From assembly GCA_021793275.1 (NCBI GenBank), contig JAJYTC010000020.1, positions 1-40,465 of the forward strand: DNA of 40,465 bases. The letters are read 5' to 3'. Shown in pieces: positions 1 to 40,465 of the stretch. This stretch comes from Deltaproteobacteria bacterium. Lineage in GTDB: Bacteria > Desulfobacterota > Syntrophobacteria > Syntrophobacterales > Syntrophobacteraceae. The notes beneath the pieces were generated by a model. The model ran no database searches. It was given only the letters and a program-made list of their open reading frames with translations, and had not been told where the DNA came from. Numbering within the stretch: position 1 is the stretch's first letter; each line of letters begins with the position of its first letter. Position numbers and translations under genes: made by a program.

Positions 1-99
1 ATCGAGGATTTCCCCATCGGGAAATACGCGCTCTATTCCCTGCTTTTTCTGGCGGAAATCGCGGCTTGCTTTGTCATCGTCTACGCATTAAAGGGTTGA
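1..99 (+). CDS. C-terminal end of an unidentified membrane protein (partial)
   Basis: An open frame enters from the left edge and ends with TGA at 97-99. The 32 visible residues end in a strongly hydrophobic stretch (YSLLFLAEIAACFVIVYAL) followed by KG, which looks like a final transmembrane helix with a very short cytoplasmic tail. The family cannot be identified from this fragment. The leuA promoter overlaps its last codons. Confidence 0.6.
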   Translation: MEDFPIGKYALYSLLFLAEIAACFVIVYALKG

Positions 100-124
100 C
101 TTGTTCGCCGGGTATGGGTATATG
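96..124 (+). promoter_or_regulatory. Predicted sigma70-type promoter for the leu leader and leuA
   Basis: A TTGACT box at 96-101 is followed, after a 17-base spacer, by TATATG at 119-124. The -35 box matches consensus at five of six positions and the -10 at four. Initiation would fall near 131, giving about 33 bases of leader RNA before the leader-peptide ATG. The promoter overlaps the stop codon of the upstream gene. Confidence 0.55.
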
Positions 125-163
125 GCCTTTAAGGCGAAACATAATTTTTTGGAAAGTTTGAAA

Positions 164-259
164 ATGACAGGCGCGAAGTCTTTCCTGCTACTACTCGTTC
201 TACTACTTAGTCCGCAAAGACGGACAGGAGGACCAGTCGCCTTTTGCTTGCTGTGTTGA
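164..259 (+). CDS. leuL: Leucine-rich attenuation leader peptide (leuL-like)
   Basis: This 31-residue ORF has a GGAAAG Shine-Dalgarno-like box at 151-156. Codons 8-15 (185-208) read L-L-L-L-V-L-L-L, and four of those Leu codons are CTA, a codon little used in the neighbouring genes. It is the classic design of a leader peptide that senses charged tRNA-Leu: scarcity stalls the ribosome on the Leu run. The TGA stop is at 257-259, just upstream of a terminator hairpin and about 110 bases before leuA, a leucine-biosynthesis gene. The peptide itself probably has no function after synthesis. The match of codon content, hairpins and downstream gene makes the call strong although the ORF is tiny. Confidence 0.85.
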   Translation: MTGAKSFLLLLVLLLSPQRRTGGPVAFCLLC

Positions 260-299
260 AAACGGATACTGACTGAAGATCAAAGGCCATGGGTTCTCC
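227..299 (+). promoter_or_regulatory. Antiterminator pairing of the leu attenuator
   Basis: Bases 227-244 (start AGGAGG, end CCTTT) can pair with 282-299 (start AAAGG, end TCTCC): 16 of 18 opposing positions pair when G-U is allowed. The second strand is the left arm of the terminator, so the structures exclude each other. A shorter hairpin, GTCCG 210-214 with CGGAC 221-225, lies directly after the Leu codons. A ribosome stalled on 185-208 would leave 227-244 free and favour this fold; one that finishes at 257 would cover it. Confidence 0.75.
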
Positions 300-319
300 C
301 CATGGCCTTTTTGCTTTTT
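282..319 (+). terminator. Rho-independent terminator of the leu attenuator
   Basis: A perfect 12-bp stem (AAAGGCCATGGG at 282-293, CCCATGGCCTTT at 299-310) with a five-base loop is followed by the T-rich run TTGCTTTTT at 311-319. It lies between the leader peptide and leuA, so leuA transcription must read through it. Confidence 0.9.
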
Positions 320-368
320 AAGGACCTTTAACCATTTTTTACAGCCGGTTTGGCGCAAGGAGGACAAA

Positions 369-1916
369 ATGAGCAGAAAGATACATATTTTCGACACAAC
401 GCTCAGGGACGGCGAACAGGTGCCCGGAGCAAAGCTCAACAAGAGGCAAAAATTCGAAATCGCCCAACAGCTTGCAAACCTTAATGTTGACGTGATCGAG
501 GCCGGGTTTCCCTGTTCTTCGCCAGGGGACCTCGATGCCGTCAGGGAAATATCGCGGCATGTGAGGGGCCCGGTTATCGCGGCGCTTGCCCGGGCGGTCA
601 AGGAGGATATCGACATCGCATGGGAGGCGGTCTGTGAGGCCCAAAGGCCAAGAGTTCACGTTTTCCTGGGCTCATCGGACATCCACATACAGAAAAAACT
701 GCGAAGCGACCGTAAAAAGGCCATGGAGATGGCAGTTGAGGCCGTAAAGTATGCAAGGGGCCTTTGCCCGGAAGTCGAGTTTTCCACCGAAGACGGATCG
801 AGGACGGAGTTCGAGTTTCTGTGCCGCATTATCGAAGAAACCATCAAAGCCGGGGCCTCGGTCATCAACGTTCCGGATACGGTCGGCTACGCCCTGCCGG
901 AAGAATTCGGCGAACTCATCCGCAGACTGCGCGAGAGCGTTCCAGCGCTGGACCGCGTTATTTTGAGCGTGCACTGCCATAACGATCTCGGACTGGCGGT
1001 GGCAAACAGCATGGCTGCAATTCGCAACGGGGCCGACCAGGTGGAGTGCACGATCAACGGGATCGGCGAGAGGGCCGGAAACGCTTCTTTGGAGGAGATA
1101 GTGATGGTCCTCAAGACGCGCTTTGAAAACTACCAGGCGATCACGGGTATCAACACCCAGGAAATATACCGCACAAGCCGAATGGTCAGCAGGATCATGA
1201 ACATCCCCGTACAGCCCAACAAGGCGATAGTCGGAAGCAATGCCTTTTCACATTCATCGGGAATCCATCAGGACGGCATTCTCAAGGACAGGACCACCTA
1301 CGAGATCATGAAACCCGAGGAATTGGGCATAAAGCAGCAAACATTAGTGCTCACGGCCCGCTCGGGACGGGCCGCCCTCAGGCACCGGCTCTCCGAAATC
1401 GGTTTCACGCTCGATCCGGAAACCTTCGAGCGCGTCTACAACCGTTTCATCGACGTTGCCGACCGCAAGAAGGAAATTGGCGCCCAGGACCTGCAATCGA
1501 TCGTGGAGATCGAGGTTTCGAAGGTCCCCGAGACTTTCAAGATGCACACCATGCAGATAATGAGCGGCAACAAAATGGTCCCCCTGGCCTCGGTAACTCT
1601 TGAACGAGACGGGGAGCTTTACACCGACGCAGCCACCGGAGACGGTCCGGTTGATGCAGTTTTCAAAGGGATTGAGCGCATTACGGGCATCACCGGAAAA
1701 CTTCGCGACTACGACCTCAAGGCCGTTACAATGGGCAGGGATGCGCTCGGCGAGGCCATGGTCAGGGTGGAAATCGGCGACACGGTCTATTCAGGCATCG
1801 GGAGCAGTCCCGACGTGATCGAAGCAAGCGCCCTCGCTTATCTCAATGCCTGCAACCGCTACTTCGCAAACGGCGGCGCTCAAAAAATTCAAAGTTCGGG
1901 CGAGTTCAAAAGTTGA
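369..1916 (+). CDS. leuA: 2-isopropylmalate synthase
   Basis: LeuA condenses acetyl-CoA with 2-oxoisovalerate, the committed step of leucine synthesis, in the cytoplasm. The 515-residue product is full length. The N-terminal motif DTTLRDGEQ (9-17) carries the catalytic Arg and metal-binding Asp14, and HCHND (202-206) supplies the two metal-ligand histidines. The TIM barrel spans roughly 1-280, and the C-terminal part (about 385-510, with GDGPVDA and SPDVIEAS-type motifs) matches the LeuA dimer domain that binds leucine for feedback inhibition. The start has a strong AAGGAGG box at 357-363. Homocitrate and citramalate synthases are close relatives, but the Leu-rich attenuator directly upstream supports a leucine role. 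No other leu gene follows; recO is next. Confidence 0.95.
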   Translation: MSRKIHIFDTTLRDGEQVPGAKLNKRQKFEIAQQLANLNVDVIEAGFPCSSPGDLDAVREISRHVRGPVIAALARAVKEDIDIAWEAVCEAQRPRVHVFLGSSDIHIQKKLRSDRKKAMEMAVEAVKYARGLCPEVEFSTEDGSRTEFEFLCRIIEETIKAGASVINVPDTVGYALPEEFGELIRRLRESVPALDRVILSVHCHNDLGLAVANSMAAIRNGADQVECTINGIGERAGNASLEEIVMVLKTRFENYQAITGINTQEIYRTSRMVSRIMNIPVQPNKAIVGSNAFSHSSGIHQDGILKDRTTYEIMKPEELGIKQQTLVLTARSGRAALRHRLSEIGFTLDPETFERVYNRFIDVADRKKEIGAQDLQSIVEIEVSKVPETFKMHTMQIMSGNKMVPLASVTLERDGELYTDAATGDGPVDAVFKGIERITGITGKLRDYDLKAVTMGRDALGEAMVRVEIGDTVYSGIGSSPDVIEASALAYLNACNRYFANGGAQKIQSSGEFKS

Positions 1917-2004
1917 AATAGTGCTTGGCCTTTGTCGAACAAATTGTTACAGGTATGGGAATTCGGCCCTTGATTTAGATTGAAAGTTCGATTAGTCGGT
2001 AGAA

Positions 2005-2823
2005 ATGAAAAGATTCGAAACCGATGCTATCGTTTTGAGTACGTGCGACCACGCAGAATCGGATCGGCTGGTGACTTTTCACTCGGCCGAATTCGGCAGA
2101 TTGCGCGGGATCGCCAAAGGCGCCAGGAGAAGCAAAAAAAGATTTGCCAACGTATTCGAACCCTGCAGCCTTGTTCGCCTGGAATGTCGCGAGAAAAATT
2201 CTTATATATGGATCGAAGCCTGCAAGCTGGTGGAACCCTATCTGCCGATGCGCACGGATATTGAGAAGTGGGCATATGCGGCGCTTTTTTCCGAAATTGT
2301 TCTGGAGATGGTGCCCGAAGGGGAACCGCATCCCGCCCCGTTTATTCTGCACAAAGAGACCCTCGATAGATTGGAGCGGGACAAAGACCCCGAACATGTG
2401 CTATTGTTAGCGCTGTTGCGCTTTCAATTACTCATGGGTTATATGCCGGAGTTGGAAGAATGCGCGATTTGCCGGCGCGCGCTCAAGACGGCCCGAAAAT
2501 GGTTTTGGCAGCCGGCACAGGGAAAACTTGTATGCACGGATCATTTTTCTCCTGATAGCGGCTATATTGCTCTTGATACCGGCACACTGGCATTAATAAA
2601 TTATATGAGGAAAATTCCGCTTGAGAAAACCTGGCGGTTGCGGATGCGCCGGGAAATGAGAGCGCCTCTTTTGACTGGCCTTCTTGACTGGTTTCGGTAT
2701 CATACCAGAAAGGAAATCCAAAGCATCAAGGTGCTCGAACAAATCTTTCCATCTTGTGGAATTTCGAGTTCCATTGTAGGAAGCGGACCGGCAAGGCAGA
2801 GACATTATCAAATCCGATGCTGA
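2005..2823 (+). CDS. recO: DNA repair protein RecO
   Basis: RecO helps load RecA onto SSB-coated DNA and anneals single strands in the RecFOR pathway. The 272-residue product begins with the family pattern (ETDAIVLSTCDHAESDRLVTF), the OB-fold N-terminus, and continues with a helical region. A CAIC pair near residues 153-156 with a later Cys near 178 resembles the degenerate zinc-binding module of RecO. The length is slightly above the usual 240-260. No strong Shine-Dalgarno precedes ATG 2005, but homology begins immediately after it. It lies 88 bases after leuA and 53 before the next gene, and may be co-transcribed. Confidence 0.9.
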   Translation: MKRFETDAIVLSTCDHAESDRLVTFHSAEFGRLRGIAKGARRSKKRFANVFEPCSLVRLECREKNSYIWIEACKLVEPYLPMRTDIEKWAYAALFSEIVLEMVPEGEPHPAPFILHKETLDRLERDKDPEHVLLLALLRFQLLMGYMPELEECAICRRALKTARKWFWQPAQGKLVCTDHFSPDSGYIALDTGTLALINYMRKIPLEKTWRLRMRREMRAPLLTGLLDWFRYHTRKEIQSIKVLEQIFPSCGISSSIVGSGPARQRHYQIRC

Positions 2824-2876
2824 CCCCGGGTGATCGAGCTATATGATCTTTTCTGAAAGAAAATGAGGCAACTTTT

Positions 2877-3584
2877 ATGCTGACGATAAGCCATTTCGCG
2901 GAAATCGCCCGCAATTCCCCATGGCTTGCTCTTCTTCTCTCCTTTGCCGGCGGCGTTCTGGCAAGTTTTACCCCCTGCAGCTACCCTATGATGCCGATAA
3001 CGGTCGCATTTATAGGCGGCAAAGCCAACGGCAGCAGGCGCAGGGGTTTTTTGCTGTCCCTTTTTTATGTGCTGGGCCTGGCCACCGTCTATTCGACGCT
3101 GGCCATCTTCGCCGCCCTGACCGGCCAAATGTTCGGCGCTCTTACCGCCAGTCCATGGGTTTACCTGGCGGTCGCCAATATTTTGCTCTTTTTCGGGCTG
3201 GTGATGCTTGAAGCGGTTCCGCTTGCCCCGCCCGGTTTTCTCAATAACTTGAAGGTAACGGGGTTTTCGGGCCACGATGTTTTTACCAGCATGATACTTG
3301 GCGGGGCATCGGCCCTTGTTGTCAGCACCTGCACGACTCCTATTCTCGCCTCTCTTCTGGCCCTTGTGGCCGTCAAGCGACAGATCGTGCTCGGAGTCGG
3401 CATGCTGTTTTCTTTTTCGCTTGGCCTGGGAGCTCTGGTGATCGTAGTGGGTACATTCACAGGGTTGCTTGCCTCCCTGCCTCGTTCCGGAAAATGGATG
3501 GTGAGGGTCCAGAGGATTTTTGGAATCCTCATGATTATCCTGGCAGAGTATTTCCTTATCAAAGCAGGAGAATTTTGGATATGA
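2877..3584 (+). CDS. CcdA/DsbD-type transmembrane thiol-disulfide transporter
   Basis: This 235-residue integral membrane protein has about six hydrophobic helices. It carries TPCSYPM (near residues 32-38), the CcdA/DsbD redox-cysteine motif, and a second cysteine in STCTTP (near 142-147). In this family the two cysteines carry reducing equivalents from cytoplasmic thioredoxin across the inner membrane to periplasmic partners for cytochrome c maturation or disulfide repair. It corresponds to the membrane core only; the periplasmic DsbD domains are absent. The next gene encodes a periplasmic thioredoxin and starts within this gene's stop codon (ATGA at 3581-3584), so the two are probably a working pair. 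GAGG lies about nine bases before the ATG. Confidence 0.88.
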   Translation: MLTISHFAEIARNSPWLALLLSFAGGVLASFTPCSYPMMPITVAFIGGKANGSRRRGFLLSLFYVLGLATVYSTLAIFAALTGQMFGALTASPWVYLAVANILLFFGLVMLEAVPLAPPGFLNNLKVTGFSGHDVFTSMILGGASALVVSTCTTPILASLLALVAVKRQIVLGVGMLFSFSLGLGALVIVVGTFTGLLASLPRSGKWMVRVQRIFGILMIILAEYFLIKAGEFWI

Positions 3585-4072
3585 ATCTGAAAACCATCAA
3601 GAAATTGGCTATGTTTTTCCTATCAGCCACGCTGCTCACAACCGTAGTTTTCTACCTTCCGGCAAGAGCGGCTGAACAAGCTCCCGATTTCACCTTGCCG
3701 AGCCTCAACGGGACCATGGTGTCTTTGAACCAGTTTAAGGGACAAAAGCCTGTTCTCGTCGAATTTTTCGCCACATGGTGCCATTTCTGCCGGGCAATTC
3801 ATCCCCAGATTGTCAAACTGCGAGAGTCCGTCCCCGAATCCAAACTGGCCATCGTTGCGATCGACGTTGGAAGCGGAGACTCGCTGGAGAGGGTCAAGCT
3901 CTATGTAAAGAACCACCCGTCGCCCTTTACGGTGCTCTATGACAAGGGTTCGATAGTCACGCGCACTTACGGCGTCGAGGGGATACCCCATATTGTCCTG
4001 GTGGACAAAAATGGTAACATCAAATACCAGGGCAGTGAGCTCCCCTCCGATCCGATGAGCCTGGTTCAATAG
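3581..4072 (+). CDS. TlpA/ResA-like periplasmic thioredoxin
   Basis: A 163-residue exported thioredoxin-fold protein. The N-terminus (about 1-30) is a signal peptide or anchor: basic start, hydrophobic core LSATLLTTVVFYL, then PARAA before the mature domain. The redox motif is WCHFC (Trp66 to Cys70), preceded by APDFTLPSLNG, typical of TlpA/ResA/AhpC-like proteins, and GIPHIVLVDKNG carries the cis-Pro region. The start at 3581 is chosen over an upstream in-frame ATG at 3494 because it gives the signal peptide, has an AGGAG box, and overlaps the preceding stop by four bases. It likely receives electrons from the CcdA-like protein and reduces periplasmic disulfides, for example in apocytochrome c. 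Confidence 0.88.
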   Translation: MNLKTIKKLAMFFLSATLLTTVVFYLPARAAEQAPDFTLPSLNGTMVSLNQFKGQKPVLVEFFATWCHFCRAIHPQIVKLRESVPESKLAIVAIDVGSGDSLERVKLYVKNHPSPFTVLYDKGSIVTRTYGVEGIPHIVLVDKNGNIKYQGSELPSDPMSLVQ

Positions 4073-4095
4073 GCCAAAGAACAGAATCGGTATCA

Positions 4096-5361
4096 ATGAA
4101 AGACGTACTGACAATCATAATGGCCGGCGGAAGAGGTCAGCGGCTCATGCCGCTTACCTCCGACCGGTCCAAACCTGCGGTTCCTTTTGGAGGCATATAT
4201 CGGCTTATCGATATACCTCTTAGTAACTGCATCAACTCCCAGCTCTACAAAATCCTCGTTTTTCCCCAGTACAAATCTCAGTCCCTCGTCGACCACGTGG
4301 AAGAAGGCTGGAAAATATTCTCCGGCGATCTGGGCCATTACCTGCGAATCGTAGCTCCCCAACAGAGAACCGGGGAAGATTGGTACAGAGGCACAGCCGA
4401 CTCGGTCAGGCAGAACCTGTACCTGATTGAACGTGAAATGCCCCGCTACGTTCTGATTCTTTCCGGAGACCACGTCTACAAGATGGACTATAGCGCCTTC
4501 CGCGATCATCACGAAAAAGTCGGGGCCGACGCATCGGTGGCGCTGTTGGAGGTGGACCGTTCACAAGGCTCCGAGTTCGGGATAGCTGAGGTGGATAACG
4601 ATTTCAGAATCCGCGCGTGGCAGGAAAAGCCCAAAGAGCCCAAGCCCATCCCGGACGACCCTGAGCGATGCCTGGCCTCGATGGGAATATACCTGTTCAG
4701 AACCGAACTCCTCCTCGATATACTCTATAAAATGGACTATCATGATTTCGGAGGAGATATAATCCCCAGAATCATAGACGAAGTCAAAGTCTTCGCCTAC
4801 CCTTACAGGCGCCTTAACCGGATCCGCGACTATATTCGCCAGGCCGACCCCGACGGCGTAAGGAGGCTGCACCTGGTCGACGCCACCCGTGACTCTCAGT
4901 ACTGGAGAGACGTGGGCACCCTCGACTCCTATTGGAACGCCAACATGGATTTGACCGGCGTAAATCCCTTTTTCAATCTCTACGGGTATCTCTGGCCGGT
5001 AAGAACCATTGCCCACCAGTACCCCCCTGCAAAGTTCGTCTTCAACCAGCCCGATCACACCGGGACCGCTGTCGATTCGCTGATTTCGCCCGGTTGCATA
5101 ATAAGCGGCGGCACAGTGAGGAGTTCTGTGCTGTCGTGCGATGTGACGGTTCGAAGCTGGGCGCAGGTAGACGAATCTGTCGTCATGGACCATGTCGAGG
5201 TTGGCCGCCACTGTAAAATAAAAAAGGCCATCATCGACAAGGAAAACGTTATCCCTCCCAATACCGAGATTGGAATGAACCCTCAGGCCGACAGGGAAAG
5301 ATTCACCGTGACCCCCCGGGGGATCGTCGTTGTGCCGAAAGGTTTCTTCAGGGCCACATGA
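4096..5361 (+). CDS. glgC: Glucose-1-phosphate adenylyltransferase (ADP-glucose pyrophosphorylase)
   Basis: GlgC makes ADP-glucose from glucose-1-phosphate and ATP, the first committed step of bacterial glycogen synthesis. The 421-residue length is typical. The nucleotide-binding loop AGGRGQRL lies at residues 10-17 and the KPAVPFGG activator/substrate segment follows at 26-33. GTADSVRQN, SGDHVYKMDY and EKP motifs mark the nucleotidyltransferase domain, and the C-terminal 130 residues form the expected left-handed beta-helix. No other glycogen gene lies in the window. Its 3' end overlaps by 14 bases the end of a convergent response-regulator gene. Confidence 0.94.
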   Translation: MKDVLTIIMAGGRGQRLMPLTSDRSKPAVPFGGIYRLIDIPLSNCINSQLYKILVFPQYKSQSLVDHVEEGWKIFSGDLGHYLRIVAPQQRTGEDWYRGTADSVRQNLYLIEREMPRYVLILSGDHVYKMDYSAFRDHHEKVGADASVALLEVDRSQGSEFGIAEVDNDFRIRAWQEKPKEPKPIPDDPERCLASMGIYLFRTELLLDILYKMDYHDFGGDIIPRIIDEVKVFAYPYRRLNRIRDYIRQADPDGVRRLHLVDATRDSQYWRDVGTLDSYWNANMDLTGVNPFFNLYGYLWPVRTIAHQYPPAKFVFNQPDHTGTAVDSLISPGCIISGGTVRSSVLSCDVTVRSWAQVDESVVMDHVEVGRHCKIKKAIIDKENVIPPNTEIGMNPQADRERFTVTPRGIVVVPKGFFRAT

Positions 5362-5740
5362 ATCGGCTGCACCACTTGGCCATCATTTCCGAAAGCTGGG
5401 GCATGTAAAATGGTTTGATAAGGCAGTCGTCCATTCCGGCTTCCAGACATCGGGTGCGATCTTCATCGGTGAAATTGGCCGCAACCGCTATGATCGCGGT
5501 CCTGGGGTCGCCCCTTCGCTTCTCCCTGCTCCTGATCAAGCGAGCCGCTTCAAGACCGTCCATCACGGACATCCGGCAGTCCATCAGAACAATGTCGTAG
5601 CTGCTCGACTCCATACTGCTAAGCACTTCACAACCGTTGGAGGCCACGTCAACCCGGCATCCAAGGGCCTCGATCATAGTGCGCCCCACTTCCTGGTTAA
5701 TGGGGTTGTCTTGCGCCAGAAGCACACACGATTTGCTCAT
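5348..5740 (-). CDS. Single-domain response regulator, partly degenerate receiver
   Basis: A stand-alone CheY-like receiver of 130 residues with no output domain. Asp54 (LMDCRM) is the phosphoacceptor and Lys109 (LIKPF) the conserved lysine. The first acidic pair is Gln10-Asp11 instead of two acids, and the switch Ser/Thr position reads Ala87 (IIAVAAN), so phosphorylation signalling may be altered. The sequence is closest in style to the receiver domains at the C-terminus of hybrid kinases (DNPINQEV is typical of those), and it might be a detached domain. No cognate kinase is adjacent; the large hybrid kinase in the window has its own receiver. It overlaps the end of glgC tail to tail. Confidence 0.8.
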   Translation of the reverse strand: MSKSCVLLAQDNPINQEVGRTMIEALGCRVDVASNGCEVLSSMESSSYDIVLMDCRMSVMDGLEAARLIRSREKRRGDPRTAIIAVAANFTDEDRTRCLEAGMDDCLIKPFYMPQLSEMMAKWCSRFMWP

Positions 5741-5862
5741 CTCGCTTCCCCGTTAAGACATTGCCCTGTCAAGATCAACGCAGGTGCCCCCGAAAGCCAC
5801 CTTCGGGCATAATAGCAAACAGTCGTAGGGAGTTTTGCCAAAAGGGAAATTTAACAAAAAGA

Positions 5863-5887
5863 AGGCGGCCATTCCCAACGGCCGCCT
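5863..5887 (-). terminator. Rho-independent terminator of the His/Tyr-rich protein gene
   Basis: On the minus strand an 8-bp stem (AGGCGGCC with GGCCGCCT) around a nine-base loop is followed at once by TCTTTTTGTT. It lies about 70 bases after the stop of the gene at 5957-6208, so that gene is probably a monocistronic unit. Confidence 0.8.
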
Positions 5888-5956
5888 CCCTCCACCTCTC
5901 CGCCTGCAATCCCCGGCCAGGCACTCCTATGCGTCACTGCGGCAGTGAGATCTTTA

Positions 5957-6208
5957 CTACCACGAGTAGGGTGCGTAATAGTAGTTAGGTGAGTAGTAGT
6001 AACCATAAGAATAAGGGGAGTAGTAATAGCCGTAATGTGGGTAATAGCCTCTCCAATAGTGGTGATGCCAATAACCCCGGCCCCTGTGGTGCCAGTAATG
6101 GTGGTGCCAGTAATGACCGTCGGCATAGGCGGCAGGCGCCACCATTGAAAGCGTGGCCAAAATCACCATCACGGCCAAAGCTGTCTTCATGCTGCAAAGA
6201 AGTTTCAT
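5957..6208 (-). CDS. Small exported His/Tyr/Trp-rich protein
   Basis: An 83-residue protein. Residues 1-29 form a clear signal peptide (basic start, hydrophobic core, cleavage after AYA), leaving a mature chain of about 54 residues made almost only of His, Tyr, Trp, Gly, Pro and Arg, with repeated HYWHHHYWHH and YYYSPYSYGYYYSP units. A GGAGGTGAT Shine-Dalgarno immediately upstream fixes the start at 6208. The gene is single, with its own terminator. I know of no function for it; the His clusters could bind metal ions, and the Tyr/Gly/Pro tail resembles adhesive or cell-surface proteins. The shadow frames encode only low-complexity sequence, while the signal peptide and ribosome site argue that this frame is real. 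Confidence 0.75.
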   Translation of the reverse strand: MKLLCSMKTALAVMVILATLSMVAPAAYADGHYWHHHYWHHRGRGYWHHHYWRGYYPHYGYYYSPYSYGYYYSPNYYYAPYSW

Positions 6209-6511
6209 CTCATCACCTCCCGTGGTCCTTTTTACAAAAAATCCCGTGTTCCTCTCAATCGTTTTATTTCTTTATCACCGCCGGCTTTTCATTAGACGAA
6301 TAACCAGTCGATAAAGTTCACATCTGCAACAACTTCATTTTTCCAATCCGCGGGGTCAAAAATTGGGTTGCCCTTTGAGCATAGTGCTGTTAAATTCGCT
6401 AAGTCCTTATTTTCTCTTCCGAGCGCCGGAGCCAGTCGAAGCCCGAGCGAATCGACACCGGAGACTCTCGTCAGATCCGGTTCACAATTGCCTATTGTTA
6501 AGGAAATCCAT
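6209..6511. other. Divergent intergenic region
   Basis: About 300 bases between the minus-strand His/Tyr-rich gene and ctpA. It must hold both promoters, but no convincing -35/-10 pair was found. An open frame from 6368 runs into ctpA, but it lacks coding character before the ctpA start and is taken as untranslated. Confidence 0.5.
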
Positions 6512-7840
6512 ATGCCTAAGAACCAAAAACTTTTACTTCTCATCACAGTCGTTGTCCTGATTTTGACGTTCGGGAGTCGTTCGACGCTCGCCCAGACCGC
6601 CGATCTGTCTGCAAATCAGGATACTTATCACTATTTGAAACTTTTCAGCAACGTCCTGACGATCGTGCAGGATAACTACGTAGAAAAGCCAAACCAGAAA
6701 AAGCTCATATATGGGGCTATAAACGGGATGATCAGCCAACTCGATCCCCACTCCTCGTTCCTTACGCCTACGGAATACAAAGAACTGCAGGTCGAAACGA
6801 GGGGGAAATTCGGCGGCCTCGGGCTGGAGATAACGATCAAAAACCACATTTTGACCGTGGTTTCCCCGCTTGAGGGCACCCCTGCCGATAAGGCCGGCAT
6901 CAAGGCTAACGATCAGATACTCAAAATCGATAATGAGTCCACTCAGGGTATGTCGCTGATGCAAGCGGTGCAAAAGATGAGGGGCCCCAAGGGCAGCAAG
7001 GTGAAGCTGACGATTTTGAGAAAAGGCATTGCAAAGCCGCTGCAAATGGAATTGGCACGGGCGATCATTTCCATTAAGAGCGTAAAGTCGATGGCGCTCG
7101 CACCGGGGATCGGCTACGTAAGGATTTCGAGCTTTGAAAGCGGAACGGCAAGAGATCTGCACAAGGCGATCGAAAAGCTCCAGGCCGAAAATCCCGGCGG
7201 CCTGAAGGGACTGATACTTGATTTAAGGAATAATCCGGGTGGCTTGCTCGATCAGGCGGTCGAGGTGAGCGATCAATTCCTGAATGGAGGACTGATCGTC
7301 TACACCAAAGGACGACTGCCGGACCAGAAGATGCGCTTCGATGCCCATAAAAAAGCGCATCCCCTCACGTTTCCGATGGTCGTGCTCGTAAACGGCGGGT
7401 CGGCAAGCGCATCGGAAATTGTTGCCGGAGCGCTGCAAGACCACAAAAGAGCTATAATCATGGGCACACAGACCTTCGGCAAGGGCTCGGTACAGACCGT
7501 GATTCCTCTAAGCGGCGGCGCGGCGCTAAGACTTACCACGTCCCTTTACTACACGCCTTCCGGCAGGTCCATTCAGGCTGAGGGAATCACACCGAATATC
7601 GTGGTAAGAAGGACAAGTCCGGAGGCGGCGAAGCTCGACAAAAGCGACCAACGGAGTGTCATCCGTGAAATAGACCTTCCCCACCACTTCAAGGAGCAGA
7701 ACCCGCCTGCTGTGAAAAAAGCGAAGCCGTCGCCTGCTCAGATCGCAGCTCAAAAGTTCGTCGCTGGAGACAACCAGGTCAGGCGCGCGCTCGATCTGCT
7801 CGAAGGCTACCAAATATTGGCCGAAACGCAGTATAGATAG
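6512..7840 (+). CDS. ctpA: Carboxy-terminal processing protease (S41 family, PDZ-containing)
   Basis: An exported serine protease of 442 residues that trims C-termini of periplasmic proteins, often peptidoglycan hydrolases. It has an N-terminal hydrophobic signal or anchor (about 5-25), a PDZ domain (roughly 85-165, GGLGLEI and DQILKID) and an S41 catalytic domain. The nucleophile is Ser299 in GSASASE and the general base Lys324 in TFGKGSVQ, the usual 25 residues apart. The start at 6512 has AAGGAAAT upstream and gives a proper signal; an in-frame ATG at 6368 would add 48 residues unlike any secretion signal. A polysaccharide-deacetylase gene follows, a pairing common in this phylum and consistent with envelope remodelling. 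Confidence 0.93.
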   Translation: MPKNQKLLLLITVVVLILTFGSRSTLAQTADLSANQDTYHYLKLFSNVLTIVQDNYVEKPNQKKLIYGAINGMISQLDPHSSFLTPTEYKELQVETRGKFGGLGLEITIKNHILTVVSPLEGTPADKAGIKANDQILKIDNESTQGMSLMQAVQKMRGPKGSKVKLTILRKGIAKPLQMELARAIISIKSVKSMALAPGIGYVRISSFESGTARDLHKAIEKLQAENPGGLKGLILDLRNNPGGLLDQAVEVSDQFLNGGLIVYTKGRLPDQKMRFDAHKKAHPLTFPMVVLVNGGSASASEIVAGALQDHKRAIIMGTQTFGKGSVQTVIPLSGGAALRLTTSLYYTPSGRSIQAEGITPNIVVRRTSPEAAKLDKSDQRSVIREIDLPHHFKEQNPPAVKKAKPSPAQIAAQKFVAGDNQVRRALDLLEGYQILAETQYR

Positions 7841-7861
7841 TATCCATCCGACAAACCCGTG

Positions 7862-7960
7862 TCGTCAGGGCGGGGTGGGCACGATGATGCCCACCCCGCT
7901 TACGCTCCCCTACCCTGCACCAGGTGTGCGTCAGGGTTGGGGGGGGCGAAGCGGGGTAAG
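7862..7960. repeat. GC-rich palindromic intergenic element
   Basis: Between ctpA and the next gene is a perfect 12-bp inverted repeat (GCGGGGTGGGCA at 7870-7881, TGCCCACCCCGC at 7888-7899) with a six-base loop. A second, imperfect inverted repeat pairs ACCCCGCTTACGCTCCCC (7893-7910) with the G-rich segment near 7941-7957. No T-run follows, so it is not a standard terminator. The layout resembles dispersed palindromic repeats, but only one copy is in this window. Confidence 0.55.
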
Positions 7961-8095
7961 CTTTACCGTCACCACAAAGAAGTTTTTGGATGGAGGCCGG
8001 GTAGTACTGGAGCCTGGCGGTCTTTGTCTGTGCCGCATCGGCGTTCATATTTTTAGTCTGAGTCAGTCTGGGAAGGCAGCCGGAGAAGAAGAATC

Positions 8096-9151
8096 TTGCC
8101 CTCGAAAAAACGGACTAAAAGCGGGAAATCAAGCGGAGGGAAAAAAGGCAAAAGCGGTCCCAAGGCCGCGGCTGCCCTCAAAAAAAGGCCATCGACGCCT
8201 GTTTTGGCTGCATGGGTCCTCGCCCTGTTTTTTTTGGCGGCCCTTCTGTATTTTGCCAGGGAGAGCCGTCGTCTGCCACCGTTGCACCACCTCGAGAGCG
8301 CCCCTAAGGTTGCAAAAACTCCCGGCGCCCGGACCTCGCCTCCGGAAGTCCGAACAAAGCCGGCCGGCCCTGCGGGCAAACATCCATCCACCGAGGCCGC
8401 AGCAAAACGGCGCGCCTCTCATCTTGCCACTGTTTCGCCGGCGACTCGCCCCAAGGCCCCCGCGTTACCCGTTATTCACGGGCATGCCAGGCCTGAACTA
8501 TCTATCGTCATAGACGATTTCGGCCCCAGCCTCAGGGTCGCCAGGAAATTCGCCTCCCTTCCCTTCCCCGTCACCTTATCCGTTCTGCCTTTTCAAGCCT
8601 ATAGCAGTAAGATCGCAAAGATGGCCCACCAGGACGGCAGGGAAGTCATGCTGCATCTTCCGATGCAACCTTTGGACAGTCACATAAACCCTGGTCCCGG
8701 CGCTCTGATGGTTTCCATGTCTCCCGGCCAGATCCGGCTGAGCGTCACCGCCGCCCTGGATACTTCCCCTTACTTTGACGGCGTCGACAACCACGAGGGC
8801 TCGAAGTTTACACAGGATGCCAAAGACATGGAAATCGTCCTATCCGTGCTGAAAGATCGCAAACTTTTCTTTGTAGACAGCATGACGATAAACAAGAGCG
8901 TAGGGTGGAAAGAAGCCCGGCGGATGAGGGTCCCCACGTTCAAGCGCAACGTTTTTCTTGATGACATCCTTTCCGCAGGCGCTATTCGCTCACAGATAGA
9001 AAAGGCCGTGGAAATCGCCAAAGTCCGGGGAGCAGCCCTTGCCATTGGACATCCCCATGCAATCACTTTGCGGACGCTGCGGGCTGCTGCCGCCTATTTC
9101 AGAAAAGAAGGCGTCGAGATGGTTCCTGCCCACGACCTCGTGGGCAGGTGA
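8096..9151 (+). CDS. Divergent polysaccharide deacetylase family protein (YibQ-like)
   Basis: A 351-residue membrane-anchored protein: a basic Lys/Gly-rich cytoplasmic start, one transmembrane helix (about 36-54, VLAAWVLALFFLAALLYF), a Pro/Lys/Ala-rich linker, then the YibQ-type 'divergent polysaccharide deacetylase' domain from about 130 to the end. Family motifs are SIVIDDFG, REVMLHLPMQP, DNHEGSKFT, FVDSMTIN and AIGHPHA. The enzyme fold suggests action on peptidoglycan or another envelope glycan, but activity of this family is poorly established. The start is TTG at 8096, with GGAGAAG about ten bases upstream; no ATG is available before the transmembrane segment. It follows ctpA by 255 bases and may belong to its operon. 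Confidence 0.85.
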   Translation: MPSKKRTKSGKSSGGKKGKSGPKAAAALKKRPSTPVLAAWVLALFFLAALLYFARESRRLPPLHHLESAPKVAKTPGARTSPPEVRTKPAGPAGKHPSTEAAAKRRASHLATVSPATRPKAPALPVIHGHARPELSIVIDDFGPSLRVARKFASLPFPVTLSVLPFQAYSSKIAKMAHQDGREVMLHLPMQPLDSHINPGPGALMVSMSPGQIRLSVTAALDTSPYFDGVDNHEGSKFTQDAKDMEIVLSVLKDRKLFFVDSMTINKSVGWKEARRMRVPTFKRNVFLDDILSAGAIRSQIEKAVEIAKVRGAALAIGHPHAITLRTLRAAAAYFRKEGVEMVPAHDLVGR

Positions 9152-9194
9152 GAAGAGACCTGAGGGTGAATATCCACTACGAAGGAGAAACTCA

Positions 9195-10253
9195 ATGAAA
9201 ATTTACGCTCGCGCTAGAACTGTTTTTGCTTTGGCCTTCTTTTGCTTATCGGTTTCAGTCACGCCGGCATTTGCGAAGGTGACACAAAAGTCCACCACGC
9301 AACACCAGGCCACGGCTCATCCGTCTATCCAGGTCCAGGACCCCGAGTATAACTTCGGTACGGTGGTGCAGGGCGGCACGGTCGAGCACGCATTTACCGT
9401 GAAAAATACCGGTAAGGAGGTGCTCAAGATCGAGCAGGTCAAAGTGGGTTGAGGGTGCACGCTTGTCCGGTTCGATCCGGCAATCCCTCCCGGCGGCGAG
9501 GGAAAGGTGATAATGAAAGCGAACCTGGCGAATTTCCAGGGAAACGTTGTCAAAACGGCAACCATTACAAGTAATGACCCGGATGACCCTGTGCAGGCTT
9601 TGAAGCTCGAAGGATTTGTCAAACCCATCGTCTTAATGAAGCCTTCGCCAAACGTAGCGCTCAGGGCGCCGGCCGGTCCGCTCTCCGAGTCGGTGGTAGA
9701 ACTTATAGCTGCAAAGACTCCTTTTCACATCACGAGCATCGATACAAACCTGGCGGGAAGCATAAACTACTCTCTTCAAACGGTTTCGGAAGGAACGGAT
9801 TACAGGTTGAAAATTTCAAACAAGATCCGCAGAGGGAACTACAGCGGATTTATCAGACTTAAAACCGATCTGCCGCGCGTCCCCTATTTGTTCGTCCGTG
9901 TGATGGGGATCATCAAGGGCGAAATATCGGCGACCCCCGAGACCGTCATGATTGGAGAACTGAGCGCCGGCATGCCTGTGCGTTCAGGCAGCGTGACCGT
10001 CACCAGCAACGAGGACAAGCCTTTCAAGATTACCGGCCTCACTTACGACAAAGCTCTCATGTCGGTTTCTCAGAAAAAACTCGAAAATCGAAACGGCTTC
10101 CTGCTGAATATCCGGCCAGAGCTGCAGAGCGCCAAGCCCGGTTCTGTCAAACAGGCGCCCCTGGCGGTCGAAACGAACGTCGGACCTTACGGCAAAGCCG
10201 ACGTGTTGGTCATTATCTTCAATAATTCGAGCGGGCCCCCGACCAGGCGTTAA
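9195..10253 (+). CDS. Exported DUF1573-domain protein with predicted selenocysteine at codon 86
   Basis: If the TGA at 9450-9452 is read through, a single 352-residue frame results. GAAGGAG precedes ATG 9195, and residues 1-28 are a signal peptide ending TPAFAK. The DUF1573 (ASH-like beta-sandwich) domain covers about 45-140: YNFGTVVQGG, AFTVKNTGKEVLKIEQVKV, then the family's CGCT motif, here stop-G-C-T, then PPGGEGKV and SNDPDDP. The in-frame TGA therefore falls exactly on the first family cysteine, giving U86-G87-C88, and strong homology continues directly after it. Residues 140-352 are further beta-rich sequence. A stem-loop follows the TGA. The function of the family is unknown; a periplasmic redox or structural role is inference. 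The alternative is a pseudogene or a sequencing error of TGC/TGT. Confidence 0.8.
9450..9490 (+). promoter_or_regulatory. Candidate bacterial SECIS element at the Sec codon
   Basis: Immediately after TGA (9450-9452) the RNA can fold as GAGGG 9451-9455 with CCCTC 9485-9489, then TTG 9463-9465 with CAA 9481-9483, a bulged T at 9466, and CCGG 9467-9470 with CCGG 9477-9480 around the loop TTCGAT. The loop starts 19 bases after TGA, within the known spacing for bacterial SECIS, and a bulged U is also a known feature. The loop lacks a G in its first two positions unless the closing G-C opens. Confidence 0.5.
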
Positions 10254-10545
10254 CACTGCAACGATATTTAACGATCCTATCGGCGCCGCACCTCGCTACT
10301 GCGGAACTGCAACAAGCGGCTGGAGCGCTCTTCGTACTCGATCGGCCGGGTATCCGGGGGAAGTTTGGTTGCTTCAAAGTGATGCAAATATTCCATATAT
10401 AAGGCGGCCTACTTCCCCGCATATTTTCCACGATTAAAATACAGCGACACAGTACGGCAATTCCCTGCTTGACCTCATTTCAATCCGGCGGACCTGCTGC
10501 TAATAATAAATGTAAAACACGGTCCCCTAAATTGAGGAGAATGTC

Positions 10546-10788
10546 ATGAAAAGGGTAAAGCCGCAACGCTATATAGCCGTGGAAAGCTGCGATAAGGTCA
10601 GGCGAAACGTGTTTTGCCGCAACTACGGAAAGTGTCTCGATTACGCCATCTTAAGAAAATGGCCGGGCTTTTCCTGCCAGAACTGCGGGTGCTATGAACA
10701 GGAAAAACTCGAAGGTCAGGCTCTAACTGACGATTATGCCCGCTGCATGGCCCTCGCATTCGTGAGCGGAGCGGTCGAACTGAGCTAG
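10546..10788 (+). CDS. Small cysteine-rich protein, function unknown
   Basis: An 80-residue soluble protein with a good GAGGAG box at 10534-10539, seven bases before the ATG. Seven cysteines lie at residues 15, 24, 30, 44, 47, 49 and 67; SCQNCGC in the middle looks like a zinc or iron-sulfur knuckle. There is no signal peptide or membrane segment. It stands alone, almost 300 bases after the DUF1573 gene and with a long untranslated stretch after it. I do not recognise the family; a small zinc-binding regulatory or accessory protein is the most I would infer. Confidence 0.65.
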   Translation: MKRVKPQRYIAVESCDKVRRNVFCRNYGKCLDYAILRKWPGFSCQNCGCYEQEKLEGQALTDDYARCMALAFVSGAVELS

Positions 10789-10822
10789 GAAATGCATAGA
10801 ATTCACAGGTAAAAAAAGACGC

Positions 10823-10918
10823 GGCGGAAAACGGAGCCCTGTTAAGATAAAAGCCTCTGCTAAGTCTTGGGCCGGCAGTGGTTGGTTGGCTTCTTTTAGC
10901 AAAGCGCTCCGTTCCGCC
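10823..10918. repeat. Long imperfect inverted repeat able to form a ~96-nt stem-loop
   Basis: GGCGGAA plus CGGAGC (10823-10837, with an AA bulge) pairs with GCTCCGTTCCGCC (10906-10918). Inside, GATAAAAG 10846-10853 pairs with CTTTTAGC 10893-10900 with one mismatch, and CTGC 10857-10860 pairs with GCAG 10875-10878. On the minus strand the structure is followed directly by GTCTTTTTTT, so it could end a minus-strand transcript or be a small RNA. A miniature transposable element is the other reading. Confidence 0.5.
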
Positions 10919-11100
10919 TCACAGTTCTTCAGAATCCCTTATTCCCTGCCACCCTCCTGCCAATAAAATCCTGCAGAGCGCAAATAAAGCCGCCACGTGA
11001 GGGCGCGATTATGGCGTAATTCCTTTCTATGGCGGTTTTATGGCGGTATTGAGCGAATGTTGACTCATTCCTGTTTTAGACGTAACAATCGGGAATCATT

Positions 11101-11108
11101 GCTATAAT
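11101..11108 (+). promoter_or_regulatory. Extended -10 promoter element
   Basis: A perfect TATAAT at 11103-11108 is preceded by TGC, giving the extended -10 form TGnTATAAT, which can work with a weak -35. The 17-base spacing would put the -35 at 11080-11085, where no good match is seen. Initiation would fall near 11115. Confidence 0.5.
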
Positions 11109-11114
11109 ATTTTT

Positions 11115-11220
11115 CTTCATTCTTTGGCATCAAAGTTGCTAGATGTAGTAATCAAAGAAAAAAACTCTTTCCTCCTCGAAGCCGATCGGTCTGCCCCACC
11201 GAGTCGGCTTTTTCCTTTTT
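11115..11220 (+). ncRNA. Candidate small RNA of about 100 nt
   Basis: The interval runs from an extended -10 promoter to a Rho-independent terminator and has no good ORF. The single-stranded part has an A-rich stretch and the C/U-rich segment CTCTTTCCTCCTCG at 11165-11178, whose CCUCCU core could pair with Shine-Dalgarno sites of target mRNAs. The strand follows from promoter and terminator orientation. No known RNA family was recognised. Confidence 0.4.
11179..11220 (+). terminator. Rho-independent terminator
   Basis: AAGCCGA (11179-11185) pairs with TCGGCTT (11204-11210), and after a small internal loop CGGT pairs with ACCG around a short loop. TTTCCTTTTT follows directly. Confidence 0.75.
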
Positions 11221-11424
11221 CTTCCCGATCTAATTTGTGCGGCTGCGCAATTACGCCAGAGCGATGCGCACCTGCCTTTGCCGGGGTTTGTCTGCGCGCA
11301 GGAAAGCAAGCGCTTTTACCAACAAAGAATTTCCCGTCGGCCAGGCTTGTGTTAGACTCCAGGCTGCCGGCAAATCGGATATCAAACGGCCGGCCACTTT
11401 TTTGCGCATGCGCCGGATGGACAT

Positions 11425-11853
11425 ATGATACAAATCACGGAGCGCATCTTTATCGCCGTCGAAGAACTCGAGTTCACTGCATCGCACAGCAGCGGTCCCG
11501 GAGGCCAGAACGTAAACAAGCTGAGCACGAAGGTAACGCTTCGCTTCGATGTGGCGAACTCCCCCAGCCTTTCCCCGGAGCAAAAGGAACTGATAATGCG
11601 CCGGTTGCGGACCCGTATTGGAAAGGATGGAGTGCTGCGGGTAATATCCCAGAAGACCCGCAGCCAGGGGGCAAATAAAGAATTGGCCGTGCAGCGGTTT
11701 ATGGAATTGATGCGGGGAGCGCTTAGGCGGGCGCCGATAAGAAAGAAAACGCGGGTGAGTAAAGCCGCGAAGGAGCGGCGACTGGAGGAGAAGAAGCAGC
11801 GGAGCGCTTTAAAGGATGGCAGATCAAAGAAATTGCCCGTTGGCTACGAGTAA
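11425..11853 (+). CDS. arfB: Alternative ribosome-rescue factor ArfB (peptidyl-tRNA hydrolase, YaeJ)
   Basis: ArfB releases peptides from ribosomes stalled on mRNAs lacking a stop codon. The 142-residue protein has the release-factor-like domain with the catalytic GGQ at residues 26-28 in the context SSGPGGQNVNK, followed by a basic C-terminal tail (about 105-140, many Lys and Arg) that in the family enters the empty mRNA channel. Length and layout are those of the full family; RF1/RF2 would be far longer and carry codon-recognition domains. The Shine-Dalgarno is weak (GGATGG). A decapitated MazF relic follows. Confidence 0.92.
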   Translation: MIQITERIFIAVEELEFTASHSSGPGGQNVNKLSTKVTLRFDVANSPSLSPEQKELIMRRLRTRIGKDGVLRVISQKTRSQGANKELAVQRFMELMRGALRRAPIRKKTRVSKAAKERRLEEKKQRSALKDGRSKKLPVGYE

Positions 11854-11857
11854 ATCC

Positions 11858-12097
11858 ATGTGCTTATACTTATCGGAGAAGAAAAGTGGTGAGCCAAAAG
11901 GGGTTTTTCCCAAGACGCGGGGATGTTATCCTATTGAGGTAAAAATACCGCAAGGCTCCAGGGTCAAAGGGACGATCCTCGCCGACCACATTAAATGCAT
12001 TGACTGGCAAGTAAGAAACGCCGACCTTTTCGACTCCTTGCCCTACGAAGTTCTCCAGGAAATCGAGAATAAGCTTGGCCCGTTGATTTTCCCATAG
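11858..12097 (+). pseudogene. MazF-like toxin, N-terminally truncated remnant
   Basis: The frame encodes about 79 residues whose last 65 resemble the C-terminal half of MazF/PemK endoribonucleases: RGCYPIEVKIPQGSRVKG, LADHIKCIDWQVR and EVLQEI parallel the family's GYPFEV..GVVLADQVKSLDWR segment. The first half of the toxin, which carries the start and the strand with RP/N-type RNA-binding motifs, is missing; the upstream sequence is arfB. There is no ribosome site, and no antitoxin gene is adjacent. It is best read as a decayed toxin-antitoxin relic. Confidence 0.6.
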
Positions 12098-12249
12098 TTT
12101 CCTTCCGAGAAGAACACCAAAAAAAGTTCGATTTTTTAATTGCATTTGACAAGGTCTGGCAGTAAGGTGCCATTTGGTGGGGCAGTCGAAAGGTCCTGGG
12201 CCGAAAGCTGCTCTTTAGTTCCCTGGCGGCATATTGAAGGATTTACGCC

Positions 12250-12945
12250 GTGCCGCTCAGTTTTGAAATCGACTCGATTTCACCCGGATCTTTTACCCTG
12301 CAAGTCCCTTTTCGGGATTGGAAATTCCGTCATCCCATCCGCCCTTCCGACTTATGCCCCGACTCCTTACCCCTCCGTCAGGTTGTCGCTTGCGGCGATT
12401 CTCGGCTCAGGCAACTCCGACCGGCCTCACGGAAGAAAGCGAGACGACCGATGAGCAGCGCCGATCCCAAACCGATAGTCAAGATCCCGTCTTTGGAAGA
12501 ACTTGAAAAGATGGTGCTCGAATCGTTGCGGAAGGAGGCATCCTCCGTCTTGCCATCCTCGGCGGTGTCCTACTCGTGGGAGGACTTCATCGACAACTAG
12601 CGCAACAACGGTTTCGATGCCGGCCTCCAGCGAATACTTCGGCGGAATGCGTCACACAAGGCCGCACAGGAGCGGGAACTCCACGAGAGGCTCTTTCGGA
12701 CAACCTTAGACGGGCAATCGCGCCCGCATCCGCCTCGCATCTCTGCGCCCAACGCCGGAGTAACTCCGGTATCTTCAGTAGACTCTTACGCCTTTGCACC
12801 TCAGCCCGATTGGTTTCCTTTGAGAGAAGCGTTTTTTGTTCACCCTTCCCGCTTCTCGGTGAGTTTCCGCATGGACACCGATTATTTTCATCCATGTCCG
12901 AAAACTTTCCGAATTCCTATTGAGCCTTTCGCCCGACCGATGTAG
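12250..12945 (+). pseudogene. Unrecognised ORF interrupted by an in-frame UAG
   Basis: A GTG at 12250 with AAGGA eight bases upstream opens a frame that stops at TAG 12598-12600 after 116 codons, then stays open for another 114 codons to TAG 12943-12945. The stretch before the stop (DPKPIVKIPSLEELEKMVLE) and that after it (HKAAQERELHERLFRTTLDG) look protein-like and helical; the last 70 residues are rich in Pro, Phe and Ser. No family is recognised. It may be a gene broken by a point mutation, a short 116-residue gene (or 49 residues from ATG 12451), chance openness, or a case of UAG decoding. It is weak evidence for any one of these. Confidence 0.3.
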
Positions 12946-12984
12946 ACATACAAAGCACATTTGATGGCAGTTGGAGGATCGTCT

Positions 12985-14010
12985 ATGGATTATTGCGCAA
13001 TGGACCGTTTCAGGGACGCTCTTGCGGGAAAGCCCAGGGATCGCGTGCCGCTCTTTCCGATGATCGCCGGTTGGGCCGTGGCGAACTTCGCCGATGCCCC
13101 GGCGGCGTCTGTTTCCGGTCGCGCCGACCTCATCGCGCAGGCCCAGATCGGGGCCAAAGAGGCCCTGGGCTACGATTCACTCTATGCATACGCAGACGCC
13201 CTGTATATCCCCGAAGCATTTGGCTGCAAGGTGCGGTTTCTGGAGACAGGGCCGCTGGTTTCGCCGCTTATGGCTTCCATCCGGGATGTCGGCCAACTCC
13301 CGCAACCTGATGTGAGGTCCAGCGGACGGCTTCCGGTAATTCTCGAGCTGACGCGAAAGCTCGGCAGTTACGCCAAAGGCCGCATCCCCGTGTTGGGAAT
13401 GTTCGAGGGCCCTTTCACCACTCTCTGCCGATTGGTGGAAGCCGAACATGTCCTGCGATTGGTCTTTAAGAACCCGTCGCTTCTCAATGCATTGCTGGAC
13501 AGAGTCAGCGCCTTTTTGCTGCAGTTTGGCTTTGCGCTCCTGGAATCGGGAGCAAATGTCATTTTCATCCCCGAGCCAACGGCATCGGCTTCCATGATAT
13601 CTCCGGCCATGTTCCGGCGCCTGGTCCTCCCGCGATTGAAGATGCTGACTGAAAAGCTCGCCGCGCCCTGCATCCTGCATATCTGCGGCAATACTGCTCC
13701 GCTTTTGGATAGTATGGTCCAATCGGGCGCAGAGGTTCTCAGCCTCGACCAGTGTATGGACCTTTCTTCAGCCCGGGCCGGATCGCCGGGAGTATCCCTG
13801 GGAGGAAACGTAGACCCCGTAGAGGCCCTTCTGATGGGAAGCCGGGAGAAGGTGGCGGAAGCCGTCCGGCATTGCCTGCGCCAGGCAGGAACCGGCCGTT
13901 TCGTGCTGATGTCGGGATGCGGTGTCCCGCCCGGAACACCAGTCGAAAATGTAGCGGCGATGGTAAAAGCCGCAGAAGAATACGGGCTGGGACCGGACGA
14001 CCGGGGATAG
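12985..14010 (+). CDS. UroD/MtaA-family methyltransferase-like protein
   Basis: A 341-residue member of the uroporphyrinogen decarboxylase superfamily, which also contains the zinc methyltransferases MtaA/MtbA that move methyl groups between corrinoid proteins and thiols such as coenzyme M. The zinc pattern of the methyltransferase branch is present: His232-x-Cys234 (LHICGN) and Cys312 (SGCGVPP). The start at 12985 has GGAGGA upstream; earlier TTG/ATG at 12961/12964 are possible. RVPLFPMIAG and GNVDPVEALL are family motifs. HemE is unlikely because HemE lacks this zinc site. It is the first of three such paralogues in the window and converges on the beta-oxidation operon. The substrate is unknown. 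Confidence 0.82.
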   Translation: MDYCAMDRFRDALAGKPRDRVPLFPMIAGWAVANFADAPAASVSGRADLIAQAQIGAKEALGYDSLYAYADALYIPEAFGCKVRFLETGPLVSPLMASIRDVGQLPQPDVRSSGRLPVILELTRKLGSYAKGRIPVLGMFEGPFTTLCRLVEAEHVLRLVFKNPSLLNALLDRVSAFLLQFGFALLESGANVIFIPEPTASASMISPAMFRRLVLPRLKMLTEKLAAPCILHICGNTAPLLDSMVQSGAEVLSLDQCMDLSSARAGSPGVSLGGNVDPVEALLMGSREKVAEAVRHCLRQAGTGRFVLMSGCGVPPGTPVENVAAMVKAAEEYGLGPDDRG

Positions 14011-14012
14011 TT

Positions 14013-14032
14013 GCCGGCCCGGGGCGGCCGGC
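14013..14032. terminator. GC-rich hairpin between convergent genes
   Basis: A perfect 7-bp stem (GCCGGCC 14013-14019, GGCCGGC 14026-14032) with a six-base loop lies between two converging genes. No T-run follows on either strand, so intrinsic termination is uncertain. Confidence 0.35.
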
Positions 14033-14071
14033 GGCTTCCGATATTATGCGCGCAGGAAAAGCGTTAATGCT

Positions 14072-15835
14072 TTACGCCACGTACTTACCGGCCCCCGATA
14101 TCTTTGCCGCTATTTCGCGCCTCAGGGCGATCAGGTCGATCGGTGCATACTGGACCAGCTTTGCAAGCTGGGCCTGCAACTGCGCCAACTCGGCGCCGCC
14201 CGCAAATGCAGCCAGGATTTCGGCAGCGGCGGTTTCGATTTTCCGAATTGACTCATAAATAAAGGCCCTGGCCATGGCGGATTTGTGCGCACCGCTTTCG
14301 CTCCTGCCGCCCTCAGCTGCTTTCCGGGCGCGGAGCAGACCGCTTTCCATGGCATAGGTCAGGATGGCGATATCGGCCAGGCGCCCGAGAATTTCCTGAT
14401 TTTTTAGAAGATCGTCTCCGGACTTGTCCAGCGCCGTCCCGAGGGTAAACAGGAAAATATCCCTGGCGGCCTGCACGATGTCGCCTTCGTTTTCCCGCAA
14501 GGCTATTCCGGAAGCCAGCTTCGACCTCAGGTCGGAAATCGCCTGCCGCAGCGGCAAGTCCCCCTTCCCCGCCCTGCGGATCAAGGCCGTCGGGATGATC
14601 GTTCTGTTTATCTCGTTTGTGCCCTCGAATATCCTTGTTATACGGGCGTCCCTGTAAAGTCTCTCGATGGCGTATTCGGAGATGAATCCGTAGCCGCCGT
14701 GAATCTGGACCCCCTCGTCAACCGCATAGGCCTGTACCTCGCTTGCGAAGACCTTGCCCATCGAACACTCGATAGCGTATTGCTCGATGCCTCCCGCAGC
14801 AACGCGCCCGCCATCCGGGCCGCTCCTGTCCAGGCTAAGGAGCATATCGTTCAGAAGGCCGCCGGTCCGGTAGACCATACTTTCCGCCACGTATATGCGA
14901 ACGGCCATCTGCGCAAGCTTTTCCTTGATCAGCCCGAACTCCGCGATCGGCCTGTTGAACTGCCTGCGTTCGTTTGCGTAGCTCGAAGACAGATCCAGGG
15001 CATACTTGGCGCAACCGAGGGCGTTTGCGGACACCTTGTGCCTGCCGATATTGAGTATGTTGAAGGCGACGATGTGCCCGCGCCCGATCTCGAAGAGCAG
15101 GTTCTCAACCGGCACTTTCACGTCGTCGAAATAGACGCTCCGAGTAGAAGAACCCCGGATGCCCATTTTCTTTTCTTCCGCTCCGGTGGACAGCCCTTCG
15201 CAGTCCCCGTCCACGATGAACGCGCTGAATTTGTCTCCGTCGATTTTGGCATAAACAATGAAAATATCGGCCATGCCGGCGTTGGTTATGAACTGTTTGG
15301 CCCCGTTCAGAATGTAATATTTGCCGTCGGGGCTAAGCACCGCCCTGGTCTTGGCAGACATCGCGTCCGAGCCTGAACCTGGTTCGGTCAATGCATAGGC
15401 GGCAATCTTTTCGCCGGTTACCACCGGCGGCAGATATTTGCGTTTCTGCGGCTCGCTGCCGAAGTACACGATGGGCAGGCTGCCTATGCCGACCTGCCCG
15501 CCGTGAGCTACGCCGAAAGATCCTGAACTTCCCACCCCCTCGGCTATGATGGTGGAACAAATCTCGTCGAGTTCAAAACCGCCGTACTGCTCGGGAATAT
15601 CCGCGCCCAAAAGCCCAAGCTCTCCCGCTTCCACGAGAAGCCCCCGCATCGCCCCCTCTTTTTTTGCATCCAAATCTTCCATCACGGGGAAGACTTTATC
15701 GGCAATAAAGCGCGATACGGTATTGGCAATCATTCGATGTTCTTCGGCGAAATCCTCGGGAGTGAAAATGCTCCCGGGATCCGTTTCACCCAAAAGAAAA
15801 CTCCCGCCCTTGTATCTGTCGGCCATTGGACACAT
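14072..15835 (-). CDS. Acyl-CoA dehydrogenase (long, two-part type)
   Basis: FAD-dependent first oxidation of beta-oxidation: acyl-CoA to trans-2-enoyl-CoA, passing electrons to electron-transfer flavoprotein. At 587 residues it is about 200 longer than short-chain enzymes and resembles very-long-chain types. Residues about 25-430 are the three-part dehydrogenase core: ALTEPGSGSDA (FAD/substrate loop), NGAKQFITNAG, IQIHGGYGFISEYAIERLYRDARI and RIFEGTNEIN, whose Glu is the expected catalytic base. The extra C-terminal region (430-587) is helical. The start is ATG 15835 or ATG 15826 (residue 4); the upstream AGGGAAAG box does not decide. It is the last gene of the fatty-acid operon. Confidence 0.93.
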   Translation of the reverse strand: MCPMADRYKGGSFLLGETDPGSIFTPEDFAEEHRMIANTVSRFIADKVFPVMEDLDAKKEGAMRGLLVEAGELGLLGADIPEQYGGFELDEICSTIIAEGVGSSGSFGVAHGGQVGIGSLPIVYFGSEPQKRKYLPPVVTGEKIAAYALTEPGSGSDAMSAKTRAVLSPDGKYYILNGAKQFITNAGMADIFIVYAKIDGDKFSAFIVDGDCEGLSTGAEEKKMGIRGSSTRSVYFDDVKVPVENLLFEIGRGHIVAFNILNIGRHKVSANALGCAKYALDLSSSYANERRQFNRPIAEFGLIKEKLAQMAVRIYVAESMVYRTGGLLNDMLLSLDRSGPDGGRVAAGGIEQYAIECSMGKVFASEVQAYAVDEGVQIHGGYGFISEYAIERLYRDARITRIFEGTNEINRTIIPTALIRRAGKGDLPLRQAISDLRSKLASGIALRENEGDIVQAARDIFLFTLGTALDKSGDDLLKNQEILGRLADIAILTYAMESGLLRARKAAEGGRSESGAHKSAMARAFIYESIRKIETAAAEILAAFAGGAELAQLQAQLAKLVQYAPIDLIALRREIAAKISGAGKYVA

Positions 15836-15893
15836 CTTTCCCTAAGAAACATTGATCATTCAAATGAGATGCAACAACCGGGCACGGCCCGCA

Positions 15894-17081
15894 CTAACTG
15901 ACCTTCAAAACCAGTGCCCCGCCCGTGTCGCCTGCGGCGCATCCGGTGATGAGCACGTATCCGCCGCCCTTTATTACGGATTCTTCAATTCCCTCGATTA
16001 TCAGCCTTGGAACGGTCGGCGACTGGGGATGGCCGAAAACAAGCGAAGAACCGTAGTTGTTGAAACTGTTAACATCGATGCCGAATTCTTTTGCGAAAAA
16101 CAGGTCGTTGGCGGCGAACGGATTGTGCGTCTTGATCACCGAGACGTCTTTGATGCCGATTCCGGCGCGATCGAGCGCCATTTTTGCCGCAGGGACCGGG
16201 GCCATGGGCATGTGGGCCTTTTCAACCCGGGTAAATCCATAGGAAACCACTTGAATCATGGGTCCGGAATTGCCGCTGAGCATCGCGGCACGATCCCTGG
16301 TGGTCACCAGGATAAGCGCATTGCCGTCGGCCGGGTGAGTCTGGGCGCCAAAGGTGTGAATGCCCCCTTCACGCACGGGTTTAAGCGATGCGAGCCCATC
16401 CCTGGTCGTAGGTGTTACGCCCTCGTCGGCATCTACGATTATCGTCTTTTTCCGCGAAACCTTCACCTCTACCGGGAACATGTACCGTTTCTGGAACGCG
16501 CGGTCATCTTTCATGGAATCCAGGTACTGTTCGTAGCGCCGCACGGCAAGCTCATCGGCCTGCTCACGGGTAAGCCCCGCCTTTTGGGCCACGTTTTCCG
16601 CCGTATGGATCATGGCAAAGCCCGTAGCCGGATCGCTGTTAAAATTATCCATGCACCAGTTTTCGGAAATCACCTCTCCGCCGGGACCGTTGGGATTGGG
16701 CCATACAGTGTGCGGCCCGTTGGACAACCGGTCCGTCATCAGGCATATAGGGCTCTTCATCTGCCCCTGTTCGATGGCCAGAGCGGCATTGTATACGCAG
16801 GTCGTTCCCGTCGAGCATGCCTGCATGATGTTCATGGCGGGTATCTGCAGCCCCATGATGGCGTTGGCCCAGGTGCCGCCGTAAAACCAGTGGTGCTGGC
16901 CCACGGTTATCCCGAAAAAAGTATAGTCGAATTCAGAGGTGTCAAAATTTTTTGCGACAAACCATCTTTTAGCCGTCTCGGCGCCCAACACGATGGAATT
17001 TTCATTTGCAAAGGATCCCTGCCACCTGCAAAAAGGGGAGGAATAATAGCCCTTGTATGGAATGAACGCTTTTTCAAACAT
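15894..17081 (-). CDS. Thiolase family protein (acetyl-CoA C-acyltransferase type)
   Basis: Likely performs the thiolytic cleavage of 3-ketoacyl-CoA that ends each beta-oxidation turn. The 395-residue protein has the nucleophile Cys89 (ACSTGTT), a His in the GHPQSPT segment and the second catalytic Cys in ITGCAAGDTGG. The start at 17081 is preferred because GGAGG lies nine bases upstream; a GTG at 17123 in frame would nearly touch the preceding gene. The sequence is somewhat divergent from FadA (unusual GQHHWFYGG loop, GHP in place of the canonical N-x-x-G-G-x-x-x-x-G-H-P run), so chain-length or substrate preference may differ. It lies 42 bases after the HADH/ECH fusion gene. Confidence 0.88.
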   Translation of the reverse strand: MFEKAFIPYKGYYSSPFCRWQGSFANENSIVLGAETAKRWFVAKNFDTSEFDYTFFGITVGQHHWFYGGTWANAIMGLQIPAMNIMQACSTGTTCVYNAALAIEQGQMKSPICLMTDRLSNGPHTVWPNPNGPGGEVISENWCMDNFNSDPATGFAMIHTAENVAQKAGLTREQADELAVRRYEQYLDSMKDDRAFQKRYMFPVEVKVSRKKTIIVDADEGVTPTTRDGLASLKPVREGGIHTFGAQTHPADGNALILVTTRDRAAMLSGNSGPMIQVVSYGFTRVEKAHMPMAPVPAAKMALDRAGIGIKDVSVIKTHNPFAANDLFFAKEFGIDVNSFNNYGSSLVFGHPQSPTVPRLIIEGIEESVIKGGGYVLITGCAAGDTGGALVLKVS

Positions 17082-17123
17082 TTTCAAATACCTCCGGTTA
17101 TGTTCGGGTTTTTTCGACGTCAC

Positions 17124-19163
17124 CTATTTGCCTGAGTACTGCGGCGGCTTGCCGCCGACTGACGACAACCCTTTAAGAGCATCCTCGGTGGAGAATATGT
17201 AATTCAGTTCGGCAAGCTCGAGATCTACGGCCTCGCGGATCGAAACCTTCTGCTGGGCGTCGATCAGCTCATCGGCCTTCCTAAGCGCCAGGGGGGCCTT
17301 GCGGGAAAGCGCCTTGAGCGTGGCCTCGGCGAGGTTGTCCGGGACACCCGCCGGTTTTTTCCCGGAAAAAAGCGCCTTCACGTTTTCCGCCGAACAGGTC
17401 TTGGCCAGATCGGAAAATTCTGCGGGAATTTCACGTGGACGATATTTTTTGGGCTTTGCTCCCGAGCATACCTCGGCTATGGCTTTATCGAGGTCCTGCG
17501 GTCGGACAAGTTTGGTTATTATCCCGAGGTCAAAGCCATCCTGTGCGGATATGGTTTTGCCGGTAAAAACATAGTATTTCGCCAGTTCGGCGCCGATTTG
17601 GCGGGCAGTCCGTATCATTCCGCCAAGACCGGGGTAAATCCCTATCGCCGTTTCCGGAAACGACATCGATCCCGCCGGGGTTGCGACTATGGCCTGGCAA
17701 GCCAGCGCCAGCTCGCTTCCCCCGCCCATCGAGAGCCCGTCCAGGACGGCCACGGTGATTTTGGGAGATTCTTCGACTCGTAGCAGGAACTCGTGTCCCT
17801 TTTTCGTAAAGGCACAAGTATCGTCAATGCGGCCATTTTTGATATTGTCTATGAAATACCGGATGTCGGCGCCTGCAACGAACGCCTTCCCCGAGCCCTT
17901 GAAGACGATCGCCCGCACGTTAGGATCGGCCTCTGCGACGGCAAATTTTTCCATGAGCTGGGAGACCACGGTCTCATTGAGGGCGTTCAGCGCTTCGGGC
18001 CGATCGATCGTAACAGTTGCTATGCCGTTTCGGACCCGCAGGTCCACGAACTGAAACTCGAAGGGCTTTCCGAGTTCCTTTTGCTTTACGAGGATCTCCG
18101 GCATCTTGAAATCGCCGTATCGCCCGGTCATGGCCTCGACCAGTCTGAAGCTCCTGTCGATTCCTATGCGGTTCATAATCTCGAAGGGACCCTGCTGCCA
18201 GCGAAGTCCCACCTTGGCCCCACGGTCGGTGTCCTCGATGGTTGCGATCCCTTCGCTTACAAGGGCCGCAGCGGCCCCCAGGCAGGCCCCCAGGAGCCTG
18301 TCCTGAATCGCTTCCATCTTCGATTCATCGACTGCACCGGAAAGGTCCCAGTTTTTGCCCGAGTCCATCTGGACCCGCAGGAGCTTCGGCGTATCGTAGA
18401 GCGAGCCCAGTTCGCGGCCGAAGGTAGTCGAGGCATGCACCTCGATGGGTATGCCGGTTACGTTCATCAGCTCGAAGGGACCCATGCCGATGTTAAAAGC
18501 GCGTTTTGCGGCCTCCTCGATAGTAGCGATGTTAGCGATGCCCTCGCTTAAGATGTGCACGGATTCACTCAGAAGAGGAGAGAAAAACCTGTTCACGCAA
18601 AAACCGGAGGCATCCTTTACCAGAATGGTTGTCTTCGCATGGAGCCGTCCCACCTCGAGGGCGAGATCTACGGTCTCCTCGCTTGTCCCCGCGTGCGGAA
18701 TGATTTCGAGCAGCCGGTTTTTCGCCGGGTGGAAAAAGTAGTGCATCCCGACGAAACGGTCGGGCCTGTTGGTCGCCCCGGCCAATTCGGAGACGTAGTA
18801 GCTGGACGTGTTTGTCGCCAGGATCGTATCTTTGGAGCAGATGGAGTCGAGCTTTTTGAAGAGGTCCTTCTTGACATTTTCGTCTTCGAACACCGCCTCG
18901 ATAACCAGGTCAACGTTTGCGAGTTCGTTCAAATCCGCCGTTCCGTGGATGCGGCCCAGAGTCTGATTTACTTCCTCTCTGGTAAATATGTTCCGCTCGA
19001 CGCCCTGTTCGAGAATTTGAGTAATGGTGCCGATCCCGCGCTGCACAAACTCATCTTTCATATCGACCAGTACAACGTTTAACCCCTCCTGCGCCAGTTT
19101 TTGCCCGATCCCCGACCCCATATTGCCGGCGCCAACCACTCCTATCCTGGTAATTTCTTTCAT
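17124..19163 (-). CDS. 3-hydroxyacyl-CoA dehydrogenase / enoyl-CoA hydratase fusion
   Basis: A 679-residue bifunctional beta-oxidation enzyme: hydration of enoyl-CoA, then NAD-dependent oxidation of the hydroxyacyl-CoA. The domain order is dehydrogenase first, the reverse of FadB/FadJ. Residues 1-290 hold the Rossmann domain (GVVGAGNMGSGIG at 8-20) and the HADH C-terminal domain (FFHPAKNRLLEIIPH); a second HADH C-terminal copy spans about 300-365 (HADHs in FadB likewise have two). The crotonase domain runs from about 373 to 570 with both catalytic Glu residues (LSMGGGSELALAC and FPETAIGIYPGLGG) and the oxyanion segment GAD. GGAGG lies before ATG 19163. It sits between the ligase and thiolase genes of the operon. 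Confidence 0.93.
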   Translation of the reverse strand: MKEITRIGVVGAGNMGSGIGQKLAQEGLNVVLVDMKDEFVQRGIGTITQILEQGVERNIFTREEVNQTLGRIHGTADLNELANVDLVIEAVFEDENVKKDLFKKLDSICSKDTILATNTSSYYVSELAGATNRPDRFVGMHYFFHPAKNRLLEIIPHAGTSEETVDLALEVGRLHAKTTILVKDASGFCVNRFFSPLLSESVHILSEGIANIATIEEAAKRAFNIGMGPFELMNVTGIPIEVHASTTFGRELGSLYDTPKLLRVQMDSGKNWDLSGAVDESKMEAIQDRLLGACLGAAAALVSEGIATIEDTDRGAKVGLRWQQGPFEIMNRIGIDRSFRLVEAMTGRYGDFKMPEILVKQKELGKPFEFQFVDLRVRNGIATVTIDRPEALNALNETVVSQLMEKFAVAEADPNVRAIVFKGSGKAFVAGADIRYFIDNIKNGRIDDTCAFTKKGHEFLLRVEESPKITVAVLDGLSMGGGSELALACQAIVATPAGSMSFPETAIGIYPGLGGMIRTARQIGAELAKYYVFTGKTISAQDGFDLGIITKLVRPQDLDKAIAEVCSGAKPKKYRPREIPAEFSDLAKTCSAENVKALFSGKKPAGVPDNLAEATLKALSRKAPLALRKADELIDAQQKVSIREAVDLELAELNYIFSTEDALKGLSSVGGKPPQYSGK

Positions 19164-19260
19164 TTTTCCTCCATAAAGTGAAAATTGGGCATGGAACCTG
19201 TTCTCAAGCTGGAACCCTCAACCGGCACGCGCCGGTTTTGCGGACCGAAACCGGGCCGCC

Positions 19261-20754
19261 TCACTTATCTCCGCGCAATATTCGTTTCAATATTTTGCCT
19301 GTCGGGCTCTTGGGCAGCTCCCTGGTCAAGATTATCTTCCGGGGCACCTTGTAGGCGGACATATTGGCCCGGCAAAACTCGATAATGCTCTCTTCGCTCG
19401 CCTGCATGCCGTCTTTCAGCACAATACTGGCGTGCACCGTTTCGCCCCTGATCGGATCGGACACGCCGTATACCGCCGCCTCCTGGACCGCGGGATGCTG
19501 ATAGATCACCTGCTCGACCTCGTTCGGGTAGACGTTGAACCCGGCCGCGTTTATCATGTCCTTCAACCGGTCGGTGATGTAGAAATAACCTTCGTCATCC
19601 ATCTTGCCTATATCGCCCGTTCGGAGCCATCCGTTGCGGATTGCCCTGGCTGTTTCCTCCGGCTTGCCCCAGTAGCCCTTCATAACGTTCGGGCCCCTGA
19701 CGATTATTTCCCCCTGCTCCCCGGGCGGCAATTCGTTGCCTTCATCGTCGGCAACCCTTACGTCCACATTTTCGATCGGTGTTCCCACGCTGCCGTGCTT
19801 GAATCTGTAGCTGTGATTGTAGAGTGTGTGCGGTGAGCATTCCGTCAGCCCGTAGCCTTCGTGGGCGAAGATACCGAATTTTTCCTTCCACTGAAGCGCT
19901 GTTTCCCTCGGCATGGTGGCGGCGGCCGTGAAGCAGTAGCGCACGCTCGACAGGTCATACCGCGAGGTGTCCATATTCAGAAGGTAGATAAAAATGGTCG
20001 GAACGGCAAAGAGCATGGTCACGCGATGGGAAACCACCGCTTCGAGCACCGGTTCCGGTTCGAAACGGCGATGCATCACAAGGGTTGCGCATTTGGTGAA
20101 AGCCGAATTCATTATGAAATTCTGACCGAAGCAGTGAAAAAGAGGCACGAACAGCTGCATCCGGTCCTCGGGCCCCACTAACGAGTGATTGCCGGCCGAA
20201 GCCGAATTGGACATAACGTTCATATGGGTCAGCGTGGCGCCCTTAGGAAAGCCGGTGGTCCCGGAAGTGTACAAAATGGCCGCAGGATCGTTCGGGTCCA
20301 TGTCGAGGCAGCGGCATTCGGCGGCAGCCCCGGACATAAGAGTTTCCATGTCCAGATCGTTACCGGCTTCTCCTTCGGCGATTATTATCTTCTCGAGCGC
20401 GGGCAATTCATCCCGTGGAACTTCTTCACGCAGTTCGCCGGTCGTAAAGAGAATCTTGCAGCCGGAGTCGTCGGCTATATATTTTACTTCCCTTTTCTTC
20501 GACATCACATTGATGGATACGACGATGGCGCCGAGCTTCTGGGCAGCAAAATAAGCGATCGGAAAGGCCGGGATGTTCGGCAGAAATACGCCCACCCTGT
20601 CCCCCTTTTCGACCCCGAGGGCACGTAGCGCATTGGCCAGCCGATTCACTCGCTCGTTCAGTTCTTTATAGGAATAAGTCTGCCCTTCGAAAATCAACGC
20701 GGCTTTTTCCGGAAAGTAAAGACTCGCCCGCTCTATGTTTTTTGCGATGTTCAT
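19261..20754 (-). CDS. Long-chain-type acyl-CoA ligase
   Basis: Activates a carboxylic acid to its CoA thioester through an acyl-adenylate. The 497-residue ANL-superfamily protein has the P-loop-like YTSGTTGFPKGA (about 163-174), EGYGLTE (A5), the TGDIG aspartate and, near the C-terminus, the hinge and catalytic Lys in PKSPTGKILKR. In the operon it precedes the complete beta-oxidation set, so a fatty acid is the most likely substrate; chain length cannot be read from sequence. The start is ATG 20754, with GGAG eight bases upstream. An HTH-like fragment overlaps the start in another frame. Confidence 0.92.
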   Translation of the reverse strand: MNIAKNIERASLYFPEKAALIFEGQTYSYKELNERVNRLANALRALGVEKGDRVGVFLPNIPAFPIAYFAAQKLGAIVVSINVMSKKREVKYIADDSGCKILFTTGELREEVPRDELPALEKIIIAEGEAGNDLDMETLMSGAAAECRCLDMDPNDPAAILYTSGTTGFPKGATLTHMNVMSNSASAGNHSLVGPEDRMQLFVPLFHCFGQNFIMNSAFTKCATLVMHRRFEPEPVLEAVVSHRVTMLFAVPTIFIYLLNMDTSRYDLSSVRYCFTAAATMPRETALQWKEKFGIFAHEGYGLTECSPHTLYNHSYRFKHGSVGTPIENVDVRVADDEGNELPPGEQGEIIVRGPNVMKGYWGKPEETARAIRNGWLRTGDIGKMDDEGYFYITDRLKDMINAAGFNVYPNEVEQVIYQHPAVQEAAVYGVSDPIRGETVHASIVLKDGMQASEESIIEFCRANMSAYKVPRKIILTRELPKSPTGKILKRILRGDK

Positions 20755-20881
20755 CCTCTGGACTCCGTCTGATAGTTACCGACAGTTTGGTGACACCGGT
20801 CCGCTCCGCCAACTCAGCCGGGCGGATGTTCCTGGTCTTTGCGAGCTCTTTCAGTTTTTCGGTAATCGCGTTTCCATTCAT
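20666..20881 (-). pseudogene. Helix-turn-helix N-terminal fragment overlapping the ligase start
   Basis: A 71-codon frame whose first 40 residues (EKLKELAKTRNIRPAELAERTGVTKLSV) resemble the first three helices of an XRE-type DNA-binding domain. The remainder lies inside the ligase gene in another frame and has no resemblance to a regulator. No Shine-Dalgarno is visible. It could be the decayed N-terminus of a regulator or a chance similarity; it is recorded because the HTH-like part lies wholly upstream of the ligase start. Confidence 0.3.
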
Positions 20882-20990
20882 GGGCGGGAAGTTTTACACG
20901 GAGCACACCTTCGGTCAAGCTATTTTATAGCTACTAGCGCTTGTACCGCGAAAAAAAAAGCGCGCAGGAATGAAAAATCAGGTGTAAAGA

Positions 20991-21029
20991 AAGGCCCCGG
21001 GCCGCCGCAAGCGGGATCTCCAGGGCCTT
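20991..21029 (-). terminator. Possible terminator after the WrbA-like gene
   Basis: On the minus strand AAGGCCC and GGGCCTT (7-bp stem, large GC-rich loop that can fold further) is followed by TCTTT. It begins about 80 bases after the WrbA-like stop. The T-run is short, so confidence is modest. Confidence 0.4.
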
Positions 21030-21107
21030 CGGGCTCAGGTGGAATAATTAAAAGGAGCTGTGCCATTGCAAAAGCGAAGGGCAGAAACGCGGGGCGACAA
21101 TACCGCA

Positions 21108-21719
21108 TCACCCGTTCTGCAGCTTGAGACCGATCTGGGCGAGCCTGCGTCCGAATACGCGACAGACTGTAGCCTCCTCCGGATCGACCGCCCTTTTGCC
21201 GTCGGGTCCTGCAATATGGCCCGGCCCATAGGGAGAGCCGCCGCCGGTTGTCGTAAAAAGTTCCTTTACCGAGTAGGGAACGCCGACAAGTACGAATCCC
21301 AAATGCAGCAGCGGCGCCATGAGCGTCAGGCTTGTGGTTTCCTGCCCCCCGTGGAGGCTTCCGGTCGATACGAAGACGCCCGCAGGTTTGCCTTCGAAAC
21401 TGCCCTGCAGCCAGAGCCCGGAGAGCTGATCGATCTGGTTCTTGAGTTGGGCGGAGACGTTTCCGAATCTGGTGGGCGTGCCGAATGCTATCGCACCGGC
21501 GTCTTTAAAATCGTCCATGGTCACCAGGGGAACGTCTTTTTGAGCGTCCCTTCCGGCCTTCATACCCGCATTCGACTCCACCAGGGCCTCGGGCATCAGT
21601 TCCGGCACGCGCCGAAGCACCGGTTCGGCCCCTGCCACCTCACTTACCCCTTCCGCGACAAGCTTCGCCATGCTGAAAACGTTACCGTACGTGCTGTAAT
21701 AGACGATGAGCACTTTCAT
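21108..21719 (-). CDS. wrbA: WrbA-type NAD(P)H:quinone oxidoreductase
   Basis: A flavodoxin-like FMN enzyme that reduces quinones by two electrons. The 203-residue length is typical of type IV quinone oxidoreductases. The FMN phosphate loop is in VLIVYYSTYGNVFSMA (3-18); GTPTRFGNVSAQLKNQID and STGSLHGGQETT are WrbA signatures that separate it from plain flavodoxins, and SPYGPGHIAGPDG follows near the C-terminus. A GGGAG box precedes ATG 21719. It lies in the same orientation between the FabH-like and ligase genes, but with gaps of 267 and about 350 bases, so it may be its own transcript. Confidence 0.93.
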   Translation of the reverse strand: MKVLIVYYSTYGNVFSMAKLVAEGVSEVAGAEPVLRRVPELMPEALVESNAGMKAGRDAQKDVPLVTMDDFKDAGAIAFGTPTRFGNVSAQLKNQIDQLSGLWLQGSFEGKPAGVFVSTGSLHGGQETTSLTLMAPLLHLGFVLVGVPYSVKELFTTTGGGSPYGPGHIAGPDGKRAVDPEEATVCRVFGRRLAQIGLKLQNG

Positions 21720-21939
21720 TGGATTCTCCCATTCGATTAATAGTACCGCACCCGTTACTCTTATGCCGTCACCGACTGAAACAAGCTAAAAACGGTGTCC
21801 GCCGGGCGCAAGGGATAGCACTGTCAGAGTCATGAGATCTTGGTGATATTTATTGCTCGCAGGGAAAAAGCGTTGTAGAAAAGCACGCCGCTAAAGGCGG
21901 CTGTTGGGTATGTGACGATAGGGGCGTGTGTGCGGAGGG

Positions 21940-21965
21940 ACCCGGCCTGGAGTCCCAGGCCGGGT
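21940..21965. terminator. Strong hairpin downstream of the FabH-like gene
   Basis: A perfect 11-bp stem (ACCCGGCCTGG 21940-21950 with CCAGGCCGGGT 21955-21965) and a four-base loop lies 20 bases after the FabH-like stop. On the minus strand no T-run follows; on the plus strand a T-run appears 10-20 bases later. It probably stabilises or ends the SDR-FabH transcript. Confidence 0.5.
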
Positions 21966-21986
21966 TAGAGTGCTTATTTTTTTAGC

Positions 21987-22991
21987 TTAGCATCCCCACC
22001 ATCTCATCAGGGCGCTTCCCCAGGTAAAGCCGGCCCCGAACGCCGACATCAGCAGGTAGTCTCCCTTCTTGAGATCGTAGTCTCTTTCTACCAACGCCTC
22101 GTAGAGGGCGAGCGGGATGCTGGCCGCGACCGTGTTCCCGTATTTGTCGATGTTTACGACAATCTTTTCCTCTTCGATATGCGCACGCTCCGCGGTGGCA
22201 TCTATGATCCGTTTGTTTGCCTGGTGCGGAACAAAAAGCGTGATGTCCTTACCGGTGAGGCCGTTTTTTTCGAGGATCCGGACCGAAACGTCCGACATTC
22301 CGCTTACCGAGGCCTTGAACACCTGGCGTCCGTCCTGGGTTACGTAATGTTCCCGGTTGTCGATGGATTCGTGGCTGGGCGGTATACGGCTTCCCCCGCC
22401 CCTGACGCAAAGGTATTCGCCGCCTCCTCCATCGATTTTCAACATAAAATCGAGAAGGCCGAAGCCCGGCTCATCACATGCCTCCAGGAGCACAGCGCCG
22501 GCGCCGTCGCCGAAAATGACACAGGTGCTCCTGTCGGTGTAGTCGATAATAGTGGAAATTACGTCGCTGCCTATAACCAGCGCCCGGTTGACTTTCCCGG
22601 ACTCGATAAGCTGGGAGGCGGTCGAAAGAGAAAAAAGAAAACCTGAACATCCGGCCGACAGGTCGAATCCCCAGGCATTTTTTGCCCCGATCTTATCTTG
22701 CACCAGGCACGCAGTCGATGGAAACAGCATATCGGGAGTAACGGTGCCGACAATAATGAGGTCCACCTCCTCGGGGCTTACTCCAGCCCTTTCGAGGCAC
22801 TCAATGGCAGCCGGAACCGCCATGTGCGAACATCCGAGCCCCGGCTCCAAAATGCGGCGTTCGCGGATCCCGGTCCTGGTCACGATCCAGTCGTCCGAGG
22901 TTTCCACCATCTTTTCCAGATCGCTGTTTGTGAGCTTCCTTTCCGGCAGGAAGCGCCCGACTGAGCGGATATATGCTGTACGTTGCTTCAT
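21987..22991 (-). CDS. FabH-like 3-oxoacyl-ACP synthase III
   Basis: A KAS III-fold enzyme that condenses an acyl-CoA starter with a malonyl-type extender. The 334 residues carry the catalytic triad: Cys115 (SAGCSGF), His in VPHQANKRI and Asn in DKYGNTVAASIP; DDWIVTRTGIRERR is the usual N-terminal signature. It is 14 bases downstream of an SDR reductase and upstream of beta-oxidation genes, an unusual home for the fatty-acid initiation enzyme, which normally sits with plsX and fabD. It may be a specialised second KAS III. No ACP gene is nearby. The triad makes activity likely, but the substrate is not known. Confidence 0.9.
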   Translation of the reverse strand: MKQRTAYIRSVGRFLPERKLTNSDLEKMVETSDDWIVTRTGIRERRILEPGLGCSHMAVPAAIECLERAGVSPEEVDLIIVGTVTPDMLFPSTACLVQDKIGAKNAWGFDLSAGCSGFLFSLSTASQLIESGKVNRALVIGSDVISTIIDYTDRSTCVIFGDGAGAVLLEACDEPGFGLLDFMLKIDGGGGEYLCVRGGGSRIPPSHESIDNREHYVTQDGRQVFKASVSGMSDVSVRILEKNGLTGKDITLFVPHQANKRIIDATAERAHIEEEKIVVNIDKYGNTVAASIPLALYEALVERDYDLKKGDYLLMSAFGAGFTWGSALMRWWGC

Positions 22992-23004
22992 CTGATCAAT
23001 ACCT

Positions 23005-23796
23005 TTACATCACTCCCTTATAATATCCGCCGTCTATCTGGATGGAATCGCCCGTGATGAAACCGGCCCGCTCGGAAGCCAGAAAGGTTATGAGCGCCGC
23101 TACCTCATCGGGTTTGCCCATCCGCCCGAGCACCATTTGGGATTCCCATTTGCCGATGATCTCTTCGGGCGTTGTCCCCTGCTTTTGAGCCACGTCGATC
23201 GAGAGCAGGCGCACTCGTTCGGTCGCAATATATGCCGGGCAGACGTTGTTGACGGTAATGTTATAGGGTGCAAGTTCGTTGGATAATGTCTTGGCCAGCC
23301 CCACGACCCCGATTCGGATCGTGTTGGACAAAATGAGACCAGGGATCGGCTGTTTGACGGAAACCGAGGTCATATTGATAATCCTTCCCCATCGCTTTTC
23401 CATCATCACGGGGACAGCTTCCCTGGTCATCGTAATGGTGCTCAACAGATTGAGCCTGAAACCCCGGACCCACAATTCCTCGTCGATTTCCAAAAACTGC
23501 CTGTCGGGAGGGCCGCCGGCGTTGTTCACCAGAATGTCGATTGTTCCGAAATGCTCAACCCCTTTGCGGATGAAGTTTTTCGCATCATCAGTGAGGCTCA
23601 AATCGGCGGCAATGCCTATCACCTCGTTGCCTGTAATCGACCGGATTTCTTCGACAGCTTTTGGCAGCTCAGGATCGTCCAATGCGCAGATGGCGACTTT
23701 AGCGCCTTCTTTGCTAAGCTCGATTGCCGTCGCCTTGCCGATTCCCTGACTGGCTCCGGCTATAAAGGCGACCTTGTCCTTTAGACCCAAATCCAT
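23005..23796 (-). CDS. SDR-family oxidoreductase lacking the canonical YxxxK pair
   Basis: A 263-residue short-chain dehydrogenase/reductase-fold protein. The cofactor loop GASQGIGKA lies near residues 13-21 and NNAGGPPD near 92. The start at 23796 is fixed by a strong GGAGG nine bases upstream; an upstream in-frame ATG at 23862 would add 22 unrelated residues. In the catalytic region, TSVSVKQPIPGLILSNTIRIGV, the Ser is present but the Tyr and Lys of YxxxK are replaced (SNTIR). This belongs to a recognised SDR subgroup with LSN..R in that place, whose chemistry I cannot assign. It is the first gene of the operon and overlaps FabH closely (14 bases). Confidence 0.85.
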   Translation of the reverse strand: MDLGLKDKVAFIAGASQGIGKATAIELSKEGAKVAICALDDPELPKAVEEIRSITGNEVIGIAADLSLTDDAKNFIRKGVEHFGTIDILVNNAGGPPDRQFLEIDEELWVRGFRLNLLSTITMTREAVPVMMEKRWGRIINMTSVSVKQPIPGLILSNTIRIGVVGLAKTLSNELAPYNITVNNVCPAYIATERVRLLSIDVAQKQGTTPEEIIGKWESQMVLGRMGKPDEVAALITFLASERAGFITGDSIQIDGGYYKGVM

Positions 23797-24228
23797 TTGC
23801 GGTCCTCCTTTGAGAAAACGAATTAAAACCAGCTGCAGACTGAATAGAAACAGGCGGCTCAATTAAAATTTTTTCCAAGAGACCGGGATTGAAAGCACAG
23901 GATTTTAGTCGAGATTAACCAGGGTTTCAATATCAATCTTGAGGCGGGAGGGGTAAACGCAAAGTGATTGCGTATTTCGACCGGAAATCGTAGACTATCA
24001 GGCTTCCAGGCGTGCACGCGGAGGTTTTTGGGGCAAAAACCCGATACCAATATCGAGTTTTGGTTCACAACGCGCAAGTTGATACATTATTTCAAATAGT
24101 ACGCGAATTACTTCTTCCTGCTCACAAGGTCCCGAACCCGGTTCATAAAGTCCTGTTTGTGCATAAAAGCAGCGAAACAGCCGAATATATCCGGCGAGAT
24201 CATCTATGATTTGCAGGAGGAAATTTCC
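23797..24228. other. Divergent promoter region with two tandem small hairpins
   Basis: 432 bases between the minus-strand fatty-acid operon and the plus-strand methyltransferase/molybdoenzyme set. Two short palindromes lie side by side: GTTTTTG/CAAAAAC (24024-24040) and CGATA/TATCG with loop CCAA (24042-24055). They could be operators or RNA hairpins. No clear promoter was found on either strand, and no convincing gene. Confidence 0.45.
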
Positions 24229-25299
24229 TTGATTTCTACGCATAGAGAGTACATGACATCGGCTGAAAGGATGAAAACCGTCCTTAGTGGAGGCAAACCG
24301 GACAGGGTCCCTTTTATACCTTTCGCGTTGGGTTTTTCAATGCTTCTGTGCGGGTTGGAAATTGCGGACTACTACACCGACCCTGAGAAGAGCTTCAGGT
24401 CGCAGTTGCTTTTCAAAGAGGTATTGGGACACGACGGAAATCCGCTGTTTAGCTATGCCTCTTTTGGAGCATGGGAATACGGCGGCAAAATTCGTTATCC
24501 TTCAAGCTTCTGGGATCAGGCGCCCGTCGTCATAGAGCATCCGGTATCCTCGCCTGAGGACGTCGACCGGCTCAAAGTTCCTGATGTTCAAAAAGCAGGA
24601 TACCTTCCAAAGCAAATTGAATTTCTAAAACTTGCTGCACAAGCTGGGTTTCCTCTTTTCGTCAAATTGGGAACACCCTTTACTGTGGCGGGAAGTGTGA
24701 TTGGTGAAACGTTGATGTTTCGCTGGATGATAAAGAAACCGGAACTGGTCCACAAAGTTCTTAGAAACGTAACCGATTTCCTAATAGGAATAGCCGATTA
24801 TTTTGTCAGTCAATATGGATCTGACAAGATTATTGCCTTCGATGCTTCACCAACTGAAGCGAACCAGGTTATTTCGCCACAGCAATTTTGCGACTTTGCA
24901 TTGCCATATTTGAAAGAAGTTCATGAACGTGTATTGAATATGGGTGTTAAAGGGTTTTTTAGTCATGTATGTGGCGAACAGAATATGAATTTAGATCATT
25001 TTCAAAACGTTCCGATGGGAGACATTGGAGTTATTAGCTTTGGACATGAGGTCGATTTGGACAAAGCAATTGAATTATTTGGCGATAAGACCGTTATTGC
25101 AGGGAATGTAAATACATCTGTCATCCAACTTGGAACTCCTGAAGAAGTCTATGAACAGACGAAGCAATGTATATTGAAAGGCAAGAAAGCTCCGAGGGGA
25201 TATATTTTAATGCCTGGATGCGAACTACCTCCCAGAGCCCCGTGGGTTAATGTTTACTACATGCGTAAGGCACTGAATGATTTTGGTTTTTATGATTAG
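24229..25299 (+). CDS. UroD/MtaA-family methyltransferase-like protein, AT-rich 3' half
   Basis: A 356-residue protein of the UroD/MtaA superfamily. The zinc site is conserved: His246-x-Cys248 (SHVCGEQ) and Cys331 (MPGCELPP), as in methyltransferases of this fold. The start is taken as TTG 24229 because GGAGG lies exactly eight bases upstream; ATG 24253 is the alternative. Base composition changes inside the gene: about half G+C in the first third, but as low as roughly one third around 24901-24960, unlike its neighbours. The molybdoenzyme gene follows after 42 bases, so they are probably co-transcribed. The methyl donor and acceptor are unknown, and no corrinoid protein is near. Confidence 0.82.
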   Translation: MISTHREYMTSAERMKTVLSGGKPDRVPFIPFALGFSMLLCGLEIADYYTDPEKSFRSQLLFKEVLGHDGNPLFSYASFGAWEYGGKIRYPSSFWDQAPVVIEHPVSSPEDVDRLKVPDVQKAGYLPKQIEFLKLAAQAGFPLFVKLGTPFTVAGSVIGETLMFRWMIKKPELVHKVLRNVTDFLIGIADYFVSQYGSDKIIAFDASPTEANQVISPQQFCDFALPYLKEVHERVLNMGVKGFFSHVCGEQNMNLDHFQNVPMGDIGVISFGHEVDLDKAIELFGDKTVIAGNVNTSVIQLGTPEEVYEQTKQCILKGKKAPRGYILMPGCELPPRAPWVNVYYMRKALNDFGFYD

Positions 25300-25341
25300 A
25301 AATCTCAGAGAGCATTTTATGCCTGAAAGGATGGATGGAGC

Positions 25342-27501
25342 ATGGACACAGAGAAGGCAGCAGGGAAGAAAGAGACTGTGACCAGCATATGCGGCATTTG
25401 CCCGGGTGGCTGTGGAGTAAATGTAGAACTGGTCGAAGGAAAGATCGAGAAGATATCGCCGATCAAGGGGCATCCTATCGGCGTGGTATGCGTCCGAGGG
25501 ATGCACTCGAAGGAAATCGTCTATTCCGCCGACCGCCTGAAATATCCCCTGCTCCGAGTGGGGGAAAAAGGAGAGGGCAAATTCGAGCGAATCACCTGGG
25601 ACGAGGCGATGGATCGGATTGCCGAAAGGCTCCAGGCAATTAAGAATGAGTACGGCCCGCAGGCCGTCATGAGCTACTTCGGCCGAGGCTCTTTTGAATG
25701 GAACCTTGGCGATGTGTTAGGTCCCCAGGGCTACAGAGGCCACGGCACCTGCGGGTTTCTTCTTCCCTTCGGATCGCCGAATGTTTCCGGGGTTACGGCG
25801 ATCTGCTACGTGTCGTACGGGGTCCTTGCGGCTGTCCCGACTCTAGGCGCCGGCATGCGTCAGCTCTATTCGGATTTCGAAAACACGGATTTGGTTGTTG
25901 TATGGGGCGCCAATCCTACAACCGACTCGCCTCCGGACAAGGTAAAAAAGATCGAGAACGCCCGCAAGCGAGGCGCCAGGATAATTGTGATCGACCATAT
26001 GCGCTCTGATATTGCCAGGAGGGCCGATCAATGGATAGGGGTGCGTTCAGGAACAGACGGCGCCCTCGCGTTGAGTATGCTCAAAGTGATCATCGACGAA
26101 GGGCTCTACGACAGGGAGTTCGTGAATAACTGGACGGTCGGTTTCGAGGAACTGCGGCGCTACGTCTCGGAGTTTACTCCGGAGATGGCCGAGCGGATTA
26201 CCCGAGTACCCCGCGAGACCATCGTGGAGACGGCACGATCGATAGCGCGGGCCAAAGGGGCTTCCCTGGTCATGTATACGGGGCTCGAGTATACCAATAG
26301 CGGCGTTCAGAACATCAGGGCCGTGCTGAGTCTTTGGGCCGTTACGGGCAACCTGGATGTCCCCGGCGGTCTGGTGTTCAGGCCCCGCAATCCGTCACCT
26401 TTTCCCACCGTAGACCTGGCGCCGATAAATGGCGTAAAACCGATCGGTGCAGACAAGTATCCACTGTTCTGCGACCTGATCAAATCAGCCCAGTTTATGG
26501 AGACCCCCAGGGCGATTCTCAAAGGCGACCCCTACCCTGTTAAGGCATTGTTGATTTTCGGTGCTTCCCTTTTGACCAGCCTTCCCGATCCCGATCTTTG
26601 GAAAAAATGCCTGCGAGAACTCGATTTCCTGGTCACATTCGATCGCTTCATGACCGCAGACGGTATGTATGCCGACATCGTGCTTCCCGCTACGACGAAT
26701 TACGAAAACCTGGGCTACGAGAGATATCCGGGATATTGCCAGATGAGGCAGAGGGTAATCGAGCCCTTGGCCGAGGCAAGATCCGGTTACACGGTCTTGA
26801 CGGATCTGGCGCGTCGGCTCGGCTACGGGGATCTTTTTCCCGCCACCGAAGAGGATCGACTCCGTTTTGCCTTTCAGAACGGCCCGGTAACTGTCGAGGA
26901 CCTCAAGGCGCACCCCGAAGGAATGGTCTACGACGACGGCAAACGCGAATATCACAAGTATTCCAAAGGACTCATCCGTTCGGACGGAAAGCCCGGGTTT
27001 AACACGCCTTCGGGTAAAATTGAGCTGGTCTCGAGCCTTTTGCAGAAATACGGATATGACGGGCTGCCGGTGTACGTTGAACCCGTCGAAGGCCCGGAGG
27101 GGAGCCCCGAGCTTCACCGCAAATATCCCCTGGTGCTCAATACCGGAGCGAGGCTCCAATCCGCCTTCCGCTCTCAGCACTTGAACATTCCGGGGTTACT
27201 GAAACTTCAGCCCAAACCCCTGGTTCTAATCCATCCGGAGGATGCGAAGACCCGGGGGATTTCCAACGGAGACAGCGTCTGGGTCGAGTCGCCCAGAGGG
27301 AAAGTGGGCGTTTGGGCCAAAGTAACCGATGACGTGATGAGCGGGCAGGTGGAGTTAAATGTAGGAGGAGGCAGTCCGATCCATGTCAAAGAATGGCGGG
27401 AAGCAAACGCAAACTATTTGACCGACTATGAGAATCGCGATCCCATTTCCGGCTTCCCCGTCTACAAGGCATTGCTGTGCGAAGTGAAAAAACGCGATTA
27501 A
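25342..27501 (+). CDS. Mo/W bis-MGD oxidoreductase, acetylene-hydratase-like
   Basis: A 719-residue single-subunit member of the DMSO-reductase superfamily. Cys17, 20, 24 and 50 (CX2CX3CX25C) bind a 4Fe-4S cluster at the N-terminus; the metal-ligand Cys is probably Cys155 (TAICYVSY), by alignment of the preceding GSPN with that of known members. The remainder shows the cofactor-binding segments VVWGANPTTDSP, GTDGALALSM and, in the C-terminal domain, LVLNTG and HPEDAKTRGI. No Tat signal, so it acts in the cytoplasm. The layout (short, no extra subunits, Cys ligand) resembles acetylene hydratase and related enzymes more than formate dehydrogenase. Methyltransferase-like genes flank it at 42 and 89 bases. 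The substrate is unknown. Confidence 0.88.
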   Translation: MDTEKAAGKKETVTSICGICPGGCGVNVELVEGKIEKISPIKGHPIGVVCVRGMHSKEIVYSADRLKYPLLRVGEKGEGKFERITWDEAMDRIAERLQAIKNEYGPQAVMSYFGRGSFEWNLGDVLGPQGYRGHGTCGFLLPFGSPNVSGVTAICYVSYGVLAAVPTLGAGMRQLYSDFENTDLVVVWGANPTTDSPPDKVKKIENARKRGARIIVIDHMRSDIARRADQWIGVRSGTDGALALSMLKVIIDEGLYDREFVNNWTVGFEELRRYVSEFTPEMAERITRVPRETIVETARSIARAKGASLVMYTGLEYTNSGVQNIRAVLSLWAVTGNLDVPGGLVFRPRNPSPFPTVDLAPINGVKPIGADKYPLFCDLIKSAQFMETPRAILKGDPYPVKALLIFGASLLTSLPDPDLWKKCLRELDFLVTFDRFMTADGMYADIVLPATTNYENLGYERYPGYCQMRQRVIEPLAEARSGYTVLTDLARRLGYGDLFPATEEDRLRFAFQNGPVTVEDLKAHPEGMVYDDGKREYHKYSKGLIRSDGKPGFNTPSGKIELVSSLLQKYGYDGLPVYVEPVEGPEGSPELHRKYPLVLNTGARLQSAFRSQHLNIPGLLKLQPKPLVLIHPEDAKTRGISNGDSVWVESPRGKVGVWAKVTDDVMSGQVELNVGGGSPIHVKEWREANANYLTDYENRDPISGFPVYKALLCEVKKRD

Positions 27502-27590
27502 GGTTTACAAAACGCTCCACCTTGCGGGGCTTGATGGAACCGCTCAACTGCAAGGTCGATTCGGTGGGAGCAGCGCATTAGGAGAGCCGC

Positions 27591-28622
27591 ATGAACACAA
27601 AGCAATCGATTATCGATGCGTTCAAATTGAAAACACCCGAAACGAGCGGTTGCGTTCCGGTGACCATCTTCGGCGGCGGCGTGTGGATGGTGCGCCGGTT
27701 GAAAAGAGAGTTCGATGAACTCCTCGATGACCCGCAAGATTATGCTCGACTGATCGTGGACGCGACTAAAGAGTTGGAAAGCCCGATCGTCTATGTCGGT
27801 TCGGGCTACGGCAATTACTTGCCGGCCGCCCTGGGGGGAACGCTCAAACCCCATGAGCTCGGTCCTCCCGAAATGCGGGCGCCAATCATCAAAGGGTCGG
27901 CAGACGAACTCGATGCGCTCGACGTAGAGATGATCGAAAATGACCCCTGGATTGCAAAGCTTCGAGAAGCAGCGCGGCTGGTCTCAAATGAAATCGGAAA
28001 GACCCACATCGTCGCTACGACTGCTTATGCGCCATTCACCCTCGCCGGCCAAATCTACGGCGTGGAGGAACTCATGCGCGCAACGATGAGAAAGCCGGCC
28101 GAAGTCGAGAAGACTCTCCAGTTTACCACGCAGGTCCTAAAACAATTTTATCGTCCCCTGCTACAAGAAAAGGCAATCACGATGGCCTGCCTTGCGGACC
28201 CTACCGCCTCAGGCGATCTGATCTCCGCGCGGACTTTCAAGAACTTCGGTCTGGCATACTTGCAGGAGATCATCGGTTGGCTCAAATCACAAGGCGTGTT
28301 CACGTGGCTTCACATTTGCGGCGATACCGCGGACAGGTTGGAGCTTATCGCGCAAACCGGCGCCGATTGTTTTTCGCTCGATTACAAGGTAAACCTTGTC
28401 AAGGCCAAGGAGGTTCTTGGCGGGAAAACGTGCATCGCCGGCAATGTCGACCCGGTCAAGTATTTTTTCAACGGCACACCGGACAGTGTTGCGGAGGCGA
28501 GCAGAAAATGCATTGCCGAGGCGGCCGGCGGAGGCGGTTTCATCCTCACGAGCGGCTGCGACCTGCCACCGACAGTCAAGCTCGAAAATATTCAGGCGAT
28601 GATGAAGGCGGCCTGTCTATGA
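27591..28622 (+). CDS. UroD/MtaA-family methyltransferase-like protein
   Basis: The third superfamily paralogue, 343 residues. Zinc ligands are His241-x-Cys243 (LHICGDT) and Cys323 (TSGCDLPP). AGNVDPVKYFFNGT is the family's second-half motif. AGGAG lies eight bases before ATG 27591. It follows the molybdoenzyme after 89 bases and is probably in the same operon; its composition is like the rest of the genome, in contrast to its partner at 24229. It converges on kdsB. A methyl-transfer role is inferred from the zinc motif only. Confidence 0.83.
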   Translation: MNTKQSIIDAFKLKTPETSGCVPVTIFGGGVWMVRRLKREFDELLDDPQDYARLIVDATKELESPIVYVGSGYGNYLPAALGGTLKPHELGPPEMRAPIIKGSADELDALDVEMIENDPWIAKLREAARLVSNEIGKTHIVATTAYAPFTLAGQIYGVEELMRATMRKPAEVEKTLQFTTQVLKQFYRPLLQEKAITMACLADPTASGDLISARTFKNFGLAYLQEIIGWLKSQGVFTWLHICGDTADRLELIAQTGADCFSLDYKVNLVKAKEVLGGKTCIAGNVDPVKYFFNGTPDSVAEASRKCIAEAAGGGGFILTSGCDLPPTVKLENIQAMMKAACL

Positions 28623-28672
28623 AAAAACGGTAAGCCGAAGCGGAAAGACACTGCATAGCAGATACATCTTCT

Positions 28673-29422
28673 CTACATGTCTTTCGGCCTTGCCAGCAGA
28701 AGCTCTACCCGCTGAAGGTCGGCTTCCGTGTCCACCCCTACCGTGTCATACGGGGTCTCGACAACATAAATTGCGACTCCATTCTGCAGGAAGCGCAGTT
28801 GTTCGAGTTTCTCGGCAGATTCCAGAGATGACTCCGGCAGCGAATGAAAAAGGGTAAGCGCCGCTTTGGTATAAGCGTAGATGCCTATGTGCTTGTAGCG
28901 CCCCACGCCTGCGCCGTCCCTGTCGAATGGAATGGAATACCGGGAAAAATAAAGGGCTCGTCCCGAATCGTCAGTTACCACCTTCACGTTATTGGGGTCC
29001 TGTGCGGCGGCCTCATCAATTGCAACTTTCAATGTGGATACCAGTACTCGGGCATCTCCGGTCAGAAACGGCGACACGATGGCCTCGATGTGCTCGGGAC
29101 GCAATGTTGGCTCATCTCCCTGAATATTAATATAGACATCGGCGTCAACCCGCTCCATTACCTCCCGCAGCCGGTCGGTTCCCGAAGGATGGCGGCCGGT
29201 GAGAATGACCGGGATCCCTTCCCCCTCGCAAAACCGCAAGACTTTGTCGCTGTCGGTAGCCACCAGCAAATCAGTGAGCAGCCCTGACTTGCGAGCATTA
29301 TTATAGACCCAGTAAATCATGGGTTTTCCGGCTATGTTCCTCAACACTTTGCCGGGAAGGCGCGTAGAATCGTAGCGCGCAGGTATTACTCCAAGTATCT
29401 TCAATTTGTTGTCCCTGTCCAC
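28673..29422 (-). CDS. kdsB: 3-deoxy-manno-octulosonate cytidylyltransferase
   Basis: KdsB activates Kdo as CMP-Kdo for lipid A-core assembly, so the host is Gram-negative with lipopolysaccharide. The 249-residue length is typical. The nucleotide-binding GVIPARYDSTRLPGKVL (residues 11-27), PMIYWVY, GEGIPVILTGRHPSGTDRL and NIQGDEP are strong signatures, and VGVDTEADL is the usual C-terminal Mg-site motif. The start is a GTG at 29422 with AGGAAAG upstream. No other Kdo gene is adjacent. Confidence 0.95.
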   Translation of the reverse strand: MDRDNKLKILGVIPARYDSTRLPGKVLRNIAGKPMIYWVYNNARKSGLLTDLLVATDSDKVLRFCEGEGIPVILTGRHPSGTDRLREVMERVDADVYINIQGDEPTLRPEHIEAIVSPFLTGDARVLVSTLKVAIDEAAAQDPNNVKVVTDDSGRALYFSRYSIPFDRDGAGVGRYKHIGIYAYTKAALTLFHSLPESSLESAEKLEQLRFLQNGVAIYVVETPYDTVGVDTEADLQRVELLLARPKDM

Positions 29423-29725
29423 TCAAGCTTTCCTTTTTTATTTACCGGGAATTTCTTTACGAATTGATATTTTTCAGATAATTCGGCAACTGCTTTACTG
29501 AATGATTTAGGTTTATCATTCGCAAATGTCAAATGATATTCCTCAGTGCCTTCCGGTGTGGAGAAGAGACCGTTTTATAGAGATTGACCGGCAAAACCAA
29601 ACCGTGTAAATACGAAAACATTCGGAGAAAATCACTGCATTCCGTTTATGGCCGATGAGGTCCAATCAAGTACGGGTCGAACCGGCTGCATGTTTGCCAC
29701 GGGGTATCGGGGAGTGGAGGTGGGT
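29423..29725. other. Divergent intergenic region, AT-rich
   Basis: About 300 bases between kdsB and the ligase/ABC operon, AT-rich compared with the genes. It holds a predicted plus-strand promoter (29584-29612). No coding frame: the open frame from 29648 has no protein-like sequence before the ligase start. Confidence 0.5.
29584..29612 (+). promoter_or_regulatory. Predicted sigma70-type promoter for the ligase/ABC operon
   Basis: TTGACC at 29584-29589 (five of six consensus) is followed after 17 bases by TAAATA at 29607-29612, a weak -10 preceded by TG. It lies about 110 bases upstream of the ligase start. Confidence 0.4.
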
Positions 29726-31291
29726 ATGGGTATGAACCTCGGATCGCTGCTCGAACGAGTGAACCGGCTGTATCCCGACAGGATCGCAGTAGTGTGCGGC
29801 GAGCATCGATTCACTTACCGGCAATTCGCCGGGAGGGTCTCGCTGCTTGCGGCCGGACTGAAACGGGAAGGTATACGAAAAGGCGACAGGGTGGCCATAT
29901 GCCACCAGAATTGTCATTATTTCCTCGAAGCCTATTTCGCGGCGGCCCTCACCGGCGCGATCCTGTGTCCCTTGAATTACAGACTGTCGGCCCGTGAAAT
30001 TGCATTCATCCTGGAAGATACGGGGGCGGCTGCGTTGATCGGGCAACCGATGTTCCACCCGGTTATAAGGGATGCCGTCGAGAGGCTGAAAAGCCCTGTC
30101 AGGACCTACTGGACCGGGCAGGAAGGTATCCCCGAAGGGGAAACGGGGATCGAAGCCCTTATCGCTTCACAGGGCAATGGGCCGCAAGAGGTTCAAACCG
30201 ATGGGGACGACGTGGCCCAGCTTTATTATACGAGCGGTACGACCGGCCGGCAGAAAGGCGTCATCCTGACCCACCGAAACGTCGCCTGTCATTCCCTGGG
30301 GACCATCGCAGAACTCAACATGACGGACGAAGACGTCTGGCTTCACGCTGCGCCCATGTTTCACCTCGCCGATGCGTGGGCAACCTGGGCGATCACCTGG
30401 GTTGGCGGCCTGCATGTGATGGTCCCTGAATTCCATTCGCGCAGCGTCATCCAAATCATGCAGCGCGAGAAGGTCACTTTGACGAACATGATCCCGACCA
30501 TGCTCAACCAGATGGTGAACGATCCGGCCATTAGAGATGCGAGCTTTCCTTCGCTTCGACTTATGCTGAGCGGGGGCGCCCCGATCGCTCCCGAAGTGGT
30601 GAGGAAAATCATGGCGGCATTCGGGTGCGACTATGTTCAGACTTACGGGATGACCGAAACAAGCCCCTACCTGACCATGTCCCTGCTGAAGGGTCCTCTG
30701 AAATCCCGGTCGGAAGAGGAAAGGTTTCGTTTCAAAGCAGCTACGGGCAGGCCCGTGTTGTTCGTGGATCTCAAAGTGGTGACAGACGACGACCGTGAAG
30801 TGGCATGGGATGGCAAAGAGGTGGGGGAAATTCTTGTACGCGGTGAGAGCGTAACGCCCGGATATTGGAACCTTCCGGAGGAAACGAAAAAGAGTTTCAG
30901 GAAGGGATGGCTTTGCACCGGCGACCTCGCGGTGGTAGACGAAGAAGGCTATGTCAATATCGTCGACAGGAAAAAGGACATGATCGTTACCGGGGGGGAA
31001 AATGTTTACTCGACCGAAGTTGAATACGTTCTCTACAGCCATCCCGCGGTCATGGAAGCCGCGGTTATCGGCATCCCGGATGAGAAATGGGGTGAGACGG
31101 TCCTGGCCTGCGTGGTCTTGAAAGACCGGATGTATGTTTCGGAAGAGGAACTCATAGAATTTTGTAAAAAGGATCTTGCGCGCTACAAGGCGCCAAAATC
31201 GGTAAAGTTTCTGCCGGCATTGCCCCGTACCGGTTCGGGCAAGATATATAAGAAGGGCCTTGCCGACAAATATGTGAGAAACCAGGGCTGA
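29726..31291 (+). CDS. Acyl-CoA ligase (ANL superfamily) beside a Liv-type importer
   Basis: Activates a carboxylic acid as a CoA thioester. About 521 residues, with YTSGTTGRQKG (A3), the YGMTE motif (A5), TGDLAVVDEEGYVNIVDRKKDMI (A7/A8) and the terminal catalytic Lys in RTGSGKIYKKGL. ATG 29726 follows GGAGG by five bases, and ATG 29732 by eleven, so either may be used. It is the first gene of a plus-strand set with a complete Liv-type ABC importer, which suggests that the importer's cargo is an organic acid (fatty, branched or aromatic) that this ligase activates. It differs from the ligase at 19261 and has no beta-oxidation genes beside it. Confidence 0.9.
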   Translation: MGMNLGSLLERVNRLYPDRIAVVCGEHRFTYRQFAGRVSLLAAGLKREGIRKGDRVAICHQNCHYFLEAYFAAALTGAILCPLNYRLSAREIAFILEDTGAAALIGQPMFHPVIRDAVERLKSPVRTYWTGQEGIPEGETGIEALIASQGNGPQEVQTDGDDVAQLYYTSGTTGRQKGVILTHRNVACHSLGTIAELNMTDEDVWLHAAPMFHLADAWATWAITWVGGLHVMVPEFHSRSVIQIMQREKVTLTNMIPTMLNQMVNDPAIRDASFPSLRLMLSGGAPIAPEVVRKIMAAFGCDYVQTYGMTETSPYLTMSLLKGPLKSRSEEERFRFKAATGRPVLFVDLKVVTDDDREVAWDGKEVGEILVRGESVTPGYWNLPEETKKSFRKGWLCTGDLAVVDEEGYVNIVDRKKDMIVTGGENVYSTEVEYVLYSHPAVMEAAVIGIPDEKWGETVLACVVLKDRMYVSEEELIEFCKKDLARYKAPKSVKFLPALPRTGSGKIYKKGLADKYVRNQG

Positions 31292-31335
31292 GGTGCACAG
31301 TTTTATGTGGAAATCGGACAGCAAAGGAGGAGAGA

Positions 31336-32583
31336 ATGAAAGGAGTTGTCGAAAGAATTTCCATTTTGGCAGTGTCGGCCTTATTGTGCGCCGCTTTCAT
31401 GGGCGTCCCGCCTGTTTATGGCGCCAAGCCGATAAATATCGGGGTGATAGGCTTTCAATCGCCGCCGCCCGGCCAGTCCATATTTGACGCCGCGGCCCTG
31501 GCTGTGGACCAGATTAATGCCAAGGGCGGGATCAACGGCCGGCCGGTGAAACTGTTCGCATATGACGACCATGGAAAGTCGGCCGATGCGGTCGAAGCCT
31601 TTCAACGGGCTGTCTATAGCGACCACGTGGTGGCCGTGGTTGGCGTATGGATAAGCGAAGTGGCCCTGGCCCTGGAACCTTGGGCGGCACGCCTTCATGT
31701 GCCGTTTATTGTTACCGGAGGAGCCTCAACCAAGATAAGCGCTCTGGTTCATGACAATTACAATTCCTACAAATACATTTTCCAGCTTACGCTGAATTCG
31801 GACCAGATGGCCCGTTCGATTGCCGACTTTTTAAAGGAGGACGTGGCCGACAAGCTGGGATACAAGAGGGCATTTATCGCCAGCGAGAATTTCGATTGGA
31901 CAAAATCGCTCGATGCCGGCTACATGAAATACCTGCCGAAAGCCGGTATCCAGGTCGTCGGCCATATCCGATTCGCGCCCGACACGAATGACTATACGCC
32001 GATTTTCAGCACGATTGAAAAAGCTCATCCGGATATCGTTGTAACCGGCTGGGCTCATGTGGGAGTAAAACCCACGGTGCAGTGGCATGAGCAGCAGGTC
32101 CCCGTACTGCTGGCGGGAGTAAATGCTCAGGCAGCCACATCGGCTTTTTGGGCAGCCACCAGCGGCGCAACGGAAGGAGTCATCAGTCAAAGCGAGGCTT
32201 CCGATGCCCCGATAACTCCCAAGACAATCCCGTTTGTGAAGGTCTTCGAGCAGAAATTCAAAATAAGCCCGGCATACTGCGGCTACAACACTTACGATGC
32301 GGTCTATATGCTTAAAAAGGCGATAGAAGCTGCGCATTCCACCAAGAGCGACGCGCTGGTAAAGGCCCTGGAAAAAATGAGTTACACGGGAACTCAGGGC
32401 CATATCGAATTTCATGGAAAAAAGAGCCAATTCACTCACAGTATCAAATATGGACCGGACTTTGTCACGGGCATCCAGGCCCAGTGGCAAAATGGAAAAC
32501 TTGTAACCATTTGGCCCAAGCGGGCGGCGACCGGCACTCTTGTGGTCCCGCATTTTGTGGCGCAAAAAAGATCGGCCAAATAG
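31336..32583 (+). CDS. ABC transporter substrate-binding protein, Liv/Leu-binding type
   Basis: Periplasmic receptor of the branched-chain amino acid (HAAT) family. The 415-residue precursor has a signal peptide (residues 1-29, ending VYGA) and the type I periplasmic-binding fold: INIGVIGFQSPPPG, AADQINAKGGINGRPVKL-like early segment and YNTYDAVYMLKKAIEAA late segment. The family also binds aromatic acids, urea or amides, and no residue here fixes the ligand. A strong AAGGAGGAG box precedes ATG 31336. A GC hairpin follows the gene, before the permease genes. Confidence 0.9.
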   Translation: MKGVVERISILAVSALLCAAFMGVPPVYGAKPINIGVIGFQSPPPGQSIFDAAALAVDQINAKGGINGRPVKLFAYDDHGKSADAVEAFQRAVYSDHVVAVVGVWISEVALALEPWAARLHVPFIVTGGASTKISALVHDNYNSYKYIFQLTLNSDQMARSIADFLKEDVADKLGYKRAFIASENFDWTKSLDAGYMKYLPKAGIQVVGHIRFAPDTNDYTPIFSTIEKAHPDIVVTGWAHVGVKPTVQWHEQQVPVLLAGVNAQAATSAFWAATSGATEGVISQSEASDAPITPKTIPFVKVFEQKFKISPAYCGYNTYDAVYMLKKAIEAAHSTKSDALVKALEKMSYTGTQGHIEFHGKKSQFTHSIKYGPDFVTGIQAQWQNGKLVTIWPKRAATGTLVVPHFVAQKRSAK

Positions 32584-32603
32584 GTTCGCACCCGACACAG
32601 GCT

Positions 32604-32637
32604 GCGGCGGGCCGGGTCTTCTCAGCCGGCCCGCCGC
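32604..32637 (+). terminator. Intra-operon GC hairpin after the binding-protein gene
   Basis: A perfect 12-bp stem (GCGGCGGGCCGG at 32604-32615, CCGGCCCGCCGC at 32626-32637) with a ten-base loop. The following sequence has only a short T-run, so it likely acts as a partial terminator or 3' stabiliser giving more binding protein than permease. Confidence 0.6.
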
Positions 32638-32730
32638 TGTTTCGTTGCGCTTCCCGGGGTGAACCCGTGGGACCGGGCGCCTGCCAAACCGTTCGGTGTA
32701 TCCTTCCGTAAGGAAAACCGGAAAGTCGAT

Positions 32731-33609
32731 ATGCAGCTTTTTTGGGAGATACTGGTTAATGGGTTTATAGTCAGCTCGATTTACGCACTGGGCGCCATGG
32801 GTTTTTCGCTCATTTTCGGCACAGCCGGGATCCTCAACCTGGCCCACGGAGCGTATCTCGTATTAGCCGCCATCGTCGCCTGGTTTTTCATCAGCTACTT
32901 CAAGCTGCCCCTACCGGCCGGATTGGCTATAGGCATTCTGGCATCCGTTCTTTTTTCATATCTGCTGTTCTTTCTGCTGGTAAACCCTATCGACAAGTCA
33001 AAAAGGATCCCGGAAGAGGAAAAAGCGATATTTGTGCTCACGGCCACGCTGCTATGGTCGATAATCATCGAGGGCATGCTGGACTATGTGTTCGGTTCGA
33101 CGCCGGTCGTCATCCCGCCTTTTGTCTCCGGCAGCATGCACGTGTTTGAAATCAGCGTGACATACAACATGATCATCCTGGCCATGATTTCCCTGTTGAT
33201 TATAGGGTTGCTGTGGTTTGCAATAAACAGGACCAGGCCCGGCAAAATGTTGCTGGCGGCCTCCATGAGCCGTACCGGGGTGGCGATCATGGGGATAGAG
33301 CTAAAGCGGGTGTATCTGTTGCTCTGGGGGATCTACGGGATATTGGCCGGTATTTCCGGGGTCCTTCTTGCCGCATTTCTGGGCGCCTCCGCAAGGGCTG
33401 CGCCGGAACTCACCGGCATGGCCTTTTCCATTGTGGTCCTGGGCGGTTTGGGGAGCATCACCGGGTCCTTTTTCGCCTCATACATAATTGGATACCTCGG
33501 AACGCTGACGGCCTACCTGATCTCCCCCTCCTACACCCCGCTGCCGGCGTTTTTCGTCCTCGTCGTCATTCTTCTTTTAAGGCCGCAAGGTCTCTTCGGG
33601 AGGTTTTAG
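32731..33609 (+). CDS. ABC transporter permease, LivH type
   Basis: Inner-membrane permease of 292 residues with about eight hydrophobic segments. GTAGILNLAHGAY is the LivH signature, and GLGSITGSFFASYIIG is the cytoplasmic loop that meets the ATPase. The start is 32731; an in-frame ATG at 32659 would add 24 non-hydrophobic residues. It is 10 bases from the partner permease. Confidence 0.92.
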   Translation: MQLFWEILVNGFIVSSIYALGAMGFSLIFGTAGILNLAHGAYLVLAAIVAWFFISYFKLPLPAGLAIGILASVLFSYLLFFLLVNPIDKSKRIPEEEKAIFVLTATLLWSIIIEGMLDYVFGSTPVVIPPFVSGSMHVFEISVTYNMIILAMISLLIIGLLWFAINRTRPGKMLLAASMSRTGVAIMGIELKRVYLLLWGIYGILAGISGVLLAAFLGASARAAPELTGMAFSIVVLGGLGSITGSFFASYIIGYLGTLTAYLISPSYTPLPAFFVLVVILLLRPQGLFGRF

Positions 33610-33618
33610 CAGGATCCC

Positions 33619-34539
33619 ATGAGATTTAGCCCTTCATCGAGGAATTTGCTCACGTTTTGTACCCTTCTGCTGATAACCCTCGTCTGCCTGCCCTGGTTTT
33701 TATCCTTGTATATCGCAGGCATGCTTACCATCGCCCTATATTTTTCCGTTTTCACAATGTCATGGGACCTTCTGTTCGGCTATTCCGGTGAAGTCAATTT
33801 CGGGCCGACGTTTCTGATCGGCATCGGGGCTTACGCGGCCGCCCTTTTGAACGTGAACGCCGGGTTACCGGTGTTCGCCTGCGTTCTGCTGGGGACTCTT
33901 ACGGCCGTATTGGCAGGGCTGCTGCTGGTCGCCCCTGCCCTTCGGCTGCGCGGGCCCTATTTTTGCCTGATCACTCTGGTATCCGTGCTCGTACTCCAGG
34001 AGTTCATAACCATATTCGCTCAATACACGGGCGGGGAAATAGGCATGACTCTTCCCGGAGTTCTTTCCGCGAGCGGCATGGTCAACTATTACCTGGCATT
34101 GGCGCTCGTTTGTGTAAGCGCCGGAGTTTTTCTCGGCATAACCTCATCGCCCGTCGGCCTTATTTTGCAGGCCGGCGCGCAGGACCCTGTCGCGGCGGAG
34201 AGCCTCGGGTTCAATATCGTTAAATATAAGGTGCTGGCTTTCAGCCTCAGTGCATTTTTTTCGGGTCTTTCGGGCGCTATGCTGGTTTTTTACATGGGCA
34301 CGGCATCGGTGAGCATAGTGGTGTCCGTTTCGGTGATTCTGCAGATCATCATCGCTGCCATAATAGGGGGAAGACGTACAATCGTCGGGCCCATCCTGGG
34401 TTCTCTTTTCATCATTATAACAGGTCAGTGGCTGCAATACCTGGGACAGCTCGATTACGCAGCCGTTGCTATTTTGGCCCTGATTATCCTTTTATTCTTT
34501 CCCGACGGCATCGCAGGAATCATACTGCGCAGGCACTAA
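33619..34539 (+). CDS. ABC transporter permease, LivM type
   Basis: The second inner-membrane permease of the Liv-type importer, 306 residues and about nine hydrophobic segments. GYSGEVNFGPTFLIGIGAYAAA is the LivM counterpart of the family's GQ.SlGhaaf motif, and GGRRTIVGPILGSLF is the coupling-helix region. AGGA lies just upstream of ATG 33619. The ATPase gene follows after 13 bases. Confidence 0.92.
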   Translation: MRFSPSSRNLLTFCTLLLITLVCLPWFLSLYIAGMLTIALYFSVFTMSWDLLFGYSGEVNFGPTFLIGIGAYAAALLNVNAGLPVFACVLLGTLTAVLAGLLLVAPALRLRGPYFCLITLVSVLVLQEFITIFAQYTGGEIGMTLPGVLSASGMVNYYLALALVCVSAGVFLGITSSPVGLILQAGAQDPVAAESLGFNIVKYKVLAFSLSAFFSGLSGAMLVFYMGTASVSIVVSVSVILQIIIAAIIGGRRTIVGPILGSLFIIITGQWLQYLGQLDYAAVAILALIILLFFPDGIAGIILRRH

Positions 34540-34552
34540 CGAGGATAAATTG

Positions 34553-36028
34553 ATGGCGCTGCTTGAAGTTTCGGGATTGAACAAAAGATTCGGGGGCATC
34601 CGTGCTGTAAAGGACGTCGATCTCAGTGTGCAGGAAGGACAGATCGTCGGTTTGATCGGGCCAAACGGTTCGGGAAAATCCACACTATTGAAGTTGCTGA
34701 CGGGAGTGCACAAACCCAACAGCGGCTCGATCCGCTTTGACGGTCGCGAGATCCATAACTGGCCCATCAACAAGCGCATAAAACAGGGCATGGCGATCGT
34801 CTTTCAACATTCCCGGCCATTGCATCGACAAACGGTGCTCGATAACATCAAACTGGCCCTTTTGCCGGACCGAGTATTCAACATCCATTATCCAGGGGAT
34901 ATCGAAGCCAAGGCGCTGCAGGCGGCCAGACTGCTGGGGCTCGAAGATGTGGTGGACGCATACCCCGGATCGCTGCCTTTTGGCTACATACGCAGAATGG
35001 AAGTGGCTAAAGCACTTGCCCTTAGCCCCAGGCTGCTGCTCATGGATGAACCTTTTGCGGGGTTGACCCCTTCCGAAGTAGGTGAGCTTGCAGAGCTGAT
35101 CCTCTCGGCACGGCACGAAAAGCAGGCCATAGTCCTTGTAGATCACAATGTAAAAGCGGTTTACAGTTTCGTAAACAGAATCATAGCACTCTATGTCGGC
35201 GCCAAGATAGCCGACGGAGAGCCCCGGGAAGTGATGGCAAATGCAGAGGTTCGCAGGGTTTTTCTGGGAAAGAGCATGGACGAAGGGCAAATACTGCAGC
35301 CTTCCATGGCCTCTGAGCCGGGAGGCGACAATCTTTTGCTCGATCTGGATATTGAGTCTCTCAAATACGGCAAGGCGGAAATACTGCGCAATGTGTCAAT
35401 CCGAATTCGGGAGGGCGAGTTCGCATCCATAGTCGGCCTCAACGGGGCCGGCAAATCCAGCTTGATGAAAGCCGTTACGGGGCTGGTGAACTACACGGGC
35501 GACGTGAAATGGCGGGGAATGTCCACCAAACGGATGACGACAGCTCAAATCATCAGGTTGGGTATAGCCTTTGCACCCGAGACAAGGGAATTGTTTCACC
35601 ATATGAGCGTCAAGGAAAACCTGGAGATGGGCGGCGAGAGACTGAATCGACATGAACTCGAAGCCAGGCTGGAAGATGTTTACGCGCTCTTTCCGATTCT
35701 CAGGGAACGTGTTGCACAGCCAGCCTATACGCTCTCGGGCGGTGAGCAGCAGATGCTCACCATCGGGCGGGCACTGATGCAGGCCCCCTCGCTGCTGATA
35801 TTGGACGAGCCGACTCTGGGTCTGGCGCCGGTCGTGCTGGAGGCCATCTCGGAAGCACTGCTAAAACTTCACCAATCACGCGGACTGACAATACTTCTGG
35901 CCGAACAGAACCTGCATTTTGCACTAAAACTTTCCAACAGCATTTATTTACTCGACCATGGAAGTATAAGCTGGCATGGCGCAGTTGCGGACTTTGTGCA
36001 AGAGGTGGGCGACAAATTCCTGGTATGA
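34553..36028 (+). CDS. Fused LivG-LivF ABC ATPase
   Basis: A single 491-residue protein with two complete ATP-binding cassettes, where Liv systems normally have separate LivG and LivF proteins. The first cassette (about 1-240) is LivG-like: Walker A GPNGSGKST (36-44), LLLMDEPFAGLTPSE, with the LivG signature variant LPFGYIRRMEVAKAL. The second (about 262-491) is LivF-like: Walker A GLNGAGKSS (295-303), signature LSGGEQQML and Walker B LLILDEPTLGL. Both Walker B glutamates and switch His are present. The start is ATG 34553, with GAGG eight bases upstream; a TTG precedes it. It belongs to the importer operon. Confidence 0.9.
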   Translation: MALLEVSGLNKRFGGIRAVKDVDLSVQEGQIVGLIGPNGSGKSTLLKLLTGVHKPNSGSIRFDGREIHNWPINKRIKQGMAIVFQHSRPLHRQTVLDNIKLALLPDRVFNIHYPGDIEAKALQAARLLGLEDVVDAYPGSLPFGYIRRMEVAKALALSPRLLLMDEPFAGLTPSEVGELAELILSARHEKQAIVLVDHNVKAVYSFVNRIIALYVGAKIADGEPREVMANAEVRRVFLGKSMDEGQILQPSMASEPGGDNLLLDLDIESLKYGKAEILRNVSIRIREGEFASIVGLNGAGKSSLMKAVTGLVNYTGDVKWRGMSTKRMTTAQIIRLGIAFAPETRELFHHMSVKENLEMGGERLNRHELEARLEDVYALFPILRERVAQPAYTLSGGEQQMLTIGRALMQAPSLLILDEPTLGLAPVVLEAISEALLKLHQSRGLTILLAEQNLHFALKLSNSIYLLDHGSISWHGAVADFVQEVGDKFLV

Positions 36029-36065
36029 GCAGAGCGCCAAAACTTGGGGACGTCACCGGAGGAGA

Positions 36066-39000
36066 CTATGAGAAGGTTTGCTCTCGGTCCAGCACTTCCC
36101 GAACCTTCTTGAGCAGTGTCTCTATGGAAAAGGGTTTTTGCAAAAAATCGATCCCCTCCTCCAGGACTCCTTGATGTGCAATGACATCAGCCGTATAGCC
36201 GGACATGAAAATGCTTTTCAATCCCGGTTTTACCTCTGTGAGTCTGTCTCTTAAGTCTTTACCGTTCATTTCGGGCATTACCACATCGGTAACAAGCAGA
36301 CGGATGGCGCCGGGATAATTTTGAACCATTTCCAATGCCGCAGTCGGACTTTTGGCTGCCAGGACCTCATAGCCGTGCCGCTGCAAGATAGCCTCTCCCA
36401 GGGCCAGCAGCGGTTCTTCGTCCTCCACCAGAAGCACTGTTTCCTTTCCTTTCAATTCTTTGTTCGCCCCGGAAGCGGTTTTTGTCAAAACTTCATCCAC
36501 GATGCGGGGCAGGTAGATGTTGAAGGTTGTCCCCCGGTCAAGTTCGCTGCGAACATCGACAAACCCGTTATTCTGATCGAGGATGCCGTATACTGTTGCA
36601 AGACCCAACCCCGTGCCCTTTCCAACTTCCTTTGTCGTAAAAAACGGGTCAAAAATACGTTCGAGGGTTTGGCTGTCCATGCCGGTCCCCGTATCGCTCA
36701 CAGCCAGCAGGACATACTGCCCGGGGACAACCCCGTTATGATCTCGGCAATAGTACTCATCGAATTCGAAATTACCGGTTGATATGGTGATCTTTCCCAC
36801 TCCCGCTATGGCGTCGCGAGCATTGACACACAAGTTGGCCAAAATTTGGTCGATCTGTGTGGGGTCCATCTTGACCGGCCATATATTCATGCCCGGGTTC
36901 CAATGCAGCTCTATATCTTCGCCGATCAGGCGCCGCACCATTTTAAGCATGCTTTCCACGGTCTCATTGATATCGAGCACTCTCGGGCTGATCGTCTGCT
37001 TGCGGGCAAAGGCCAGGAGTTGGCGCACCAAATCAGCCGAGCGGTGCGCCGCCTTGAGAATTTCCTGGAGCCGATCGTAAGCAGGCCGGGCGGAGTCAAT
37101 TTCCAGCAATGCCAGCTCCGTTTGCCCGACGATCACCGAAAGCATGTTGTTGAAGTCATGAGCGACACCACCTGCCAGGCGCCCGACGGACTCCATCTTC
37201 TGGGCTTGGTGGAGTTCTCGTTCCAGCTTCCGAAAACGGCCCATGTTGCGCCCGACGGCAAGGTAATGGGAGATGGCGCCAAGAGCGTCCCTGATGGGCG
37301 AGATGGCGCCGTCCGATTCAAAATCATTTCCGTCTTTGCCCTTGTTTAAGATGCTGCCCCTCCACACTCGCCCCTCATCGAGGGTCTGCTTCAAGTTCCT
37401 GTAGAAATCGTCGTCATGCTGCGCACTGCGCAGAAAACTAAACTTTCTTCCTTTGAGTTCCTCGTTGCGATAACCGCTGGAACGCTCAAAAGCGGGATTG
37501 ACATAGAGAATAGTTCGACGATTATCGGCAACGAGAATATTGTCATCGGCCTGTTCGACAGCAGTGGCGAGAAGGGCTGCCTGCGCGTCGCTGCGCTTTC
37601 GCTCCGTAATATCGCGAGAGGTTCCAATGATGCCGCGGACAATTCCTTGCTGATCACGTAAGAGTCGTGCGGAAACTTCAGTCCAAAAGGTCGATCCGTC
37701 TTTGCGATATTGCTCTATCTCGAGGATTCGCACACGGTCCGGATCAACTCCGGGGAACTTCTCCAGGCCGAGCTCATAAGACAGCGTCTTTTGAACAAGC
37801 TTCATGGCCGCCGGGGGTAAATAATCGTCAGGTTTAAGCAGCTGCCATTCACTGAGTGTCCATCCATACATTTTTTCAGCGGAAGGGCTTATGTAAGTGA
37901 GTTTCATATCCAGGCCCATGGTGAAGATCACATCGTTGACATTATCGGCCAGAAGCCGATATTGTTGTTCACTCTCCTTGAGCGCTTCCTCAAAACGCTT
38001 GCGTCCGGTGATATCCTGAATGACACCCAACACCGCTCCCGACTCGGGGAAATATTCCGCCACGGCGTGAATATCTATGATCTTCCCATCAGTAGGCCTG
38101 CGAATTTTAAGTTCCACATTATAGGGTTTACCGTTTTCAATCAGTTCGCGGAGAGCCGTATCAAGCATGCTGCGATATTCGGGCAGGGGGATCTTTTGCA
38201 CCTCCCGCATGGAGTACTCCCTGTTTTCCAGCCCGTAAAGGATCCTCGCACCCTCGGAAGCGTGGACTTCATCGGTTCCCGGAATAAACTCCCAGTTACC
38301 GAAGCGAGCCGCCACTTCCGCCCTCCGAAGACGGCTTTCTTTGAGTCGAAGTTCCTCTGCCGTTCGCTTTAGTGAATCTTCCGCCCGTTTGCGCTCAACG
38401 ATTTCCCACACCACGTCGGCAAGGTAGGCAGCAGTTTCGACGTCTTTTCGGGTATAGTCCTCGTGCTTGTTGCCCACGCCCATGATCGCGACCAGCTCAC
38501 CTTCCCTCATCACGGGCACAGCCAGGTCACGAACCACCCTGACGTGCCCTTTGGGCATACCCCTCTTATGTTCCAGCGAACTATAATCGTTATGTATTAC
38601 CGGCTTTCTTTCCCGTACGCAGTCCACCCAGACGCCTGCCCGATCGATGCTGTAGTGCATGCCCTTCTCCAGGGTTTGGCAGAACTCGTGCAACGTACGG
38701 GTGGAAAATTGCTGCAAGGAAAGGGTCTTTTGGTCGCTTTCCACAAAGTGGTAATATCCGATGGGACTTTTCAACAATGCGCAGACCTGATCGACGGCTT
38801 CGGCCAGCAGCTCGTCCGATGAGTGGACTGCGGCATATTCGATGAGAGAGAGCCGTACCGAGGTCAACCTTTGCGCCATGCGCTCGGTGGTTTGGTCGCG
38901 AAAAACCAGGACCACCCCTGTTATGGTTCCGTCAGCGACTCGGATGGGAGCGCCGCTGTCTGCTATGGGGCGTTCCGTACCGTCCCTGGCGATCAACACG

Positions 39001-39839
39001 GTGTGGTTGGCCAGCCCCACCACCGCACCCTCCCGCAGTACGCGCTCCACCGGGCTCTCAACTTCAGCCCGTGTCTGTTCGTTGACAATCCTGAAGACCT
39101 CCTCCAACGGCCTGCCTCTGGCCTCTTCCCTGCTCCAGCCGGTGAGGTCTTCAGCCACGGGATTCATCAACACGATTCTCGCCTCGATATCTGTAGAGAT
39201 GACTGCATCACCAATCGATTGCAAAGTTATGTCCAGATCCTGGCTGTTTTGTTGCAGGCGGGCGAGATAGCGGAGCTTCGACAGCCGATCCGACAAAATC
39301 TTGCCTGCGAGCACCGTTGCCAGAGGATAGAGCAGCAGCACCGGCAGACCGACGCGGGTAACGGCGGTAAGGGCAATGGTTGCGGGCAGCGTGAACATAA
39401 GGGCCACCATTACCAGGTGGACGACGAGGCCGAGCAGGTAGAGACTCGATGTGGACGGCGGCCCTGTTTCCGGCTTGAAACGGAAACGGGCCAGCAGGCC
39501 AATACCCGCTGAGGAAACTATTACCAGCACGCCCATCAACGTGCCCATTCCTCCGATCACGACGCAGCCCGCCAGCGTGATCAGTGTCGCCGCGGCGGCC
39601 GCAAAAGGCCCGAAGTACAGCGCGCACAGACTGACAATGACCGAGCGACCCTCAAAGATCAGTCCCGGTCCAAAGACTACGGGACACAGCATTCCGAGCA
39701 CGGCCGCCCCCCCGAAGACGGCGCCCTGCAACAAAACGCCCACCCTGGCGTCCCGGGGCCGGTGATCCTCAATGAAGTTGGAAACGACGCTTAGAGCCAG
39801 CAGAAAGCTCAGATTGAGAAGTAGATCGGTGTAGACCAT
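36066..39839 (-). CDS. Multi-PAS membrane hybrid histidine kinase
   Basis: A 1257-residue sensor. Residues 1-190 form a LytS-like 5-6 transmembrane region (SVIVSLCALYFGPFAAAAATLI). Then come a PAS domain (about 205-320), a GAF domain (about 335-480) and three PAS domains (about 505-885, each ending in a GxxRDITERKR-type box). The dimerisation/phosphoacceptor domain has His894 (GGVAHDFNN, the HisKA class), and the ATPase follows with NARDAI (N box), DTGTGMD and GKGTGLGLATV. The receiver domain (about 1130-1255) has Asp1185 (TDVVMP) and Lys (LQKPF). No adjacent output regulator is present, so the output is unknown. It converges on the importer operon. The cytoplasmic PAS domains suggest redox or ligand sensing. 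Confidence 0.92.
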   Translation of the reverse strand: MVYTDLLLNLSFLLALSVVSNFIEDHRPRDARVGVLLQGAVFGGAAVLGMLCPVVFGPGLIFEGRSVIVSLCALYFGPFAAAAATLITLAGCVVIGGMGTLMGVLVIVSSAGIGLLARFRFKPETGPPSTSSLYLLGLVVHLVMVALMFTLPATIALTAVTRVGLPVLLLYPLATVLAGKILSDRLSKLRYLARLQQNSQDLDITLQSIGDAVISTDIEARIVLMNPVAEDLTGWSREEARGRPLEEVFRIVNEQTRAEVESPVERVLREGAVVGLANHTVLIARDGTERPIADSGAPIRVADGTITGVVLVFRDQTTERMAQRLTSVRLSLIEYAAVHSSDELLAEAVDQVCALLKSPIGYYHFVESDQKTLSLQQFSTRTLHEFCQTLEKGMHYSIDRAGVWVDCVRERKPVIHNDYSSLEHKRGMPKGHVRVVRDLAVPVMREGELVAIMGVGNKHEDYTRKDVETAAYLADVVWEIVERKRAEDSLKRTAEELRLKESRLRRAEVAARFGNWEFIPGTDEVHASEGARILYGLENREYSMREVQKIPLPEYRSMLDTALRELIENGKPYNVELKIRRPTDGKIIDIHAVAEYFPESGAVLGVIQDITGRKRFEEALKESEQQYRLLADNVNDVIFTMGLDMKLTYISPSAEKMYGWTLSEWQLLKPDDYLPPAAMKLVQKTLSYELGLEKFPGVDPDRVRILEIEQYRKDGSTFWTEVSARLLRDQQGIVRGIIGTSRDITERKRSDAQAALLATAVEQADDNILVADNRRTILYVNPAFERSSGYRNEELKGRKFSFLRSAQHDDDFYRNLKQTLDEGRVWRGSILNKGKDGNDFESDGAISPIRDALGAISHYLAVGRNMGRFRKLERELHQAQKMESVGRLAGGVAHDFNNMLSVIVGQTELALLEIDSARPAYDRLQEILKAAHRSADLVRQLLAFARKQTISPRVLDINETVESMLKMVRRLIGEDIELHWNPGMNIWPVKMDPTQIDQILANLCVNARDAIAGVGKITISTGNFEFDEYYCRDHNGVVPGQYVLLAVSDTGTGMDSQTLERIFDPFFTTKEVGKGTGLGLATVYGILDQNNGFVDVRSELDRGTTFNIYLPRIVDEVLTKTASGANKELKGKETVLLVEDEEPLLALGEAILQRHGYEVLAAKSPTAALEMVQNYPGAIRLLVTDVVMPEMNGKDLRDRLTEVKPGLKSIFMSGYTADVIAHQGVLEEGIDFLQKPFSIETLLKKVREVLDREQTFS

Positions 39840-40088
39840 AATTGGTTGTTCCTTCCGAGAAGCGGCTCATACCAATCCGGCAGCACCCGCATCACTTACC
39901 GTAATGGCCGCCTCGACGTGCTCCGGCCTGGCCTTTGCTCCAAAAAGACCCCGATTTTACGCATGAAATTGCGAGAGTATACGATCTCCGAATGAAACAG
40001 GCAAGTTATGCGTCCATGACGCCGTCGGTGTTTGTGATTCTATGGGATTGTTCCCGGCTGGACGTTTGCCGGATTCCTGGCATGGATT

Positions 40089-40322
40089 TCATGCCGGGGA
40101 CCGCAAATTTCTGACCGTGACCTTATTATTATGGTAAGCTTGCAGATGGGAGTCCGTAGTGTAAATCTCAGAGCAGCCAACAGAAACCAAAGACGCCAGG
40201 ATCAGCGAATCAACGGCCGGAATTCCCAGTCCGTGAGATAATCGGGCGGCCTGGCTCAGTATTTCCCGATCCGGCCATACTACGGATGTCACATCATTTA
40301 TCGCATTCAAAACGACTTCCAC
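40089..40322 (-). pseudogene. C-terminal PIN-domain fragment
   Basis: A 77-residue frame with the second half of a PIN ribonuclease domain: the acidic residues in IPAVDSLILASL and IYTTDSHLQAY are those of the VapC active site. The first half, with the N-terminal DTN acidic motif, is missing; the frame is closed by a TGA around 40372, and the upstream DNA is a promoter for the plus-strand edge gene. No antitoxin gene is seen. It is best read as a toxin relic; a frameshifted complete gene is less likely. Confidence 0.55.
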
Positions 40323-40363
40323 ATTTTGCAGTTTTCCCTTAACCCTACAACGACATTTATTTC

Positions 40364-40391
40364 TTGACTGTTAACGGGATCTCAATATTGT
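40364..40391 (+). promoter_or_regulatory. Predicted sigma70-type promoter of the edge gene
   Basis: TTGACT at 40364-40369, a 16-base spacer, then TATTGT at 40386-40391. Initiation near 40398 would leave a short leader holding the strong AAGGAGGAG ribosome site at 40410-40418. Confidence 0.5.
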
Positions 40392-40425
40392 GCTCTCCAA
40401 AACCTTAGCTAAGGAGGAGCAGTCT

Positions 40426-40465
40426 ATGTTGCCACTTTGCCGATGCCTTGATGAACCTTGTCCGG
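40426..40465 (+). CDS. Start of an unidentified gene (partial)
   Basis: ATG 40426 follows a strong AAGGAGGAG box and a predicted promoter. Thirteen codons are visible before the window ends; they contain three cysteines (PLCRCLDEPC), too little to name a family. Confidence 0.5.
   Translation, partial: MLPLCRCLDEPCP

Follow-up and report, generated by a model that had tools for sequence, protein, structure and literature searches.

Selenocysteine (Sec) forms of DUF1573 proteins have been known for nearly two decades, and the family has no assigned function. An ocean survey of 2008 lists them as OS_HP2 (pfam07610, motif UxC) and counts 2 forms with Sec against 354 with Cys (PMC2398784). A 'DUF1573 domain-containing protein, UGC' (pfam07610) is also listed as a selenoprotein in PMC9312934 and PMC13188914, both of which credit the Sec form to Zhang and Gladyshev 2007, and NCBIfam carries a model, NF041425, named 'OS_HP2 family (seleno)protein' (OS_HP2_seleno). 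The Cys-form DUF1573 proteins (PF07610) have the domain and a CGC motif in common with the protein studied here; they differ in having a Cys codon for UGA and no selected hairpin. A Sec-Gly-Cys motif is likewise shared by the UGC-type peroxiredoxin-like selenoproteins tabulated in PMC2398784. The fold of those proteins is unrelated to the Ig-like fold of the DUF1573 protein. They (pfam00578) have the thioredoxin fold. Selenoproteins outside the cytoplasm are not new as such, periplasmic formate dehydrogenases and NiFeSe hydrogenases being examples.

The stretch analysed here, of 40,465 nucleotides and called the window below, was earlier given a sequence-only reading, which placed an in-frame TGA in the gene of an exported DUF1573 protein, where the CGCT motif has its first Cys, and, knowing of no reported Sec form, suggested a new selenoprotein class. 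The translation and the PF07610 match confirm the position of the TGA. The new class does not hold, as Sec DUF1573 proteins were already present in the three papers and the NCBIfam model cited above. From sequence comparison we put at about 0.9 the probability that the gene is a genuine selenoprotein of the known Sec-DUF1573 (OS_HP2-type) family, of which it is a three-domain member. The features of the locus are as follows.

6368..7840, + strand: S41 C-terminal processing protease (CtpA/Prc), with which a conserved block begins (domain search, locus comparison)
8096..9151, + strand: PF04748 divergent polysaccharide deacetylase (YibQ-like), the immediate upstream neighbour of the DUF1573 gene in nearly all of the relatives compared (domain search, locus comparison)
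9195..10253, + strand: probable Sec-containing gene for a DUF1573 protein of 352 residues with three Ig-like/ASH-like domains, ending in TAA (ORF and translation, PF07610 match, AlphaFold2 model)
9195..9275, + strand: predicted signal peptide, about residues 1-27, with Ala-X-Ala before the likely cut between TPAFA and KV (read by eye; helix 3-20 in the model)
9327..9620, + strand: DUF1573 domain (residues 45-142), in which a loop joining strands 77-84 and 88-93 carries the Sec (PF07610, model)
9450..9452, + strand: UGA codon, probably read as selenocysteine, U86 (translation, homologous codons, hairpin, tree)
9456..9458, + strand: Cys88, the partner at U+2 (translation, homologue comparison)
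9463..9483, + strand: SECIS-like hairpin in which a 3 bp lower stem is followed by a one-base bulge and a 4 bp upper stem with a loop of 6 nt (folding, comparative stem test, RNAalifold)
9627..9914, + strand: second Ig-like domain, about residues 145-240 (model, structure comparison)
9924..10223, + strand: third beta-sandwich domain, about residues 244-343 (model)

The gene starts 43 bases past the end of the PF04748 gene, has a purine-rich GAAGGAGAAA upstream of its start codon, and its translation starts MKIYARARTVFALAFFCLSVSVTPAFA. Codon 86 is the TGA at 9450-9452, in the context VKVG-U-GCTLVRFDPAI, where it replaces the first Cys of the C-G-C-T motif, and 266 more residues follow before the TAA. 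The open frame beyond the TGA was thus described correctly in the sequence-only reading, apart from its length, as the 267 codons given there include the stop. Ordinary gene calling would cut the gene at codon 86 and leave two false pieces, 9039-9452 and 9507-10253. The PF07610 match (residues 45-142) scores 73 bits against a cut-off of 26.1, the UGA lies at the first Cys (UGC) and Cys-form homologues exist. The likeness to the described OS_HP2/DUF1573 selenoprotein lies in the Pfam domain, the Sec position and the UGC motif; the difference is a length of 352 residues with two further Ig-like domains. Against NF041425 the protein scores 98 bits with Cys substituted for Sec and 93 bits in the genome search, missing the cut-off of 100, and we do not claim the model's name for it for that reason. 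Other long members of the same architecture reach 100-113 bits and pass.

A homologue was found in 87 of 148 related genomes, and most of the better ones have one TGA. About 60 long homologues from related Desulfobacterota have TGA as the homologous codon. A few differ there, with TGC or TGT in G011, G001, G016b, G018b and more distant homologues, ACA (Thr) in G014 and TCA (Ser) in G022. As judged from these sequences, the placement of TGA at this one codon is far beyond chance. On the 3' side of the TGA, dN/dS was 0.21-0.33 over 263-266 codons in four comparisons and similar upstream, values by which the frame after the UGA is under purifying selection. In a tree of 121 domains, which has few columns and many unresolved forks, well-supported branches require the long-Sec label to have changed at least 7 times, so Sec has been interchanged repeatedly with other residues, including Cys. 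With Thr or Ser in its place in two relatives, the Sec residue is dispensable in some lineages. These two relatives (loci L041 and L044) belong to one genus and have the substitution despite the presence of selA and selB; G014 retains 7/7 stem pairs of the hairpin described below, as if its Sec codon had been lost recently.

The hairpin at 9463-9483 has a predicted energy of -8.1 kcal/mol and 18 nt from the UGA to its 6-nt loop, and is a slightly shifted, bulged version of the stem shared by the relatives. With its 4 bp upper stem it lies within the size, spacing and energy limits of the bSECIS model (loop 3-9 nt, upper stem 4-16 bp, UGA-to-loop 16-37 nt, MFE <= -7.5; PMC13188914). That model expects a G within the first two loop positions, and the predicted loop, UUCGAU, agrees with it only if the top G-C pairs open; a subset of bSECIS elements departs from the model (PMC13188914). 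Taken alone, the hairpin of this gene is no more stable than its shuffles (z 0.30), and for this reason the argument for it rests on a comparative test. Seven pairs, formed by the bases 10-16 and 26-32 nt after the UGA, were scored in each sequence against 1,000 synonymous recodings that kept protein and codon usage. The long Sec genes (n=57) paired 5.82 of the 7 stem positions where 4.76 were expected (z 10.7) and the short Sec paralogues (n=20) gave z 5.6, values that are optimistic in that the stem was picked after viewing folds of these sequences and the sequences are related, not independent. The main safeguard is the non-Sec control, 12 homologues scored identically, which gave z 0.5. 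RNAalifold recovered the same stem unprompted from 23 sequences hand-chosen from the Sec set. Across those 23, the pair 12-30, both members of which are third codon positions, occurs as GC, CG, UA, UG, AU and GU, with 14 two-sided changes and 0 broken. The hairpin thus appears to be kept by compensatory synonymous changes and selected only in TGA genes. The window as a whole gave no Rfam match above threshold, no tRNA by ARAGORN and no match in a search of the plasmid collection.

The genome itself contains a tRNA-Sec gene (selC, 74 bits, anticodon TCA, contig C140), selA (618 bits) and selD (379 bits). The last, at G000:C115:14356-15276 (L048), has an in-frame TGA of its own and is thus a TGA-containing (Sec) gene itself. 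The sequence-only reading had proposed a check for the sel genes, which thus found selA, selC and selD. Of selB it found a C-terminal piece of 159 residues, which has 91% identity with the SelB of a relative and lies where contig C90 starts. The remainder of selB is absent from the assembly. A candidate SelB N-terminus on contig C166 (44% identical to the relative's SelB) and matches on contigs C226 and C235 (30% identical) were not counted as selB. Among the relatives, G092, G123 and G131 have a homologue with TGA and no match to selA, yet carry selB and tRNA-Sec. The genome of G092 (L134, L164, L202) is a single contig rated 99% complete, and its missing selA may reflect a diverged selA, a stretch missing from the data, or some other way of making Sec-tRNA. 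In G089, which lacks selA as well as a full selB, the Sec position is Cys. The TGA homologue of G123 is a weak one (G123b, 42 bits, context PCUGAQ), and its TGA was dropped as a Sec site.

Two readings that dispense with selenocysteine can be weighed on this evidence. Cys forms exist and TGC or TGT becomes TGA by one substitution, so a nonsense mutation or a sequencing error could have turned a Cys-form gene into a pseudogene or a misread one, the alternative that the sequence-only reading had raised. The same TGA recurs in dozens of independently assembled genomes and across genera, the frame downstream is under purifying selection, the hairpin covaries and selA, selC and selD are present, by all of which we regard this alternative as refuted, with a chance close to nil. 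The UGA might also be decoded as another amino acid, by near-cognate Trp or Cys readthrough or in a recoded genome, and one short paralogue does have Trp (TGG) at the position. A changed genetic code is ruled out by the PF04748 gene 8096-9151, which ends in TGA as an ordinary stop. Against readthrough, Cys is the main alternative residue at the site, TGA is found together with tRNA-Sec and selB, and the hairpin appears to be under selection only in TGA genes, so that such decoding is very improbable. Insertion of selenocysteine at the first motif Cys is the reading that these data uphold, and it is strongly supported computationally that SelB with Sec-tRNA(Sec) would read the UGA at 9450-9452 under the direction of the hairpin just downstream.

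The product would then be exported, as the predicted N-terminal signal peptide supports, lose that peptide, and fold into three Ig/ASH-like domains. In the AlphaFold2 model (mean pLDDT 92) all three are Ig-like, and the loop that bears Sec86-Gly-Cys88 would sit at a pole of the first domain. This domain is nearest to ASH/PapD-like domains (HYDIN, CEP192) and VesC Ig-like domains (VIA-align Z 10-12 over 97-104 residues), a likeness of fold, and no Sec/Cys pair is known in them. Matches of the whole model to axonemal and cadherin chains (rmsd >10 A) reflect repeated Ig-like domains only and were set aside, and a search for sequence relatives with a solved structure gave none beyond 2qsv (E 0.0026).

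U86 and C88 are the only Sec or Cys residues of the mature protein, and Cys occurs at U+2 in 59/59 long Sec forms. The simplest reading of the two residues would be a selenenylsulfide pair, and it is somewhat probable that they act as a thiol-selenol redox centre, in which the selenol and thiol are oxidised to an internal selenenylsulfide and reduced again. The pair could be a metal-binding or structural site instead; two ligands for a soft metal in an exported domain of Ig-like fold would be an example. Ig/ASH-like folds, to which the first domain belongs by structure comparison, are usually binding modules and not enzymes, and U-x-C is able to ligate soft metals. Retention of Sec against Cys over long evolution usually accompanies redox catalysis, however, and the partner Cys, either strictly at +2 or moved to +27/+28 in the short clade, behaves as a selenenylsulfide pair should, though a ligand pair might do the same; we consider a metal or structural site unlikely.

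The position of the gene offers one of two clues to its function, the other being the movable partner Cys. Among 22 relative loci read with their flanks (L051 and L052 from named MAGs), 19 have the S41 protease, PF04748 and DUF1573 genes in this order on one strand. In L090 a contig end cuts the block, which still includes PF04748. Two loci are located away from the block: L092, which is a Cys paralogue, and L098, which is a second Sec paralogue. Eight loci, none of them from the nearest relatives of the window, have FtsE- and FtsX-like genes further upstream, and in seven of the eight an M23/EnvC-like gene was detected between FtsX and the protease. The block was noted at 6368-10253 of the window and at L085, L089, L093, L094, L099, L101 and L102. 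The window itself has no ftsEX-envC beside the block; there, and in those of its nearest relatives whose flanks are long enough, the FtsE/FtsX part gives way to genes for CcdA and a TlpA-like protein and a GlgC-like gene. The CcdA (DsbD transmembrane) and TlpA-like thioredoxin genes, at 2877-4072 on the same strand and kept in the nearest relatives, could plausibly supply reductant to the exported Sec protein, though they are 5 kb away.

The conserved block, behind ftsE-ftsX-envC in several relatives, suggests a role in cell-wall splitting. From gene order, a component of cell-wall splitting or remodelling is the leading candidate, though on balance a doubtful one, for the client or partner of Sec-DUF1573. 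The full proposal, which we hold to be speculative and rather unlikely to be right in every part, is that Sec-DUF1573 is a redox component of the septal wall-splitting machinery (FtsEX-EnvC-CtpA-PF04748 block) in Syntrophobacteraceae and related Desulfobacterota, and that a short clade moved the Sec partner Cys from U+2 to U+27/28 across the same pole of the fold. If true, the remodelling of peptidoglycan outside the cytoplasm would be under the influence of selenium chemistry, which would tune it. The block position and the movable Cys make the function directly testable. None of the best 8 of 382 partial literature matches joined selenocysteine with FtsEX, a weak sign that no such report exists. 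The cell-wall gene block of Sec-DUF1573 is provisionally taken to be undescribed in the literature searched, which consisted mostly of papers outside subscription.

The short paralogues (L143-L162, L169-L190) are single-domain proteins of about 140-170 residues and, but for a few, form one clade (support 100/94). A first set includes 17 Sec members that lack Cys at +2, and every one of them carries Cys at exactly +28; in a second set the Cys is at +28, or at +27 where one residue is deleted. Such a movable partner points to a Sec-Cys pair. From the order of strands in the model, the U86 loop and the loop of residue 114 would lie at the same pole of the sandwich. The shift from U+2 to U+27/28 appears, provisionally, to be unreported in the literature searched. 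Two short Cys forms, G025s and G019s3, are without the +28 Cys, and G064s and G101s, outside the short clade, have neither Cys. Both Cys positions are kept in G016s1, G012s3, G015s3 and G024s1, a state that would arise if gain of the second Cys preceded loss of the first.
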